Assembly: GCF_900183975.1 (NCBI RefSeq)
Contig: NZ_LT853882.1
Coordinates: forward strand, 434,001-498,000
Source: Xanthomonas fragariae
GTDB lineage: Bacteria > Pseudomonadota > Gammaproteobacteria > Xanthomonadales > Xanthomonadaceae
Reading direction: 5' to 3'
Length of the DNA: 64,000 nucleotides
In this document: positions 1-64,000 of the stretch, piece after piece
Position numbering within the stretch: position 1 is the stretch's first letter
How the letters are laid out: each line of letters opens with the position of its first letter
Position numbers and translations under genes: made by a program
Notes under the pieces: generated by a model
The model's input: only the letters and a program-made list of their open reading frames with translations
Databases searched by the model: none
What the model was told of the DNA's origin: nothing

Positions 1-1139
1 CGCTTGATCCAGCGCCATTGCCGTCGCGTCAGCGTCTTGGCCTTGCCGCGATGCAGGACCTGCACGCCATCGACTTCGCGCCCGCGATCGCCCAGGTCCA
101 CGATCGCCACCGTCGGTTCTACGCTCACATCCTGCAGCAACCCGCGTGTCTGCTCCAGCTGCTCGGCCAAGGTATCGCCGTCGTACGGGTTGCCCGGGAA
201 GCTGCGCGCACCCACGACCAATCCCTTGCAGGCGGTGACCGCAATGCCGACCTTGACGCCGAATTCGTACGCTTGACGCGCCTTGCCCTTGCCGATGCAT
301 TCCACTTCCGGGGCATGCAATGCGTAGAGTTTTTGTTTGTCCTTCGGACGCTGCGTGTACAGCCGTTGCGCACGTTCCAGCCAGACAGCGATGCGCTCGC
401 GCACGCCGGTGTTTACCTGATCGAGTTTGCGTTGGATGTCGCGCACGAGCCGTCCCAGCACTGTGCGTTGACGTCGCAGGACGCGCCGCATCCGCTTGAA
501 CTGGCACGCATGCGCATACCGACCTGCCTTGCGGCTCAGGGCCGGGCCTTGCCGCGCGTAGCTCTGCCGCAATCCGATGCTGTGCCGCTTGGCCAGTAAC
601 ACCAGCTTCTTGCGTGCCACCTCCAGCAAACGGCTGTCGGTCGGATAGGCGATCGCCTTTTCCTGCACCGTGGTGTCCACGATCACCCGCGACAACTCGC
701 GTGCGTCCACCGCCTGCATCGCATGCGCGGCGTTGATGGTGTGCGCCAGCAGCTCTTCCATCCCGGCCTCACCCAGGCGCTGCCGCCAGCGCGTCAGCGA
801 GCTGGCATCGCACGGCAAACGCGTCTGGAACACGACCTCACCGGTGAAAAACTGCCAGTACGGATTCTCCAGCCAGCGCTCGCACACCGCTTCATCGGAC
901 AGGTCGTAGGCGTGTTTGAGGTAGAGCAAACCGGCAATCAGCCGCACCGGCAATGCCGGCCGACCGCCACCGGCCTGGGTGGCCGGCAAGCGCGATGAAA
1001 GTGCTTGCTCCAACGCCGTCCACGGCATCCGTTGGCGCAGCCGCGCCAGCGGATGACGCAGATCGATCTGGTTCTCCAGCCACGAACGAAACAACTCGGC
1101 GGCGGGTCTGTCTTCGGCAGCAGGACGGCGTGTACGCAT
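1..1139 (-). CDS. IS1478-like transposase, 3' end outside window
   Basis: DDE-type transposase reading leftward, open from an ATG at 1139 to the window edge with no stop in 379 codons. The N-terminus (residues 10-120) carries the IS5/IS1182-type features seen in IS1478 of Xanthomonas: a LENQIDLRHPLARL helix, RPALPVRLIAGLLYLKH and then CERWLENPYWQFFTGE. A first catalytic Asp lies in VIVDTTVQEKAI and a second in VAIVDLGDRGREV close to the edge; the final Glu must lie outside. No frameshift is visible. About 120 bp separate its start from the damaged IS3 copy, so the two elements lie head to head. Family assignment is from remembered motifs; the exact IS name is uncertain. Confidence 0.8.
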   Translation of the reverse strand, partial: MRTRRPAAEDRPAAELFRSWLENQIDLRHPLARLRQRMPWTALEQALSSRLPATQAGGGRPALPVRLIAGLLYLKHAYDLSDEAVCERWLENPYWQFFTGEVVFQTRLPCDASSLTRWRQRLGEAGMEELLAHTINAAHAMQAVDARELSRVIVDTTVQEKAIAYPTDSRLLEVARKKLVLLAKRHSIGLRQSYARQGPALSRKAGRYAHACQFKRMRRVLRRQRTVLGRLVRDIQRKLDQVNTGVRERIAVWLERAQRLYTQRPKDKQKLYALHAPEVECIGKGKARQAYEFGVKVGIAVTACKGLVVGARSFPGNPYDGDTLAEQLEQTRGLLQDVSVEPTVAIVDLGDRGREVDGVQVLHRGKAKTLTRRQWRWIK

Positions 1140-1256
1140 GAGTGAAAATTGCCAGAAACCAGCCTTCAGCGTAGCGAACACTGGTAGTTTTGGCACGCCG
1201 GTGCAGACATCAAGGCCTTGCGGTCGTTGGGTGGTTGGGGTTTTTCAGGGGCGACC

Positions 1257-2407
1257 AATTCCCTACCCCGAGGAGATTGGACGTGAAGAAGCGCTTTACC
1301 GAAGAGCAGATCATTGGCTTCCTGCGCGAAGCCGAAGCAGGCGTGGCGATCAAAGACCTGTGCCGGCGCCATGGCTTCAGTGAGGCCTCGTACTGCCTGT
1401 GGCGCAGCAAGTTCGGCGGGATGAGCGTGAAACGCGCGGCTGAAGAAGTTGTTGGCCGAGCAGCTGTTCGAAAACGACCTGATCAAGGATGCACTGCGAA
1501 AAAAGTGGTGAGCGCACCCGCGCGTCGTGCGCTGGTGCGCGAGTGGATCGGGTGCGGTGCCAGCGAGCGTCGCGCCTTGGCGGCGATCGGCATGAGCGCC
1601 AGTGCGCTGCGCTACTGCCCGCGCGAAGACCGCAACGTTGAGCTACGCGAGCGCATTCTTGCGCTGGCGCATCGCCATCGCCGCTATGGCGTGGGGATGA
1701 TCTATCTCAAACTGCGACAGGAAGGGCGCATCGTGAACTACAAGCGCGTGGAGCGGTTGTATCGCGAGCAGCAGCTGCAGGTCCGGCGCCGCCAAGCGCA
1801 AAAAAGTACCGGTGGGCGAGCGTCAACCGCTGCTGCGGCCATCGCAGGCCAACCAGGTGTGGTCGATGGACTTCGTGTTCGACCGCACCGCCGAAGGCCG
1901 GGTGATCAAGTGTCTGGTGATCGTGGACGACGCAACCCACGAAGCGGTCGCCATCGACGTGGAGCGCGCGATCTCGGGACACGGCGTTGCGCGCGTGCTG
2001 GACCGACTGGCACACAGCCGTGGCCTGCCGCAGGTGATCCGCACTGAGCGCGAAGCCTGCCCTCGGGGCACAACGGCAAGGAGTTTTGCGGCAGGGCGAT
2101 GGTCGCCTGGGCGCACGCCCGTGGTGTGCAGCTACGGCTCATCCAGCCGGGCAAACCGAACCAGAACGCCTACGTTGAATCCTTCAACGGCCGGCTGCGC
2201 GACGAATGCCTCAACGAACACTGGTTCCCGACGTTGCTGCATGCACGCACCGAGATCGAGCGATTGCGACGCGAATACAACGAGGACCGACCCAAGAAAG
2301 CAATCGGCGGCATGACACCAGCTGCGTATGCCCAACATCTGGCCAACACCGATATCATTACCCCCGGACTCTAAACCCGGCTGCCACTCAGGGCGGGGGG
2401 GACGTCG
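1257..2407 (+). mobile_element. IS3-family (IS407-group) element, copy 1, left end lost
   Basis: Nearly identical to the inverted copy at 52441-53666 from the sequence CCAATTCCCTACCCCGAGG onward, but the sequence upstream of that point is unrelated, so the left terminal repeat is missing. The right end is intact: GGGC, a run of seven G, then ACGTCG, one G more than in the other copy. Inside, 35 bp present in copy 2 are missing near 1428. The element abuts the IS1478-like gene, suggesting a nested insertion or recombination removed its left end. Confidence 0.8.
1277..2374 (+). pseudogene. IS3-family OrfA/OrfB transposase, frameshifted
   Basis: OrfA begins around 1277 (KKRFTEEQIIGFLREAEAG, a helix-turn-helix of the IS407 group). 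After GGMSV the 35-bp deletion shifts the frame, so the OrfA remnant runs directly into OrfB (SAPARRALVREWIGCGASER) without a stop. A second shift occurs near 1795 (RRRQAQKS), and a third near 2048, where extra sequence replaces the expected IRTDHGKEF. The integrase core survives in pieces: [13 protein letters not shown], then [17 protein letters not shown] in the last frame, ending at 2374. No active transposase can be made from this copy. Confidence 0.8.
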
Positions 2408-2486
2408 TGGCTTCTGAATTTCTCAGCATACGCAGCGCGCATGAAGGTCCCAAGCTCTGATCCAGGATGACACTTTTAGATAACGA

Positions 2487-2517
2487 AACCCCGTCCTAAC
2501 CGGCGGGGTTTTTGTTT
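2487..2517 (+). terminator. Rho-independent terminator (orphan)
   Basis: AACCCCG and CGGGGTT form a 7-bp stem followed by TTTGTTT on the plus strand. No intact plus-strand gene precedes it, only the IS3 copy, so it probably belonged to a gene displaced by the insertion sequences. Confidence 0.55.
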
Positions 2518-2531
2518 AGATTAGCTAACAA

Positions 2532-2650
2532 AACTACTGCGCAGCCGCCAAGTGGGCGTGGTCGGTGCTCGGAATCGGCATGTATCACGCGGACACTCCC
2601 GCTCGTGCGGGCCGTCTGTACCCACCCGACGGCCGCCTGTTACCTGGTGT
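2532..2650. repeat. Dispersed intergenic repeat, copy A
   Basis: Shares the core GGTCGGTGCTCGGAATCGGC followed by ATGTATCACGCG and then CCGTCTGTACCCACC with stretches at 17812-17935 and 60413-60540, and partly with 7884-7923 and 29033-29080. All copies lie between genes. Origin and function unknown. Confidence 0.7.
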
Positions 2651-2744
2651 GAGTCGCTCTTAGCCGGGCTTGTCTCTGGCGACGCGGCGTGATTGCCGTA
2701 GCCAATTGCCGTATCCAAAATTTGCACTCGGGCAATGCGTACAA

Positions 2745-5078
2745 TCAACGCGCAGCGCGCAGCAACGCATCTTCGGTGATGGCGTTGGTCAGTACCGTTG
2801 GCAGCACCGCCGGTGGTGCGCCGGGGCCGTATACCACGTAGAGCGGGACGCCGACGGCCTGGTGCTGGTCGAGGAAGGTGCTGATCTTGGGGTCGACGTT
2901 GGTCCAGTCGCCTTTCATGTAGACCGCATCGACCCGGCGCAGCGCGTCGCGGAAGTCGGCGCCGCTCAGCACGTTCTTTTCGTTGGCCTTGCAGGTCACG
3001 CACCAGTCGGCGGTCATATTGACGAAGACCACGCGGTTGTCGGCGCGCAGGCGGTCCAGCAGCTGCGGCGAGAATGCGACTACGCCTTCGGCAGCGGTGG
3101 TGACTGGCAGGCTGAGGCGGGTCACCGCGATCACCGGCACCAGGGTCAGCACCAGCATCACGCTGGCCAGGCGCATGCCCAGACGATTGCTCTTCCAGCG
3201 GCTGCGCTCGAAACACCACAGGCCCAGGGCAAGCAAGGTGGCGCCGACCAGCATCAACGCCAGCGCATCCACGCCGCGTTGTTTGCCCAGCACCCACAAC
3301 AGCCAGATCGCGGTGAGATACATCGGAAACGCCAGCACCTGCTTGAGCGTTTCCATCCACGCACCGGGCGTGGGCAGGCGGCGCGCCAGCGAAGGGATGA
3401 AGCCGATCAGCAGGAACGGCAGCGCCAGACCCAGGCCCAACGCCAGGAACACCAGCATCGCCAGCAGCGCGGGCGCGGTGAATGCGTAGGCCAGCGCGGT
3501 GCCCATGAACGGGGCGATGCAGGGGCTGGCGACCACGCAGGCCAGCACGCCGGTGAAGAAGTCGCCCAGCGGCCCGTTACGTGCAGCCAACGATTGGCCG
3601 ATGCCGCCCAGGTTGCTGCCGAGCGTAAACACGCCCGACAGGCTCAAGCCAACCGCAAACATCAGATACGCCAGCGCGGCCACGAACCATGGCTGCTGCA
3701 GCTGGAAGCCCCAGCCGGCAGCCTGGCCGGCCGCACGCAGACCAATCACCAATCCGCCAATGGCGGCGAACGACACCAGCACGCCTAGCGAATACCAGAT
3801 GGCATGGCTGCGCGCGTGGCCGCGGCTTTCGCCGCTGTGGGCCAGGCCCAGCACCTTCAGCGACAGGATCGGCAGCACGCAGGGCATCAGGTTCAGCACC
3901 AATCCGCCCAGCAGGGCCAGCGCTAGCATCGCCAGCAGGCCCTTGTCGGTATGCGGTGGCTGGGTGCGCTGCGGATTGTCTGCCGAAGCGTCTGCGGCGA
4001 GGTTGGCGTTGGTGCCACGCGTCGGCACAGGCGCAGGTTCGGTCGGCGCCTGCCCGGCTGCCAGCGGTGAAATCATCAGCGGTGCTGCCTGCGCCTGGTT
4101 CTGTGGCGACACCGTGCCGGCCGGCAGGTCCAGCGCCACACGGCGGGTCATCGGCGGATAGCAGATGCCATCGGTCTGGCAGCCCTGGAAGGTGGCCACC
4201 AACGTCACATGGGCTGGGTCGGCGTGGTCGCGCAGCAGTGGCAGAGTGACTTCTGCCTGGCCGAAATACACCACCACATCGCCGAAATGTTTGTCGCGAT
4301 GCGACTCGCCTTGCGGCCAGCGCGGTAGGCCGGTGCGTACGCCACCGACGCCTTCCAGTGCCAGCGAGGTGCGGTCGCGGTAGATGTAGTAGCCGGGCGC
4401 CGGAGTGAAGCGCAGCAACAGGCGGTTGCCGTCGCCGACGATGGCCTCGAAGGTGAAGGCCTGCTCGGCCGGTAGCGGCAATGCGTCCACGCCGGCGGCC
4501 CGCCCGGGGCTGCCGAACAGGCGCGGGCCTGCTGGAGCGCGCGGCACCAACGCCCCCAGGTTTTCGCGCTGTTGACCGAGGTTAGAGGTTGCAGCCGACG
4601 CCCTGGCGGCGGCACCGCCGCCTTGCGCATTGGGCAAGCTCACGCGGATCTCGCGCCGCTGCGGCGGGTAGCACACGCCGGCATCGGCGCAGCCCTGGTA
4701 TTGCACCTGCAAAACAGCGGTCTGCAAGGAAGGTTCGGCCTTGCCCGCCAGCGTGGCCTGCAGCTGCTTGCGGTAGATCTGCACCTGGCCGAAGAACTCG
4801 TCGTGCTTGCTCTCGCCTTCCGGCAGCGCCAGCTCACCGGCGGTAAAGCCTTGCCCGGATTTGACGCTGATGCGGTGGCGATACAGGTAATAGCCCGGCG
4901 CGATTTTCCAGCTCAGCGCGATACTCTCGCGGCTGTTTGCCGTCGCGCTCGGCGTAAAAGCCTGGTCCACCGGCAGCAGGTCGGCCTCGGTCACCGCGGC
5001 CTGTGCCGGGGGGGGCGCCACGAACAAGGGGGCGGTCAGTAGAGCGCAGCGGGCGATCCAGCGGGACAGAGACTTCAT
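2745..5078 (-). CDS. dsbD: Thiol:disulfide interchange protein DsbD
   Basis: Inner-membrane reductase that carries electrons from cytoplasmic thioredoxin to periplasmic partners such as DsbC and cytochrome c maturation proteins. 777 residues. Signal peptide 1-28 (ends PPPAQAA). Two tandem N-terminal DsbD domains follow, each with its own Cys pair (GCADAGVCYPP near 130, GCQTDGICYPP near 310); most DsbD proteins have one. Eight hydrophobic segments carry the redox pair NLMPCVLPI / VASPCIAPF. The C-terminal thioredoxin-like domain has DWCVTCK. The start ATG at 5078 directly precedes the signal peptide. It lies 5 bp after the cutA stop, so cutA-dsbD is one operon, the usual pairing in proteobacteria. 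Identity is secure. Confidence 0.95.
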   Translation of the reverse strand: MKSLSRWIARCALLTAPLFVAPPPAQAAVTEADLLPVDQAFTPSATANSRESIALSWKIAPGYYLYRHRISVKSGQGFTAGELALPEGESKHDEFFGQVQIYRKQLQATLAGKAEPSLQTAVLQVQYQGCADAGVCYPPQRREIRVSLPNAQGGGAAARASAATSNLGQQRENLGALVPRAPAGPRLFGSPGRAAGVDALPLPAEQAFTFEAIVGDGNRLLLRFTPAPGYYIYRDRTSLALEGVGGVRTGLPRWPQGESHRDKHFGDVVVYFGQAEVTLPLLRDHADPAHVTLVATFQGCQTDGICYPPMTRRVALDLPAGTVSPQNQAQAAPLMISPLAAGQAPTEPAPVPTRGTNANLAADASADNPQRTQPPHTDKGLLAMLALALLGGLVLNLMPCVLPILSLKVLGLAHSGESRGHARSHAIWYSLGVLVSFAAIGGLVIGLRAAGQAAGWGFQLQQPWFVAALAYLMFAVGLSLSGVFTLGSNLGGIGQSLAARNGPLGDFFTGVLACVVASPCIAPFMGTALAYAFTAPALLAMLVFLALGLGLALPFLLIGFIPSLARRLPTPGAWMETLKQVLAFPMYLTAIWLLWVLGKQRGVDALALMLVGATLLALGLWCFERSRWKSNRLGMRLASVMLVLTLVPVIAVTRLSLPVTTAAEGVVAFSPQLLDRLRADNRVVFVNMTADWCVTCKANEKNVLSGADFRDALRRVDAVYMKGDWTNVDPKISTFLDQHQAVGVPLYVVYGPGAPPAVLPTVLTNAITEDALLRAAR

Positions 5079-5083
5079 GGATG

Positions 5084-5416
5084 TCAGGATTCCTTGCGGG
5101 TTTCAGCCCGGACCCAATCGAGATACGCCGACAGCCCGGCGCTGGCTTGGACAGCGACCGCTTCCGGCAGTTCATACGGATGCAATGCTTGCAGCCGCGC
5201 AATGGCGTCGTGCAGGCGGTCTTCACAGGTCTTGATCAGCAACTGCACTTCCTGGCTGCGCTCGATCGCCCCGTTCCAGCGATACAGCGACTGCGCGCCG
5301 GGGAGCTGGGTGACGCAGGCAGCCAGCCGCTCGTCCAGCAACGCATGCGCGATGTGATCGGCGCTGTCGGCATCCGGACAGGTGCTGAACAACAAATGGA
5401 GGGGAGAGGCATTCAT
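5084..5416 (-). CDS. cutA: Divalent-cation tolerance protein CutA
   Basis: Small trimeric cytoplasmic protein linked to copper and other divalent-cation tolerance. 110 residues from the ATG at 5416 (MNASPLHLLF), the family length; an upstream extension of the frame to 5473 has no CutA similarity. Family signatures: LLDERLAACVTQLPGAQSLYRW, then EVQLLIKT and the C-terminal HPYELPE motif near residue 80. First gene of a cutA-dsbD operon. Confidence 0.92.
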   Translation of the reverse strand: MNASPLHLLFSTCPDADSADHIAHALLDERLAACVTQLPGAQSLYRWNGAIERSQEVQLLIKTCEDRLHDAIARLQALHPYELPEAVAVQASAGLSAYLDWVRAETRKES

Positions 5417-5553
5417 CGGGCCGATCAGTGTAATCCCCTGCCTGCTGGGGATCGACCACCGATTCCGGAACACGCCGTTACCTTTTGTTGCCCCTACTGT
5501 CTGGCAACCGGTGCCAACAGCGCACCGGCATCATTGGTCAGTGAAAGAATCAG

Positions 5554-6033
5554 CATGTCGACATTCAGGATGCAGTGGTTGGGCGTGATCGCAGGCGTGG
5601 TAATGGTGGCGTCATGGCGCAGGCACAAAGCGATCGGGACGTGGGCGGGCAGGCGTTGGCGATGTCGGCGCGGATCTGCCCGGCGCATTCCACCGAACGA
5701 ACGCGCCCGGCGGTGCGCACGTTGCCTGTCGGTGCGCTACGGGTGCTGGTGCAGCGCGATGGACACGCTATGCCCGGACCGGTGTTTGCCCGCCGAGATA
5801 CCGGTGGCGTGGTACGGCCAAGTCGGGGTGCTCGCTTGAAATCCCGATGCGCCCAACGTGGTGAAGCTACTGACCACAAGGTCGGCGTGATGACCCGTAG
5901 CGAGGAATTCCACACCGCAACGGTGGTCTGGGACGCGAACGGGGAGCCGGCCAAGAACGTCGCCGTGCCGGCCTTCGAGCCGCGTGCAAGGCCGGTCGGT
6001 CGATACGCCGAACCTGCCGTCCCGACGCACTGA
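5554..6033 (+). pseudogene. Possible degenerate secreted protein
   Basis: An ATG at 5554 opens a convincing signal-peptide sequence (MSTFRMQWLGVIAGVVMVAS). The same frame then becomes Arg/Trp-rich, while the next frame reads AQAQSDRDVGGQALAMSARI and continues to 6033 with protein-like stretches (TRSEEFHTATVVWDANGEPA). This looks like one or more frameshifts near 5610-5620 and possibly near 5815. No family recognised. It could instead be non-coding; confidence is low. Confidence 0.35.
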
Positions 6034-6108
6034 GCGTCGGGACGGAGAGGATCAATTGGCCAGCTGGCAGCTGGCCGGCTTGGCCGAGGTGAACAGGCTC
6101 GAGCTCGT

Positions 6109-7791
6109 TCACACGGGGTGATCGACGAACGGGTTGCGGTTGCCCTGGAAGCTGAAGATCACTTGGTTACGGGCGCGCTCGGCATCGTCCGGTGGGTCGG
6201 CCTGGTGCCAGGCCAGCAGCGTGGACGGCAGGCCCATGTAGGCTGGCGAGGACGAGGTCTGCACGATCTTGCTGCGGTCCTCCTTGCTGCGGTCGTCGGT
6301 GAGCTCCAGGTCTGGTTCGGACTGCCCGGTGGCCGCGTCGGTGCCGCCTTCGAAGCGAATTGCCATGTACATTACCGCACGCGCCATGTCGCCCTTGCGA
6401 CGTGGCCACACTTCGAACGTGCCCCTGTTGCCGACAGGCGTGCGCACCCAGTTGGAATTGCCCGGGTACCGCGCGCTGCCGCCGCCAGTGCCGTTTTGAT
6501 CTCGGTCACCCGCTCGCCGCAGCTGCTGGTGCAGGCGGCGTAGGGCTTGTTGCCGCGGTCGGCGTTGAAGGTGGTGTCGGTCAGATACAGCATGTGGGTG
6601 TCTGTGTAGGGCGCATACGGCAGTCCCTTGTCGCCGCTGGCGCTACCGAAGCCCAGCGAGTCGGGCCAGGTGTGCTCGCGGTTGTAGGTCAACCCGCTGC
6701 CGGTGCCGGCTCGGTCGCTGACTTTGGCGTAGCTGCGGTTGCGGTAGGCGTCCAGGATCCGGCCGCTTTTGTTGGGATCCTCGTCGGCCATTTCCAGGAT
6801 GGTCCAGGTGTTGGTGCCGGTGCCGCTGTGCGGGTATACCGTGTGGCTTTTGATGAGGGTGTGCAGTGAGCAACGCAACTGACTGGCGTTGGCGGTGTTG
6901 ACGCGCGTGTAGTAGCCAGTGCCGCCGCTGGTCGAGGCCACGGTGAAGACGAGGGACTGGTTGGCGGCCGGGCTCAACCCGGCGGCATCGCGGATGGCAC
7001 TGGCGGTGATTGCCAGGGTGCAGTGTTCGCCACCGACCAGTGCGGTGTTGCTGGACAGGGTGAAGCGGGTGCCGTTGGTCGGATAGCTCAACGCCACCGT
7101 GCCGGAGCTGGCACAACTCAACGCGAAGGCGCCGCTGCTCAGCGTCACCGCCTCGCTGAAGCCGACTGCCAGATCGCCCGCAGCCGGGAAGCCGGTGGCG
7201 CCTTGAGTTGGCGCGCCGCCGGTTTCACCGCCACTGCCGTTGAAGGTCTGGCCGCGGTTGCAGGCATCGAAGGTCTGCGCCGACGAGCCGGCCCAGCTGA
7301 AGTTGGCTGGGCTGCTGCCGGTACCTGTCAATTGCAACGAACTGCCGACCGCGCTGCTGTTGCTCTCGCTGACCGGCAGATTCTGGCTGGTGACGCCGGC
7401 CGCCGGGCCGTCGCCGCCGGTGATGGCGCCTTCGTAACTGAGAAACTGCACCAGCTGCCCGTTGGGATCGACCAGCGCCACCCAGTCGTCTGGTCCGTTC
7501 TGGACACCATTGCTGGTGTAGCGCACGATCGCGACGCGCACCTGATCTGCCGCAGGTGATCAGGCTGCCGGCCGGCACCGTCGTCGTTGCGTAGACCGTG
7601 GCCGCGCTCGGCGCGCTGCCGTTGTACAGATAAATGCGGTAGTCGCTCAGCGATTCGTCGGCGGCGCTTGCGTCGTCATAATGCAGTTCGTTGATGAACA
7701 CCGTCGCGTTGGCGGAGGTGGCGGTCAGCGCAAGCGCGCAGGCCAGCGGAAGCCAGCAGCTCAGGGCAACACCACCGGACGTCAACCTCAT
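6109..7791 (-). pseudogene. Extracellular endonuclease with lamin-tail domain, two frameshifts
   Basis: Reads in three consecutive frames. Frame 1 from ATG 7791 (ribosome site AAGGAA): signal peptide ending TSANA, then VFINELHYDD, a lamin-tail start. The frame breaks near 7550 (ITCG / ADQVRVAIVRYTSNG). Frame 2 holds a Big-like region and the endonuclease I core YNREHTWPDSLGFG, then DTHMLYLTDTTFNADRGNKPY. It breaks again near 6500, where the next frame reads DQNGTGGGSARYPGNSNWV and continues RGTFEVWPRRKGDMARAVMYMAIR to a stop at 6109. The family degrades extracellular nucleic acid. The conserved catalytic region is intact at residue level, so the lesions are probably recent. Confidence 0.82.
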
Positions 7792-7883
7792 CAACAGTTC
7801 CTTTTGGTCGGGGAATGCATGCCTGACTCTAGAGCCTGTGCATGACAAGTGGTGGAACCTGGTTCCATTTTTAGGGCGCCAGC

Positions 7884-7923
7884 AAAACGGCTGCGCTCAC
7901 CGCCAGGCGGGCACGGTCGGTGC
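7884..7923. repeat. Dispersed intergenic repeat, partial copy B
   Basis: AACGGCTGCGCTCACCGCCA followed by GGCGGGCACGGTCGGTGC matches the left part of copy C at 17812 and copy D at 29033; the right half is absent. Confidence 0.6.
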
Positions 7924-8122
7924 GGTATCCCGCACAAAAACCATTAGTGCTGAGCGCACGATGCGCATTCACCCGACCACCAGGCCGCACGGTTTTGGCA
8001 GCCTCTATGGTCTCCGGATGCAACCGTCAAAGCGAAAAAATTTTGCCCTCAGCCCTTGAAAGTCGCCCACCCAGCACAATCTTTGGCCCGCACCCGTTCT
8101 GTCGGGTTTTCCGCGCGCTGTG

Positions 8123-8149
8123 CTGGCAGTCGTCACATACGAGTGCTAA
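8123..8149 (+). promoter_or_regulatory. CIRCE operator (HrcA site) of groESL
   Basis: CTGGCAGTC, 9-bp spacer, GAGTGCTAA. The right arm matches the CIRCE consensus TTAGCACTC-N9-GAGTGCTAA exactly; the left arm matches 6 of 9. Located 51 bp before the groES start. HrcA binding here would repress groESL at normal temperature. Confidence 0.8.
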
Positions 8150-8199
8150 CATCGCCGATAATTTCCAGACTAATCAATCATTTAAGAGGGTCTTTCTCT

Positions 8200-8487
8200 A
8201 TGAGCATCAAGCCGCTTCACGACCGCGTTGTAGTCAAGCCGATCGAAGCCGACGAAGTTTCCGCCGGTGGCATCGTGATTCCGGATTCGGCTAAGGAAAA
8301 GTCCACCAAGGGCGAAGTCGTCGCTGTTGGCGCCGGCAAGCCGCTGGACAACGGCAGCCTGCGTGCGCCGGTGGTCAAGGTGGGTGACAAGGTCATCTAC
8401 GGCCAATACGCCGGCAGCAGCTACAAGGCCGAAGGCACCGAGTACAAGGTGCTGCGCGAAGACGACATTCTGGCGGTCATCGGCTAA
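8200..8487 (+). CDS. groES: Co-chaperonin GroES
   Basis: Seven-membered lid of the GroEL folding chamber in the cytoplasm. 95 residues from ATG 8200 ([14 protein letters not shown]), family length. Mobile-loop region [22 protein letters not shown] near residues 24-45, then [11 protein letters not shown] and the C-terminal EDDILAVIG. Ribosome site AAGAGGG lies 9 bp upstream. The frame extends upstream to 8056 but that part has no similarity. A 141-bp spacer separates it from groEL, with which it is presumably co-transcribed under the CIRCE element. Confidence 0.97.
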
Positions 8488-8625
8488 TCAGGCGCTACGC
8501 GCCGGAATCGGGAGTGGGAATCGGCAGGGCGGCTAACGCTCTCACCATCCGATCCCGTCCCGATATCCGCCCTTGCTCTACCGATTTTCCTTATCCCCCT
8601 AATCCCCTAATTTCCGGAGTAATAA

Positions 8626-10269
<1,644 letters not shown>

Positions 10270-10313
10270 TGTAAGCCAGCAGCTGTTGCAGCAGAAAAAC
10301 CCCGGCGAATGCC

Positions 10314-10872
10314 GTAATGCTGCTCACTTAAGCAATTGAGTCACCGAAAATCCGATACCAGACTTCTGGTATCGGATTTTTTTGTGTCCCTTCACCAGCA
10401 GCTGTTTGACCTTGGCGACCTGTTCAACTTCTGTGACCTGAGCACCTTTACGCAGAATATTCCGGTTGGGAAATCGAACTGGGTTTGCGCGACATCAAAA
10501 GCTCGATGCAGCACAACGCGACAACGTTGCGTAGCAAAAAGATCGACTTGGTATACCAGCAAGTCTGGGGGTTGCTGCTGGCTTACAACAGCATTCGGCG
10601 TGAAGCCAGCCAGACAGCTGTGGCCTTTGGCAGAACGCCTTCGGACATCCGATTCAAACCGGTCTGCCAGTACATCGCAGTGCAACTCATCGTGATGGCC
10701 GCAGCCAATCCGGCTTCCGCCACAGGCAGACGCCTATCCCAGCTTCGCTCAGGCACCGCGAGCCTGTTCCTCTATCACCGGCCGAGGCCTACGCGGCCAA
10801 GGACGGTGAAGATCTCGAAGACCCGCTATCCGGTAGATCCAAAGGCTGCTCCGCTTAAGTGAACAGCATTAC
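10314..10872 (+). mobile_element. IS4-derived non-autonomous element, copy 1 (559 bp)
   Basis: Bounded by 20-bp inverted repeats GTAATGCTGCTCACTTAAGC (10314-10333) and its complement with one mismatch (10853-10872). It contains a short left segment and only the C-terminal part of an IS4-family transposase (10449-10862): the YREK-like box EYSGWEIELGLRDIK, then DLVYQQVWGLLLAYNSIRREA. The catalytic N-terminal two thirds are missing. A second copy of identical length lies inverted at 30053-30611. Flanks look like halves of a groEL terminator: CCCCGGCGAATGCC on the left, GCCGAAAGGTGGGCTTTTTTT on the right. Confidence 0.8.
10347..10384 (+). terminator. Terminator hairpin inside the IS4-derived element
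   Basis: AAAATCCGATACCAG, ACTT loop, CTGGTATCGGATTTTTTT: a 15-bp stem with a T tract. Probably insulates the transposase remnant from upstream transcription and may now act as the groEL terminator. Copy 2 has a changed arm (CCGTTACCGGAGGCCTGGTA), so its hairpin is imperfect. Confidence 0.75.
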
Positions 10873-10948
10873 GCCGAAAGGTGGGCTTTTTTTGCGGTCC
10901 ATTACCGCGCAGGTGGGTCCAGGTAGCTCATTGCTGCTGGTCGCAACA

Positions 10949-13084
10949 TCAGGGCGAACGTGCTGTGCTTGTTGTGGCGTCATCGTTGGATGGATGCGGT
11001 TGCGCAGGCGCTGCCGGTTCTGGGGATGCGGTCTGCATCGCAACCTCGGAGTTGTCGTCCATCTCGGCGACTTCGGTGATTTCGGTAAGTGTGACGCTGC
11101 TAGGCCGCGTCTGCGTAGTCGCACCCGCACCCGCATCTTCGATCACTTGCAGCGCGATATCTCCGACCATCTGCTCGTACTGCTGCGCCTGTTCCGACGT
11201 CAGACTTTCCACATATCTCGCTGTGCTTTGTACGGTCTGGCTTAGATCTTCGAGCGAGGAAGGCATTCGGGTTGCGAGTGGGGTGCCATCGGGCCCCTTG
11301 AACACCCGCATGACCTGCTGCCCGCCCCAGTTCATTGCCAGTTCCGCGCCGCGCGCCATTGGGCCAGGCATCGTCATCGACATCAGCGACATGATGGCGC
11401 CGGCGTAGTAGGGCGATGAGGACGAGGATTCGATCAGACTCTTGTCTGCGAATGTCTTGGACAGTTTCTCCACACCCAGCGCCAGCGCCATGACCATGCT
11501 GCCGGAGCACATTGACTTGAAGCGTTCCATCGCGTCCTGCCGGGTCGCTTGCTTGTTCAACGCCGACTGCATCATCACCGTCGTCAAGATGGCTGAGTCG
11601 GCCATCAGTTCCACCGTTCCGATCCGATCCGGCTGGATCAGGTAGACGGTCAGCCCGGTCACGCCGGCGCCCAACAACGTCAATGCCAATTTGGAGGAGA
11701 AGTCGTGGTTGGTCGCCTGGCGTGGGCTGGCTGCTGGCTGGCTCTGATCAAGTTGCAGCGCCGTGCTCAGTCGCTTGCTGCACTGATCGAGCGTCTCCAG
11801 CAGATGCGTGCATTGGGCATTCAGCGTCCGGGTGAGTTCGTGTCCTGCGCCGGGTCCGGCGAAGTTTCGGCGTGCTTGTTGGAAGGCGTCGTGGCCAGTC
11901 TCCAGAGCGGCGCAGATCTCGTTGAGTTGCCCACGCAGTTGGCCGCTGATCTGGCCGGGTGTCAGTTGCTTGCGCAACTGCTCTGCTTGCGAGCCGTAGC
12001 CCAGCGTTTGCATGGCCTTGGCGCTCATTTTCGAGGCACCGCTGTGTAGCCGATTCCCCATTGCATTGAGGCTGTTCCAGAAGAAGGGCGTGAGTATCAA
12101 CGCCGCGCAGGCGGTCGATGCGGCTGCGGCAAATCCCACGTTGTTTTCCATTGCTTCGGCCTGACGTTGCACGGACGGGTTGCCGAATTTCTTGGGTAGT
12201 TCGGTTGAGAGAAATATTCCTTTGAGCAGGATGGAGTAGAAGTGCATTTCATTGGCTTCGCGTCCCAGCTCGCCACCCATCAGCGGGAACGGAAGTCCAT
12301 CGGCGGTGGGACGTAAGGCCGATGCAGAAATGCTCAGGACGTTTTTGGTGGAAGCAGCGACGGTGTAGGCGAAGGTCTTGGCCTGTTTGCCCAGCAGCGG
12401 ACTTGGCACGGCAATTGGCCAGAGATTGACCAGATTGACCAGCGAATTCAGCGCACGCCTGGCTGCGGGTGTCCCGTGCTCCAGCGGCTGCAGCGCGTCT
12501 TCTACCGCTTTGATGTCGGCGAGCAATTGCTGACGGAAGCGTGGTTCCAGGCCGTTGTCGAGAGGTGCGATAGTTTGGCGCAGCTCGGTAATCTGCTGGC
12601 GGCACGCGGCCAGGCTGTGGGGGGCGACTTGTTCCGGGTCGGTGTGGCGCATCATCCGCAAAAACGCGGGATCGTCTGCATGCATCTGCAGCATGGTGCG
12701 CAGATCCGTCAGAGACCAGAGATTGGACGCGGCCTTGGACACCGCAGCGGACGCCTGCTGTACGCCGGTTGCCAGCGCGGAGTTCGCGCGCGAGGCCAGC
12801 GTCGCCGCAATGGATGAGGCAGTTGTCCGAGCCGAGTGTCGCGCCCGCGGTGCGGGCGATGATGGTTCGGCGGGCGACGCCGACCTAGAGGACGCCGACG
12901 CGGAGCCGGCAGGCGAGGCGCCTGGGCGATTGCGCGCGGCAAGCGGCGCTAGCGCCGGGTCGACCGAAGTTTGCGGCAGTGTCGAAGGTGGTTGCAGTGC
13001 CACAGTCTGTTCTTGGTCATCGCGTACTTCCTGCAGCACGCTTGACGAAGATGGACCGGCCACCTTGGCTTCATTAATCTTCAT
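10949..13084 (-). CDS. xopX: Type III effector XopX, copy 1
   Basis: Xanthomonas type III secreted effector known to suppress plant immunity and promote virulence. 711 residues from ATG 13084 (MKINEAKVAGPSSSS), preceded by GGAGAC. The Ser/Pro/Ala-rich first 110 residues fit a secretion signal. Then come an acidic helical region (DPAFLRMMRHTDPEQVAPHS), several hydrophobic helices (LTLLGAGVTGLTVYL; YYAGAIMSLMSMTMPG) and an acidic tail ending TARSP. Stands 259 bp from an upstream paralogue in tandem. I saw no plant-inducible-promoter box (TTCGC-N15-TTCGC) upstream. Assignment is by recall of the family in this groESL-linked position. Confidence 0.88.
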   Translation of the reverse strand: MKINEAKVAGPSSSSVLQEVRDDQEQTVALQPPSTLPQTSVDPALAPLAARNRPGASPAGSASASSRSASPAEPSSPAPRARHSARTTASSIAATLASRANSALATGVQQASAAVSKAASNLWSLTDLRTMLQMHADDPAFLRMMRHTDPEQVAPHSLAACRQQITELRQTIAPLDNGLEPRFRQQLLADIKAVEDALQPLEHGTPAARRALNSLVNLVNLWPIAVPSPLLGKQAKTFAYTVAASTKNVLSISASALRPTADGLPFPLMGGELGREANEMHFYSILLKGIFLSTELPKKFGNPSVQRQAEAMENNVGFAAAASTACAALILTPFFWNSLNAMGNRLHSGASKMSAKAMQTLGYGSQAEQLRKQLTPGQISGQLRGQLNEICAALETGHDAFQQARRNFAGPGAGHELTRTLNAQCTHLLETLDQCSKRLSTALQLDQSQPAASPRQATNHDFSSKLALTLLGAGVTGLTVYLIQPDRIGTVELMADSAILTTVMMQSALNKQATRQDAMERFKSMCSGSMVMALALGVEKLSKTFADKSLIESSSSSPYYAGAIMSLMSMTMPGPMARGAELAMNWGGQQVMRVFKGPDGTPLATRMPSSLEDLSQTVQSTARYVESLTSEQAQQYEQMVGDIALQVIEDAGAGATTQTRPSSVTLTEITEVAEMDDNSEVAMQTASPEPAAPAQPHPSNDDATTSTARSP

Positions 13085-13343
13085 CGGATGTCTCCGTTCG
13101 GTGGGGGGCACCAAATCGCAATGTTTGGTGCTCTTTGATGATCTGCACAAACGCCCCCGGCCCAAACCGCAGACACGAACTGGTGGGCTGCCACCGGAAG
13201 TGGCAGCGAGAACAGTGGCTGAGGTTCAGCGAATTGATTCCTGGGGCCACAGGCTGCGCGCGCTGTGACGCAATCAGACGCATGGAACACAGATCTGCAT
13301 GGATTGATTTGCAGCTGCTCTTACGTGACTGCTGGTCGCAATA

Positions 13344-15464
13344 TCAGGGCGAACGTGCTGCGCTTGTTGTGGCGTCATCGCTGGATGGGTGCGGTTGCGC
13401 AGGCGCTGCCGGTTCGGGGGCTGCGGTCTGCATCGCAACCTCGGCGCCGTCGTCCATCCCGGTGATTTCGCTGATCGTGACGTTGCTGGGCCGCGTCTGC
13501 GTACCCGCGCCCGCATCATGGATCGCTTGCAGAGTACTTTCTGCAACGATCGTCCTGTAAGCATACAACTCCGCTTCTGTCAGACCTTCCAGATACCTCA
13601 ATGTGTTTTCTATGGTTTCGTCCAGCTCATCGGGCGAGGAAGGCATGCGGGTTGCGAGCGGAGTGCCATCGGGCCCCTTGAACACCCGCATGAGCTGATG
13701 CCCGCCCCAGTTCATCGCCAGTTCGGCGCCGCGCGCTATCGGGCCAGGCATCGTCATCGACATCAGCGACATGACGGCGCCAGCGTAGTAGGGCGATGAG
13801 GACGACGCTTCGATCAGGCTCTTATTCGCGAAGATCTTGGACAGTTTCTCCACACCCAGCCCTAGCGCCATGACCATGCTGCCGGAGCACATGGCCTTGA
13901 AGCGTTCCATCGCGTCCTGATGGGTCGCTTGTTTGTTCAACGCCGACTGCATCATCACTGTCGTCACGACGGCTGAGTCGGCCAGCAGGTCCACCGTGCC
14001 GATCCGATCCGGCTGGATCAGGTAGACGGTCAGCCCGGTCACGCCGGCGCCGAACAACGCCAATGCCAATTTGGAGGAGAAATCCTGGTTGGTCACCTGG
14101 CGTGGGATGGTTGCTGACTGGCGTTGATCATGTTGCAGCGCCGTGTTCAGTCGCTTGCTGCACTGATCGAGCGTCTCCAGCAGATGCGTGCATTGGGCAT
14201 TCAGCGTCCGGGTGAGTTCGTGTCCTGCGCCGGGTCCGGTGAATTTTCTGCGCGCTTGCTGAAAAGCGTCGCGGCCGCTCTCCAGAGCGGCGCAGATCGT
14301 GTTGAGTTGCCCACGCAGTTGGTCGCTGATCTGGCCGGGTGTCAGGCGCGTCCGCAACCGCTCTGCTTGCGGGCCGTAGCCCAGCGTTTGCATGGCCTTG
14401 GCGCCCAGTTCCGAAGCACCGCTGTGTAGCCGATTCCCCATTGCATTGATGTTGTTCCAGAAGAAGGGCGTGAGTACTAGTGCCGCGCAGGCGGTCGCTG
14501 CGGTTGCGGCAAACCCCAGATTGTTTTCCACTGCTTCGGCCTGATGTTGCACGGACGGGTTGCCGAATTTCTTCGGAAGTTCGGTAGCGAGAAACAGGCC
14601 GTTGAGCAGGGTGGCGTAGAAATGCATTTCATTGGCTTCGCGCCCCAGCTGCCCGCCCATTAGCGGGAACGGAAGCCCATCGGCGGTAGGGCGTAAGGCC
14701 GATGCTGAAATGCTTACGGCATTTCTGGTGACATAGGCGATGGTGTAGGCGAAGGTCTTGCCCAGGTTACCTAGCAGCGGACTTGGCACGGCCACTGGCC
14801 AGACATTGACCAGATTGACCAGCGAATTCAGCGCACGCCTGGCTGCGGGTGTCCCGTGCTCCAGCGGCTGCAGCGCGTCTTCTACAGCTTTGATGTCGGC
14901 GAGCAATTGCTGACGGAAGCGTGGTTCCAGGCCGTTGTCGAGAGGTGCGATAGTTTGGCGCAGCTCGGTAATCTGCTGGCGGCACGCGGCCAGGCTGTGG
15001 GGGGCGACTTGTTCGGGGTCGGTGTGGCGCATCATCCGCAAAAACGCGGGATCGTCTGCATGCATCTGCAGCATGGTGCGCAGATCCGTCAGAGACCAGA
15101 GATTGGACGCGGCCTTGGACACCGCAGCGGACGCCTGCTGTGCGCCGGTTGCCAGCGCGGAGTTCGCGCGCGAGGCCAGCGTCGCTGCAATGGATGAGGC
15201 GGTTGTCCGAGCCGAGTGTCGCGCCCGCGGTGCGGGCGATGATGGTTCGGCGGGCGACGCCGACCTAGAGGACGCCGACGCGGAGCCGGCAGGCGAGGCG
15301 CCTGGGCGATTGCGCGCGGCAAGCGGCGCTAGCGCCGGGTCGACCGAAGTTTGCGGCAGTGTCGAAGGTGGTCGCAGTGCCACAGTCTGTTCTTGGTCAT
15401 CGCGTACTTCCTGCAGCACGCTTGACGAAGATGGACCGGCCACCTTGGCTTCATTAATCTTCAT
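13344..15464 (-). CDS. xopX: Type III effector XopX, copy 2
   Basis: 706 residues from ATG 15464, tandem paralogue of the gene at 10949-13084. Residues 1-220 differ from copy 1 at only two positions (31 and 108), whereas residues 221-420 differ at many (for example LGNLGKTFAYTIAYVTRNAVS versus LGKQAKTFAYTVAASTKNVLS). The C-terminal end converges again. Upstream regions are also alike: both have CATCGGATGTCTCCGTTCGG and a shared GGCCACAGG block. The frame extends further upstream to 15671 but the matched start with copy 1 supports 15464. Some Xanthomonas are known to carry two xopX copies here. Confidence 0.88.
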   Translation of the reverse strand: MKINEAKVAGPSSSSVLQEVRDDQEQTVALRPPSTLPQTSVDPALAPLAARNRPGASPAGSASASSRSASPAEPSSPAPRARHSARTTASSIAATLASRANSALATGAQQASAAVSKAASNLWSLTDLRTMLQMHADDPAFLRMMRHTDPEQVAPHSLAACRQQITELRQTIAPLDNGLEPRFRQQLLADIKAVEDALQPLEHGTPAARRALNSLVNLVNVWPVAVPSPLLGNLGKTFAYTIAYVTRNAVSISASALRPTADGLPFPLMGGQLGREANEMHFYATLLNGLFLATELPKKFGNPSVQHQAEAVENNLGFAATAATACAALVLTPFFWNNINAMGNRLHSGASELGAKAMQTLGYGPQAERLRTRLTPGQISDQLRGQLNTICAALESGRDAFQQARRKFTGPGAGHELTRTLNAQCTHLLETLDQCSKRLNTALQHDQRQSATIPRQVTNQDFSSKLALALFGAGVTGLTVYLIQPDRIGTVDLLADSAVVTTVMMQSALNKQATHQDAMERFKAMCSGSMVMALGLGVEKLSKIFANKSLIEASSSSPYYAGAVMSLMSMTMPGPIARGAELAMNWGGHQLMRVFKGPDGTPLATRMPSSPDELDETIENTLRYLEGLTEAELYAYRTIVAESTLQAIHDAGAGTQTRPSNVTISEITGMDDGAEVAMQTAAPEPAAPAQPHPSSDDATTSAARSP

Positions 15465-15693
15465 CGGATGTCTCCGTTCGGTGGGGGATACCAAAATCGC
15501 AGTATTTGGTGATCTTGACATGATCTGCACAACGGCTTTCGGCCCAAACCAGAGACAACGGTGGCTGAGGTCCGGCGAATCGATTCTGGGGCCACAGGCC
15601 GTACACGGATAGGGCTGCTGAGACGCATGCAATGCAGTTGGATAGGTTGATTTGCGGCAGATAGCATACATTTATGTTGGACATTGATATCGA

Positions 15694-16109
15694 TGTCATC
15701 GGATGCGGTGGCCGGCATGGTCAACGTGATCCTCAAGCGCGACTACCAAGGCGATCAGGTGCGTCTGCGCGGCGGCACCGCGAGCGACAGTTTCGACGTG
15801 TCACGGGCGCACCGGCGAAAACTGGAGCCTGACCTACGCACTGCAGGCCACCCGGCGCGACCCGTTGAGTGGGTGCGATCGTCCGCTGCTGGACGACTCC
15901 GATGACATGTCCTATTCCAACTTGACCGGCCAGACCGGCGATCTATTGGAACCTCAGCATCGACTATAAGATCACTGACCACCCCAAGGCTAACGTCAAC
16001 AACGTGTTCAACGAAGTGGGTTACGAAAATAAGGAAAGTTTCTACGGATACGGTTTCTACAACACCACATTGTTCAACCCGATCGGCTGCGAAGAAGTGG
16101 CGGCGTAAT
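15694..16109 (+). pseudogene. TonB-dependent receptor remnants
   Basis: Two scraps of one outer-membrane receptor. The first (from 15694) reads SSDAVAGMVNVILKRDYQGD, the end of a TonB-receptor plug domain, then RGGTASDSFDVS; a shifted frame continues ENWSLTYALQATRRDPLSG. The second (about 15955-16109) reads IDYKITDHPKANVNNVFNEV then GYENKESFYGYGFYNTT and NPIG, a typical C-terminal strand region. Nearly all the barrel is missing and several frameshifts separate the pieces. It sits between xopX2 and the aroG leader. Confidence 0.72.
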
Positions 16110-16320
16110 ACGCGTTTACGTTCTGATCGAGCGCTGTTGCTGCATCACGCGTCATCGCGTTATCGCCGTGGCGTGTGGTGCGTTCGATCAAGTTGCGCGG
16201 GAACGGTTAGGGCGGGTTTAACGCAGGCTGGCAGGCATGATCCCCGATCACATGGCTGCGACGTTCCGTTGCCGATGAAACAGTGGCAACGCACACATGC
16301 GCGTGTTATCAATGCAACCG

Positions 16321-16383
16321 ATGAACGCACCCCGCAGCCAATTCTATTTTTGGTACTACGGTTTTCCGATGCCGCTGGCGTAG
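16321..16383 (+). CDS. Aromatic-rich leader peptide of aroG
   Basis: 20-codon open reading frame ATG 16321 to TAG 16381. Residues 7-15 read QFYFWYYGF: seven of nine are Phe, Tyr or Trp. It ends 129 bp before the DAHP synthase start and just before a terminator hairpin at 16430. The last three sense codons (16373-16380) are an 8-bp perfect complement of 16434-16441, the 5' arm of that terminator, giving a plausible antiterminator. This is the arrangement of ribosome-mediated attenuation. No strong ribosome site is visible before the ATG. Too short for routine gene calling. Confidence 0.8.
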   Translation: MNAPRSQFYFWYYGFPMPLA

Positions 16384-16400
16384 GAAGGATTGCGCTCAAC

Positions 16401-16460
16401 CTGAAGGAAACTTCAGCAGCATTCCCGAAAAGCCGCCAGCGCATAACTGGCGGCTTCTTT
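16401..16460 (+). terminator. Attenuator of aroG
   Basis: Two hairpins: CTGAAG-GAAA-CTTCAG (16401-16416), a possible pause structure, and AAGCCGCCAG, 7-nt loop, CTGGCGGCTT (16430-16456) followed by CTTTG, a 10-bp GC-rich terminator stem. The T run is short. Its 5' arm can instead pair with 16373-16380 in the leader peptide coding region. Confidence 0.75.
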
Positions 16461-16512
16461 GTTGCCGCCTCGCCTGGTTCCCCGACGTAACCGCCTACCC
16501 GAGACACTCGTT

Positions 16513-17586
16513 ATGCCGCCTGTGACCGATGACCTGCGTATCCGCAAAATCGACGCCGTCGTACCACCTTCGCAGCTGCTCTCGCTGCTGCCCTGCGATG
16601 AAGGTGCCTCCGAGACTGTGACCAATTCGCGCGCCGCGCTGCACGAAATCCTGCACCGACGCGACGACCGCCTGGCGGTCGTGATCGGGCCGTGCTCGAT
16701 CCACGACCCGGTCGCTGCGATGGACTACGCGCACCGTCTGCGACCGCTGCGCGAGCAGCTCGGCGATGCGCTGGAGATCGTGATGCGGGTGTACTTCGAA
16801 AAGCCGCGCACCACCATGGGCTGGAAGGGCCTGATCAACGATCCGGATCTGGATGGCAGCTTCCAGATCAACAAGGGCCTGCGGCTGGCGCGCAGTCTGC
16901 TGCGCGACATTAACAACCTCGGCCTGCCGGCGGGCGTGGAATTTCTCGATATCATCTCGCCGCAGTACATCGCCGATCTGGTGGCCTGGGGCGCGATCGG
17001 CGCGCGTACTACTGAAAGCCAGGTGCATCGCGAAATGGCGTCCGGGTTGTCGTGCCCGGTGGGCTTCAAGAACGGCACCGACGGCGACGTCAAGATTGCG
17101 GTGGATGCGGTAGGCGCGGCCTCGCATCCGCACCATTTCCTGGCCGTGACCAAGGACGGCCACACGGCAGTTGCCGCAACTGCGGGCAATCCGGATTGCC
17201 ACGTGATTCTGCGTGGCGGCAAGCAGCCCAACTTTGATGCGACCAATGTGGAAGCGGCCAGCCAGTTGCTCAAGAAATCCGGCTTGCCGGTACGCCTGAT
17301 GATCGACGCCAGCCACGCCAACAGCGGCAAGAATCCCGAGAACCAGCCCAAGGTCATCGACGACATCGCCAGCCAATTGGAAGGCGGTGAAACGCGCATC
17401 GTCGGTGTCATGGTGGAGAGCCACCTGGTCGGTGGACGCCAGGAGCTGGTGCCAGGCTGCGAACTGACTTACGGCCAAAGCATCACCGATGGCTGCCTGG
17501 ATTGGGACGCTTCGGTGCAAGTGCTGGAGCGCTTGGCGACGGCGGTGCGTGCACGTCGTGCAAGGCGGATTGCCGAGGCTGCGTGA
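16513..17586 (+). CDS. aroG: 3-deoxy-7-phosphoheptulonate (DAHP) synthase, class I
   Basis: First enzyme of the shikimate pathway: condenses phosphoenolpyruvate and erythrose 4-phosphate. 357 residues from ATG 16513, close to the AroG/AroF family length. Motifs: VVIGPCSIHDP (metal-binding Cys, near 60), the PEP/E4P motif VYFEKPRTTMGWKGLINDP, PAGVEFLDIISPQYIADLVAWGAIGARTTESQ, GFKNGTDG, and the metal site DASHANSGKNP near 270. The frame opens earlier (16459) but only the ATG start matches the family. Expression is probably governed by the leader-peptide attenuator. Which amino acid inhibits the enzyme cannot be told from sequence. Confidence 0.95.
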   Translation: MPPVTDDLRIRKIDAVVPPSQLLSLLPCDEGASETVTNSRAALHEILHRRDDRLAVVIGPCSIHDPVAAMDYAHRLRPLREQLGDALEIVMRVYFEKPRTTMGWKGLINDPDLDGSFQINKGLRLARSLLRDINNLGLPAGVEFLDIISPQYIADLVAWGAIGARTTESQVHREMASGLSCPVGFKNGTDGDVKIAVDAVGAASHPHHFLAVTKDGHTAVAATAGNPDCHVILRGGKQPNFDATNVEAASQLLKKSGLPVRLMIDASHANSGKNPENQPKVIDDIASQLEGGETRIVGVMVESHLVGGRQELVPGCELTYGQSITDGCLDWDASVQVLERLATAVRARRARRIAEAA

Positions 17587-17963
17587 TTGCCGAGGCAGCT
17601 CGCAGTTCAGGCCATAAAGCCCTCTCCCCCTCGGGACCTCGCTCCCCTTCATGGGGGAGAGGGTGAGGTTGCGGCGGAAGATAGTCATCCAAAACCGCAG
17701 GTTCGTAACGACGCGATGCACTCACAAGGACGTTCTCCATCACACGCGTGCCATTGCGAGGTCGCAGCATGACTCCGATAGCAATGAAGTTCGAAAAGCA
17801 TCAAGAGCGGCTGACAAAACGGCTGCGCTCACCGCCAGGCGGGCGCGGCCGGTGCTCGGAATCGGCATGTATCACGCGAACACTGCGGTTCCTCTGCGCC
17901 GTCCGCACCCAGCTGGCGACTGCTTGCTGCGTTTAATTAGCCAATCTAATCCCCAAGCCCGAT
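17587..17963. repeat. Intergenic region with two repeats
   Basis: No gene. At 17619-17664 an inverted repeat (CCCTCTCCCCC ... GGGGGAGAGGG) can act as a transcript end for aroG and resembles a common Xanthomonas intergenic hairpin; a related one is near 40350-40396. At 17812-17935 lies dispersed repeat copy C, which includes AACGGCTGCGCTCACCGCCA and GGTGCTCGGAATCGGCATG. Confidence 0.65.
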
Positions 17964-19478
17964 TCACCCCAACATATCTCCAGTCTCCAACCAACGCTGA
18001 TGCCACGTCAGCGCTTCAGTCAACAGATGCGGCGTATGTTTGCCATAACTATGGCGATTTGCCCGCGCCACATAGTCGTCCAACGTATCGCGATAACGCG
18101 GATGCACGCAGTGGGCGAGCAACTGGTGCGCACGCTGCTTGGGCGTCAATCCGCGCAAATCGGCCAGGCCTTGTTCGGTGACGATGACCGAGACGTCGTG
18201 TTCGGTGTGATCGACATGGCTGACCATCGGCACGATCGACGAAATGCTGCCCGCTTTGGCGATGCTGGGGCTCAAGAAAATCGACAGGAACCCATTGCGT
18301 GCGAAATCGCCCGAGCCGCCAATGCCATTCATGATGCGGCTTCCCATCACATGGGTGGAATTGACGTTGCCGTAGAGGTCGGCTTCGATCATGCCGTTCA
18401 TGCCGATGCAGCCCAGCCGGCGCACCAATTCCGGATGGTTGGAAATCTCCTGCGTGCGCATGACGATGCGTTGCCGATAGAACTCGATGTTGCGCTTTAA
18501 CTCCTCGTTGCCCTCCGGGCTGAGCGCAAAGCCGGTGCACGAGGCATAGCGCAGCACGCCGTCGCGCAGCAGTGCGAGCATGCCGTCCTGAATCACTTCG
18601 GTGAACGCTTCCAGATCGCGGAATCCGCTGCGTGCAAGCCCGGCAAGCACCGCGTTGGGAGTATTGCCGACACCCGATTGCAACGGCAGCAGATTGGCCG
18701 GCAGCCGGCCCTTGCCGACTTCATGACGCAGAAACGCGATCAGATGTTCGGCAATGCGTTCGCTGCTTTCATCGGCAGCGGCAAACGGGCTGTTGCGGTC
18801 CGGGCCATGCGTGCGCACCACCGCTACGATCTTGTCCGGATCGCAGCGCAGGCTAGGCTCGCCGATGCGGTCGTCGCCATGCAATAGCGGAATCGGTTTG
18901 CGCTGTGGTGGTAACGCGGTGCCGTAGTAGACATCGTGCATGCCGTCCAGGCCGGCCGGTTGCCAATCGTTGACCTCGATGATCACTTTCCTGGCCAGAT
19001 CCAGCCAGGTCTTGTTGTTGCCGATCGAGGTGGACGGCACCAGGCTGCCATCGGCGCGGATTGCGGAGACTTCCACCACCGCAGTGTCGATCTGCCCATA
19101 GAAACCGAACCATACGTGCTGGGCGACGTGGCTGAGATGGATGTCGATGTAGTCCAGCGTGCCGGCGTTGATGCGTTGGCGCGCATCCGGGTCGGACTGG
19201 AACGGCATGCGCATGGCGATGCCGTCGGCCTTGGCCAGCGCACCGTCGAGTTCCGGTGCGGTCGAAGCGCCGGTCATCAGCTTGATTTGGAACGGTTGGC
19301 CCTGCAGATGCGCCGCTTCGATACGCTGCGCCAGCGCCATCGGTACCGCCTTGGGGTAGCCGGAGCCGGTGAAACCGCTCATCGCCACGGTCTCGCCGGG
19401 CTGAATCAGCGCGGCAGCGGCCTCGGCAGAAACCAGGCGGTCGCGCAGCGGCGCGTGCAGGATGCGTTCGTTGGACAT
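17964..19478 (-). CDS. Acetyl-CoA hydrolase / succinyl-CoA:acetate CoA-transferase
   Basis: Class I CoA-transferase of the Ach1/Cat1/AarC family, moving CoA between acetate and succinyl-CoA or related acids. 504 residues from ATG 19478 (MSNERILHAPLRDRL), the family length. Visible: an N-terminal AMSGFTGSGYPKAVP, LMTGAST, the active-site Glu region FTEVIQDGML near residue 290, and GGSGDFARNG. Physiologically it could recycle acetate or feed an acetate-resistant TCA cycle; substrate is inferred from the family only. Monocistronic, converging on nothing obvious downstream. Confidence 0.88.
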   Translation of the reverse strand: MSNERILHAPLRDRLVSAEAAAALIQPGETVAMSGFTGSGYPKAVPMALAQRIEAAHLQGQPFQIKLMTGASTAPELDGALAKADGIAMRMPFQSDPDARQRINAGTLDYIDIHLSHVAQHVWFGFYGQIDTAVVEVSAIRADGSLVPSTSIGNNKTWLDLARKVIIEVNDWQPAGLDGMHDVYYGTALPPQRKPIPLLHGDDRIGEPSLRCDPDKIVAVVRTHGPDRNSPFAAADESSERIAEHLIAFLRHEVGKGRLPANLLPLQSGVGNTPNAVLAGLARSGFRDLEAFTEVIQDGMLALLRDGVLRYASCTGFALSPEGNEELKRNIEFYRQRIVMRTQEISNHPELVRRLGCIGMNGMIEADLYGNVNSTHVMGSRIMNGIGGSGDFARNGFLSIFLSPSIAKAGSISSIVPMVSHVDHTEHDVSVIVTEQGLADLRGLTPKQRAHQLLAHCVHPRYRDTLDDYVARANRHSYGKHTPHLLTEALTWHQRWLETGDMLG

Positions 19479-19709
19479 GGGCGGCCTAGCGGCAACGGGG
19501 GAAGCGCAATTATCGCCGCTGCACGCACCGGCCTGGGTGCGACCTTGCGCGATTGGCCCTGGCCATGGTGTCGTGCAATGGGTGTGCTGGGCGCGCTGCA
19601 TGCGGTGTACCCGCTCGCCGGCAACCTGTGAGACCGCTGCGCATCGCACTCACGGCTGGCTTGGCACACTGCGCCGGGCCGCGTGCGCGGTCTTCAGGAG
19701 CCTGCCGTC

Positions 19710-21917
19710 ATGACGATGCCTGTTCGCGCCCGCTGGCGCGGGTTGCCCCGCGCGGTGCGTTGGCCAGTGCTGGCCCTGATTGCGCCGTACGCGAGCTATT
19801 TGCTGCTGGGCAACCTGCTGCTTAACACGCCGCTCGGACCGGCAGCGCTCAATCGCAAGCCGGACACATTCGCAATGCATTGGGGCCCCGGGCTGACCTG
19901 GTGGCCCGGGCGACTGGTGCTATGGGACGTCGATCTGCAGGGCCATTCGACGCGCAATAGCTGGAATGTCAGTGCGCAGCGCATGAGCGGGCAGATTCGC
20001 TTATTGCCATTGCTGCATCGGCAGTTGCTGGTGCCGCAGCTGCATGCGCGCGGTGTGCGTGGTGGCATGCAGGCGGCCGTCGCGATCCAGGCCGCCGACT
20101 CACCTGCCCGCCCCCCGTCGACCGCTCCCGCCTGGACCCTGCAATTCGACCGCATCATCGCCGAGCAAGTGCAGGCCTTATCGCTACGTCAGCTGCACAT
20201 CGAAGGCGACGGCCAATTGCAGCTAGGCTTGTTCAAACAGCTGCGCGGCGGGCCGATGGAACTCTTCCCCTCGCGTGCAGTGTTCGAAAAAGCACGCGTG
20301 CGTTGGGGCAAGGACGAAGTGATGCGCAATGGTCAGTTGCGCATCGAAGCCAGCATTGTGCGACATGCACCGGATCAGGCACGCGGGCTTGCATTGCTGC
20401 AGATCACCGACGCGTTGGTGGCCGTGCATGGCGATACGGCGGCGCTGGATGTCACACGCAACGCGCAAGGCCGGCATACGGTGGCAACGCGCGCCGGCAA
20501 GGGCCGCGTCGATGGCGAGCTACGTTGGAGACGCGGTACGTTGCAACCCGGCAGCCAACTGCAATGGCGTGCGCCGCTGCACGACAGCACCCGAGCGCCC
20601 GCTGCATTCCTGGGCGAGCTTGCAACGCAGCTGCAGGTCGAGGAGAACATGCGTTTGCAGGTGAGCATGCCGGAGCCGGCCGATGCCGGATTGACGCTGG
20701 ATGCCGACTTGCGCGTGCGAGGCCGGCAGCTGCCGCTGCAGTCCATGCGCAGCCTGTTGCCGCGCACCTCCGGGCATGCGCGGCTGCATTGGCAACTCTC
20801 CTCGCTCAGCTGGATTCCAGCGCTGTTTCCGGATGTGGACTGGCTGACGCTGGAAGGCGATGGCTTGGTCGATGCCGATCTGCGCATCGATCGCGGCCAG
20901 CTCGGTGCCGGCAGCCGTCTACAGGTGCCGCATGTGCGTGCGCAAGTCGGCGTGATGGGGCATACGATCAACGGGCAAGCCACTGCCGATCTGCGCGTGG
21001 ATGCCGATGCGAAAGGCCAGTTACTGCCTGCACTCGCATTGCAGATGCAGCAGTTCTCGATTGCGCATCGCGATGCGCCGCAGCGCCCGTTCGTGCAAGG
21101 CCGCGATCTGCGCCTGGATTTGCAGACGCGCGCCGATACACACACGCTGAGAACGTTGCGCGATGCCACGCGTGCGCATCTGGTATTCGACAACGCACGC
21201 GTGCCGGATCTTCGCGCATATAACCGTTATCTGCCGCAACAGCAGCTGCGTTTCGATGGCGGCAATGGTGTGCTTAGCGGGGATCTGCAGATCGAACCCG
21301 GCGGTCGCATCGGCAAGGGTGGTCTACGCATTGGTGCGCGTGCGGCGCGGCTGCAGTTTGCCGGTCTTGCATTGCGTGGCGATGTGGATGCCGATCTGCG
21401 TCTGCAGCGCGGCGATCTGCGCGCTGAAACTTTCAGCCTCGATGCCAGCAGGATCCAGCTAAGCAATGTCGGATTCACCGGCCCGAATGGACAGCGGCGC
21501 GATGGCTGGTGGGCGCGTGTCGTGCTGGAGAACACGCGCATGCAATGGCGTCAGCCGATGGCTGTGGATGGACGCGTGCGCATCCAGGTGCGCGACTTGG
21601 AATTTTTGATGTCGTTGTATGCGCGCGACAGTTGGATTCCGAATTGGATGCTGCAACTGATGGACGCAGGCCAGGCGCAAGTGACAGCGCGCGTGCAGTG
21701 GCAGGGTGAAACGGTCATCGTCGACCGGTTGCAGGCGCGCAATGAACGCTTCCAGGTCGATGCGCGCCTACGTTTGCAGGGCACTCAACGTAGCGGAAGC
21801 CTGCTTGCGCGCTGGGGGGTATTGAGTGCGGCGGTGGGTCTGCGTAACGACACCCCGCAATGGCATCTGCTGCGCGCGCCGGAGTGGTACCAGGCGCAGC
21901 CGGATCTGCTGCGGTGA
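19710..21917 (+). CDS. AsmA/TamB-like inner-membrane-anchored periplasmic protein
   Basis: 735 residues from ATG 19710 (ribosome site CAGGAG). One N-terminal membrane helix (near 20-40, LALIAPYASYLLLGNLLL) followed by a long, beta-rich, glycine- and leucine-patterned periplasmic region with repeated LxVDxDLRVRG-type strands, for example AQVGVMGHTINGQATADLRV. That organisation is typical of the AsmA/DUF748 group, which helps carry phospholipid across the periplasm. No catalytic motif. Exact family member not recognised. A terminator at 22053-22089 follows. Confidence 0.6.
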   Translation: MTMPVRARWRGLPRAVRWPVLALIAPYASYLLLGNLLLNTPLGPAALNRKPDTFAMHWGPGLTWWPGRLVLWDVDLQGHSTRNSWNVSAQRMSGQIRLLPLLHRQLLVPQLHARGVRGGMQAAVAIQAADSPARPPSTAPAWTLQFDRIIAEQVQALSLRQLHIEGDGQLQLGLFKQLRGGPMELFPSRAVFEKARVRWGKDEVMRNGQLRIEASIVRHAPDQARGLALLQITDALVAVHGDTAALDVTRNAQGRHTVATRAGKGRVDGELRWRRGTLQPGSQLQWRAPLHDSTRAPAAFLGELATQLQVEENMRLQVSMPEPADAGLTLDADLRVRGRQLPLQSMRSLLPRTSGHARLHWQLSSLSWIPALFPDVDWLTLEGDGLVDADLRIDRGQLGAGSRLQVPHVRAQVGVMGHTINGQATADLRVDADAKGQLLPALALQMQQFSIAHRDAPQRPFVQGRDLRLDLQTRADTHTLRTLRDATRAHLVFDNARVPDLRAYNRYLPQQQLRFDGGNGVLSGDLQIEPGGRIGKGGLRIGARAARLQFAGLALRGDVDADLRLQRGDLRAETFSLDASRIQLSNVGFTGPNGQRRDGWWARVVLENTRMQWRQPMAVDGRVRIQVRDLEFLMSLYARDSWIPNWMLQLMDAGQAQVTARVQWQGETVIVDRLQARNERFQVDARLRLQGTQRSGSLLARWGVLSAAVGLRNDTPQWHLLRAPEWYQAQPDLLR

Positions 21918-22052
21918 CGGCGGGATGCGGCGCCTTGGCGTGAAGGAAAAAGCTCCAGTTCTGTACTGCCTGGTGTTGTTTTGCAGTGCAGCGTGCAAGT
22001 CGTGTTCGGGGCGCGCACTATGCTCCTGCATCCCGACGTGGGGGAGGGAGCA

Positions 22053-22089
22053 AAGCCCGCTGGCAGTTCGCTGCAAGCGGGTTTTTTTA
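22053..22089 (+). terminator. Rho-independent terminator
   Basis: CCCGCT and AGCGGG arms with a run of seven T, 136 bp after the AsmA-like gene. Confidence 0.75.
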
Positions 22090-22140
22090 TTGTCTGGGGT
22101 CTGGCAGGTCAAGCCCGGGAGCCGGTCTACGACGCGGTTT

Positions 22141-23061
22141 TTAACTCAGTTCAAGCAGCCACAACGAATTGCCGCCGGTAATGAATAACCGCCGCCGCTG
22201 CTGGTCGAACGTGCAGTTGGATGCGGTGGCCGGTGTTGGCACCAGGCCAAGCAATTGCCCGTGGTGATCGAACACACATACGCCCGCGCCGAAACTGCTC
22301 CATAGCCAGCCTTTGCGATCCACGCAAAACCCGTCCGCCAGGCCCTCCGGCACCACCGCAAAGCGGCGTTGATCGTGCAGTGCACCATCGCGCCAATCGA
22401 AGGCGGTGATCTCCGGCTCGCCCTGGGCGTGCTCGGGTGTCTGCGACACGTACAGCACGCGCTCGTCGGGCGAGAATGCCAACCCGTTCGGGTGATCCAG
22501 GCTGACCATGCGCTGCAACGCACCGCCATCGGGCGGCAGTCGGTAGACGCTATGGTGGTCGAGCTGCTGCGGCGCGGGGCAACCCTGGCTGGGTTTGAGC
22601 AGGCCGAAGGGCGGGTCGGTGAACCAAATCGCGCCATCACGCGCCACGATCAGATCGTTGGGCGAATTGAGCCGTTTGCCCTCGAAGCGGCCGACCAGCA
22701 GATGCGCCTGGCCGTCGGTGTCGCTGCGAGTGATCGCGCGCCTCCCATGTTCGCAATGCACAAGCCGCTGCTGGGTATCGACCGCATTGCCGTTGGTGAA
22801 GGCGGTGGCGTCCAGCAGCACGTCCACCGCGCCGTCCTCGCGCCAGCCAAGCACGCGGCGGCCGACCACATCGCTCCACACCAGGGTGCGTTGCGCCTCC
22901 CACCAGGCCGGGCCTTCGCTCCAGGTGGCTTGGTCGTACAGCGTGTGCAGGCGCGCGTGGCCAAAGCGCGCGGCCAGCGCGGCGTGCTGCGTGCTCGGTG
23001 GCGCGCAGTCGGTTGGTTGCGCCGGGCCGGGCGGGCGCACGCGGCAGTGGCTGTCCATCAT
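22141..23061 (-). CDS. SMP-30/gluconolactonase family lactonase
   Basis: Six-bladed beta-propeller calcium-dependent lactonase that opens sugar-acid lactones. 306 residues. Motifs: EGPAWW (metal Glu, near 50), LNSPNDLIVARDGAIWFTDPPFG (metal Asn/Asp), HPNGLAFSPDERVLYVSQT, and DGFCVDRKGWLWSS. The ATG at 23061 overlaps the TGA of the upstream cupin gene by four bases, so the two are translationally coupled. Substrate unknown; gluconolactone is only the family's namesake. Confidence 0.87.
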   Translation of the reverse strand: MMDSHCRVRPPGPAQPTDCAPPSTQHAALAARFGHARLHTLYDQATWSEGPAWWEAQRTLVWSDVVGRRVLGWREDGAVDVLLDATAFTNGNAVDTQQRLVHCEHGRRAITRSDTDGQAHLLVGRFEGKRLNSPNDLIVARDGAIWFTDPPFGLLKPSQGCPAPQQLDHHSVYRLPPDGGALQRMVSLDHPNGLAFSPDERVLYVSQTPEHAQGEPEITAFDWRDGALHDQRRFAVVPEGLADGFCVDRKGWLWSSFGAGVCVFDHHGQLLGLVPTPATASNCTFDQQRRRLFITGGNSLWLLELS

Positions 23062-23576
23062 TGCGGCGCCTCGTGGCCGAACGGATGCGCGGTGGCAGCG
23101 CCGGGCGATTGCGCAAATTGCACCAGCATTTGCAGGCATGGGGTCTGGCCCAGCTGTCCTGAGCGGTGGCCGTGCGCGTCGGTGGTGCCCTGATCCTGGC
23201 CGAAGTGGATGTCGCCAGGGCCCATTTCCACCCGCGTGCCGTCGCCGGTTTCGATGAACCAGCGGCCACGCAGCGGAATCACCCATTGCGGATGCGGGCT
23301 CTCATGCCAGTCGCCGACCCAACCCACCGGCAGCACTGCGAACTGGACGCTGAGCACCTCGCCCGGGAACGGCCGCAGCCACTGCGGCGCCGCACCGCCG
23401 CCTATGCTCTTGCTGCCGAAGCCTGGCAACTGCGAGGGATTGAGGCGGCTCTTGCCATCCGGCCCGGTCCACAGATGCAGGAACGGCAGGCTGGGTGGCA
23501 ACTCCAGGTCGGTGCCGTCGTTGTCGAGCGGGATCTGGGACGGCAGCACCTGCGCGGGCAGGATGATGGGCGACAT
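23058..23576 (-). CDS. Cupin-domain protein
   Basis: 172 residues, starting MSPIILPAQVLPSQ. The double-stranded beta-helix is visible around HPQWVIPLRGRWFIETGDGTRVEMGPGDIHFGQDQGT: the pattern G(X)5HXH...G(X)5PXGXXHXXXN is recognisable but the first His pair is degenerate (WHESPHPQW) and the second has GDIHFGQD. A role in sugar-acid handling is suggested by coupling to the SMP-30 lactonase; not proven. Confidence 0.75.
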   Translation of the reverse strand: MSPIILPAQVLPSQIPLDNDGTDLELPPSLPFLHLWTGPDGKSRLNPSQLPGFGSKSIGGGAAPQWLRPFPGEVLSVQFAVLPVGWVGDWHESPHPQWVIPLRGRWFIETGDGTRVEMGPGDIHFGQDQGTTDAHGHRSGQLGQTPCLQMLVQFAQSPGAATAHPFGHEAPQ

Positions 23577-23739
23577 GGCTGAGCCTCGTGGGAAAGCCGC
23601 AGTGCAGCACGGCTATCGTCAGGGTTGCGTAAGCGATGCGTTCAACGCATCGAAAGCTCTCACAACGGCGGCGCGATGCGATGATCGACTACGAGCACAG
23701 GCACGTGCCGCGTCCGCGCAGTGATGCAAGAATCCAGGC

Positions 23740-26556
23740 ATGTCGCAGCCCATCCCATCCGTGTCTCCTGCGTTGGCCGCTCTGATCGAGCGTGCCGTGG
23801 CGCGTGTCCGTCATGCCCTACCGGCCGGGCAGCGCTGGCCAGGCGGCGGTTTTGATCGGCAGCTCGAACAGGTCGCGCTCGCCAGCGAATTCGCCCTCGA
23901 CACCTTGGCGCGTCAGCCCGCATTGGTGCATCACTTGGCGCAGGCCGATCCGCCGCCGCTACCAGTGCCAGTGCTCGATCCTGCGCAACCGCAGCTGTGG
24001 CCCGCGCAATTGCGGCGTTATCGCAGTGCCGAATCCACCCGCCTGGTGTGGCGCGATGTGCTCGATCTGGACAGCGTGGACGCCACGTTGGCCGGTGCGA
24101 CCCGGCTGGCCGACAATTGCCTGCAATGCGGCTTGCAGGCGCTTGAGCAGCAATTCCATACCCGCCACGGCCATGTCATTGCCGAAGACGGCAGCGTGCA
24201 GCAGATGGTGGTCTTCGGGCTGGGCAAGTTGGGCGGCGGCGAGCTGAATTTTTCCTCGGACGTGGACGTGGTCTATGCCTATCCGCAGGGCGGGCAATCC
24301 GATGGCGCCCGTCCGCTTGCAGCCGAGGAATACTTCGCGCGGCTGGGCCAGCAGCTGGCGAAACTGCTCGACGAAACCACCGCCGATGGCTTCAGTCATC
24401 GCGTGGATCTGCGCTTGCGTCCGTTCGGCAGCGCCGGGCGGGTGGCGTTGTCATTTGCCGGCATGGACCAGTATTTCCAGCGCGAAGGGCGCGATTGGGA
24501 GCGTTACGCCTGGCTCAAGGCGCGCGCAGTGGCCGGCGACATCGACGCTGGCGAAGCCTGGCTGGAAACGCTGCGGCCATTCGTCTACCGGCGCTATCTG
24601 GATTTCACCGCACTGGATGGCTTACGCGAGATGAAGGCGGCGATCACTGCCGAAGTCGCGCGCCACGATCGTCTGGATGACATCAAGCGCGGGCCGGGTG
24701 GCATTCGCGAGATCGAGTTTCTGGCGCAATCGCTGCAGGTGATTCGTGGCGGACGCGAACCGACATTGCGCGAGCGCCGCTTGCTGCCTGCCTTGCAGGC
24801 GCTGGTGGCCGCGGGCCAGATCGATCCTGATAATGGTCAGGCATTGACCGAGGCGTATCGCTTTTTGCGTCGGCTCGAAAATCGCCTGCAAATGCTGCGC
24901 GATGCGCAGACCCATGCCTTGCCGCAGGCACCGCTGGATCGCGCACGCATTGCGCTAGGCCTGGGCTATGCGGATTGGTCGGCATTGCTGCAGGCGCTCA
25001 CCCCGCAACGTGTGCGCGTGGCGGCCGAATTTGCCGAACTGTTGGCACCACGCGTGCGCGCCGCCGCACCGGACGCGCTAGCCGACTATTGGTGCGCGCT
25101 GCCGGACGGCGATGCCACGCCATTGGCGGGGATTGGATTGCACGATCCCGGCGGCGCGCATCAGGTGCTGGCCGATTTTGCCAACGCCTCCGGCGTGCGA
25201 GCGCTCTCCGACAATGCACGCGCACGGCTCGATCGCGTGATGCCGGCGCTGCTGCATGCAGCCACCCGCGCCAGCCAACCCGATGCCGCGGTGCGGCGCA
25301 TGCTCGGCCTGTTGCAGGCCACCTTGCGCCGCACCAGCTATCTGGCGTTGCTGGACGAACAGCCCAGCGCGCTCGCGCGCGTGGTTGACGTGCTCTCGCG
25401 CAGCGCTTTGCTGGCCGAGCGCCTGGCTGCGCATCCATTGTTGTTGGACGAATTGCTCGACACCCGCATCAGCGGCCCCTTGCCCGATCGTGCAGCCTTG
25501 CACGCAGCCTGTGCGCAGATGCTGCATATCGACGATACCGAAGCAGCGCTGCGCGAGCTCAACGAACGCCGGCTCGCGCTAAGCTTTCGGATTGCATTGG
25601 CCACGCTCGATGGCCGTCAGCAGGCGGTGCAAAGCACGCAGCAACTCGCCTGGCTTGCCGAAGCCGTGGTGCAAACCGTGTTGCAGCTGGCGCGCAGTGC
25701 ACTGGTCGCATCGCATGGGCAAGTGCCCGGAGGCAGCTTCGCCATCATCGGCTATGGCAGTTTGGGCGGCTTGGAACTGGGCTTCGGTTCAGATCTGGAT
25801 CTGGTGTTTCTCTACGATCACCCGCGCGCGGTAGAAGCCTCCGATGGCAAGCGGCCGCTGGAAGCCGGGCGCTGGTTTGCGCGGCTTGCGCAAAAAGTGA
25901 TGGCACTGCTCGCCGCCGAGACAGGCGCCGGCAGCTTGTATGACATCGATGTGCGGCTGCGCCCGGATGGCGGCAAGGGCGCGTTGGTGTCGTCGTTGGC
26001 CAGCTATCGCGAGTACCAGCGCGCGCGCGCCTGGACCTGGGAGCATCAAGCGTTGGTCCGCGCACGGGCAGTCGCCGGCGATGTTGCGCTATGCGATGCC
26101 TTTGCGCAGGTGCGCGCCGACACGCTGACGCGCGTGCGCGACCCCGCGCAGGTGCACGAGGACGTGCACAAGATGCGCGCACGCATGCGCACCGAACTGG
26201 ATCGCAGCGATGCCGGTCGGCTGGATCTCAAACAAGGCGCCGGTGGCTTGGTCGATCTGGAATTCGTGCTGCAGGCCGGCGTGCTTGGCCAGGCGGCGCA
26301 GCACCGGCAACTGCTGCTGGCCTGCGATACGCCCGCGCTGATCGATGCGCTTGTTCAAGCGCACTGGCTACCGGGCGACAGCGCAGCACCGCTGCATCAG
26401 GCACACGCCGCGCTGGTGGAGGCCGGCCTGAGTTGTACGTTGGACCGCCGGCCGCGCTTGATCGCACCCACGCCGGTGGTTCGGGATGCGCGCCTTATCG
26501 TTGCAGCGATCGCAGATGCGCAGCAGTTACGATTTCCGCCAGGAAAAAGCCTCTGA
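23740..26556 (+). CDS. glnE: Bifunctional glutamine synthetase adenylyltransferase/deadenylase
   Basis: Adds or removes AMP on glutamine synthetase in response to PII, controlling nitrogen assimilation. 938 residues, full length. Two nucleotidyltransferase domains are evident: N-terminal deadenylase with [20 protein letters not shown] (near 155-175), and C-terminal adenylylase with [20 protein letters not shown] (near 670-690), each with the G-x-D-x-D metal triad. Associated helical motifs [13 protein letters not shown] and [13 protein letters not shown] follow each. Monocistronic. Confidence 0.96.
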
Positions 26557-26660
26557 GATTGTCCGTGGTACCAGCTGTTTTTCTGCGGCCCAGTAAGTCA
26601 AGCGGTGCTGTCTGCGGTAGGCATTATCGCTTGCGTTGGTCTAGCCGCTGTTGGCCACGC

Positions 26661-27197
26661 TTAGCGGCTCGGGCGTGGCGCATTCCTCCACAGCAACGCA
26701 CGAAACGGGCCCAACAGAAACACGCCCATGCCCAGTTTCACCGCCAGATCGCCGGCAGCCCAGCTGATCCATGGCAGGCCCACGCCGGCAAAGGCAATGC
26801 TCCAGAAGATCGCCGTATCCAGCGTGGCACTGCAGGTGGTGGCCACGATCGGCGCGCGCCACCAGCTGCCATTGCGCAGGCGGTCGAACACGCTGATATC
26901 CAGCAACTGTGCAGCAATGAAGGCGGTGCACGAGGCCACTGCAATCCGCGGCGTTGCCAGCCAGATCGACAGCAGTACTGCCAATGCAAACCCGCACCAG
27001 GCTACCTTGCGCGCTGCACGCGGCCCGAAGCGGCGATTGATCAGGTTACTCACCAGAAATGCCACCGGATACGAGAACGCGCCCCACGTCAGCCAGTCGT
27101 TGATCGGGTACTGCACCAGGATGTTGGACACAAGCACCACCGCACCCATAGCCAGCACCGCCCACATCAATGCGCGTGCGGTGAGCGGAGCAAACAA
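26661..27197 (-). CDS. VUT family queuosine precursor transporter (YhhQ-like)
   Basis: 178-residue inner-membrane protein with about six hydrophobic segments. Family features: FSYPVAFLVSNLINRRFGPRAARKV near residue 45 (the conserved P-x-x-F-L-x-x-D/N loop) and FIAAQLLDISVFDRLR near 95, then ATLDTAIFWSIAF. YhhQ imports 7-cyano- and 7-aminomethyl-7-deazaguanine for tRNA queuosine. Substrate is inferred from family. Confidence 0.8.
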   Translation of the reverse strand: MFAPLTARALMWAVLAMGAVVLVSNILVQYPINDWLTWGAFSYPVAFLVSNLINRRFGPRAARKVAWCGFALAVLLSIWLATPRIAVASCTAFIAAQLLDISVFDRLRNGSWWRAPIVATTCSATLDTAIFWSIAFAGVGLPWISWAAGDLAVKLGMGVFLLGPFRALLWRNAPRPSR

Positions 27198-27349
27198 GCT
27201 TGGAGGCGTGGCAGATATGGCGGTGTGTCAGTGGCAGTGCAGCGCGATTATCCGCGTTTAGACGCATGCGGGCCAGTGCGGCTGGCGGGACACGGATAAC
27301 GCGCTTCGATGGTGGTCCGGATCGTCCGGTGCCCCTCGCGGCAACACCA

Positions 27350-28297
27350 TCATATGTGCATGCGCTCACGCACCAGTGTAGCAACGCGTTGGGTTTCGCG
27401 CAGTGGAGTGAGTTCTGACTGTGCTGCGAAAATGTCGGCCGTGTCGCATAAACGTCGATGTGCCTGCAGTGCTCGAACATACTGCCGAACGCGTCCTCGC
27501 GCGCAATCGCAAAACGCCGCCGCCACCGGCACGCGCGTGGCGCACGCCTCGGACAGCAGGTTGACCGAGTCGGCAGTGGCCACGATCGCATCGGCCCAGC
27601 CCAGCAGGCCGGCATAAGGATTCGGGCCATCGCGTTCATCGCACCACATCAGGCCGGGCAAGTCTGCGCACAACGTGCGCAGCGTTGTGATTGTCTCGGG
27701 CGGGGTACGTCGCGACGTAGTGACCAGCAGGCTGCCGCCGACCGAGTGCAGTTGCTCGCGCAGGTGCGCGCACAGCGTTGCCAGTGCCTGGGTGGTCCAG
27801 GGCACTGGTGCGCTCGGGCCGCCGATCAGCAGCGCCAGACGCGGACCGGGCAGGGAGCCGAGCGTGGCAAAGGCGGTGCGCCCGGCCGTCAGCCAGGTAT
27901 CGTCCACCGGATGCAGGCTGCCGAGCAGGGTGATGACGTTGGCGCCACGCAATGCGTCGTGCTCGGGCACGATCAGCAGATCCCAGTGACGTGCATCCAG
28001 GCGCGGGTCCAGGATCTGCACCGTCCGGCTACCGTGCGCGCGCAGCAGCCGGGTTGCCAGCGCAGCTTGGCGTCCGCAGCCGATAGCCAGCGCCGGCGGC
28101 TGCCCTAGTTGCCGGGCGAACTCCGCGCCAAAGGCGGCGTCAGCGCCGGGCAACAGGTGCGGCGCGGCCCAGCGCCATGGCGCGCGGGCCTGCAGGTGCA
28201 GTGCCGTGATCGGCGCTGGCTGCAGTGCACGTGCCAGGGCCTCGGCCTGGCGGGCATTGCCGGCCAGGCCATCGCTGACCGCACAGGTCAGCGCCAT
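27350..28297 (-). CDS. ELM1/GtrOC1 family putative glycosyltransferase-like protein
   Basis: 315 residues from ATG 28297 (MALTCAVSDGLAGNARQAEALA). Matches the bacterial mitochondrial-fission ELM1-like family (DUF1022): DGLAGNARQ at the N-terminus, AIGCGRQAAL, DPRLDARHWDLLIVPEHD, LLIGGPSA, then ADAIVATADSVNLLSEA near 265. The fold is GT-B-like and members sit near lipid A or LPS genes in some bacteria; no substrate is known. Alternative upstream start at 28411 lacks similarity. Confidence 0.75.
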   Translation of the reverse strand: MALTCAVSDGLAGNARQAEALARALQPAPITALHLQARAPWRWAAPHLLPGADAAFGAEFARQLGQPPALAIGCGRQAALATRLLRAHGSRTVQILDPRLDARHWDLLIVPEHDALRGANVITLLGSLHPVDDTWLTAGRTAFATLGSLPGPRLALLIGGPSAPVPWTTQALATLCAHLREQLHSVGGSLLVTTSRRTPPETITTLRTLCADLPGLMWCDERDGPNPYAGLLGWADAIVATADSVNLLSEACATRVPVAAAFCDCARGRVRQYVRALQAHRRLCDTADIFAAQSELTPLRETQRVATLVRERMHI

Positions 28298-28433
28298 CGT
28301 TTCAGATCCGACATAGATTTGTTTCAGATTGAGCGTGTGTTGCAGCAATGGCTTCACTCTACACTGCGGGTCTTCACACCAGCGCCCGTGCAGCATCCTA
28401 CTGTCGTCCATTCCTCAGCCTCACGGAGTCGCC

Positions 28434-29024
28434 ATGTCCGACCTGCTCAACGCTGCCGCACTGGATCAGCTGTTTCGCACTGCCCGCACGCAAAACACCT
28501 TTCTCGACAAGCCGGTCAGCGAAGATCAGCTGCGCCAGCTTTACGACCTAGTCAAGTGGGGCCCGACCGCAGCCAACGGTTCGCCGGCGCGTTTCGTGTT
28601 CGTGACCAGCCCGGAGGCCAAGCAGAAGCTCACCCCGGCGCTGTCCGAAGGCAATGCTGCCAAGACGCTGGCTGCGCCGGTCACAGTAATCATCGGGTCG
28701 GATGAGGATTTCCACGAGAAACTGCCGTACCTGTTTCCGCACGCCGATGCCAAGAGCTGGTTCGACGGCCCGCGCGAGGCGCGCGTACCTTCTGCGTTCC
28801 GTAACAGTTCGTTGCAGGGCGCCTATCTGATCCTGGCCGCGCGTGCGCTGGGTCTGGATGCCGGCCCGATGTCCGGCTTCGACAATGCCAAGGTGGATGC
28901 GGCGTTTTTTGCCGGCACCTCGATCACATCCAATTTCCTGGTCAATCTCGGCTACGGTGACCCGGCCGGGTTGTTCCCGCGCTTGCCGCGCCTGAGTTTC
29001 GACGAAGCCGCACGCATTGAATAA
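28434..29024 (+). CDS. NADH dehydrogenase/nitroreductase family protein (RutE-like)
   Basis: FMN-dependent reductase. 196 residues from ATG 28434 with ACGGAG upstream. Motifs: [42 protein letters not shown] (FMN binding), and [22 protein letters not shown]. This matches RutE/HadB-type reductases of 196 residues, which reduce malonic semialdehyde to 3-hydroxypropionate in uracil degradation. The other rut genes are not here, so the physiological substrate is open. Confidence 0.85.
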
Positions 29025-29032
29025 GATCGATA

Positions 29033-29080
29033 ACGGCTGCGCTCACCATCAGGCGGGCGCAACCGGTGCTCGGGGCGATC
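29033..29080. repeat. Dispersed intergenic repeat, partial copy D
   Basis: AACGGCTGCGCTCACCATCA then GGCGGGCGCAACCGGTGCTCGG; matches the left half of copy C. Confidence 0.6.
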
Positions 29081-29251
29081 TGCAGCCACGCACACGCCGG
29101 TTCTGACACGCGGTCCTTGGTTGTGTACAGACCGCTCGCTATGTGCACTAGTCGCTTTGGGCGTGCGGTTTCACATTCCTGCAGTCTTCGTCCGTCTGCG
29201 TTTCGTCCCATCTGCGTTGATCCAACGCGTCTCTCATCACGAGGAATTTCA

Positions 29252-29980
29252 ATGAAGACCACCCATAAACTGCTGCTGCCGCTCGCCCTGACCCTGGCCA
29301 TTGCCGCCTGCTCCAAGCCGGCCGACAATGCCGCTCCGGCCGCCGAAACCCCGGCTGCCACCGCACCGGCTGCCACCGCTGCTTCTCCGGCACCGGCTGC
29401 TGCCGAGTCCACCGCTTCGGCCGCGCCTGCCGTGCAAGTGCAGTCCGGCACCTACACGCTGGATCCGGACCACACCGACGTGCTGGCGCAGTGGAGCCAC
29501 TTCGGCTTCTCCAACCCGACTGCGCACTTCGGCAATGTCAACGGCACCCTGGTGTACGACGCGGCCGACGTGACCAAGTCCACCGTGCAGGTCACCCTGC
29601 CGCTGACCGGCTTGACCAGCTTCACGGCCAAGTTGGACGAACACCTGAAGAGCGGTGACTTTTTCAATGCGTCCAAGTTCCCGACCGCCACCTTCAAGAG
29701 CACCAAGGTCGAAGCCGCTGGCACCAATAAGCTGACCGTCACCGGAGATCTGACCATCAAGGATCAGACCAAGCCGGTCGTGCTGGACGTCACCCTCAAC
29801 GGTGCCGGCGAGCACCCGATGAAGAAGGTGCTGGCGGCCGGCTTCGACGCCACCACCACGATCAAGCGCAGCGACTTCGGCGTGGACCAGTACGCCCCGA
29901 ACGTCAGCGACGAAGTCAAGATCCGCATCACCACCGAAGCCCTGCAGGCCAAGGCCGGTGACGCTGCTGCTGCCAAGTAA
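29252..29980 (+). CDS. YceI family lipoprotein
   Basis: 242 residues. Lipobox LAIAAC at the N-terminus, then about 45 residues of Ala/Pro linker, then a YceI lipocalin-like domain from YTLDPDHTDVLAQWSHFGFSN to the C-terminus (SGDFFNASKFPTATFKST, GDLTIKDQTKPVVLDV, IKRSDFGVDQYAPNVSDEV). YceI proteins bind isoprenoid quinones in the periplasm. Ribosome site GAGGA precedes ATG 29252; upstream frame extension is not needed. Its terminator region is interrupted by the element at 30053. Confidence 0.88.
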   Translation: MKTTHKLLLPLALTLAIAACSKPADNAAPAAETPAATAPAATAASPAPAAAESTASAAPAVQVQSGTYTLDPDHTDVLAQWSHFGFSNPTAHFGNVNGTLVYDAADVTKSTVQVTLPLTGLTSFTAKLDEHLKSGDFFNASKFPTATFKSTKVEAAGTNKLTVTGDLTIKDQTKPVVLDVTLNGAGEHPMKKVLAAGFDATTTIKRSDFGVDQYAPNVSDEVKIRITTEALQAKAGDAAAAK

Positions 29981-30052
29981 TTGGCCGCGCGGTTGATGCG
30001 TCGGTGCGTGTAATCGCACCGATGTATGGAATGGAAAACCCCACCTTTCGGC

Positions 30053-30611
30053 GTAGTGCTGTTCACTTAAGCGGAGCAGCCTTTGGATCTACCGGATAGC
30101 GGGTCTTCGAGATCTTCACCGTCCTTGGCCGCGTAGGCCTCGGACGGTGATCGAGGAACAGGCTCGCGATGCCTGAGCGAAGCTGGGATAGGCGTCTTCC
30201 TGTGGCGGAAGCCGGATTGGCTGCGGCCATCACGATGAGTTGCACTGCGATGTACTGGCAGACCGGTTTGAATCGGATGTCCGAAGGCGTTCTGCCAAAC
30301 GCCACAGCTGCCTGGCTGGCTTCACGCCGAATGCTGTTGTAAGCCAGCAGCAACCCCCAGACTTGCTGGTACACCAAGTCGATCTTTTTGCTACGCAACG
30401 TTGTCGCGTTGTGCTGCATCAAGCTTTTGATGTCGCGCAAACCCAGTTCGATTTCCCAACCGGAATATTCTGCGTAAAGGTGCTCAGGTCACAGAAGTTG
30501 AACAGGTCGCCAAGGTCAAACAGCTGCTGGTGAAGGGACACAAAAAAATCCGTTACCGGAGGCCTGGTATCGGATTTTCGGTGACTCAATTGCTTAAGTG
30601 AGCAGCATTAC
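30053..30611 (-). mobile_element. IS4-derived non-autonomous element, copy 2 (559 bp)
   Basis: Same length and ends as copy 1 at 10314-10872, in the opposite orientation. Inverted repeats at 30053-30072 (GTAGTGCTGTTCACTTAAGC) and 30592-30611. The transposase C-terminal remnant (30063-30485, minus) matches copy 1 except for a few substitutions (for example LRSGIASLFLDHR versus LRSGTASLFLYHR). Flanks are again terminator-like: AAAACCCCACCTTTCGGC left, GCCGATTGGCGGGCGTTTGTTT right. Confidence 0.8.
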
Positions 30612-30937
30612 GCCGATTGGCGGGCGTTTGTTTGGGCGACCTATCAGTTGCATGCACTGCTGTCGCCGCTGCGTTGAGTAAATAGAGTTTATGCGTCGAT
30701 GTCGATGTCGCTGCCCAAGCCTGAACTTTCCGCGTCCCGTCGACACGTACCAGCACGTCGGCCTGCTCCCGCAAGCGGGAGAAGCTGCCCGAAGCGCGGA
30801 TGAGACCACGCGCCTGAGCACAAGCCCCGCACATGTTGTGCAGTGCTCTTGACGTAAAGTCGGTGCCAACGTTGCGTGTTGTCCGCACGCGCTGCTTGCA
30901 CGTCAAACGTCTGCATCCAGCGCCGCCGTGGTGTCTG
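30612..30937. other. Gene-free stretch
   Basis: 326 bp between the IS4-derived element and the siderophore-interacting protein gene. I see no convincing reading frame, repeat or RNA gene; the small frames present have shadow-like composition. Confidence 0.5.
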
Positions 30938-31726
30938 TCAGCCGGCGGCTGACTCGGCCTTCCAATACCCCTTGGCCCGCACCGACGCCTTGTCCACGCC
31001 CAAATGCTCTTCGATAAACATGCGCATGGCACGGGCCCGCATCGATTCTGTGCCGATCCAGTAGAACGTGTCGCCGTCGTGCGGCTCGTAGTCGCGCAGG
31101 CCGTCTTCCAGCAAGGTGCTGCTGGCGGCATCGATGCCGTTGCGCTCCAACCAGTACACATCGACGTCGGCTGCAGTGACCAGATCCTGGCGCTCGGCGG
31201 CATCGGCGATTTCGATGAAGACTTCGGCATGCATGTCGGCGGGCATCGATTCCAGCCAGCGACCGATTGCCGGTAGCGCGGTGTCATCGCCGATCAGCAC
31301 GTAGTGATCGTAGTCGTCGGCGACCAGGAACGAACCGCGCGGGCCGCCGATCTTCAGCGTTTCGCCGGGCTGTGCTTGCGCCGCCCAACTGGATGCAATG
31401 CCGTCGCCATGCAGCACGAAGTCGATGCTCAGTTCGCCGCTCTGCGGGTCGAACGCGCGCGGTGTGTAGTCGCGGCCGGGCGAGGGCAGCGCGCCTTCGG
31501 CATAGCGCGGGCCTTCCGGTGTCATGGTCGGCAGCACGAAGGCGCCGTCGGCATTGGGGAAGAATACTTTGATGTGATCGTCCGGTGCCTGGCTTTGGAA
31601 GCCGGCAAGCTCGCTGCCGCCAAACACGATGCGGCGCATGTGCGGAGTCATCGATTCGCAGCGGACCACCAGCACGGAGCGCAGGGGCGGATCACGGCGG
31701 ATTTGGGTGTGGGTGTGTGCAGCCAT
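30938..31726 (-). CDS. Siderophore-interacting protein (FAD-dependent ferric reductase)
   Basis: 262 residues from ATG 31726. N-terminal FAD-binding barrel (RRIVFGGSELAGFQSQAPDDHIKVFFP; RDYTPRAFDPQSGELSIDFVLHG, whose RxYTxR motif binds FAD) and C-terminal NAD(P)H domain (GGPRGSFLVADDYDHYVLIGDDTALPAIGRWLE; FYWIGTESMRARAMRMFIEEHLG). This is the SIP/ViuB group that reduces ferric-siderophores in the cytoplasm to release iron. No Fur box recognised upstream. Confidence 0.9.
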   Translation of the reverse strand: MAAHTHTQIRRDPPLRSVLVVRCESMTPHMRRIVFGGSELAGFQSQAPDDHIKVFFPNADGAFVLPTMTPEGPRYAEGALPSPGRDYTPRAFDPQSGELSIDFVLHGDGIASSWAAQAQPGETLKIGGPRGSFLVADDYDHYVLIGDDTALPAIGRWLESMPADMHAEVFIEIADAAERQDLVTAADVDVYWLERNGIDAASSTLLEDGLRDYEPHDGDTFYWIGTESMRARAMRMFIEEHLGVDKASVRAKGYWKAESAAG

Positions 31727-31848
31727 GGTGGTGCGATTCCTGGAGTGCCGTGCAGATGTGTGGCGGGGTAGGGCACGAGCGAAGCGGCGTGCAGTTGCAT
31801 AACACGCTCTAGAGCAATGCTGCAACGCGGTTGGACATCGCGCGTTTT

Positions 31849-31879
31849 CATAATTACGTTATAGTTAATATGACATTAA
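31849..31879. promoter_or_regulatory. Candidate operator/promoter of the mdc operon
   Basis: Two adjacent AT-rich inverted repeats in otherwise GC-rich DNA: ATAA-N5-TTAT (31850-31862) and TTAAT-N5-ATTAA (31865-31879), 26 bp before the mdcA start. A plausible -35 box TTGGAC lies at 31831. These could bind the GntR-type regulator whose broken gene ends the cluster. Inference only. Confidence 0.35.
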
Positions 31880-31904
31880 TGGCTCAGCCCGATGAGGCAG
31901 CAGC

Positions 31905-33526
31905 ATGAGTCGACAGTGGGACACTCAGGCCGAAAGCCGGCGCCTGCTGCGCGCGGCCGCGCTCGCGCCGCAGGGGCGCGTCGTGGCTGCCGATGCTGTG
32001 GTTGCCCTGCTGGAAGCGGTGATCGAGCCGGGCGATCGCGTCTGCCTGGAAGGCAATAACCAGAAGCAGGCCGACTTCCTGGCGCGCTGCCTCACCGAAG
32101 TGGACCCGGCGCGCGTGCACGACGTGCACATGGTGCAGTCGGTGTTGTCGCTGGCCGCGCATCTGGACGTGTTCGAGCGCGGCATCGCCAAACGCCTGGA
32201 TTTCTCGTTCTCCGGCCCGCAGGCCGCGCGCCTGGCCGGGCTGGTCAGCGAGGGCCGCATCGAGATCGGTGCCACCCACACCTATCTGGAACTGTTCGGC
32301 CGCTACTTCATCGATCTGACCCCGCGCAGGCCGCCGACCGCCACGGCAATCTCTACACCGGCCCCAATACCGAAGACACGCCGGTGATCGTGGAGGCCAC
32401 CGCGTTCAAGGGCGGCATCGTGATTGCGCAGGTCAACGAGATTGTCGACACGCTGCCGCGCGTGGATATTCCGGCCGACTGGGTGGACTTTGTCACGCAG
32501 GCGCCCAAGCCCAATTACATCGAGCCGCTGTTCACCCGCGACCCGGCGCAGATCTCCGAGATCCAGGTGCTCATGGCGATGATGGCGATCAAGGGCATCT
32601 ACGCCGAATACGGTGTGGACCGGCTCAATCACGGCATCGGCTTCGACACTGCGGCAATCGAATTGCTGCTGCCCACCTATGCCGAATCGCTCGGACTGAA
32701 GGGCAAGATCTGCCGGCATTGGGCGCTTAATCCGCACCCGGCGCTGATCCCTGCGATCGAGTCGGGTTTCGTGCAATCGGTGCATGCGTTCGGCTCGGAA
32801 CTGGGCATGGAGACGTATATCGCCGCGCGCCCGGATGTGTTTTTCACCGGTGCCGACGGCAGCATGCGCTCCAACCGCGCGCTCTCGCAGACCGCCGGTT
32901 TATATGCCTGCGACATGTTCATCGGCTCCACCTTGCAGATCGATCTGCAGGGCAACAGCTCCACCGCCACGCGCGACCGCATCGCCGGCTTCGGCGGCGC
33001 GCCCAATATGGGCTCGGATGCGCGCGGCCACCGGCATGCCAGCGATGCGTGGCTCAAGTCCGGGCGCGAAGCGGCGCGACCGGGCGCAATGCCGCGTGGA
33101 CGCAAGCTGGTGGTGCAGATGGTGGAAACCTTTCGCGAGCACATGGCGCCGGCCTTCGTCGACAAGCTCGATGCGTGGGAGCTGGCCGAGCGCGCCAACA
33201 TGCTGCTGCCGCCGGTGATGATTTATGGCGACGACGTCAGCCATGTGCTGACTGAAGAAGGCATCGCCAACCTGTTGTTGTGCCGCAGCGCCTAAGAACG
33301 CGAACAGGCGATTCGCGGCGTGTCCGGTTACACCGCCGTCGGCCTGGGCCGGGACAAACGCATGGTCGAAAACCTGCGCGATCGCGGCGTCGTCAAGCGA
33401 CCGGAAGACCTGGGGATTCGTCCACGCGATGCCACGCGCGATCTGCTCGCCGCGCGCACGGTCAAGGATCTGGTGCGCTGGTCCGGTGGGTTGTACGACC
33501 CACCGAAACGTTTTCGCAATTGGTAG
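31905..33526 (+). pseudogene. mdcA: Malonate decarboxylase alpha subunit MdcA, two lesions
   Basis: MdcA transfers malonate onto the acyl carrier protein (acetyl-S-ACP:malonate ACP transferase). The N-terminal frame runs MSRQWDTQAESRRLL to about 32325, where one base is missing (CCCCGCGCAGG; one more G restores PAQAADRHGNLYTGP). The next frame continues VIVEATAFKGGIVIAQ to a TAA at 33293, where the same frame resumes at once with EREQAIRGVSGYTAVGLG to the true end at 33526. So there is a single-base deletion plus an in-frame nonsense codon (likely GAA to TAA). All conserved blocks are otherwise present. Start 31905 has GAGGCAG upstream. Confidence 0.9.
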
Positions 33527-33535
33527 GGGCACAGC

Positions 33536-33853
33536 ATGGAAACCCTGCGGTATCGCTTCGATGGCCGGCAAGACGCGCGCGCTGGGCTGGAACATGCGCT
33601 GGTCGGCGTGGTCGCCTCCGGCAATCTGGAAGTGCTGGTAGAGCGCGTGCCGCTCGATGGCGCGATGGAGGTCCAGATCCTCACCGCCGCACGCGGTTTC
33701 GGCGCGATCTGGCACGCAGTGTTGGATGACTTTGCCGCGCGCCACCGGCTGCGCAATGTGCACATCAGCATCAACGATGTCGGCGCTACGCCCGCGGTAG
33801 TGAGTTTGCGTCTGGAGCAGGCGATGGATGTGCTGCAGGGAGCCGACGCATGA
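33536..33853 (+). CDS. mdcC: Malonate decarboxylase acyl carrier protein (delta subunit)
   Basis: 105 residues, family length. This small ACP carries a triphosphoribosyl-dephospho-CoA group on a serine and shuttles malonyl/acetyl. LEHALVGVVASGNLEVLVE and the C-terminal INDVGATPAVVSLRLEQA are recognisable. Lies 9 bp after the mdcA stop. A 136-bp spacer to mdcD contains a short direct repeat (GCGCTGTCGGAGCG twice). Confidence 0.88.
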   Translation: METLRYRFDGRQDARAGLEHALVGVVASGNLEVLVERVPLDGAMEVQILTAARGFGAIWHAVLDDFAARHRLRNVHISINDVGATPAVVSLRLEQAMDVLQGADA

Positions 33854-33989
33854 GCCGCTGTCACCTCACGCAGGTCATCAGCGCTGTCGGAGCGAGCGCT
33901 GTCGGAGCGCGCCCGCGTGCGGAGGACCTTTTCGATAATGTCTGGATCGCGCACACGTGCGCGCCTGCCTACGGCGTCAGGAGCTACGC

Positions 33990-34910
33990 ATGAGCACCAC
34001 CGTCCCCATGACCGAGCGCAGCTATTACGAAGCCGACGCACGCGAACGCATCGACGGCTTGCTGGATGCCGGCAGCTTCCACGAACTCGTCGGCCCGCGC
34101 CGTCGGTTGATCAGCCCGCATTTGGCCCAGCTCGACACACCCGGCGCATTAGATGACGGCATCGTCGTCGGCGAAGGGGCACTGCGCGGTCGCAAGGTGG
34201 TGATCGCCGCGCAACAAGGCGCCTTTCTGGGCGGCGGCGTGGGCGAGGTGCACGGCGCCAAGCTCACCGGCTTACTCGAACGTGCCGCAGCCACGCAGCC
34301 GGCTGCGGTATTGCTGTTGCTCGACACCGGCGGCGTGCGCCTGCACGAAGCCAACGCCGGCTTGATCGCCATCTCCGAAATCATGCGCGCAATGTTGAAC
34401 GCCCGTGCCGCCGGCGTGCCGGTGCTGGCCTTGATCGGAAGCGGCAATGGCGCGTTCGGCGGCACGGGCATCGTGGCGCGCTGCTGTAGTGCGGTGATCA
34501 TGTCCGAAGAAGGCCGCCTGTCGCTGTCCGGCCCGGACGTTATCGAAACCGTGCGCGGCGTGGAAGAGTTCGACGCCCGCGACCGCGCATTGGTGTGGCG
34601 CGTCACCGGCGGCAAGCATCGCTATCTGCTTGGCGAAGCGCAGACCCTGGTGGCCGACCGCATCGCCGCGTTCGCCGATGCCGCGGTAACGGCGCTCGAC
34701 ACATGCGCAGAACCCGAAGGCGATGCCGCACTGCACACACTGGAGCGCGCGCATCGGCAATTGTCCGCGCGCATCGATGCCTATGGCGATTGCCGCGATG
34801 GTCTGCAGATTTGGAAGCACCAAGGCATCGTCGATGCGCAGCGCTTGCCGCTGTTGGATACCGAAGCTTTCCTCGCCGCGACCGCCGACCGGAGCGTTCC
34901 ATGGAACTGA
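33990..34910 (+). CDS. mdcD: Malonate decarboxylase beta subunit
   Basis: Biotin-independent malonyl-S-ACP decarboxylase, beta half; carboxyltransferase (crotonase-like) fold. 306 residues from ATG 33990 (ribosome site CAGGAG). Key blocks: GEGALRGRKVVIAAQQGAFLGGGVGEVHGAK, LLLDTGGVRLHEANAGLIAISE and GNGAFGGTGIVA (oxyanion-hole glycines). Overlaps mdcE by 10 bp, typical of the co-folding pair. Confidence 0.92.
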   Translation: MSTTVPMTERSYYEADARERIDGLLDAGSFHELVGPRRRLISPHLAQLDTPGALDDGIVVGEGALRGRKVVIAAQQGAFLGGGVGEVHGAKLTGLLERAAATQPAAVLLLLDTGGVRLHEANAGLIAISEIMRAMLNARAAGVPVLALIGSGNGAFGGTGIVARCCSAVIMSEEGRLSLSGPDVIETVRGVEEFDARDRALVWRVTGGKHRYLLGEAQTLVADRIAAFADAAVTALDTCAEPEGDAALHTLERAHRQLSARIDAYGDCRDGLQIWKHQGIVDAQRLPLLDTEAFLAATADRSVPWN

Positions 34911-35605
34911 GCCGACTGCTGGATCAGCTGTTTCCGCTCGGTCACGCCATCGCGCGCAACGATGATGTCCTCACCGGCAGCGCGACAACCGCGGCCGGGG
35001 AAGTCACCGTGATCGGCACCGCCAACACGCTGGAAGTAGGCGTGGACCACGCGCTTGCACTGGCTGCCACCGTGTTGGCGAGTACGCGCGCATATCTGCA
35101 GCGGCCGATCGTGATGCTGGCCGACACCGCCGGGCAGCGGCTTGCACGTCGCGATGAATTGCTAGGCATCAACGGGTATTTCGCGCATCTGGCGCGCTCG
35201 CTGAATCTGGCACGCACGCGTGGCGCGCGGCTGGTCACGTTGGTGTATGGCGAATCGGTCAGCGGTGGATTTCTGGCGTTCGGCTTGATGGCCGACCACA
35301 TCCACGCGCTGCCGGATGCGCAGATCCGCGTGATGGATCTGCGTGCGATGGCGCGTGTCACCAAACAATCGGTAGACACTTTGCAAGCGCTGAGCAAGAG
35401 CTCGCCGGTGTTCGCGCCGGGCGTGGAAAACTACGTGCGCATGGGCGCGGTGGAATCGCTGTGGGAGGGCGATCTGGCGCAGGCGCTGCTCGAAGCCTTG
35501 GCTGCGACCAGTCAAGGCGATCAGCGCCGCGCACTCGGCGCGCAGCGCGGCGGTCGCACCTTGGCGCGCGATGTCGCCGCCGCTGTGGCAGCAGGCGAGG
35601 GCTGA
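34901..35605 (+). CDS. mdcE: Malonate decarboxylase gamma subunit
   Basis: 234 residues; partner of MdcD in the decarboxylase complex. Carboxyltransferase fold with [47 protein letters not shown] and [31 protein letters not shown]. Start ATG 34901 lies inside the end of mdcD. Confidence 0.92.
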
Positions 35606-35607
35606 GG

Positions 35608-36249
35608 ATGGTCGGCCGCCACGCACTGGTGTGGTTGCGCGCCGATGCGCGTTGGCAGGCGCTGACGCCGGGCGCGCAGCTGCGGCTGCAGCAGTGGTTC
35701 GCTGCCGGATTGCCGGCAGTGGTGGCGCGTCGCGATGACGGCCAGGCACCCGGCACATTGCGGCTCGGAGTGCCGCTGCCGCCTGGCGAAGGCAAGCAGC
35801 GTCTGGCACTCATTGCCAGCAGTGGCGATATCGCGCGCATCACTGCACCCTTGCAGTTGGGTACGGTGATCGCACACGCACCCGGTGAGATGCAGGCCGC
35901 ATTGCGGGCCTTGCAGACGCAAACCCAAGCCAGTGCATTGCAGCCGCGTGTGTTCGGCAGCTTTGCATGGCAGGCGCTGACCGGCCTGGCGTACATACAC
36001 GCGCAGTCGGATCTGGATCTGTTGTGGTTCATCGAAACTGCCGAGCAAGCGCGTGCGGTGGTCGCACTGTTGCAACGCTGGGAACAACGCTACGGCCTGC
36101 GGGCAGACGGCGAATTGCTGCTGCCCGACGACAATGCAGTGAGCTGGCGCGAATACGCCGGCAACGCGCAACAGGTGTTGGTGAAATCCAATCACGGCTG
36201 TCGGTTGCTGCCGCGCACTGCAGTGTTTCCAGTGTGGAGCGCGGCATGA
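35608..36249 (+). CDS. mdcG: Phosphoribosyl-dephospho-CoA transferase
   Basis: 213 residues. Attaches the prosthetic group precursor to MdcC. Nucleotidyltransferase signature [24 protein letters not shown] (Gly-Ser ... Asp-x-Asp) near residue 115-140 and a C-terminal [17 protein letters not shown] segment ([16 protein letters not shown]). Starts 2 bp after mdcE and overlaps mdcB by four bases. Confidence 0.88.
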
Positions 36250-37247
36250 GCGTGGATGCGCGTCAGCAAACGGTTGGAGCGATGTCTTGCGGTGCCGCAC
36301 CGGACGAGGCGTTCGCAAGCAACGCTGCATTCGCAGCGCAGCCAGGGCCGCAGGATGCGTTTGCGCATGGTCGCGCCCCGCATGGTCCAACGCAATTCCA
36401 TCCATCCTCCATCAGCCAGGCCACTGCAAGCCGGTTAGCACATCGACTTGGCCGCCTTGCCGTCGGCGCTTTGCACGCTGAACTGACCTGCGCACCCAAA
36501 CCCGGTCTGGTCACACCGTTCGATACAGGCAGCCACACCGACATGGATGCCTCGACCTTTTTGCGCAGCCTGTTCGCATTGCGTGGCTATTTTGTCGCGG
36601 TTGCGCAAGCGGGCATCGACAACGCCCCGTTCGAACGACTACGTCAGCTCGGCATCGATGCCGAAACGGCGATGCTGCACGCCACCGGTGGCGTCAATAC
36701 CCATCGCGGCGCAATTTTCAGCCTGGGGCTGCTCACGGCACAGGCCGCACATCTGCGTGCCGCGTACAGGCGGCGTCTGTCAGGCGAAGCAGTCTGCAAC
36801 GGCGTGCAGCTTTGGCGCGATGCCTTGCAGGCCGCACCGTTGAATCCACACAGTCATGGTCAGCGCGTACGAGCGCATTACCAGATCAGCGGCGCTCGCG
36901 AACAGGCGGCAGCCGGCTATCCGTTGCTGCGCGAGATTGCGCTGCCATGTCTGCGCGCTGCGCGGACCAACGGCGCCACGCAGCAGGCCGCATTGGCGCA
37001 AACTTTGATGCACCTGGTTGCCGAGGTCGATGATCTCTCCCTGCTGCATCGTGGCGGGCGTGCAGGGTTGGCTTACGCCAGAGCGCAGGCACACGCGTTC
37101 CTTGCCGATGGCGGCATTACACAGCCGCAATGGCGCGAACGCCTCGACTGGGTTGGCAGGCAGTTCGTTGCACGTCGCCTGAGCCCGGGCGGCAGCGCCG
37201 ATCTGCTGGCCTGTGCGTGGTTCCTGCACCGCCAGGAGACGGCATGA
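36246..37247 (+). CDS. mdcB: Triphosphoribosyl-dephospho-CoA synthase
   Basis: 333 residues; makes the prosthetic group from ATP and dephospho-CoA (CitG family). The first 55 residues are low-complexity and unlike the family; the CitG-like core starts near 60: [63 protein letters not shown] and [23 protein letters not shown]. Start ATG 36246 overlaps the mdcG stop (ATGA). A later start is possible given the odd N-terminus. Confidence 0.85.
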
Positions 37248-37510
37248 ACACGCGCCGCCGGCTTGCAACCGCAAAGACACGGTCCATGCGTGCGCGCAGC
37301 AGCGTTGTCCTTCCCGCTGTCGCAGAAGCAAGTGTTCTTACCGTTGCAGTGGCAGATCCACAGCCGGCCTGCGCGCCTGGCAGTGTCGCCCTTCCCGCAG
37401 TCGCAGGAACAGGTGTCATTCTCCCGGTTGCGGAAGAAGGCGCCCGCAGGGCGGATGAGGGCAGTTTTCGCCCAAGGCGCATCGCTGCACCCAAGCAGGT
37501 CGCCTCATGA
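37244..37510 (+). other. Repeat-like spacer between mdcB and mdcH (88-codon frame, doubtful gene)
   Basis: An open frame starts in the mdcB stop (ATGA) and ends in the mdcH start (ATGA), which mimics coupling. However, the DNA contains a common Xanthomonas intergenic motif (CATTCTCCCGGTTGCGGAAG then AAGGCGCCCGCAGGGCGGATGAGGGC) and internal near-duplicates (TTCCCGCTGTCGCAG / TTCCCGCAGTCGCAG). The predicted peptide is Ala/Val/Arg-rich with no known domain. Probably an inserted intergenic repeat that happens to keep the frame open. Confidence 0.35.
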
Positions 37511-38427
37511 GCCTGGTGATGCTATGCTCAGGGCAAGGTGGTCAGCACGCCGAGATGTTCGCGCGGGTTGCTAACGTACCCGCTGCAGCCGCCGTGCTGG
37601 CTAGCGCAGACCAAGTGCTCGGCACGTCAGCGCAGACACTTGCCGCAGACCCAAGCTGCTATGCAAACGCTGTCGCACAGCCGCTGGTGTGTGCAGGCAC
37701 ATTGGCGCAATGGCAGGTAGTGCGCGAGCAACTCCCCACGCCGCTGCTGGTACTCGGCTACAGCGTCGGCGAGCTTGCCGCGCACGCAGTGGCTGGCAGC
37801 GTGGACATCGACACCTGCCTGCAGTTGGCCGCCACGCGCGCACGCTTTATGGATGCGGCCAGTCCAGACCATGCCGGATTGATGGCCGTCGTCGGCCTGC
37901 CGCGAGGTGTGCTTGAAACGCTATGCCGAACGCATGGTGCAGCGCTTGCCATCATCAACGGCGACGACCATGCCGTGCTCGGTGGCCCGCGCGATGCACT
38001 GCAAGCCCTTGGCGATGCTGCACAGTGGCAAGGCGCACGCATCACCCTGTTACCAGTGAGCGTGCCCGCGCATACGCCGTGGTTACGCGCGGCCGCCGAC
38101 GCCTTCGCCACAGAACTGAAGACCGCAAACATCACTGCGCCCAAGTTGCGCGTGCTTGCCGGTGTCGATGCTCGTGCGGTCACCACGCAGGCAGTGGTGA
38201 TCGACACATTGTCTGCGCAGATCGCACAGACCGTTCGCTTGCACGACGTGCTGGTGCAGGCCACCGAACGTGGCGCGCGCGCGTTCCTCGAACTTGGGCC
38301 CGGCAGCGCATTAGCGCGCCTGGCGCGCGAGGCTGTGCCGGACTGCCAAGCGCGTTCGGTGGACGAATTCCAGAGCATCCAAGGCGTTGTCGAGTGGGTC
38401 AACGCCGAGTGCGAGCGCGCGGCATGA
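37507..38427 (+). CDS. mdcH: Malonyl-CoA:ACP transacylase, MdcH-type
   Basis: 306 residues, FabD-like acyltransferase that loads the MdcC carrier with malonyl to start the decarboxylase cycle. CSGQGGQHAEMF at the N-terminus, active-site serine in LGYSVGELAAHAVAG near residue 85, and His in VSVPAHTPWLR near 190. Upstream mdcA being broken leaves this gene without its cycle partner. Confidence 0.9.
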   Translation: MSLVMLCSGQGGQHAEMFARVANVPAAAAVLASADQVLGTSAQTLAADPSCYANAVAQPLVCAGTLAQWQVVREQLPTPLLVLGYSVGELAAHAVAGSVDIDTCLQLAATRARFMDAASPDHAGLMAVVGLPRGVLETLCRTHGAALAIINGDDHAVLGGPRDALQALGDAAQWQGARITLLPVSVPAHTPWLRAAADAFATELKTANITAPKLRVLAGVDARAVTTQAVVIDTLSAQIAQTVRLHDVLVQATERGARAFLELGPGSALARLAREAVPDCQARSVDEFQSIQGVVEWVNAECERAA

Positions 38428-38514
38428 CGATCAAGCAAGTAGTGCACACGGCGTGAGCCTTGGGTGGCGGGTGGCCATCCGTGGTGCACGCGCACCAGGT
38501 GTCCGGGAGGGCGC

Positions 38515-39780
38515 ATGACCCCGCAAATTGCAACCATTCTCGGCTTGGTGATCATGTTCATCGCCGCCACCGCATTGCCCATCAACATGGGGGCTGTGGC
38601 CTTCGCGTTGGCGTTTGTCATCGGCGGTGTGTGGGTGGGGCTGCAGGGCAAGGAGGTGCTGGCCGGCTTTCCGGGCGACCTGTTCCTCACCCTGGTCGGC
38701 ATCACCTATCTGTTCGCCATCGCGCAGAAAAACGGCACCGTCGATCTGCTCGTACATTGGGCGGTGCGCGGGCGCATCGTGGCCATCCCGTGGGTGATGT
38801 TCGTCATCACCGGCCTGCTCACCACGTTCGGTGCGCTCGGGCCGGCGGCGGTGGCCATCATCGGCCCTGTGGCGCTGCGCTTTGCCAAGCAGTACCGCAT
38901 CAATCCGTTGATGATTGGCCTGTTGGTGATCCATGGCGCGCAAGGCGGCGGGTTTTCGCCGATCAGCGTGTATGGCGGCATCACCAACAAGGTGGTCGAA
39001 AAAGCCGGGCTGGACGTCGCCGAGATGGCGGTGTTTCTCACCAGTCTGGGCTTCAACCTGATGATGGCGATCATCTGCTTTTGCGCATTCGGTGGGCTCA
39101 AGCTGATGCGCCGGCAGGAACTGTCGCTGGCCGACGCGCACTACGTGCCGATGGCCGATGACCGGGCCTCCACGCGCCCAGTCGCGATCGAAGGCCATGG
39201 CTCGCTGGTTGCCGCTGGCGGCGGCAGATTGCCGGCCAATCCGCGCGCGCTGGACGCTGTGGCGCTCACCCCCGACCGGCTGATCACGCTGGGTGGCTTG
39301 CTCGGCCTGGGTATCGCCGCGCTGGTCTACAACCTCAACGTCGGGCTGGTGTCGATCACTGTCGCCGTGGCGCTTGCGCTGATCTGGCCCAACGCGCAAA
39401 AGGGCGCGGTGGACTACATCGGCACCGGTGTGTCGCACATCGGCATGCCGCTATTGGGCGCGCTGCTGCTGTGCTATGTCGGCGGCATCGTCTCCGCATT
39501 CGCCTCATCGGCGGCGGTGCTCGGTGCCACCATTCCACTGGCGGTGCCGTTCCTGATGCAGGGCCAGCTCGGCGCGGCCGGGGTAATCTGCGCGCTCGCG
39601 GTGTCGTCCACCATCGTCGATGTCAGCCCGTTTTCGACCAACGGCGCACTGGTGGTGGCTTCGGCCGCGAAAGGGGAGCGCGACGCGCTGTTCCGCCGCT
39701 TCCTGGTCTACAGCGGACTGGTGGTGCTGCTTGGGCCGCTGGTGGCCTGGCTGCTGTTGGTGGTGCCGAGCTGGCTGTGA
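38515..39780 (+). CDS. MatC-like dicarboxylate (malonate) carrier
   Basis: 421-residue inner-membrane transporter with about eleven hydrophobic segments, beginning MTPQIATILGLVIMF. The N-terminal half matches the dicarboxylate carrier MatC family (ALPINMGAVAFALAFVIGG; GDLFLTLVGITYLFAIAQKNGTVD; LLVIHGAQGGGFSPISVYG). Position at the end of the mdc cluster argues for malonate uptake. Ribosome site GGGAGG lies 5 bp before ATG 38515. Confidence 0.82.
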   Translation: MTPQIATILGLVIMFIAATALPINMGAVAFALAFVIGGVWVGLQGKEVLAGFPGDLFLTLVGITYLFAIAQKNGTVDLLVHWAVRGRIVAIPWVMFVITGLLTTFGALGPAAVAIIGPVALRFAKQYRINPLMIGLLVIHGAQGGGFSPISVYGGITNKVVEKAGLDVAEMAVFLTSLGFNLMMAIICFCAFGGLKLMRRQELSLADAHYVPMADDRASTRPVAIEGHGSLVAAGGGRLPANPRALDAVALTPDRLITLGGLLGLGIAALVYNLNVGLVSITVAVALALIWPNAQKGAVDYIGTGVSHIGMPLLGALLLCYVGGIVSAFASSAAVLGATIPLAVPFLMQGQLGAAGVICALAVSSTIVDVSPFSTNGALVVASAAKGERDALFRRFLVYSGLVVLLGPLVAWLLLVVPSWL

Positions 39781-39839
39781 TCCGGCCCGCGTTCGGCGGG
39801 GCCGGGGGATGCCTCACCTGCCGTGACCCTCGCTCCTGA

Positions 39840-40295
39840 TTAGCGCACTGCCAAAAAGCGCGTACCGCTTTACTGAGGAAGTGGCCGAGCGCCTGCGTCA
39901 GAAGATCTACGACTACGCGCTGCCATCGGGCGAATGGATCGACGAACCGGCCCTGGCCGAAGAACTCGGCATCAGCCGTACTCCTTAACAATTATCTGGT
40001 CCACGAAACCGTGCAGCGTTACGCAGGCAATCCGTGGTTGATCCGGGTCACCCATGATCTGCATCGCATCCTGAAAATGCACCGCGGCCGACAGCTGCCG
40101 ACGCCGGAGCGCATGGCGCCGTCGATGGCGGGACATCGCGAGCTGATGGCGTGTGTGCGACGCGGCGACGCAGAAGGTGCGGAGCGGACGATGCACACGC
40201 ATCTGTTGAGTCAAGGGCAGGCGTTGGCAGCGTATGTGGCGGCGGGAGGAATGTTGAATGTGCCCGCGCCGCTGCCGCGGGCGGGTGGAGTGTAG
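39840..40295 (+). pseudogene. GntR/FCD-family regulator, internal deletion
   Basis: The N-terminal winged-helix start is present (KSAYRFTEEVAERLRQKIYD then EWIDEPALAEELGISRTP) and stops at a TAA at 39986. The following DNA resumes in the FCD effector-binding domain (ETVQRYAGNPWLIRVTHDLHR ... GHRELMACVRRGDAEGAERTM) to 40295. Roughly a hundred residues joining the two are missing. By position this was the malonate-responsive regulator of the mdc operon (MdcY-type). No good start codon could be chosen. Confidence 0.78.
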
Positions 40296-40561
40296 TTGTT
40301 GGTGCATCGTTTATAGGGGCCAACCGGCGTACGGCAGATGCTCGAACGCGTTTCCCTGCCCCCCTTGGGGACAGGCTCCCCTTCATGGGGAGAACGAAGC
40401 CAAACGAATCGGCCACAGTGAAACGGCCAGGGTGCCGTCGAAATTGAAGATGGAGCAGTGCAGCCATCGCGACGCAAAATGTCAGCGCGTCATAGCCTAC
40501 CCAAGGCCGCTCACGCGCCGCACCCACCCACACCCACACATGTGTGCGCAGATGGTGCGAT
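40296..40561. other. Intergenic stretch
   Basis: No gene seen. Contains an inverted-repeat motif near 40350-40396 (CCCTGCCCCCC ... CTCCCCTTCATGGGGAG) related to the hairpin at 17619-17664. Confidence 0.45.
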
Positions 40562-40981
40562 TTACGCTTCGGCGAAGTGCGGCACGATCAGCGTGTCGCC
40601 GTGCGCGTGCTCTTCGATCACTTTGCGCTGCATCGCGGCTAGATACGCATCCAGCTCTTCGGTGGATGTGAACACATCGTTCAGCGGCACGGCCTTGACC
40701 ATGTCGAAGACCTTGCGGATCTGCGGTTGCGGGTTGGCCACCAGCACCTTGCCCTGGCGCGTCGTCAAGGCTTTGCGCGCCTTGAAGATGCAGCGGATGC
40801 CGGCGCTGGAGATGTATTCCAATGCGCTCAGATCCAGCACCAACGTGGTGATGCGGGTGCCCAGCAGCGGCGACAGCGCCGCGTCCAGCTCCTGATAGGT
40901 GTGGGTGTCCAGGCGCCCGGTCAGGATGACGCGTTGGCTGGTGTCTTGCGGCGGGTCGATCTGAATGGCGAGCGTGGTCAT
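40562..40981 (-). CDS. STAS-domain anti-sigma factor antagonist
   Basis: 139 residues from ATG 40981 (MTTLAIQIDPPQ). STAS domain with the phosphorylatable serine in LSALEYISSAGIRCIF near residue 55. Last gene of a three-gene operon; in such modules the STAS protein is bound by the kinase when phosphorylated state changes, switching a downstream target. Overlaps the upstream gene by four bases. Confidence 0.88.
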   Translation of the reverse strand: MTTLAIQIDPPQDTSQRVILTGRLDTHTYQELDAALSPLLGTRITTLVLDLSALEYISSAGIRCIFKARKALTTRQGKVLVANPQPQIRKVFDMVKAVPLNDVFTSTEELDAYLAAMQRKVIEEHAHGDTLIVPHFAEA

Positions 40982-41409
40982 GACAAAGCCTCGGGGATAG
41001 GGGCGTACGGGTGGAGCAGGGTGACGCGCACGATGTTGTATGCACCATCGCGGCTGTAGCCGATGTGATCGGCGAACTGATGTACCAAAAACAGTCCCAA
41101 ACCGCCGGTTGCGCGCTCGTCGAGCTCGGCATTCAGATCGGGCATGGGCGCCGCACACGGGTCGAATGCGCTGCCGGGGTCGTGCATCTCCAGCACCAGC
41201 GCCTGCAGGTCCAGTTGCAGTTGCAGGCGCAGCGGCTGGGCGGCGCACTGGCCGTGGGTGATCGCATTGCAGCCGAGCTCTTCCACGATCAGCCGCACCT
41301 GGCCGATGCGCTCGGCATGCAGGCCTTCGCGCGTCAGCGATTCTTCGAGCGCGTCGTTAGCGCCGGCCAGCTGGGCCAGCGACGGCACGATGGCCAGATC
41401 GAACTTCAT
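40978..41409 (-). CDS. RsbW/SpoIIAB-like anti-sigma factor kinase
   Basis: 143 residues from ATG 41409. GHKL ATPase fold: N box VRLIVEELGCNAITHG near 40-55 and G box DERATGGLGLFLVHQFADHIGY near 100-120. Serine kinase acting on the STAS protein encoded next. Overlaps both neighbours by four bases (ATGA). Confidence 0.88.
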   Translation of the reverse strand: MKFDLAIVPSLAQLAGANDALEESLTREGLHAERIGQVRLIVEELGCNAITHGQCAAQPLRLQLQLDLQALVLEMHDPGSAFDPCAAPMPDLNAELDERATGGLGLFLVHQFADHIGYSRDGAYNIVRVTLLHPYAPIPEALS

Positions 41410-43508
41410 GGGGTCGTTGCATTTCCGGGTGTGTCCCGGCCAGTTTCTGCGACCGATCCAGCATGCTCCTGGCGCAGCCGGATCGCCAGCAACGTGATGT
41501 CGTCGTACGGATCGGCCTTGCCGGTGAAGCGGGCGATGTCGGCAACCACTGCCTTGCACTGCGCCGCAGCACTGCGGCGCGGGTGCAGCGCGGCCAGCAG
41601 CCGGTTCAACCCGAAGCTGGCACCGTGTTCGTTCATCGCCTCGGTCACGCCATCGGTATAGCCCAGCAAGGTCTGCCCGGCCGTCATGCGGCCCTGCAGC
41701 ACCGGGTAGGACACCTGCGGCTCGATGCCCAACGGTGCACCGGTTTCCAGCGGCAACGGACGTGCCTTGCCGTCGATATCGATCAACAGCGGCGGCTCGT
41801 GGCCGGCGCTGGCCAGGCAGTACTCGCCGCTCATCACATCGATCAACCCGCACAGCACCGTGGCGAACATGCAGGTGTCGTTGTTCTCGGCCAGGCGTGT
41901 GGAGGCGGCGATCAAGATGCTGTCCGGGCGCGTGTGCCGGCGTGCGGCAATTTCCAGCATGCTCACCGCCCGCACCATGAACAAGGCTGCCGGCACGCCC
42001 TTGTCGGACACATCGCCTATCACGAACCACAACAATCCAGGTTCGGTTTCGACGAAGTGGTAAAAATCCCCGCCCACCGCCTTGGCCGGTTCCAGCCACG
42101 CGCAGGTTTCCAGATGCGAACTGGCGCGATCGAAGGTGCGCCCAGATGGCAACATCGCTTGCTGGATTTCGCGCGCAATCTGCAATTCGCTGTGCATGCG
42201 TTCGCGTGCGGCGGTCATCTCGCCGATCTCGGCGATGTGGTGACCGATCGCATCGCGCGCGCTATCGAACGCACGTGCCATCACGCCTACCTCGTCATTG
42301 CGTTCGATGTGTTGCAGCGGATACTCGAATTGGCCGCGTCGAAAATGCTCGGCGGTATCGGTCAATTCTTCGATCGGCCGGGTCAACTTGCGCGTAATCC
42401 GCCCCATCAACCACCACCACACCACCGCGCCCAGTAGCGCCGCCAATGACACCCATGCAGCCAGCCAGTTCAGGCCGGCCAACACATAGCCTTCCGATGC
42501 GGATAAGACGAAGGTCCAACCGCTGCGCCCCACCGCCGCGCTATGGGTGAGAAAGCGCTCGCCATCGGGGGCCGTGTGCGAGAACGAGATCGGCTGGCCT
42601 GCAGCGACCGCGCGCTGCAACGGCAGCAGGTCCGGTCGCGAACGCGCCACGTAGGCATCGAGCGTGCGATGCAGATTGAGTGCCGGATTTGGGCTGAATA
42701 CCAACATGCCTTCCGGCGATACCAGCATCGGCTGGATATTGGTATCGCGCGGCAACTGGTCGATGATGTTACGCAGATGGTGCAGCGGCAGTTCCACGCT
42801 GACCATCCCCACCGGCACCGCGTCCGGCGCATCCCCTGGCCGCCGCAGCGGCAGGTTGTAGCTGGTGTACAAGCCACCGCCATTCGCATCGATATAGGGC
42901 TCGGACCACCACGCGCGCCCCTCGCGCCGGGTGCGTAGATACCACGGCATCGCGCGGTAGTCGTAGCCCAATGCCAATGCCGACGTCTCGACGGTACGCG
43001 TGCCATCGCGATGCACGTACCAGACAAACCCGGCGTCGCCGGCTTTTTGCGTGCGCGGCTCGATGATCAGGCGCGCCGCGCCGATATCCGGGTCGCCAGT
43101 GAGCGTCGCCAGCAACAACGCACGCAGATTGAACGGCTGCAGGCCAACGCCACCACTGCTGGCCGCCAATGTGCGGCCACTTACCTGCGCCGAGTCCAGC
43201 ATCGCCGCCAAGCTGCGCGCGGTCTGCTCGGTCAAGCTATTCACCTCGGTGCGCGCGGCCTCCACCAACTCGGCCCGCGCACCCAAATAGAATACCGTCC
43301 CCAACACCGCCAGCAACACCACCAACACGGCGGTGGTCGCCAGCAGCACACGCATGCGCAAGCTGTTGCGCCAGTGCACGCGTGGGGTGACCGGTGTTGG
43401 TTGTGGCAGTGATCGAGGAAGGGTGGCGATGGCACGCTCTCCCTGGCGGCGGATGCGCTTGATCATGGCAGCTTTGCTGTCGTGCATAACAGGTTGCAGC
43501 GGTCGCAT
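41406..43508 (-). CDS. RsbU-like PP2C phosphatase with periplasmic sensor and HAMP
   Basis: About 700 residues. One N-terminal membrane helix (LLATTAVLVVLLAVLGTVFYL), a large periplasmic Cache-like sensor (about 80-340), second helix (LAAWVSLAALLGAVVWWWLMG), HAMP (ITRKLTRPIEELTDTAEHFRRG), coiled coil REIQQAMLPSG, and a SpoIIE phosphatase domain (VGGDFYHFVETEPGLLWFVIGDVSDKGVPAALFM; DPYDDITLLAIR). It senses an outside signal and dephosphorylates the STAS partner. No sigma factor gene is adjacent. Start uncertain (43508, or ATG 43487). Confidence 0.88.
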   Translation of the reverse strand: MRPLQPVMHDSKAAMIKRIRRQGERAIATLPRSLPQPTPVTPRVHWRNSLRMRVLLATTAVLVVLLAVLGTVFYLGARAELVEAARTEVNSLTEQTARSLAAMLDSAQVSGRTLAASSGGVGLQPFNLRALLLATLTGDPDIGAARLIIEPRTQKAGDAGFVWYVHRDGTRTVETSALALGYDYRAMPWYLRTRREGRAWWSEPYIDANGGGLYTSYNLPLRRPGDAPDAVPVGMVSVELPLHHLRNIIDQLPRDTNIQPMLVSPEGMLVFSPNPALNLHRTLDAYVARSRPDLLPLQRAVAAGQPISFSHTAPDGERFLTHSAAVGRSGWTFVLSASEGYVLAGLNWLAAWVSLAALLGAVVWWWLMGRITRKLTRPIEELTDTAEHFRRGQFEYPLQHIERNDEVGVMARAFDSARDAIGHHIAEIGEMTAARERMHSELQIAREIQQAMLPSGRTFDRASSHLETCAWLEPAKAVGGDFYHFVETEPGLLWFVIGDVSDKGVPAALFMVRAVSMLEIAARRHTRPDSILIAASTRLAENNDTCMFATVLCGLIDVMSGEYCLASAGHEPPLLIDIDGKARPLPLETGAPLGIEPQVSYPVLQGRMTAGQTLLGYTDGVTEAMNEHGASFGLNRLLAALHPRRSAAAQCKAVVADIARFTGKADPYDDITLLAIRLRQEHAGSVAETGRDTPGNATTP

Positions 43509-43583
43509 CCCCAGGCGCGGTACCTTGACCTGCCGGGCGCCAGCGGACTAGGTTGGCTTCCCCTATCGCCATGGAGGCCGGTC

Positions 43584-44252
43584 TTGCGCCAGACTCTCAC
43601 ACCGAGCCTGCTGGCCCTTTTGCTTACGGCCTGTAGCGCCCCGGAGACCAGCATGACCCAGACCCCATCCCCCGCTACCGAGGCTGCCGCAGAAGCCGAT
43701 GTGGAAGCAGGCGGGCGCGGCCTTGTCAAGTTGAATCCCAGCCCGCGCAAGGCATTCGAGGTCACGCTGACCTTGGACAAGGCGCCTAGTGCGTTCGGTC
43801 TCGTGCGGGGTGCGGCGCAGTACGACGTCGTCAACGAGCAGGAATGCGGCAAGATCCAGCACGAAACCGGCACCGCCGGGCGCATCACCAGCCAGGAAGA
43901 CTTCGTGCTCAAGAAGATCTCCGACACCGAATACCGCGGCACCGTCTATCTGGACCTGATGCAGGACGAAGACTATTACGGCCGCGGCGTCTGTCATTGG
44001 GAATTCAGCGGTGCCAGCGTGCTGCTCAAGGCCACCGGTGCGGAAGCGGAGACGCGGTTTCTGTCGTTTATCGAAGCGGCCACCGTGACCGGCCAGCAGG
44101 CTTCGACCAAGCATTACTGGAGAGAGCGCTATCCGCGTTCAGAAATGAGCGATTTCCCGGACATGGGTAAGCGCGACGTTGAAGAATTTAAGCCGGAGAT
44201 TCGCGATAATCTCTTCATCATCACATTGGCCGCCAAGGAAGCCGCGCCATGA
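43584..44252 (+). CDS. Putative X-Tfi immunity lipoprotein
   Basis: 222 residues. The TTG start at 43584 has GGAGG six bases before it and gives a proper lipoprotein signal (LTPSLLALLLTACS, lipobox Cys near 16); the frame opens earlier without a signal. The mature part is mixed, with one C-E-C-G-x-x pair (EQECGKI, GVCHWEF). It ends in an ATGA overlap with the lipase effector, the order seen for type IV secretion immunity proteins in Xanthomonas (compare XAC0573-XAC0574 of X. citri). A periplasmic lipoprotein fits protection against a phospholipase delivered to the periplasm. Assignment by context. Confidence 0.72.
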   Translation: MRQTLTPSLLALLLTACSAPETSMTQTPSPATEAAAEADVEAGGRGLVKLNPSPRKAFEVTLTLDKAPSAFGLVRGAAQYDVVNEQECGKIQHETGTAGRITSQEDFVLKKISDTEYRGTVYLDLMQDEDYYGRGVCHWEFSGASVLLKATGAEAETRFLSFIEAATVTGQQASTKHYWRERYPRSEMSDFPDMGKRDVEEFKPEIRDNLFIITLAAKEAAP

Positions 44253-44312
44253 CCATCCCGTCTCAGCAATATGCTGGCTTGTCGGAAGATGTTTATAAGG
44301 ACCGCGCCCTAG

Positions 44313-45167
44313 AGCGTGTTATGAACTTTGAAAGAGGGTGGCTGCATTTCCAAGCATCAGGATCGTGAAGACGACGAAGTGCAAACCGGCCAAGGTTTCC
44401 GGCAATCGCTCGTAGTCGCGTGCCAGCCGTCTGAAACGATTGGCCCATCCGAAGCTGCGCTCGACAACCCAACGGCGCGGCAGCAAGACAAAGCCTTTTT
44501 TCGCTTCTTGCAGCTTGATCACTTGCAACTCAATGCCTTCTTCCGTGGCCGCCTGCGCCGGTTCTTGACCGGTGTAGCCCTGATCAACAAAGGCGATCTT
44601 GACCGTTTCACCGGTCACGTGTTGTACCTCTTGTGCCAACGATCGGACTTGCGCGCGCTCCTGCTCATTAGCCGGCGTCACCTGGACAGCGAGCAGATGT
44701 CCAAGCGTATCGACGGCCATGTGTACCTTGCTGCCTTTCTTGCGTTTATAGCCATCGTATCCAGCACGCGGCCCGCTTTCGCAGGTGGACTGCAGCGTGC
44801 GAGCATCGAAAATGACCGCGCTCGGCTGGCCTTTTTTCCCTTGCGCCACACGCAAGAGTGAGCGCAGATCACTGACCATGGCCTCAAAGCAGCCCGCTTG
44901 CAGCCAGCGCTGTGTTTGCTGATACACCGCTTCCCAGGGCGGAAAATCGTTGGGAAGCAATCGCCATGGTGCGCCGGCGCGCGCGATCCACCGCAGTGCG
45001 TTGAACATCGCGCGTAGCTCATACTTGCGCTGCGGTGCCTGCACGTCCATCAGCGTCAAATAGGGAGCCGCAAAGGCCCATTCTTCGTCGGAAATATCGG
45101 TGGAATAAGGCTTACGAGGCTTCATCCGTATACGTTAGCGTGACAAGGGCAAAGTTCATAACACGCT
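44313..45167 (-). mobile_element. IS5-family insertion sequence, complete
   Basis: 855 bp with perfect 18-bp inverted repeats (AGCGTGTTATGAACTTTG at 44313-44330 and its complement at 45150-45167) and a CTAG target duplication (44309-44312 and 45168-45171). It looks intact and recent. The small target duplication and ends fit the IS427-like subgroup. Confidence 0.9.
44319..45125 (-). CDS. IS5-family transposase
   Basis: 268 residues, single uninterrupted frame, starting MKPRKPYSTDISDEEW. N-terminal DUF4096-type region (YSTDISDEEWAFAAPYL; WRLLPNDFPPWEAVYQQTQRW) and a DDE core: VIFDARTLQSTCESG, IAFVDQGYTGQEPA, and the YREK-like WVVERSFGWANRFRRLARDYE. The terminal repeats flank the gene by 6 and 42 bp. 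Probably active. Confidence 0.93.
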   Translation of the reverse strand: MKPRKPYSTDISDEEWAFAAPYLTLMDVQAPQRKYELRAMFNALRWIARAGAPWRLLPNDFPPWEAVYQQTQRWLQAGCFEAMVSDLRSLLRVAQGKKGQPSAVIFDARTLQSTCESGPRAGYDGYKRKKGSKVHMAVDTLGHLLAVQVTPANEQERAQVRSLAQEVQHVTGETVKIAFVDQGYTGQEPAQAATEEGIELQVIKLQEAKKGFVLLPRRWVVERSFGWANRFRRLARDYERLPETLAGLHFVVFTILMLGNAATLFQSS

Positions 45168-46430
45168 CTAGGTAGACGCGTACCGGGCCAAGAAGAGATT
45201 GTCACGATCGAGGGGCAGCGTTACGCCGTTCTCGACCACGTCAACAACAAGTCCACTTGCTATCAAGGCACGATCTATCGCCGCAGAGGCAGTGGCGAGA
45301 TCGTGGTTGCGCATCGAGGCACCGAGGGCGCTGTCAATGACATTCTCACCGACACGACCATGATCACCTCGCGGACCAATCCGCAAGCAGCCGATGCGTT
45401 GGCGCTGACCAAAAACGCTTTGGGCTACGCAAAGGAGCTCGGCAAGGAAGAGGGGCGCACCCCCGAAGTCACCGTCACCGGCCATTCCCTCGGCGGTGCA
45501 CTTGCCCAGGTCTCCGCGCACCATTACGACCTCAAATGCGAAACCTTCAATTCGTATGGCGCAGTCAGCCTGAGCTATCGGATTCTGGAAGGCGGCAATA
45601 GCGTAATCAACCATGTGATGGCGTCGGACCCGGTGAGCGCAGCGTCGCCGCATTTCGGACAGGTTCGCATTTACGCCAAGCCAGATGAAATCGCCACGTT
45701 GAGTGGTGCCGGCTACAGCAACAGCAAGGCCAACTTCCTGATCCCGGACTATCCGTTGGTGGCTGCCGGCGCCTCGCTGGGCGCGCACAAGCTGGGCAAC
45801 TTCCTTGGCGAGCATTCGGCGCTCACCGATCCCAACGCGCGACCGCTTGCCGAGCAGAACAAGCGCATGATCGACGAATACCGGGGCGATGTGGATGGGC
45901 TCCGTACCGGCACCACCATCCTGACGCGCAGCGCGCGGGGTCTCGGCCAGGACGCCATCGACGCCTTCCGCGGCCCGCTTGCACCGGGCGAACCCGCCAA
46001 GCGCGACGCGCGCGAGCACGGCAACGAACACACCTTCCTGCGCATCGATCAGCCAGGGCATGTGGGTAATGCGTTGTTTCAGGATGCACAACGTGGCGTG
46101 CACGCGCAGGACGCACGTGTAGGACGCACTCCCGACCAGCACAGTGCCCAGTTGTCCGGCGCGCTGGCATCGGAAATGCACTCGGTGGGCGGCAAGCGCA
46201 TCGACGAGGTGGTGATGAGCCCCGATGCATCGCGCACCTTCGCCGTGCAGGGTCGCGCGGATGATCCGGCCCAGTTGCGTGTTAACGTGGAGACGATAAC
46301 CGCCATCAACATCTCGCTAGAGCAGAGCAGTCAGCGCGTCGCTGAAAATGTAGCGTGTCAGTCGGCGGCGTTGGAACCGCAGCAATCACAGCCCCAGCAG
46401 CAACAGCAGTGTGCACGCTTGATGTGCTGA

Positions 46431-46893
46431 GCGCGTTCACCCGTTAGCGGCGTAAGGGTGTTGCTTTACCCGGCCAGCATCCGGCACGCGGCGTTGCTTC
46501 AATCCTCACAACTGTCTCCATCGAAGGTTGCAAAAAAACGCCGGCCAGCCCGGCGTTCTCCCTTCCATCGCGCAATGATGCGTTGATTTCCTGCTGCAAT
46601 CGCACAACAACGCGCTGACGAAAATATCGCGCGCTCGCTATGTCAGCATTTTTTCGCTTTGAGAATCGCCAAGGGCGCCGACGTCAGCCAGCTCAATCAA
46701 CCTGAGCCGGTCATTTGGTCGCGCAGCTCAACCCGGCCCGCCGCCGCCCGCCATCCCACGCACAACACCGCCTCCCCTCCCATTCCATACGCACCCGTAG
46801 CGAGGTGTGCCAATAGGTGCGTGCGGTACACTTGGGGGTTCACGAATTCACGATGTCGACACACCCGCGGGGTGTGTCCCCCCGGGAGCGCTA
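46431..46893. other. Intergenic region upstream of aceE
   Basis: No gene seen. At 46532-46557 lies a hairpin AACGCCGG ... CCGGCGTT with seven A before it, so the T tract is on the minus strand; on the plus strand it may still end transcription of the effector gene. AT-richer DNA (46610-46660, including GTCAGCATTTTTTCGC) precedes aceE and could hold its promoter. Confidence 0.45.
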
Positions 46894-49581
46894 ATGAACT
46901 GGTTGAACGAAGTGCTGCACAACGATCCGAACCCGCTTGAGACGCAGGAGTGGCTCGAATCGATCAAGGCCGTCATCGACGTCGAAGGCCCGGAGCGCGC
47001 CCATCAGCTGCTGGAAGGCATGGTCGAACAGACCCGCCGCGCCGGCGCTTACCTGCCGTTTTCGCCCACTACCGAGTACGTTAACACCATCGCACCGGTC
47101 AACGAGGCCAAGCACCCCGGCGACTCGGCGCTGGAGTGGAAGATCCGCTCGATCATCCGCTGGAACGCCATGGCCACGGTCGTGCGGGCAAACCGCAAGC
47201 CGGGCGACCTGGGTGGCCACATCGCCTCGTTCGCTTCCAGCGCAACGCTCTACGATGTGGGCTTCAACCACTTCTGGCGTGCGCCCTCGGACACGCATCC
47301 GGGCGACCTGCTGTTCATTCAGGGTCACAGCGCCCCGGGCATCTACGCACGCGCCTTCCTCGAAGGCCGCATCACCCAGGCCCAGCTGGACAACTTCCGT
47401 ATGGAAGTGGACGGTCAGGGCATCTCGTCCTACCCGCACCCGTGGCTGATGCCCGAGTTCTGGCAGACCCCCACCGTGTCGATGGGCCTGGGCCCGCTGG
47501 CCGCCATCTACCAGGCGCAGTTCATGCGCTACCTGGAAAACCGCGGCCTGATTGAGAAGTCCGACCGCAAGGTGTGGTGCTTCATCGGCGACGGTGAGAG
47601 CGACGAGCCGGAAACCCTCGGCGCCATCGCACTGGCCGGCCGCGAAGGCCTCGATAACTTGATCTTCGTGGTCAACTGCAACCTGCAGCGCCTGGACGGC
47701 CCGGTGCGCGGCAACGGCAAGATCATCCAGGAACTGGAAGGAGTCTTCCGTGGCGGCGGCTGGAATGTCATCAAGCTGCTCTGGGGCGGTTACTGGGACG
47801 CCCTGCTGGCCAAGGACAGCGACGGCGTGCTGCGCAAGCTGATGATGGAAACCGTCGACGGCGAATACCAGAACTGCAAGGCCTTCGGCGGCGCCTACAC
47901 GCGCGCCAACTTCTTCGGTAAATATCCGGAGACCGCGGCCATGGTCGCTGGCCTGTCCGACGAAGACATCTGGCGCCTGAACCGTGGCGGCCACGATCCG
48001 CACAAGGTGTACGCCGCCTACCACCAGGCCGTGAACACCACCGGCATGCCCACCGTGATCCTGGCCAAGACCGTCAAGGGCTACGGCATGGGTTCGGCAG
48101 GTGAGGCGCTCAACCCCACCCACCAGACCAAAAAGCTGGACGACGCGGCGGTCAAGCACTTCCGCGACCGCTTCAACATCCCGGTCACCGACGCACAGCT
48201 GGAAGACGGCCAGGTGCCGTTCTACCACCCCGGCGAAGATTCCCCGGAAGTGCAGTACCTCAAGGAACGCCGCAATGTGCTGGGCGGCTTCCTGCCTTCG
48301 CGCCGTCCCAAGGCCAGCAAGTCGTTTGTGGCGCCCACGCTCGACAAGTTCGAGCGCCTGCTCAAAGACAGCGGCGAGCGCAGCTATTCCACCACCATGT
48401 CGTTCGTGCAGAGCCTCAACATCGCCCTGCGCGACAAGGAACTTGGCCCGCGTATCGTGCCGATCGTGGCCGATGAAGCGCGTACGTTCGGCATGGAAGG
48501 GATGTTCCGCCAGATCGGCATCTACGCCCCGTTCGGCCAGAAGTACAAGCCGGTCGATGCCGACCAGTTGATGTACTACCGCGAAGACCAGACCGGCCAG
48601 GTGCTGCAGCAGGGCATCAGCGAGCCGGGCGCAATCGCCTCCTGGATGGCCGCCGGCACCAGCTACTCGGTGTCCGATGTACCGATGCTGCCGTTCTACA
48701 TCTACTACTCCATGTTCGGTTTCCAACGCGTGGGCGATATCGCCTGGCAGGCAGCGGACATGCGCACGCGTGGCTTCCTGCTCGGCGGCACCGCCGGCCG
48801 CACCACGCTCAATGGCGAAGGCCTGCAGCACGAAGACGGCTTCAGCCAGGTCATCGCCGGCTCCATCCCCAACGTGCGCAGCTTTGATCCGACCTTCGGC
48901 TTCGAAGTCACCGTCATCATGCAGCATGGCATGAAGGCGATGATGGAAGACCAGATTGACGAGTACTACTACATCACCCTGATGAACGAAAACTACGCCC
49001 ACCCCGGCATGCCGGACGGCGCAGCCGAGGGCATCATCAAGGGCATGTATCTGCTCAAAGACGCCGGCAAGCCTAAGAAGGGCGAACTGCGCGTGCAGCT
49101 GCTGGGCAGCGGCACCATCCTGCGCGAGGCCATTGCCGCGGCCGAGCTGCTAGACAAGGACTTCGGCGTCACCGCCGACATCTGGTCCTGCCCCAGCCTC
49201 AACGAAGTGCGCCGCGACGGCTACGCCGTGGAACGCTGGAACCGCCTGCACCCGGAAGCCGAACAGCGCAAGCCCTACGTCACCCAGCTGCTGGAAGGCC
49301 GCCAGGGCCCGGCGATTGCCGCAACCGACTACGTACGCGCCTTCGCCGACCAGATCCGCGCCTTCGTCCCGATGACCTACACCGTCCTCGGCACGGATGG
49401 CTTCGGCCGCTCGGACACGCGTGCGAATCTGCGTCGCTTCTTTGAGGTCGATCGCTACTACATCGCGCATGCGGCGATTGCCGCGCTTGCTAAGGATGGG
49501 AAGATGACGGGTAAGGATGTGGCGCGGGCGATTGAGCAGTACGGGATTGATCCTGAGAAGGGGAATCCGGTTGGGGTTTGA
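46894..49581 (+). CDS. aceE: Pyruvate dehydrogenase E1 component, homodimeric type
   Basis: Decarboxylates pyruvate and acetylates lipoyl-E2 in the pyruvate dehydrogenase complex. 895 residues from ATG 46894 (MNWLNEVLHNDPNPLETQEW), close to E. coli AceE. Thiamine diphosphate site GDGESDEPETLGAIALAGREGLDNLIFVVNCNLQRLDGPVRGNG near 230-265, and GYGMGSAGEALNPTHQTKKL. Frame opens earlier at 46807 but CGGGAGCG lies just before 46894. Terminator at 49592 follows; no E2 gene is next, so aceE is separated from its partners by an accessory island. Confidence 0.96.
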   Translation: MNWLNEVLHNDPNPLETQEWLESIKAVIDVEGPERAHQLLEGMVEQTRRAGAYLPFSPTTEYVNTIAPVNEAKHPGDSALEWKIRSIIRWNAMATVVRANRKPGDLGGHIASFASSATLYDVGFNHFWRAPSDTHPGDLLFIQGHSAPGIYARAFLEGRITQAQLDNFRMEVDGQGISSYPHPWLMPEFWQTPTVSMGLGPLAAIYQAQFMRYLENRGLIEKSDRKVWCFIGDGESDEPETLGAIALAGREGLDNLIFVVNCNLQRLDGPVRGNGKIIQELEGVFRGGGWNVIKLLWGGYWDALLAKDSDGVLRKLMMETVDGEYQNCKAFGGAYTRANFFGKYPETAAMVAGLSDEDIWRLNRGGHDPHKVYAAYHQAVNTTGMPTVILAKTVKGYGMGSAGEALNPTHQTKKLDDAAVKHFRDRFNIPVTDAQLEDGQVPFYHPGEDSPEVQYLKERRNVLGGFLPSRRPKASKSFVAPTLDKFERLLKDSGERSYSTTMSFVQSLNIALRDKELGPRIVPIVADEARTFGMEGMFRQIGIYAPFGQKYKPVDADQLMYYREDQTGQVLQQGISEPGAIASWMAAGTSYSVSDVPMLPFYIYYSMFGFQRVGDIAWQAADMRTRGFLLGGTAGRTTLNGEGLQHEDGFSQVIAGSIPNVRSFDPTFGFEVTVIMQHGMKAMMEDQIDEYYYITLMNENYAHPGMPDGAAEGIIKGMYLLKDAGKPKKGELRVQLLGSGTILREAIAAAELLDKDFGVTADIWSCPSLNEVRRDGYAVERWNRLHPEAEQRKPYVTQLLEGRQGPAIAATDYVRAFADQIRAFVPMTYTVLGTDGFGRSDTRANLRRFFEVDRYYIAHAAIAALAKDGKMTGKDVARAIEQYGIDPEKGNPVGV

Positions 49582-49591
49582 TTGTAAAAAG

Positions 49592-49616
49592 AAGGCGCCT
49601 TAGGGCGCCTTTTTTA
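49592..49616 (+). terminator. aceE terminator
   Basis: AAGGCGCC, 4-nt loop, GGCGCCTT then TTTTA. It lies 10 bp after the aceE stop and marks the left boundary of the AT-richer island. Confidence 0.88.
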
Positions 49617-49913
49617 TAGCTAGTGGCGATTTAAAGGTTTACAGGAGAATGTAGGATGGGTTTAGTGCCGTGCCGCAGGAGGTATGACGTGGCGTTTGAG
49701 TTGCAGTCGCGAGTTACCCAGGTAAATAAGATTGTATGCTGCCAATTGCTAGAGGTTAGGTAAGAAACATAATTTCTCTGCTCCAATCAGTGTCGGATTG
49801 CACACTTCAAGCGAAGTGGCGGTTTGGTCAGTGGTCCTCTGCAGTGCTTATGGGCTATCCTTTACTGATCGAACCATATCCATTTGAGCCACAACACAGG
49901 AAGTCGGCAGCGT
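49617..49913. promoter_or_regulatory. AT-rich region upstream of the ATPase/HNH pair
   Basis: 297 bp without a gene, visibly richer in A and T than the chromosome on either side. It should hold the promoter for the downstream pair; I cannot assign specific boxes. Confidence 0.4.
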
Positions 49914-51458
49914 ATGGTGATGCACTTTTGCAAAGTCGCTAAAGATTCATATAATCCGTCAGATATGAGGTCGTGCTTTACTCTCAGAGAGGATAACTGG
50001 GACGATTACTCTTACAAGACAATGTTTCACCTTGCCTATCACGATCAAGATGGTCAAAAAACTGAGATTGGGGAAGTGAAGATTGGCTTCGCCGGTCAGC
50101 AGTCTGGACGAACAACCGACAGTATTCCCCAGAGATTTACGTCCCTTCCCAGTGAATACTTCTCGATCGGTCAGAGTACTGAGTACTACAGCAAACTTGT
50201 AGCAATTCAAGGGTATGAGAGAGCATGGCTGGAGAGCTTGGGTGACTTGGCGGTCATGCCTGCCAAGCGCTCCGTGGCATATGGTGAGAAGGTTTTCATT
50301 GACTCATTGACGCGAACAGTCAGTGAATCCGTAATCGAACAACAATTCGCTAGAATTGCCGCGGGTCTTCCCGCGCTGACATCTTTTGATTTCGAGTTCT
50401 CCCGAGAGTTAAGTTATCAGCTCTCTGAAGTCCGTCTTAGGTTCAAAGTCTCTCCCGAATCAAAGCCTCCGTCGAACATTCATGTGCTAATTGGAAGGAA
50501 TGGTGTCGGCAAAACAAAAATTCTCAATGGGATGATTGGGGCTGCCTTAAGGACCGCCGACAACGTATCGGCTACAGGCTGCTTCATTGAGCACCGCGAT
50601 TGTTATCAATCGCAGATAATAAATGAAAAATACTTCAGTGGTGTTATCTCTGTTTCGTTTAGTGCCTTCGATCCTTTTAACCCACCACCCAATCAAAACG
50701 ATCGAGAAGGGGGCGTGCGTTACTCTTATATTGGGCTGAAAGACAACTCCGTATCCGGGGTCAACGCGGAGCCCAAGGGGATGCAGACTCTCGCTGACGA
50801 ATTTTACCGAAGCCTGTTAGTCTGTTCGAGTCAAAACAAGAAGAGGGCTCAATGGCTAGAGTGCATATCAATTTTGGAGTCGGACCCCAACTTTGCCGAG
50901 ATGGGACTCGCTCGACTGTTTGAAGTCAAAAACCAGACTTCTGAAGTGATTACAACGCTCTTCATGTTGAAGATAAGTTCCGGTCACGCCATCGTGCTGC
51001 TCACACTGACTAAGCTAATTGAATCAGTGGAAGAGAAGACGCTCGTTCTAATCGACGAGCCAGAGAGCCACCTTCACCCACCCCTGCTGTCAGCCTTCGT
51101 GCGAGCGCTATCTCATCTGCTTACGACGGAGAATGCGGTCGCCATCGTTGCTACCCACTCCCCAGTATTGCTCCAAGAAGTCCCAAGAGACTGCGCATGG
51201 ATACTATCGCGCTCCAGACTGGTGAGCTCTGCCGATCGGCCAGCAATCGAGACGTTTGGTGGAAATTTGGGTGTTCTCACACGAGAAGCATTCAAGTTTG
51301 AGGTATCAAAGTCGGGCTTCCACTCGATGCTCGCAACCTCAGTCGCGAGCGGCAAAGGATTTGATGAGCTGATGGCTGAATACGAAGGTAAGGTGGCCAT
51401 GGAAGGTCAGGCCATTTTGATGTCGATGATCGGCTCTAGGGATGGAGGTAATGTCTAA
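49914..51458 (+). CDS. AAA/ABC-type ATPase, PtuA-like (putative defence system)
   Basis: 514 residues from ATG 49914 (AGGAAG 9 bp upstream; a TTG at 49884 would add ten). Residues 1-190 form an N-terminal region of no recognised family. Then an OLD/ABC-like ATPase: Walker A IGRNGVGKTKIL near 193-204, Walker B VLIDEPESHLHPP and H-loop ATHSPVLLQEVP in the last third. The C-terminus is short. It ends in a TAATG overlap with an HNH nuclease gene. ATPase plus HNH is the layout of Septu (PtuA/PtuB) anti-phage systems, but classical PtuA has its Walker A close to the N-terminus. Low GC relative to neighbours suggests transfer. No frameshifts. Confidence 0.78.
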   Translation: MVMHFCKVAKDSYNPSDMRSCFTLREDNWDDYSYKTMFHLAYHDQDGQKTEIGEVKIGFAGQQSGRTTDSIPQRFTSLPSEYFSIGQSTEYYSKLVAIQGYERAWLESLGDLAVMPAKRSVAYGEKVFIDSLTRTVSESVIEQQFARIAAGLPALTSFDFEFSRELSYQLSEVRLRFKVSPESKPPSNIHVLIGRNGVGKTKILNGMIGAALRTADNVSATGCFIEHRDCYQSQIINEKYFSGVISVSFSAFDPFNPPPNQNDREGGVRYSYIGLKDNSVSGVNAEPKGMQTLADEFYRSLLVCSSQNKKRAQWLECISILESDPNFAEMGLARLFEVKNQTSEVITTLFMLKISSGHAIVLLTLTKLIESVEEKTLVLIDEPESHLHPPLLSAFVRALSHLLTTENAVAIVATHSPVLLQEVPRDCAWILSRSRLVSSADRPAIETFGGNLGVLTREAFKFEVSKSGFHSMLATSVASGKGFDELMAEYEGKVAMEGQAILMSMIGSRDGGNV

Positions 51459-52318
51459 TGCGTCAAGTTCAAATGTACAGCGAGTCATTCACAGGCGTGT
51501 ATGCTAGTTGCGTGGGTGGCGTGGGAAATCCTGCAAAATTGGCGGACTATAATGCGGCGATGCCAATGATGCAGGGCGAGGCTATCATTTATGAGCGTCT
51601 TGCGAGACAGTCGGCGATCTATCAGATTCAAGGCCAAAAAACGAGATTGGATGACATTGTACGAGGAGCTCTGACAAGAAGGGATCTCACGGATCTTTAT
51701 GAGGTTCAGATGGTGGGCTTGGCAAAGCACGCCCGTTTTCATTATGACAAAATATTGCTCTCTCCCCCGCACAAGAAATGCCCGTACTGCAGCCTTGGCC
51801 AAGCTACTACCTTAGATCACTATCTTCCAAAATCCAGGTTTCCTCAGTTCTCTGTTGCTGTATGTAACTTGGTTCCGTGCTGTAAGGACTGTCAATCTAA
51901 AAAGGGGAAAAAGTATGCTGCGACTAAATCCAGCCAGACGCTTCACCCTTACTTTGATGATCCCACATACTTTCAGGTTAACTGGGTTTATGGCCATGTC
52001 GTTCGGGCAAGAGCAATTACAGTAGAATTCTACGTAAAGCCACCTTCAGGCTGGCCAATGAATATGCAGCAGCGAGTGGATGCGCACTTTAGTTCGCACC
52101 GGCTCGCGGAGCGCTACGGAATTGAGGCTGCGAGTGAACTGGCGTCGGTTCGCGAGATATATGCAGATTTACGCGCATCTGGTGATTTTAACCAGATTAG
52201 GATGTTGCTACAGCGGCAGGCGAAAGGACACATAGCTAACTGCCCCAATTCGTGGCAAGCAGCGTTCTATTCTGCTCTTGCAGCAGACAACTGGTACTGC
52301 AACTCTCCGGTCGTGTAG
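51458..52318 (+). CDS. HNH endonuclease, PtuB-like
   Basis: 286 residues; the ATG shares one base with the TAA of the ATPase gene. Zinc-type HNH module: CPYC (108-111), the catalytic DHYLPKSRFPQF (120-131), N137 in VCNLVPCC, and CKDC (142-145) followed by QSKKG. The rest is helical with no recognised domain. In Septu the PtuB nuclease is held and activated by PtuA to cut nucleic acid on infection. Here the flanking 106 and 140 residues are longer than in small PtuB proteins. Function inferred from architecture. Confidence 0.78.
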   Translation: MRQVQMYSESFTGVYASCVGGVGNPAKLADYNAAMPMMQGEAIIYERLARQSAIYQIQGQKTRLDDIVRGALTRRDLTDLYEVQMVGLAKHARFHYDKILLSPPHKKCPYCSLGQATTLDHYLPKSRFPQFSVAVCNLVPCCKDCQSKKGKKYAATKSSQTLHPYFDDPTYFQVNWVYGHVVRARAITVEFYVKPPSGWPMNMQQRVDAHFSSHRLAERYGIEAASELASVREIYADLRASGDFNQIRMLLQRQAKGHIANCPNSWQAAFYSALAADNWYCNSPVV

Positions 52319-52334
52319 TCGATTGACGGCCAGA

Positions 52335-52439
52335 AAGTAGTGGGGTCAGGTTCTAAGGTATCCCCAAATTTTACGAATAACGGGGTCAGGTTCACTTATT
52401 GTACCAAGTAAAGTAACGGGGTCAGGTTCACGTATCAAT
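52335..52439 (+). repeat. Three direct GGGGTCAGGTT repeats
   Basis: GGGGTCAGGTT occurs at about 52342, 52382 and 52418, the last two preceded by AACG/AAC and followed by CAC. The third copy extends to a 26-bp sequence (52414-52439) identical to 55237-55262. The motif also flanks the transposase remnant at 55258, so these look like ends recognised by that transposase family. Confidence 0.7.
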
Positions 52440-52472
52440 CCGACGTCCCCCCGCCCTGAGTAGCGGCCGGGT

Positions 52473-53341
52473 TTAGAGTCCGGGCCTGATGATATCGGTG
52501 TTTGCCAGATGTTGGGCATAAGCGGCCGGCGTCATGCCGCCGATTGCTTTCTTGGGTCGGTCCTCGTTGTATTCGCGTCGCCAACGTTCGATCTCGGTGC
52601 GTGCATGCAGCAGTGTTGGGAACCAGTGCTCGTTGAGGCATTCGTCGCGTAGTCGGCCGTTGAACGATTCGACGTAGGCGTTCTGGTTCGGTTTGCCCGG
52701 CTGGATGAGCCGTAGCTGCACACCACGGGCGTGCGCCCAGGCGACCATCGCCCTGCCGCAAAACTCCTTGCCGTTGTGCCCCGAGGGCAGGCTTCGCGCT
52801 CGGTACGGATGACTTGCGGCAAACCGCGACTGTCCGCCAGCCGATCCAGCACCCGCGTCACGCCGTGGCCGGAGATCGCGCGTTCCACCTCGATGGCGAC
52901 CGCTTCGTGGGTTGCGTCGTCCACGATCACCAGACACTTGATCGCCCTGCCTTCGGCAGTGCGGTCGAACACGAAGTCCATCGACCACACCTGGTTGGCT
53001 CGCAATGGCCGCAGCAGCGGCTGACGCTCGCCCACTGGCACCTTCTTGCGCCTGCGGCGCCGGACCTGCATCTGCTGTTCGCGGTACAACCGCTCCACGC
53101 GCTTGTAGTTCACGATGCGCCCTTCCTGTCGCAGTTTGAGATAGATCATCCCCACGCCATAGCGGCGATGGCGATGCGCCAGCGCAAGAATGCGCTCGCG
53201 TAGCTCAACGTTGCGGTCTTCGCGCGGGCAGTAGCGCAGCGCACTGGCGCTCATGCCGATCGCCGCCAAGGCGCGACGCTCGCTGGCACCGCACCCGATC
53301 CACTCGCGCACCAGCGCACGACGCGCGGGTGCGCTCACCAC
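52473..53341 (-). pseudogene. IS407-group OrfB transposase, frameshifted
   Basis: Reads ARRALVREWIGCGASERRAL, then [21 protein letters not shown] (first Asp) and [22 protein letters not shown]. Near 52785 the frame breaks: instead of TDHGKEF the DNA encodes [14 protein letters not shown] because of extra sequence, exactly as in copy 1. The third frame then supplies [17 protein letters not shown] and ends at 52473. The DDE core is split, so this copy probably needs a transposase supplied elsewhere. Confidence 0.85.
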
Positions 53342-53604
53342 TTTTTTCGCAGCGCATCCTTGATCAGGTCGTTCTCGAACACCTGCTCGGCCAGCAACTT
53401 CTTCAGCCGCGCGTTTTCGGACTCAAGGTCCTTGAGTCGCTTGGCATCGGGCACGCTCATCCCGCCGAACTTGCTGCGCCACAGGGAGTACGAGGCCTCA
53501 CTGAAGCCATGGCGCCGGCACAGGTCTTTGATCGCCACGCCTGCTTCGGCCTCACGCAGGAAGCCAATGATCTGCTCTTCGGTAAAGCGCTTCTTCACGT
53601 CCAA
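53335..53604 (-). CDS. IS407-group OrfA transposase
   Basis: 89 residues from a TTG at 53604 following CGAGGAGA. Helix-turn-helix (EEQIIGFLREAEAGVAIKDLCRRHGFSEASYSLWRSKFGG) and a leucine zipper (LKDLESENARLKKLLAEQVF). Intact, unlike copy 1. OrfB follows at once. Confidence 0.88.
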   Translation of the reverse strand: MDVKKRFTEEQIIGFLREAEAGVAIKDLCRRHGFSEASYSLWRSKFGGMSVPDAKRLKDLESENARLKKLLAEQVFENDLIKDALRKKW

Positions 53605-53666
53605 TCTCCTCGGGGTAGGGAATTGGACTCCAAACTGAGGCGCTACTCAAAATTGGGGGGACGTCG

Positions 53667-54768
53667 CCACTACGCCAACGATGCCGCCAATCGCACCTGT
53701 GACCAGCAAGCCCGGGCCAGACTCCACGCCTAGCGCTGCGCCCATGGTGCCGCCAAGCGCGGCTCCACCGGCCGCGCCCAGATTGCGTGTGGTGTAGCGA
53801 GTGACCTCTGCATCGGCTGCGGTGCTATTGCCCTGCGCGTCGAGTCGTTGGGTGTTTTTTGTGGTGACGCCCAGGTCGTAGACTGCCGCCGCCGCGCCCA
53901 CAACGCCCAGCCCACGTATTGTTCCAGTAGCGAGCCTGCGTGATGCCGCTGCTTCTGCGCTGAGCGCTGTTTCCGCAATGCTTGCGGCTGGCGCATCGAG
54001 CCCGGTCGGCGCACGGACCATGCCCGATGCACTGAGTTCTGCTGAAGGTCGAAAGTGTGTTTCCTGTAATTCAAAGCTTTCCGCGAACTCACGTGAGAAC
54101 GTGACATTCTTGATTTCCGTCGCGATGCTCGCGGGCGTTACAAAGATGCCTTTTGGCGCAGTCTGGATAAAGTGCGTTTGTACTTCCGGCAGCACAGCGC
54201 CTGCGCCACCTTGTGCGTACAGTGCCTGCAACTTGGAAATCGGTTGCCCACCCAGTGAAGTGACATTGGGGTTGTTCAGGACAGCCGGTACTTCAACCTG
54301 GCCGAAGACACGTTCGAGGTTGGCAGCCGAAGCAACGACTTTGATATCACCACGTAGCGAGCTTGCGAACTCGTGGGAGGCTTCGCCCCATAGGCATTTT
54401 GACAAGGAGGTGGGGCTATCAGCTGGAACATTTGGGTCACCAAACAGAAATGCATTTGCAGAAAGCCTCGCTGTGGTTGAGGGCTGCCCAAGATCTTCAA
54501 AAATAGCTCTGGCTTTTTTCTCGATTGAATTGCGAACATCGTCGTCGTCTAGAAATTTCGCGCGTGGGGTGTCATTGATTATGGGTAAGCCGGTCTCTTT
54601 AGATAATTAGACCGAAAGTGTTCCCGAAGAAACCTCCCCGATTCTCCCGCTATAGAGGATGCCGCCGTCCTTCGTTGCTTTAGCAGAGTAGCGCTTTGCG
54701 ATACTCGCTATCTCGTCCAAGCTTCTAGAATTTTTTATGAGCTCTACATCGCTGCTGTAGTCGTTCAT
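53667..54768 (-). pseudogene. Toxin/effector of second immunity pair, nonsense codon and IS truncation
   Basis: ATG 54768 overlaps the stop of the upstream gene (ATGA). It reads MNDYSSDVELIKNSRSLDEI ... KDGGILYSGRIGEVSSGTLSV, then a TAA at 54607-54609. The same frame continues without pause: LSKETGLPIINDTPRAKFLDD, IEKKARAIFEDLGQPSTTARLS, a Ser/Ala/Thr stretch, and a glycine-rich hydrophobic segment (GAAGGAALGGTMGAALGVES; GLLVTGAIGGIVGVVA), until the IS3 element at 53666. Any C-terminal targeting domain is gone. The YSGR...IINDTPR pattern suggests an N-terminal enzymatic toxin domain, but I do not recognise it. By analogy with the locus at 44 kb it may be a type IV effector. Confidence 0.65.
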
Positions 54769-55196
54769 TCGTGCAGACTCGACGCATCGTTCGATGTGAC
54801 CAAAGCCCAATTCTGCTCAAAGATAACTTTTCCAATAAATGACGACTTTTTCGTCTCCATCAGAGAAGAAGGCCTATCTTCAAATTGCAAGCCTGCTACA
54901 ATAAGCTTTTTGACTAAGACTTTGACCGTCTCCAGTTGGTCATTCGTGAATGACCTGGTGGAAAATGATGGGAGTGGCATTCCAACCTCTATTCTGTTTA
55001 GGTATCCAAAGCTAATAATATGGATGCTAAAATGGACATCGTCTTCCAGCCACTTTGGTTCTAATTCCCCAAAAACTTCCGCTTGGTCGATTTCGACAGC
55101 GAATGTTTCATGGCCGAGCTCATCAAACCCACGGATTCCTCCAGAAAAACGTGCGCGGCCTTCGGGGAAGCTTATCCATTCAAATGTCTCTGACAT
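54765..55196 (-). CDS. Putative immunity protein of second pair
   Basis: 143 residues from ATG 55196 (MSETFEWISFPEGRARFSGG), intact, acidic, cytoplasmic-looking (no signal). Moderately AT-rich. No family recognised; the compact beta-rich pattern (RARFSGGIRGFDELGHETFAVEI) and its ATGA overlap with the toxin-like gene suggest an immunity protein. Retained while its toxin is broken, as at the 44-kb locus. Confidence 0.55.
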   Translation of the reverse strand: MSETFEWISFPEGRARFSGGIRGFDELGHETFAVEIDQAEVFGELEPKWLEDDVHFSIHIISFGYLNRIEVGMPLPSFSTRSFTNDQLETVKVLVKKLIVAGLQFEDRPSSLMETKKSSFIGKVIFEQNWALVTSNDASSLHE

Positions 55197-55236
55197 CTCA
55201 ATTCCCTCTTTCTGTTGAATATAATTTGGTGCATAA

Positions 55237-56060
55237 TAACGGGGTCAGGTTCACGTATCAATTGACGGCGCTCGGCTTGCGTGGCCGATGAGCGGGCCTC
55301 ACGCCCGCAAAGCGGCGGGTTTTGGTTTCGACCATCGCGCGAAGGCATCGTGGCTCAGGACTCGCTGCTGCTTGAGATGAAGGCCGATGTCGGCGAGCAG
55401 GTCGTCGGACAGTGCTTCATCGAGCAAGGCACGGTAGGCGTTGGATTATTCAATTGGGTCGTTGCCAAGCGCAAGCCAACCCGGATGTGGCGCCAGTGCC
55501 GAGTATCTGCGCTGACCCAGATTGGCTGGGCAGCTGGACCAGCGATACGCCATTGGGTCGTCGGTCATGCGAGCACGCGCCGGGTTGAGTTCAATGTAGC
55601 GATAGCAGCGACGTACGTAGTCAGCACTGTTCACCAGGCAGGCTTTGTAGCGCCCTTCCCATAGCGTGCCGGTACGCCCGTGGCGGCCATTGAACAGCGC
55701 CACGTAGTTGCGCCCAAGCCGCTGCATCATCTGCCCGATCCGTCCTTTTGCAGGTGGCATGGCAAGCAAGTGCACATGTTTGTCCATCAACACATAGGCA
55801 TGCAACTGGCAGCCTGTGGCGTGTAGTGCCTCATGCAGCAGATGCAGGTAGCGCAATCGGTCGCCATCATCCAGAAAGCACGGCAAGCGGTTGTTCCCGC
55901 GCTGGACGATGTGCTGCGGCATTCCGGGAATGTCGAAGCGCGCGAGTCTGGCCCTATCGCAAGACTCGCAGCGAGGCGTTGATGCTGATATCGAGGAGAC
56001 CTCCCGAAAGTCGAGGCCGTAGCCTGAAATTTGCGTAGGAAGTGAACCTGACCCCGTTAT
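55237..56060 (-). mobile_element. REP-associated tyrosine transposase (IS200-like) remnant with flanking repeats
   Basis: The transposase remnant is flanked by oppositely oriented copies of AACGGGGTCAGGTTCAC: at 55238-55254 and, inverted, at 56041-56058. Such ends and gene are typical of RAYT units in Xanthomonas. Confidence 0.7.
55258..55922 (-). pseudogene. RAYT (Y1/IS200-like) transposase, broken
   Basis: The first 158 residues read MPQHIVQRGNNRLPCFLDDGDR, with the HUH motif as DKHVHLLAMPP and catalytic Tyr region GRYKACLVNSADYVRRCYRYIELNPARARM. A TAA at 55446 interrupts (NDPIE*), after which the same frame resumes with SNAYRALLDEALSDDLLADI. A one-base loss near 55331 shifts to a last frame (MVETKTRRFAGVRPAHRPRK) ending at 55258 within the flanking repeat. 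The true start may be a few codons further (ARLARFDIPG upstream). Confidence 0.85.
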
Positions 56061-56242
56061 CCCCGTTAGCCGACACTATGGCCAGGAGAGACGCCGCTGT
56101 GTCGGATCGATTGATGTGGGGTCTCATGACTCCAAATGCAGCTGCCAGATTGCGTCAGGTCAGGAACGCGCCTGCACACTATGCAGCACCGCTGACGTCT
56201 TTCGTGTGCCACCGCTCTGATTCTGCGGATCACTGGTTTCCC

Positions 56243-58051
56243 ATGCAGCCATTTCCTCACAACGATATGCAGTCGCCGCATTCGGCCACCGCGCAGCTGC
56301 GCTGGCCGTTGGATTGGTTGCGCCGGCAACTGCGTGCCAACGATTTGTGGCTCATCGGTTTGGCAGCGCTGGTGGGATTGATCGCTGCCGCGCTGATGGT
56401 GCTGCAGGCCGGCATCGCTCATGGGTTGCAGGCATGTCTGTACTGGCTCGGCCCGGATGCGCGGCTCAGCACGGCTGAATCGATCACGCCCGGCCAGTTG
56501 TTGGTGTTGCCGTTGGGAGGATTATTGGTCGGTCTGGTGGCGTTGATGGCGCGTCGGCGCAAGCGGCCGCTGGTGGACGCGGTGGAAGCCAATGCGTTGC
56601 ATGGCGGACGCATGTCGATGCGCGACAACCTGATCGTTGCGGTGCAGACCTTGTTATCCAACGGCGTTGGTGCGTTGGTGCGTCGGTGGGGCTGGAGGCG
56701 AAGTATACCCAGATGGGGTCGGGGGCAGGGTCGCAACTCGGTCGTGTATTGAGGGTACGGCGTTCCGATCTACGCACCCTGGTCGGTGCAGGTGCGGCAG
56801 GCGCGATCGCAGCCGCGTTCGGTGCGCCGCTGGCGGGTGCGTTCTATGCGTTCGAGATCGTGATCGGTGCCTACACGCCGTCGGCATTGGCACCGGTCGC
56901 TGCTGCAGCATTGGCAGGCGCATTTATGGCGAACACGTTGGGGGCGGCGCCGTATTCGCTCCCCGCTGCGGTGGCCTACCAATTGCTGCCGCGAGACTAT
57001 GCGATCTACATCGCGCTCGGTTTTATCTGCGCCTTGATCGGCATCGCGGTGATGCGTCTGGTTGCCGGCATCGAGCGCGGTGTGGGCCGATTCAATCTGC
57101 CGGTCTGGGGTCGCCCTGTCATCGGTGGGTTGTTGTTGATTCCGATGGCGATGTATTTGCCGCAGGTGCTGTCGTCGGGGCATGCCGCGTTGCATCTGGA
57201 TCTGACCAGCAGCAGCACGTTGCAGGTGCTCGCCACTTTGTTGGTGCTCAAGTGCATAGCGTCTGGTATTTCGCTGGGTTTCGGTTTCCGTGGCGGTTTG
57301 TTTTTCGCCTCGTTGTTTATGGGTTCGTTGGTGGGCAGCCTGTTTGCGTTAAGCCTGAATCTGCTGATGGGCGCTGCGGCAGTGGACACCACCAGTGCGT
57401 CGCTGGTGGGCATGGCTGCACTAGCTGCGGCGATTGTCGGTGCGCCGATGACGATGACCATGCTGATCCTGGAGGGCACGCACGATTTCGTACTGGCCAG
57501 CGCGGTGATGGTTGCGGTGTTGGTCGCCAACACCGTGGTGCGCCAGGTGTTCGGTTATTCCTTTTCCACCTGGCGGCTGCATCTGCGTGGCGAAAATATC
57601 AGCAGCGCACGCGATGTAGGCTGGGTGCGCAATCTTTCGGCCGGCAAGATGATGCGCAAGGATGCCAATCACACGGCGCACGACACCAGCGTCAGCGCGT
57701 TTCGCAAGCGTTTCCCGCTGGGCTCGACCCAGCGCGTGGTGCTCGAAGACGCCACCGGGCATTATGCCGGCGTGGTGCCGCTGGCGGTGCTGTATGCAGA
57801 CAACGTGCAACTGGATGCACCGGTCAGCGACTATGCCAAAGCATCGTGATGCAGCGCTGCTGGCGGACACCGACATCGTGGCGATCATGAAGGTCTTCGA
57901 TGCAACGCAGGCCGATGAGTTGGCAGTGATCGATACCGAACGCAATGTGCTTGGCGTGTTGTCCGAAGGCTTCGTACGCAAGCGCTATGCCGAAGAGCTG
58001 GAAAAGCGCGAACGCGAGTTGATGGGCGAGCGTTCGGCTGACGAGGAGTGA
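56243..58051 (+). pseudogene. ClC-type chloride channel with CBS-like tail, two frameshifts
   Basis: N-terminal frame from ATG 56243 to about 56665: membrane helices (LWLIGLAALVGLIAAALMVL; ITPGQLLVLPLGGLLVGLVALM). An extra 8 bp (GCGTTGGT repeated, 56659-56678) throws the frame; the next frame should follow VGASVGLEAKYTQMGSGAGS. It continues through FGAPLAGAFYAFEI, FGFRGGLFFASLFMGS and TMLILEGTHDF to TGA 57847. There GCCAAAGCAT has one A too many; without it the protein continues HRDAALLADTDIVAIMKVFD to 58051 (CBS-like). ClcB-like chloride transporter in origin. Confidence 0.88.
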
Positions 58052-58285
58052 TGCGTTGTCCTGCTAGGCTGTCGCTGTCGTTGACGCGTCCCCTTTGCCG
58101 CCTGCTGTCTTGTCCCTCCTTGCGCGACGCGTTAGCATCAAGGCTCATTTTCAATCTTCTCTGTCCGTCACCATGACGCCACCTTGACCTGACGCATCAC
58201 GCGCTCGCTGTCCTAGCGAAGGTCCAGGAGTTTTTCGTGTTCATGTGCTCGCTCCGGGTGTTTGCCGGTGCGCGGAGTTATTTCA

Positions 58286-59764
58286 ATGTCAAAATTGTTC
58301 TCGTTGCGCCAGCAATGGCTTGGCAACGTGCGTGGTGATGTGCTCGCCGGCATCGTCGTTGCCCTGGCTCTCATCCCCGAAGCCATCGCGTTTTCGATTA
58401 TCGCTGGTGTCGACCCCAAGGTCGGGCTCTATGCGGCGTTCTGTATTGCGGTGGTGACGTCCATCGCCGGTGGCCGCCCCGGCATGATTTCTGCCGCCAC
58501 CGGCGCGATGGCGCTATTGATGGTGAATCTGGTCAGGGACCACGGCCTGCAGTATCTGCTGGCGGCCACGCTGTTGGCTGGCGTGCTGCAGCTGATTGCC
58601 GGTGCATTGCGGCTGGGCGCGTTGATGCGCTTTGTCTCGCGCTCGGTCATCACCGGCTTCGTCAACGCGTTGGCGATCCTGATTTTTCTGGCGCAGCTGC
58701 CCGAGCTGACCGGCATGCCGTGGCCGGTCTATGCAGTGTGTGTGGCGGCCTTGGCCATCATCTATTTGCTGCCGCGGTTCACCACGGTAATCCCATCGCC
58801 GCTGGTGGCCATCGTGGTGCTTACGGCGGTGTGCGTGTATTGGCGGATCGATATCCGCACCGTCGGCGACATGGGCCACCTGCCAGACAGTCTGCCGACG
58901 TTCTTGCTGCCTAATGTCCCAATGCGTTGGGACACGCTGCGCATCCTGCTACCGGTGTCGACGACGTTAGCAGTAGTCGGGTTGCTGGAATCGCTTATGA
59001 CGGCGCAAGTCGTCGAAGACCTGACCGATACGCCATCGCAACGCAATCGCGAATGTGTCGGTCAAGGGCTGGCAAACATCGTCGCCGGTTGCTTCGGCGG
59101 CATGGCCGGGTGCGCGATGATCGGGCAGTCGATCATCAATATCCGCTCTGGTGGCCGTGGGCGCTTGTCGTGCCTGGTGGCTGGCTTGGCGCTACTGCTG
59201 ATGGTGGTCTACGGCGCCACATGGGTGCGGCAGATCCCGATGGCCGCATTGGTGGCGGTAATGATCATGGTCAGCATCGGTACCTTCAATTGGAGCTCGT
59301 TGCGTGATCTGCGCACGCACCCCAAGAGCTCGTCGGTGGTGATGATCGGCACTGTCCTGGTGACGGTATGGACCCACGACCTGGCCCAGGGGGTGCTTGC
59401 CGGCGTGCTGCTGTCGGCGCTGTTCTTCGCACGCAAGGTCGGTCGCATGTTGCACGTGGAAAGCAGCGATCGTGACGACGGCGTGCGCGTGTATGCGGTG
59501 CGCGGGCAAGTGTTCTTCGCCTCTGCAGGGCAGTTCGCTTGCAGCTTCGATGTGTTGAACGCACCGTCGAACGTCGTGATCGATCTGAGCCATGCGCACG
59601 TCTGGGACATCAGTGCGGTCGGTGCATTGGACCGTGTTGTACTCAAGTTGCGCACACATGGCGCCGAAGTCCAGGTCATCGGCCTCAACCAGGCCAGCGA
59701 TACGCTGATCGAGCGGTTAGGAACCCATAGGCGCGATGGTGCGCGCTTGCACGTTGGGCATTGA
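58286..59764 (+). CDS. SulP family anion permease with STAS domain
   Basis: 492 residues from ATG 58286 (CGGAG upstream). About eleven transmembrane helices in the SulP order, with the conserved [42 protein letters not shown] and [29 protein letters not shown]-terminal STAS domain from [18 protein letters not shown] to the end ([20 protein letters not shown]). Transports sulfate, bicarbonate or related anions; substrate not determinable. Follows a broken chloride channel gene. Confidence 0.92.
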
Positions 59765-59950
59765 GCCTTGGTGGGTGCTCGCAACGAGCGCGGTTGTTGG
59801 TGCGGTCTGCGCCGTATGCTCGCCGAGCAGCGCAGACAGGCGACGGTGGCAGTTGCGGAAGGCCAGCGCGGAGGCCGGCACATCGCATGCGTCGAACGCG
59901 CGTGCCTCGGCCTTCCAGAAGGCGAGCAGGTCTTTCAGATCGAAGATCAA
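59717..59950 (-). CDS. Small hypothetical protein
   Basis: 77 residues from a TTG at 59950 ([21 protein letters not shown]), reading against the 3' end of the SulP gene and overlapping it by 48 bp. Composition (Phe/Trp/Leu/Glu, amphipathic [19 protein letters not shown]) looks more protein-like than the opposing frames, but no ATG or ribosome site is clear. Could be a remnant. Confidence 0.35.
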
Positions 59951-60162
59951 GCGCAGTATGGTGATTGCTCGGCAGGCGTGCTGGCATCTACAGCATTGCG
60001 CACCGGCCGGATGCAGGTCGATGCAATGTGGGTTATCGGCCTCATGCGGCCGCGGTTTTTAAGTGGACGCGACGGACGTTCACACGTAGGCGCAGGACAC
60101 ACGTGCGCATCACATGGCCGGGAGGAGGGTGACCATGCGGTCTTCTGCCGCTGGAGCTGACC

Positions 60163-60375
60163 ATGAGTAACAACCAGAACGGCAATCAAGGCATCGACGA
60201 TCCGCGTCCGCCGAATGGTGTCAAGGCACCCGGCAAGAATGAGGACCTGCTTCAGGATGGGCCTGCGCAGGTCAGCGAGATCGATGACGACGACGGCATT
60301 GAAGACGACGTGGATGAGGAGGACGACGAAGAGGATGACCAGACGTCACTCCAAGAGCGGCGAAGGAACCTCTGA
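60163..60375 (+). CDS. Small acidic hypothetical protein
   Basis: 70 residues: MSNNQNGNQGIDDPRPPNGV, then SEIDDDDGIEDDVDEEDDEE, ending SLQERRRNL. Strongly acidic, likely disordered. GGAG precedes ATG 60163. No family recognised. Composition recalls small acidic stress or DNA-mimic proteins, but no function can be claimed. Confidence 0.6.
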   Translation: MSNNQNGNQGIDDPRPPNGVKAPGKNEDLLQDGPAQVSEIDDDDGIEDDVDEEDDEEDDQTSLQERRRNL

Positions 60376-60412
60376 ACAACTCACGACGTAGCGAGTGAAC
60401 TTAGAGTGGATA

Positions 60413-60540
60413 ACAAAACGACCGCGCTCACCATTAGGCGGGTAGGTCGGTGCTCGGAATCGGCATGTCCTACGCGTCCACTGCGGTTCTATGCGAGCCG
60501 TCCGCACCCACCTGGCGACTGCTCGCTGGGTTGTGGTAGC
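60413..60540. repeat. Dispersed intergenic repeat, copy E
   Basis: AACGACCGCGCTCACCATTA, then GGTCGGTGCTCGGAATCGGC, ending CCGTCCGCACCCACCTGGCG and ACTGCTCGCTGGGTTG. Full-length member of the family also at 2532 and 17812. Confidence 0.7.
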
Positions 60541-60558
60541 CACTCCTAGGCGTCGCGC

Positions 60559-61146
60559 TTACTCGGCAAGTTCACGCCGCACCGGATAGCGCCAGCCGGT
60601 AATTGCCGCGTACGGCGCGCGCGCATGGATCCACTGCAGGCGCGCGTCGCTATCGGCACGGAATGCGGCATCGCTGGCGAGCTTGCGTTCGAACCCGGCA
60701 CGTGGGGTGATTGCTGCGCAACTTGCCCGATTTGCCCTTGTGCGCACGCACCAGCCGCAGCTCGCGTTCCTCGCTGGTCCTGCCGACCACCTCCAGGGCA
60801 ACAGCGGCGAGGCAGCGACCAGACGTTCCAGCTATACGCGCGTCTCCTCGTAACCGGGCGTGCTGGCGAAGTCGCTGCGCTCCAATGGCGTGCTCCACGG
60901 ATCGCCTGGCGCGACGATCAACGCTTCGCTCGCACCATGCCATGCACGCACCGGCGGCAACGGCGCGGCCGTGTCGATGGGCTGTGTGTTGAGCTGCGCG
61001 GTAATGAACAAGGCTGCTCCGAGCAAGGTGGCCGCGGCCCGCTTGGTGCGGCGCGGTTTGCTGGCGGCATCGACGGTGTCGGGAGCGTACCGATCGAATA
61101 TCTGGACGATCGAGGCGTGCGGGAGAGGGGGCGTATTGGAAGTCAT
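60559..61146 (-). pseudogene. M14-type zinc carboxypeptidase remnant
   Basis: Minus strand from ATG 61146: MTSNTPPLPHASIVQIFDRY, an N-terminal segment LGAALFITAQ that may be a signal, then WSTPLERSDFASTPGYEETRV and an in-frame TAG (60834) where a Trp codon is expected. After a frameshift near 60805 it continues LEVVGRTSEERELRLVRAHK, typical of the M14 start. The catalytic His-Glu-His core is missing; the far end (ASDAAFRADSDARLQWIHAR) resembles the family C-terminus. So it is an internally deleted relic. Confidence 0.65.
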
Positions 61147-61402
61147 GTGGGGCGTGGGTGATCTCATCAGGGGCAGCACCGGTTGCAAATGCCGGATGGC
61201 ATCGTCTGCACCGTGAAGCCGGTGATTGCGCCGGTGATTACAAAGCGGAGGTCCTGATCAGAGACGCGGCAGGAACCGCAGTTTTTCGAGCGATCATTTG
61301 GATGCGGGTGTCGCCGAAGAAGGCGTAGGGGAGCACGCGCGCCGCTCCCGCCGGCGTGCCGCAGGGCCAATTGCATCGGCCCACCCGAATCAGATCTCCA
61401 GG

Positions 61403-61425
61403 AAATGTGATAACGTATCATTTTG
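61403..61425. promoter_or_regulatory. Palindrome upstream of ABC exporter genes
   Basis: TGATA-ACG-TATCA (61408-61420) in an AT-rich patch (AAATG ... TTTTG) directly before the ATP-binding gene. The layout resembles zinc-responsive Zur or similar boxes, but the core differs from the classical GTTATANNATAAC. Candidate only. Confidence 0.35.
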
Positions 61426-61442
61426 TAATGCGTTGCCTAGCC

Positions 61443-62183
61443 ATGCTTGCCAGCTCCCAAGTGCCTCCCGCAATTTCAATCTCCGACCTGCACGTAGCCT
61501 ATCGCGGCCGCGCCGTGCTGCAGGGTCTTGATATGCAAGTCGCGCCAGGTACCGTTTACGCATTGCTGGGTGGCAACGGCGCTGGCAAATCATCCACGCT
61601 TTCCACGCTGTTGGGTTTCGTCAAACCCACCTCCGGCAGCTTGCTGGTCGACGGCATCGACCCGGTCGCCCATCCGGGCAAGGCGCGTTCGCGCCTGGCG
61701 TATTTGCCGGAAAACGTCGCGCTCTACGAACACCTGAGTGCGCTGGAAAATGCCGACTATCTGCTCTCACTTGCCGGCCAGCGCCGCAGCCAGGCAGAGA
61801 TTGGCCAGGTGTTTGCAGCCGCAGGCTTGCAGCGCGAGGCTTGGAACCAGCGGTTGGCGGGGTTTTCCAAAGGCATGCGGCAGAAAGTGGCCATCGCGGT
61901 CGCCACGCTGCGCCAGGTGCCGGTGCTGTTGTTGGACGAGCCCACCTCCGGCCTGGACCCGCGCGCCATCGCCGATTTCAATCGATTGCTCAGCAGCGTG
62001 CGTGAGCGTGGCGGTGCGGTGCTGATGGTGACGCATGATCTGCTTGGCGCGGTGGAGGTGGCCGACCGTATCGGCTTTCTCGAAAACGGTCGCATTGCCG
62101 ATGACATTGGCGCTGGCGACAGCGGTTTGGACGTGCGCGCCCTGCATGCACGCTTCGCACGTCCGCAGAACCAGGCCGCATGA
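61443..62183 (+). CDS. ABC transporter ATP-binding protein
   Basis: 246 residues from ATG 61443 (an ATG at 61428 is also possible). Walker A GGNGAGKSSTLSTLLGFV, signature FSKGMRQKVAIAVA (variant of LSGGQ), Walker B PVLLLDEPTSGLDP and switch MVTHD. First gene of a three-gene ABC-2 exporter; the stop overlaps the next start (ATGA). Resembles NosF-type ATPases paired with DUF3526 permeases. Substrate unknown. Confidence 0.9.
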   Translation: MLASSQVPPAISISDLHVAYRGRAVLQGLDMQVAPGTVYALLGGNGAGKSSTLSTLLGFVKPTSGSLLVDGIDPVAHPGKARSRLAYLPENVALYEHLSALENADYLLSLAGQRRSQAEIGQVFAAAGLQREAWNQRLAGFSKGMRQKVAIAVATLRQVPVLLLDEPTSGLDPRAIADFNRLLSSVRERGGAVLMVTHDLLGAVEVADRIGFLENGRIADDIGAGDSGLDVRALHARFARPQNQAA

Positions 62184-63616
62184 GCGCTGTGCTGTTGGTC
62201 GCGCGCGAAGAATTGCGCTTTCTGGCGCGCAATCGCTCCGCTGCCATCGGTGTGGTGCTGTTGATATCGATCACGCTGGTGGCGACGTTAACGGCGGCGC
62301 ATCATCAGCGTGAGGTCGCCGAGTTCCGCGCGCGTCAGCAACAGGCCGCACAGCAGGCATTCGAAGCGCAACCGGATCGCCATCCGCATCGCGTGGTGCA
62401 TTACGGCCACTTCATCTATCGCCCGTTACCGGCGCTGGCCGCGTTCGATTCCGGCGTGGATGCGTTCACCGGCAACAGCATGTTTCTGGAAGGGCATCGC
62501 CAGAACACCGCCAACTTCGGCGACGTGCGTCAGAGCTCGTTGCTGGTGCGCTTCGGCCAACTGACGCCTGCATTCGTGCTGCAGGTGCTGGCACCGCTGA
62601 TGCTGGTGTTTTTGGGCTACGGCGTGGTGGCGCGCGAGCAGGAGACCGGAACGCTGCGCGCACTGTTGCTGCAGGGTGCGACACGCTGGCAATTGCTTGG
62701 TGGCAAATATCTCGCACTGGCTGCAGTGGCCGGCGCCTGCCTGTTGCCGGCACTGGTGGGCCTGGTGCCTATCGCAGTGCTGCCGGGTCAGACGCTGCTG
62801 GTTGCGCTGCTAGTGCTGGCCTACAGCGCTTATCTGTTGGTGTGGTGCGCGTTGGTGCTGGCGGTGTCCATGCTGTGCCGTCGCGGCCGCGATGCGCTGC
62901 TGGTGTCGCTGGCCCTGTGGGTATGGCTGGCATTGCTGGTGCCGCGCGTGGCACCGGATGTGGCCAGTGCCGCCTGGCGTTTGCCGACGCGGTTGGAAAC
63001 CGATGTGGCGATCCAGCGCGATCTGCGCACGCTCGGCGACAGCCACACTCCGGACGACCCGCACTTTTCGCACTTCAAGCAGCAGACGCTCGATCGTTAC
63101 GGCGTGCAGCGGGTGGAAGACCTGCCGGTGAACTACAAAGGTCTGCTTGCGCTGGAAGGCGAGCGGCTCACCTCAAGCTTGTTCGAACGCTACGCGGCGC
63201 GCGATTCGCGCATTCAGAAGGAACAGAATCTGCTAGCACGCACCTTCGCTTTGCTGAGCCCGACAGTCGCGTTACGCGAACTGTCGATGACGCTGGCAGA
63301 AACCGATCTGCATGCGCACGAGCGTTTTCTCGCCCAGGCTGAGCGCTACCGCTACACGCTGGTGCAGCAGCTCAACCAACTGCAAGCCGATGCAGTGAGC
63401 ATGGCCGACGACACCGCGCAGGATGCCGGCGCCGACCAGCGCAAGCGCATTTCGTCTGAGCATTGGCACAAGATTCCGGTGTTCGCGTTCCAGCAGGCGT
63501 CCGCCGCTGAGGTGGTACACGCGGCAAACGCTGCGCTTGGCCTGGTCGGAGCATGGTTGCTCGCTGCGCTATGCATGGTGGTGGCGGCCGGGCGAGGTGT
63601 GGGAGTGGCGCGCTGA
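62180..63616 (+). CDS. ABC-2 type permease, DUF3526-like
   Basis: 478 residues beginning MSAVLLVAREELRFLARNRS. One N-terminal helix, a large periplasmic loop (about 45-130), five more helices in the middle (QVLAPLMLVFLGYGVV; LVALLVLAYSAYLLVWCAL), another loop and a final C-terminal helix. Matches ABC-2 permeases with DUF3526. Coupled to both neighbours by ATGA/TGATG overlaps. Confidence 0.85.
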   Translation: MSAVLLVAREELRFLARNRSAAIGVVLLISITLVATLTAAHHQREVAEFRARQQQAAQQAFEAQPDRHPHRVVHYGHFIYRPLPALAAFDSGVDAFTGNSMFLEGHRQNTANFGDVRQSSLLVRFGQLTPAFVLQVLAPLMLVFLGYGVVAREQETGTLRALLLQGATRWQLLGGKYLALAAVAGACLLPALVGLVPIAVLPGQTLLVALLVLAYSAYLLVWCALVLAVSMLCRRGRDALLVSLALWVWLALLVPRVAPDVASAAWRLPTRLETDVAIQRDLRTLGDSHTPDDPHFSHFKQQTLDRYGVQRVEDLPVNYKGLLALEGERLTSSLFERYAARDSRIQKEQNLLARTFALLSPTVALRELSMTLAETDLHAHERFLAQAERYRYTLVQQLNQLQADAVSMADDTAQDAGADQRKRISSEHWHKIPVFAFQQASAAEVVHAANAALGLVGAWLLAALCMVVAAGRGVGVAR

Positions 63617-64000
63617 TGGTGCTGTGGAAGTACGAACTGCTGTTGTTGCTGCGCACACGCGCGGCGCTTGCCGGATTGCTGCTGCTTACCTTGTTGACGG
63701 CCTGCAGCCTGATCTCCGGGCAGCATGCGATCGATGCGCAACGCGACAACATCGCACGTATTGCAGCGCTGCAGCAGGAAGACGATGCTGCGGTGGCCGA
63801 TTATGTGGCGCGCTCCAGCGATGCCGGCAGCGCGGCTTACTACAGCTTCCACCCCACCTGGGACATGCCATCGCCGCTGGCGTTTGCAGTGGTGGGAATG
63901 CGCGATGTGTCGCCGTACATTCTGCGTGTGCGGGCCCTGGGCCTGGAAGCACAGATCTTTGATGGCGATAGCTACAACCCCGAGCTGGCCTTGGCCGGAC
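63616..64000 (+). CDS. Second ABC-2 type permease, partial at window edge
   Basis: 128 codons visible from ATG 63616 (MVLWKYELLLLLRTRAALAG), sharing a base with the TGA of the upstream permease. N-terminal helix (LAGLLLLTLLTACSLI) then a periplasmic region YYSFHPTWDMPSPLAF that resembles the first permease. Continues past 64000. Confidence 0.85.
   Translation, partial: MVLWKYELLLLLRTRAALAGLLLLTLLTACSLISGQHAIDAQRDNIARIAALQQEDDAAVADYVARSSDAGSAAYYSFHPTWDMPSPLAFAVVGMRDVSPYILRVRALGLEAQIFDGDSYNPELALAG

Follow-up and report, generated by a model that had tools for sequence, protein, structure and literature searches.

Two overlapping genes of the window (the whole stretch of 64,000 nucleotides that was analysed) probably constitute a two-gene anti-phage module of the PtuAB (Septu-like) class, affiliated to the Ea59-Ea31 / PDC-M01 family and inserted behind aceE, where the chromosome is variable. 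The computed support comprises the gene order and overlap, the motifs, the strict pairing, the joint inheritance, the predicted folds, the homology to phage lambda and the presence of other defence genes at the same site. A Septu-class defence module, with putative activity, was the most likely assignment, and what makes it most interesting is that it gives lambda Ea59/Ea31 a role that can be tested. The features are as follows:

46894..49581, + strand: aceE, pyruvate dehydrogenase E1, left boundary of the variable site and outside the system (named by eye; start by ATG)
49914..51458, + strand: ABC-type ATPase gene, 514 aa, Ea59 / PDC-M01A family (frame, profile matches, alignments, fold)
49914..50363, + strand: N-terminal domain of the ATPase, about residues 1-150, before the ATPase core (model and conservation)
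50493..50516, + strand: Walker A, GRNGVGKT, residues 194-201 (K200 and T201 identical in 73 of 73 pairs)
51458..52318, + strand: zinc-HNH nuclease gene, 286 aa, Ea31 / PDC-M01B family, PtuB-like throughout (profile and fold)
51779..51892, + strand: HNH zinc core, C108-x2-C111, D120-H121, N137, C142-x2-C145 (same in 73 of 73 pairs)
52441..53667, - strand: insertion sequence, IS3-type by eye, downstream of the pair and outside the system (genome copies)
53647-54405: cut toxin-like frame, named by eye

Organization of the gene pair

Both frames were intact. The ATPase gene likely starts at ATG 49914, as the sequence AGGAAG ends 10 bases upstream and relatives align from this codon; TTG 49884 is the mechanical opening of the frame (524 aa), and a second ATG is located at 49920. 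The stop codon of the ATPase gene and the start codon of the HNH gene share one base (TAATG) at position 51458. The G+C content was 0.49 in the pair, 0.62 on its left side, 0.635 in the insertion sequence on the right and 0.51 in the toxin-like block beyond it. An earlier sequence-only reading had placed two overlapping genes at 49914..52318, in an AT-richer block with aceE on one side and an insertion sequence and a toxin-like frame on the other; coordinates, overlap, composition and neighbours were all correct.

Family assignment

The ATPase matched the PADLOC-DB model PDC-M01A with an E value of 3.9e-194 (residues 13-520 of the 524-aa frame, model positions 1-506 of 510), and the HNH protein matched PDC-M01B with 4.5e-88 (residues 1-283 of 286, model positions 1-276 of 282). 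These full-length matches rule out chance frames. All the PADLOC matches listed for the HNH protein (25 of 56 matched models) were PDC-M01B and none was PtuB. On the basis of these profiles, the pair belongs to an already catalogued candidate anti-phage family, PDC-M01. The literature naming this family, in the parts available, gives predictions only, and in the accessible part of one survey 41 PDC-M01 calls are described as duplicates of Septu calls (PMC11811056). Thus, the suggestion of a divergent Septu or a related undescribed system held for the Septu-like pair but not for its being undescribed, since both proteins fall in PDC-M01, whose overlap with Septu calls is already on record in that source.

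ATPase core and HNH protein

The ATPase consists of the N-terminal domain, a PtuA-like core at about residues 154-459 and C-terminal helices up to residue 514. Besides Walker A at residues 194-201, which agrees with the approximately 190 preceding residues counted in the sequence-only reading, the motifs were the signature SSGH at 355, Walker B DEPE at 381 and THSP at 414. Residues K200, T201, D381 and E382 were unchanged in all 73 ATPase-HNH pairs compared. The predicted structure matched the PtuA fold over residues about 142-459, and in the fold search residue 1 onward of 8ee4_F aligned with the model from residue 158. When the ATPase was compared with viral models by Foldseek, lambda Ea59 was absent among the best 50 matches listed, the best of which were mostly ABC-type ATPases from unrelated viruses, so the comparison was taken to show nothing either way.

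In the HNH protein, C108, C111, D120, H121, N137, C142 and C145 were all identical in the 73 pairs, with a spacing of 16 between H121 and N137. The model was predicted to superpose on PtuB along its entire length. Its flanks are therefore PtuB-like, which rules them out as novel domains, and the long flanks had been wrongly taken as an unusual feature of the protein. Motifs and predicted folds agree with the proposed PtuA/PtuB layout of an OLD/ABC-type ATPase followed by a zinc HNH protein.

A first alternative is that the pair represents an ordinary, if divergent, Septu PtuA/PtuB system, differing only by an added N-terminal domain. This was considered rather unlikely, although it is the best placed of the alternatives. 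The PADLOC PtuA1 model PDLC00282 matched the ATPase over its full length (E 1.2e-173), the nearest solved folds to the predicted structures were PtuA and PtuB, and the duplicated calls of PMC11811056, as far as that source was available, point in the same direction. On the other hand, the listed HNH matches named no PtuB model, and the scores against the NCBIfam models, whose PtuA and PtuB take their names from the retron Ec78 effectors, were far below the curated cut-offs: 47.5 of 500 bits for PtuA, and for the HNH protein 16.5 of 52.15 bits with TIGR02646 and 13.5 of 150 with NF041761. Walker A is located at 194, versus about 92 in the PtuA of retron Ec78 and a lysine at 43 in Septu EcB88, and Walker A and Walker B are 181 residues apart instead of 273 as in Septu EcB88.

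N-terminal domain of the ATPase

In the predicted model the N-terminal domain has strands between residues 4 and 86, followed by helices at 89-149. It is present family-wide, lambda Ea59 included. Residues F5, L24, W29, D31, F38, F75, G86, Y92, D111, S131 and R134 were invariant in 20 sequences, among them the lambda-like L081, and W29, D31, Y92 and R134 were identical in 73 of 73 pairs. A profile of the domain gave no match better than E 0.1 against PDB sequences; the best one, the COE1 transcription factor at E 0.1, was taken as chance. The Pfam search of the whole ATPase gave a single match before residue 150, at E 0.1. In the fold search with the whole ATPase model the matches were filled by the ATPase core, the domain being searched only as part of the whole. 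The N-terminal extension that had been described as unusual is thus real, but ordinary for its family and present in lambda Ea59. A match of the extension to an ordinary PtuA insertion, which would have counted against the sequence-only reading, did not appear in the sequence-profile and whole-model fold searches.

Pairing and co-inheritance of both genes

A total of 310 genome stretches carried a relative of the ATPase, and the best 80 of them were searched with a profile derived from relatives of the HNH protein of the window. Because the best 80 of 310 were taken, pairing was tested mainly among closer relatives; the IMG/VR loci reach further. The HNH gene was directly downstream of the ATPase gene in 79 of the 80 loci, and the exception (L051) is a contig that ends 286 bases past the ATPase frame. 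Within the 79, locus L071 is cut by the contig end and the HNH gene of L089 is split over two frames. Co-conservation of both genes, which had been set beforehand as a test able to refute the reading, was thus confirmed. Among the IMG/VR records, 39 loci were obtained; 38 had a clear ATPase, with an adjoining HNH gene in 34, and the remaining four ATPase frames extend to 3 bases or less from the contig end. The other locus (L189) showed a weak HNH match and no clear ATPase.

Copies of lambda accounted for nine of the 80 loci, eight of them identical, while the ninth shares 95% identity across the final 400 residues. The identical ea59 genes (L069, L071, L072, L074-L077 and L079) were found in assemblies such as those of Streptomyces, Oceanobacillus and Leeuwenhoekiella, on contigs that are lambda-sized or smaller; such copies in unrelated assemblies are probably sequencing-control contamination of public genomes.

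The gap between both genes ranged from -17 to +13 nt in 81 pairs (the 79 loci, lambda and one faecal phage record), and 62 of these overlap. The distances of the ATPase and HNH proteins showed a correlation of 0.805 over 73 pairs, from which the lambda copies and L051 were left out and in which the window, lambda and the faecal phage record were included; none of 2000 permutations reached this value, the highest being 0.151. The ATPase and HNH genes are inherited jointly, a behaviour that adjacent genes can likewise show without physical contact of their products.

Variable site behind aceE

The 3' part of aceE was present in all 35 same-genus genomes. In 19 of 19 loci the alignment of the relatives to the window stops between 49581 and 49614, either at the aceE stop codon or shortly after it. 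The sequence after aceE differed from that of the window in 12 of 12 relatives (L139-L150; 19 kb each), none of which showed DNA similarity to the pair behind aceE. In these 12 of 34 relatives the scan covered 22 of 80 frames, which were picked by length, low G+C content and nearness to aceE; PADLOC was used for 20 of the 22. Clear defence-type genes were found in five of the 12: a cytosine methylase, a GHKL-type ATPase and a weak restriction-enzyme match in L140; two cytosine methylases with an HNH gene in L141; a UG5-nitrilase reverse transcriptase (DRT, 5.4e-291) in L145; a retron II-A reverse transcriptase and its NDT partner in L148; and an AriA-like and AriB-like pair (PARIS-like) in L150. 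Weaker ATPase-type matches were obtained in L139, L143, L146 and L147, and none among the frames scanned in L142, L144 and L149. In this small sample, limited to the aceE site, the sequences suggest that the site looks like a defence hotspot, in accordance with the typical defence location claimed in the sequence-only reading, and it offers a compact place to seek more defence genes in the genus.

The surroundings of family members elsewhere were compared at PADLOC E values of 1e-30 or lower in 18 of 49 eligible loci; every other locus was taken (25) and seven were dropped (L082, L100, L104, L107, L109, L111 and L114). The 108 near frames matched 121 models and the 97 far frames 26, after removing far frames also counted as near; as models overlap and the far set has restriction and Gabija-type genes, this contrast shows a tendency and should not be read as numbers of genes. 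Recurrent near frames were type I restriction (three HsdR, three HsdM), integrases (three) and Hachiman HamB (two). In the marine gammaproteobacterial loci L053, L062 and L082, type I restriction-sized frames (1071, 395-446 and 692-696 aa) are located directly upstream of the pair, and the scan, which included L053 and L062 without L082, matched type I restriction models.

Several other elements were observed in the window. The insertion sequence has 22 near-full-length copies in the genome, this one included, and it probably cut the toxin-like gene, since its right end (53667) is where the frame 53647-54405 starts matching L143 and L146. Three spaced copies of GGGGTCAGGTTC lie between the HNH gene and the insertion sequence (52342, 52382 and 52418), and a fourth is found at 55241, near a frame (55446-55922) that by eye resembles a REP-associated tyrosine transposase. 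Eleven of the 12 relatives, L149 being the exception, carry DNA matches to parts of 55235-56070 no more than 19 kb from aceE. A chloride-channel-like protein, named by eye, appears to be split over 56042-56752 and 56686-57849, perhaps by a frameshift. Upstream of aceE, the frame 45303-46430 combines a lipase-type GHSLGG motif with a glutamine-rich tail and by eye resembles a secreted inter-bacterial effector. An Rfam match to PrrB_RsmZ at 49470-49618, mostly within aceE, was sub-threshold (23.5 of 44 bits) and was taken as chance.

Relationship to phage lambda and distribution

The ATPase showed 43.9% identity to lambda Ea59 over 98% of its length, and the HNH protein 33.5% identity to lambda Ea31 over 73% (tblastn), with an alignment that runs end to end. 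The lambda proteins matched PDC-M01A and PDC-M01B with E values of 3.9e-201 and 5.8e-113, respectively, and their genes (NC_001416, 26973-24509) have a four-base overlap and adjoin the attachment site. Given the PDC-M01 matches common to both, the homology and the same gene order, the genes of the window are an Ea59-Ea31 pair located on a chromosome. An open-access search found no literature linking lambda ea59 or ea31 to defence, a link that may still be published. The sequence-only reading would have fallen with homologues of a known non-defence system; no non-defence function turned up, and the lambda pair are phage genes without known function.

The distribution of the Ea59-Ea31 / PDC-M01 family is patchy. 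Relatives were found in proteobacteria, cyanobacteria and a planctomycete MAG. Among 150 relatives, 27 showed some match at E values of 0.001 or lower, mostly through the shared ATPase motif, and a close copy was present only in the genome of the window; more distant relatives, aligning in two pieces with 23-32% identity, were seen in G017 and G002, and G018 gave a partial match that is likewise distant. At E values of 1e-60 or lower the family model was found in four of 299 genomes of the phylum, that of the window among them. The lambda-type pair was present in 91 of 5426 complete genomes of E. coli, 68 of which cover at least 80% of the pair. ATPase relatives were detected in 24 of 50,697 phage records, nearly all of them lambda or lambda-like, and HNH relatives in 20. 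Plasmids carried a relative in 55 of 72,556 records, and of the 15 listed no fewer than five have the size of lambda.

The pair could also be a phage-derived module left on the chromosome, whose original job was in the phage cycle (recombination, host takeover or homing-like cutting). The attachment site next to the lambda pair and the relatives in the 39 IMG/VR loci are in accordance with this origin, which was nevertheless judged quite improbable, given the wide presence of the family outside phages (cyanobacteria, the planctomycete MAG, plasmids), the lack of phage structural genes beside the pair as inspected by eye, and the unrelated defence genes that occupy the same site in several relatives. 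Moreover, ea59 and ea31 are classed as non-essential for lambda in the available part of PMC10695390, a status in keeping with cargo and not with core genes of the phage.

Wadjet and similar systems of an ABC ATPase with a nuclease target plasmids. By this precedent the pair might act against plasmids or conjugation instead of phages, and nothing here tells which invader is concerned; such a role was considered very improbable, in view of the plasmid records that carry a relative themselves, among which lambda-sized ones make up at least five of the 15 listed, and of the carriage by temperate phages, which favours phage-phage conflict.

Proposed function

In the preferred assignment to a Septu-class defence module, the ATPase would form an ATP-bound oligomer that keeps the HNH subunit inactive. 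Infection would upset this state, possibly through the N-terminal domain as a sensor or docking part, and the HNH subunit would then cut nucleic acid, either tRNA or DNA, so that phage growth would be halted at a cost to the cell. The N-terminal domain, to which the Septu and retron PtuA chains of known structure did not extend in the comparison made, is a concrete place to seek the switch. If the assignment is true, two unexplained lambda gene products would be a defence system testable directly in K-12, and PDC-M01, a catalogued candidate family, would gain a model member. A broader, more tentative reading, possible and somewhat short of probable, is that lambda ea59-ea31 may be a working PtuAB-class immune module shielding lysogens from other phages, with the N-terminal domain as a new infection sensor and the chromosomal pair as the same machine in a defence hotspot behind aceE.

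Comparison with known systems

The PARIS AriA and OLD-family ATPases differ from the ATPase described here in the partner: here it is an HNH protein, in place of AriB or a fused Toprim domain.

The PtuAB effector of retron Ec78/Eco7 gave the top fold match for the predicted ATPase core and one of the best for the HNH model, but Ec78 PtuA has a different N-terminus, with Walker A at about residue 92. A retron (type I-A, Ec78) was ruled out: no reverse transcriptase was seen by eye among the frames in 46000-58000, and no retron RNA was found in the Rfam scan of 49400-52600. According to the available part of PMC11555353, Eco7 PtuAB degrades tRNA-Tyr, and for the Septu system of E. coli ATCC 25922 action on nicked DNA is reported.

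Septu PtuA/PtuB shares the two-gene layout of an ABC ATPase and a zinc-HNH protein, together with the predicted PtuA-like core and PtuB-like whole-protein fold. The Septu residues H75 and N91 are also 16 apart, matching H121 and N137, and Septu EcB88, as described in the source seen in part, requires the residues equivalent to K200, D381, H121 and N137. Like retron Eco7, Septu EcB88 cleaves tRNA. The pair differs from Septu in the additional domain of about 150 residues ahead of the core, which in Septu EcB88 is near the N-terminus, in the 181 residues (versus 273) from the Walker A lysine to the Walker B aspartate and in the scores below the curated NCBIfam PtuA/PtuB cut-offs.

Lambda Ea59-Ea31 agrees in having two genes, in the ATPase-then-HNH order, in the stop/start overlap, in the N-terminal domain and in the PDC-M01A/B membership; the lambda copy is located in a phage genome by the attachment site, whereas the pair described here is chromosomal, behind aceE. 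With respect to PDC-M01, the PADLOC candidate system, both proteins are full-length members and no difference was found.
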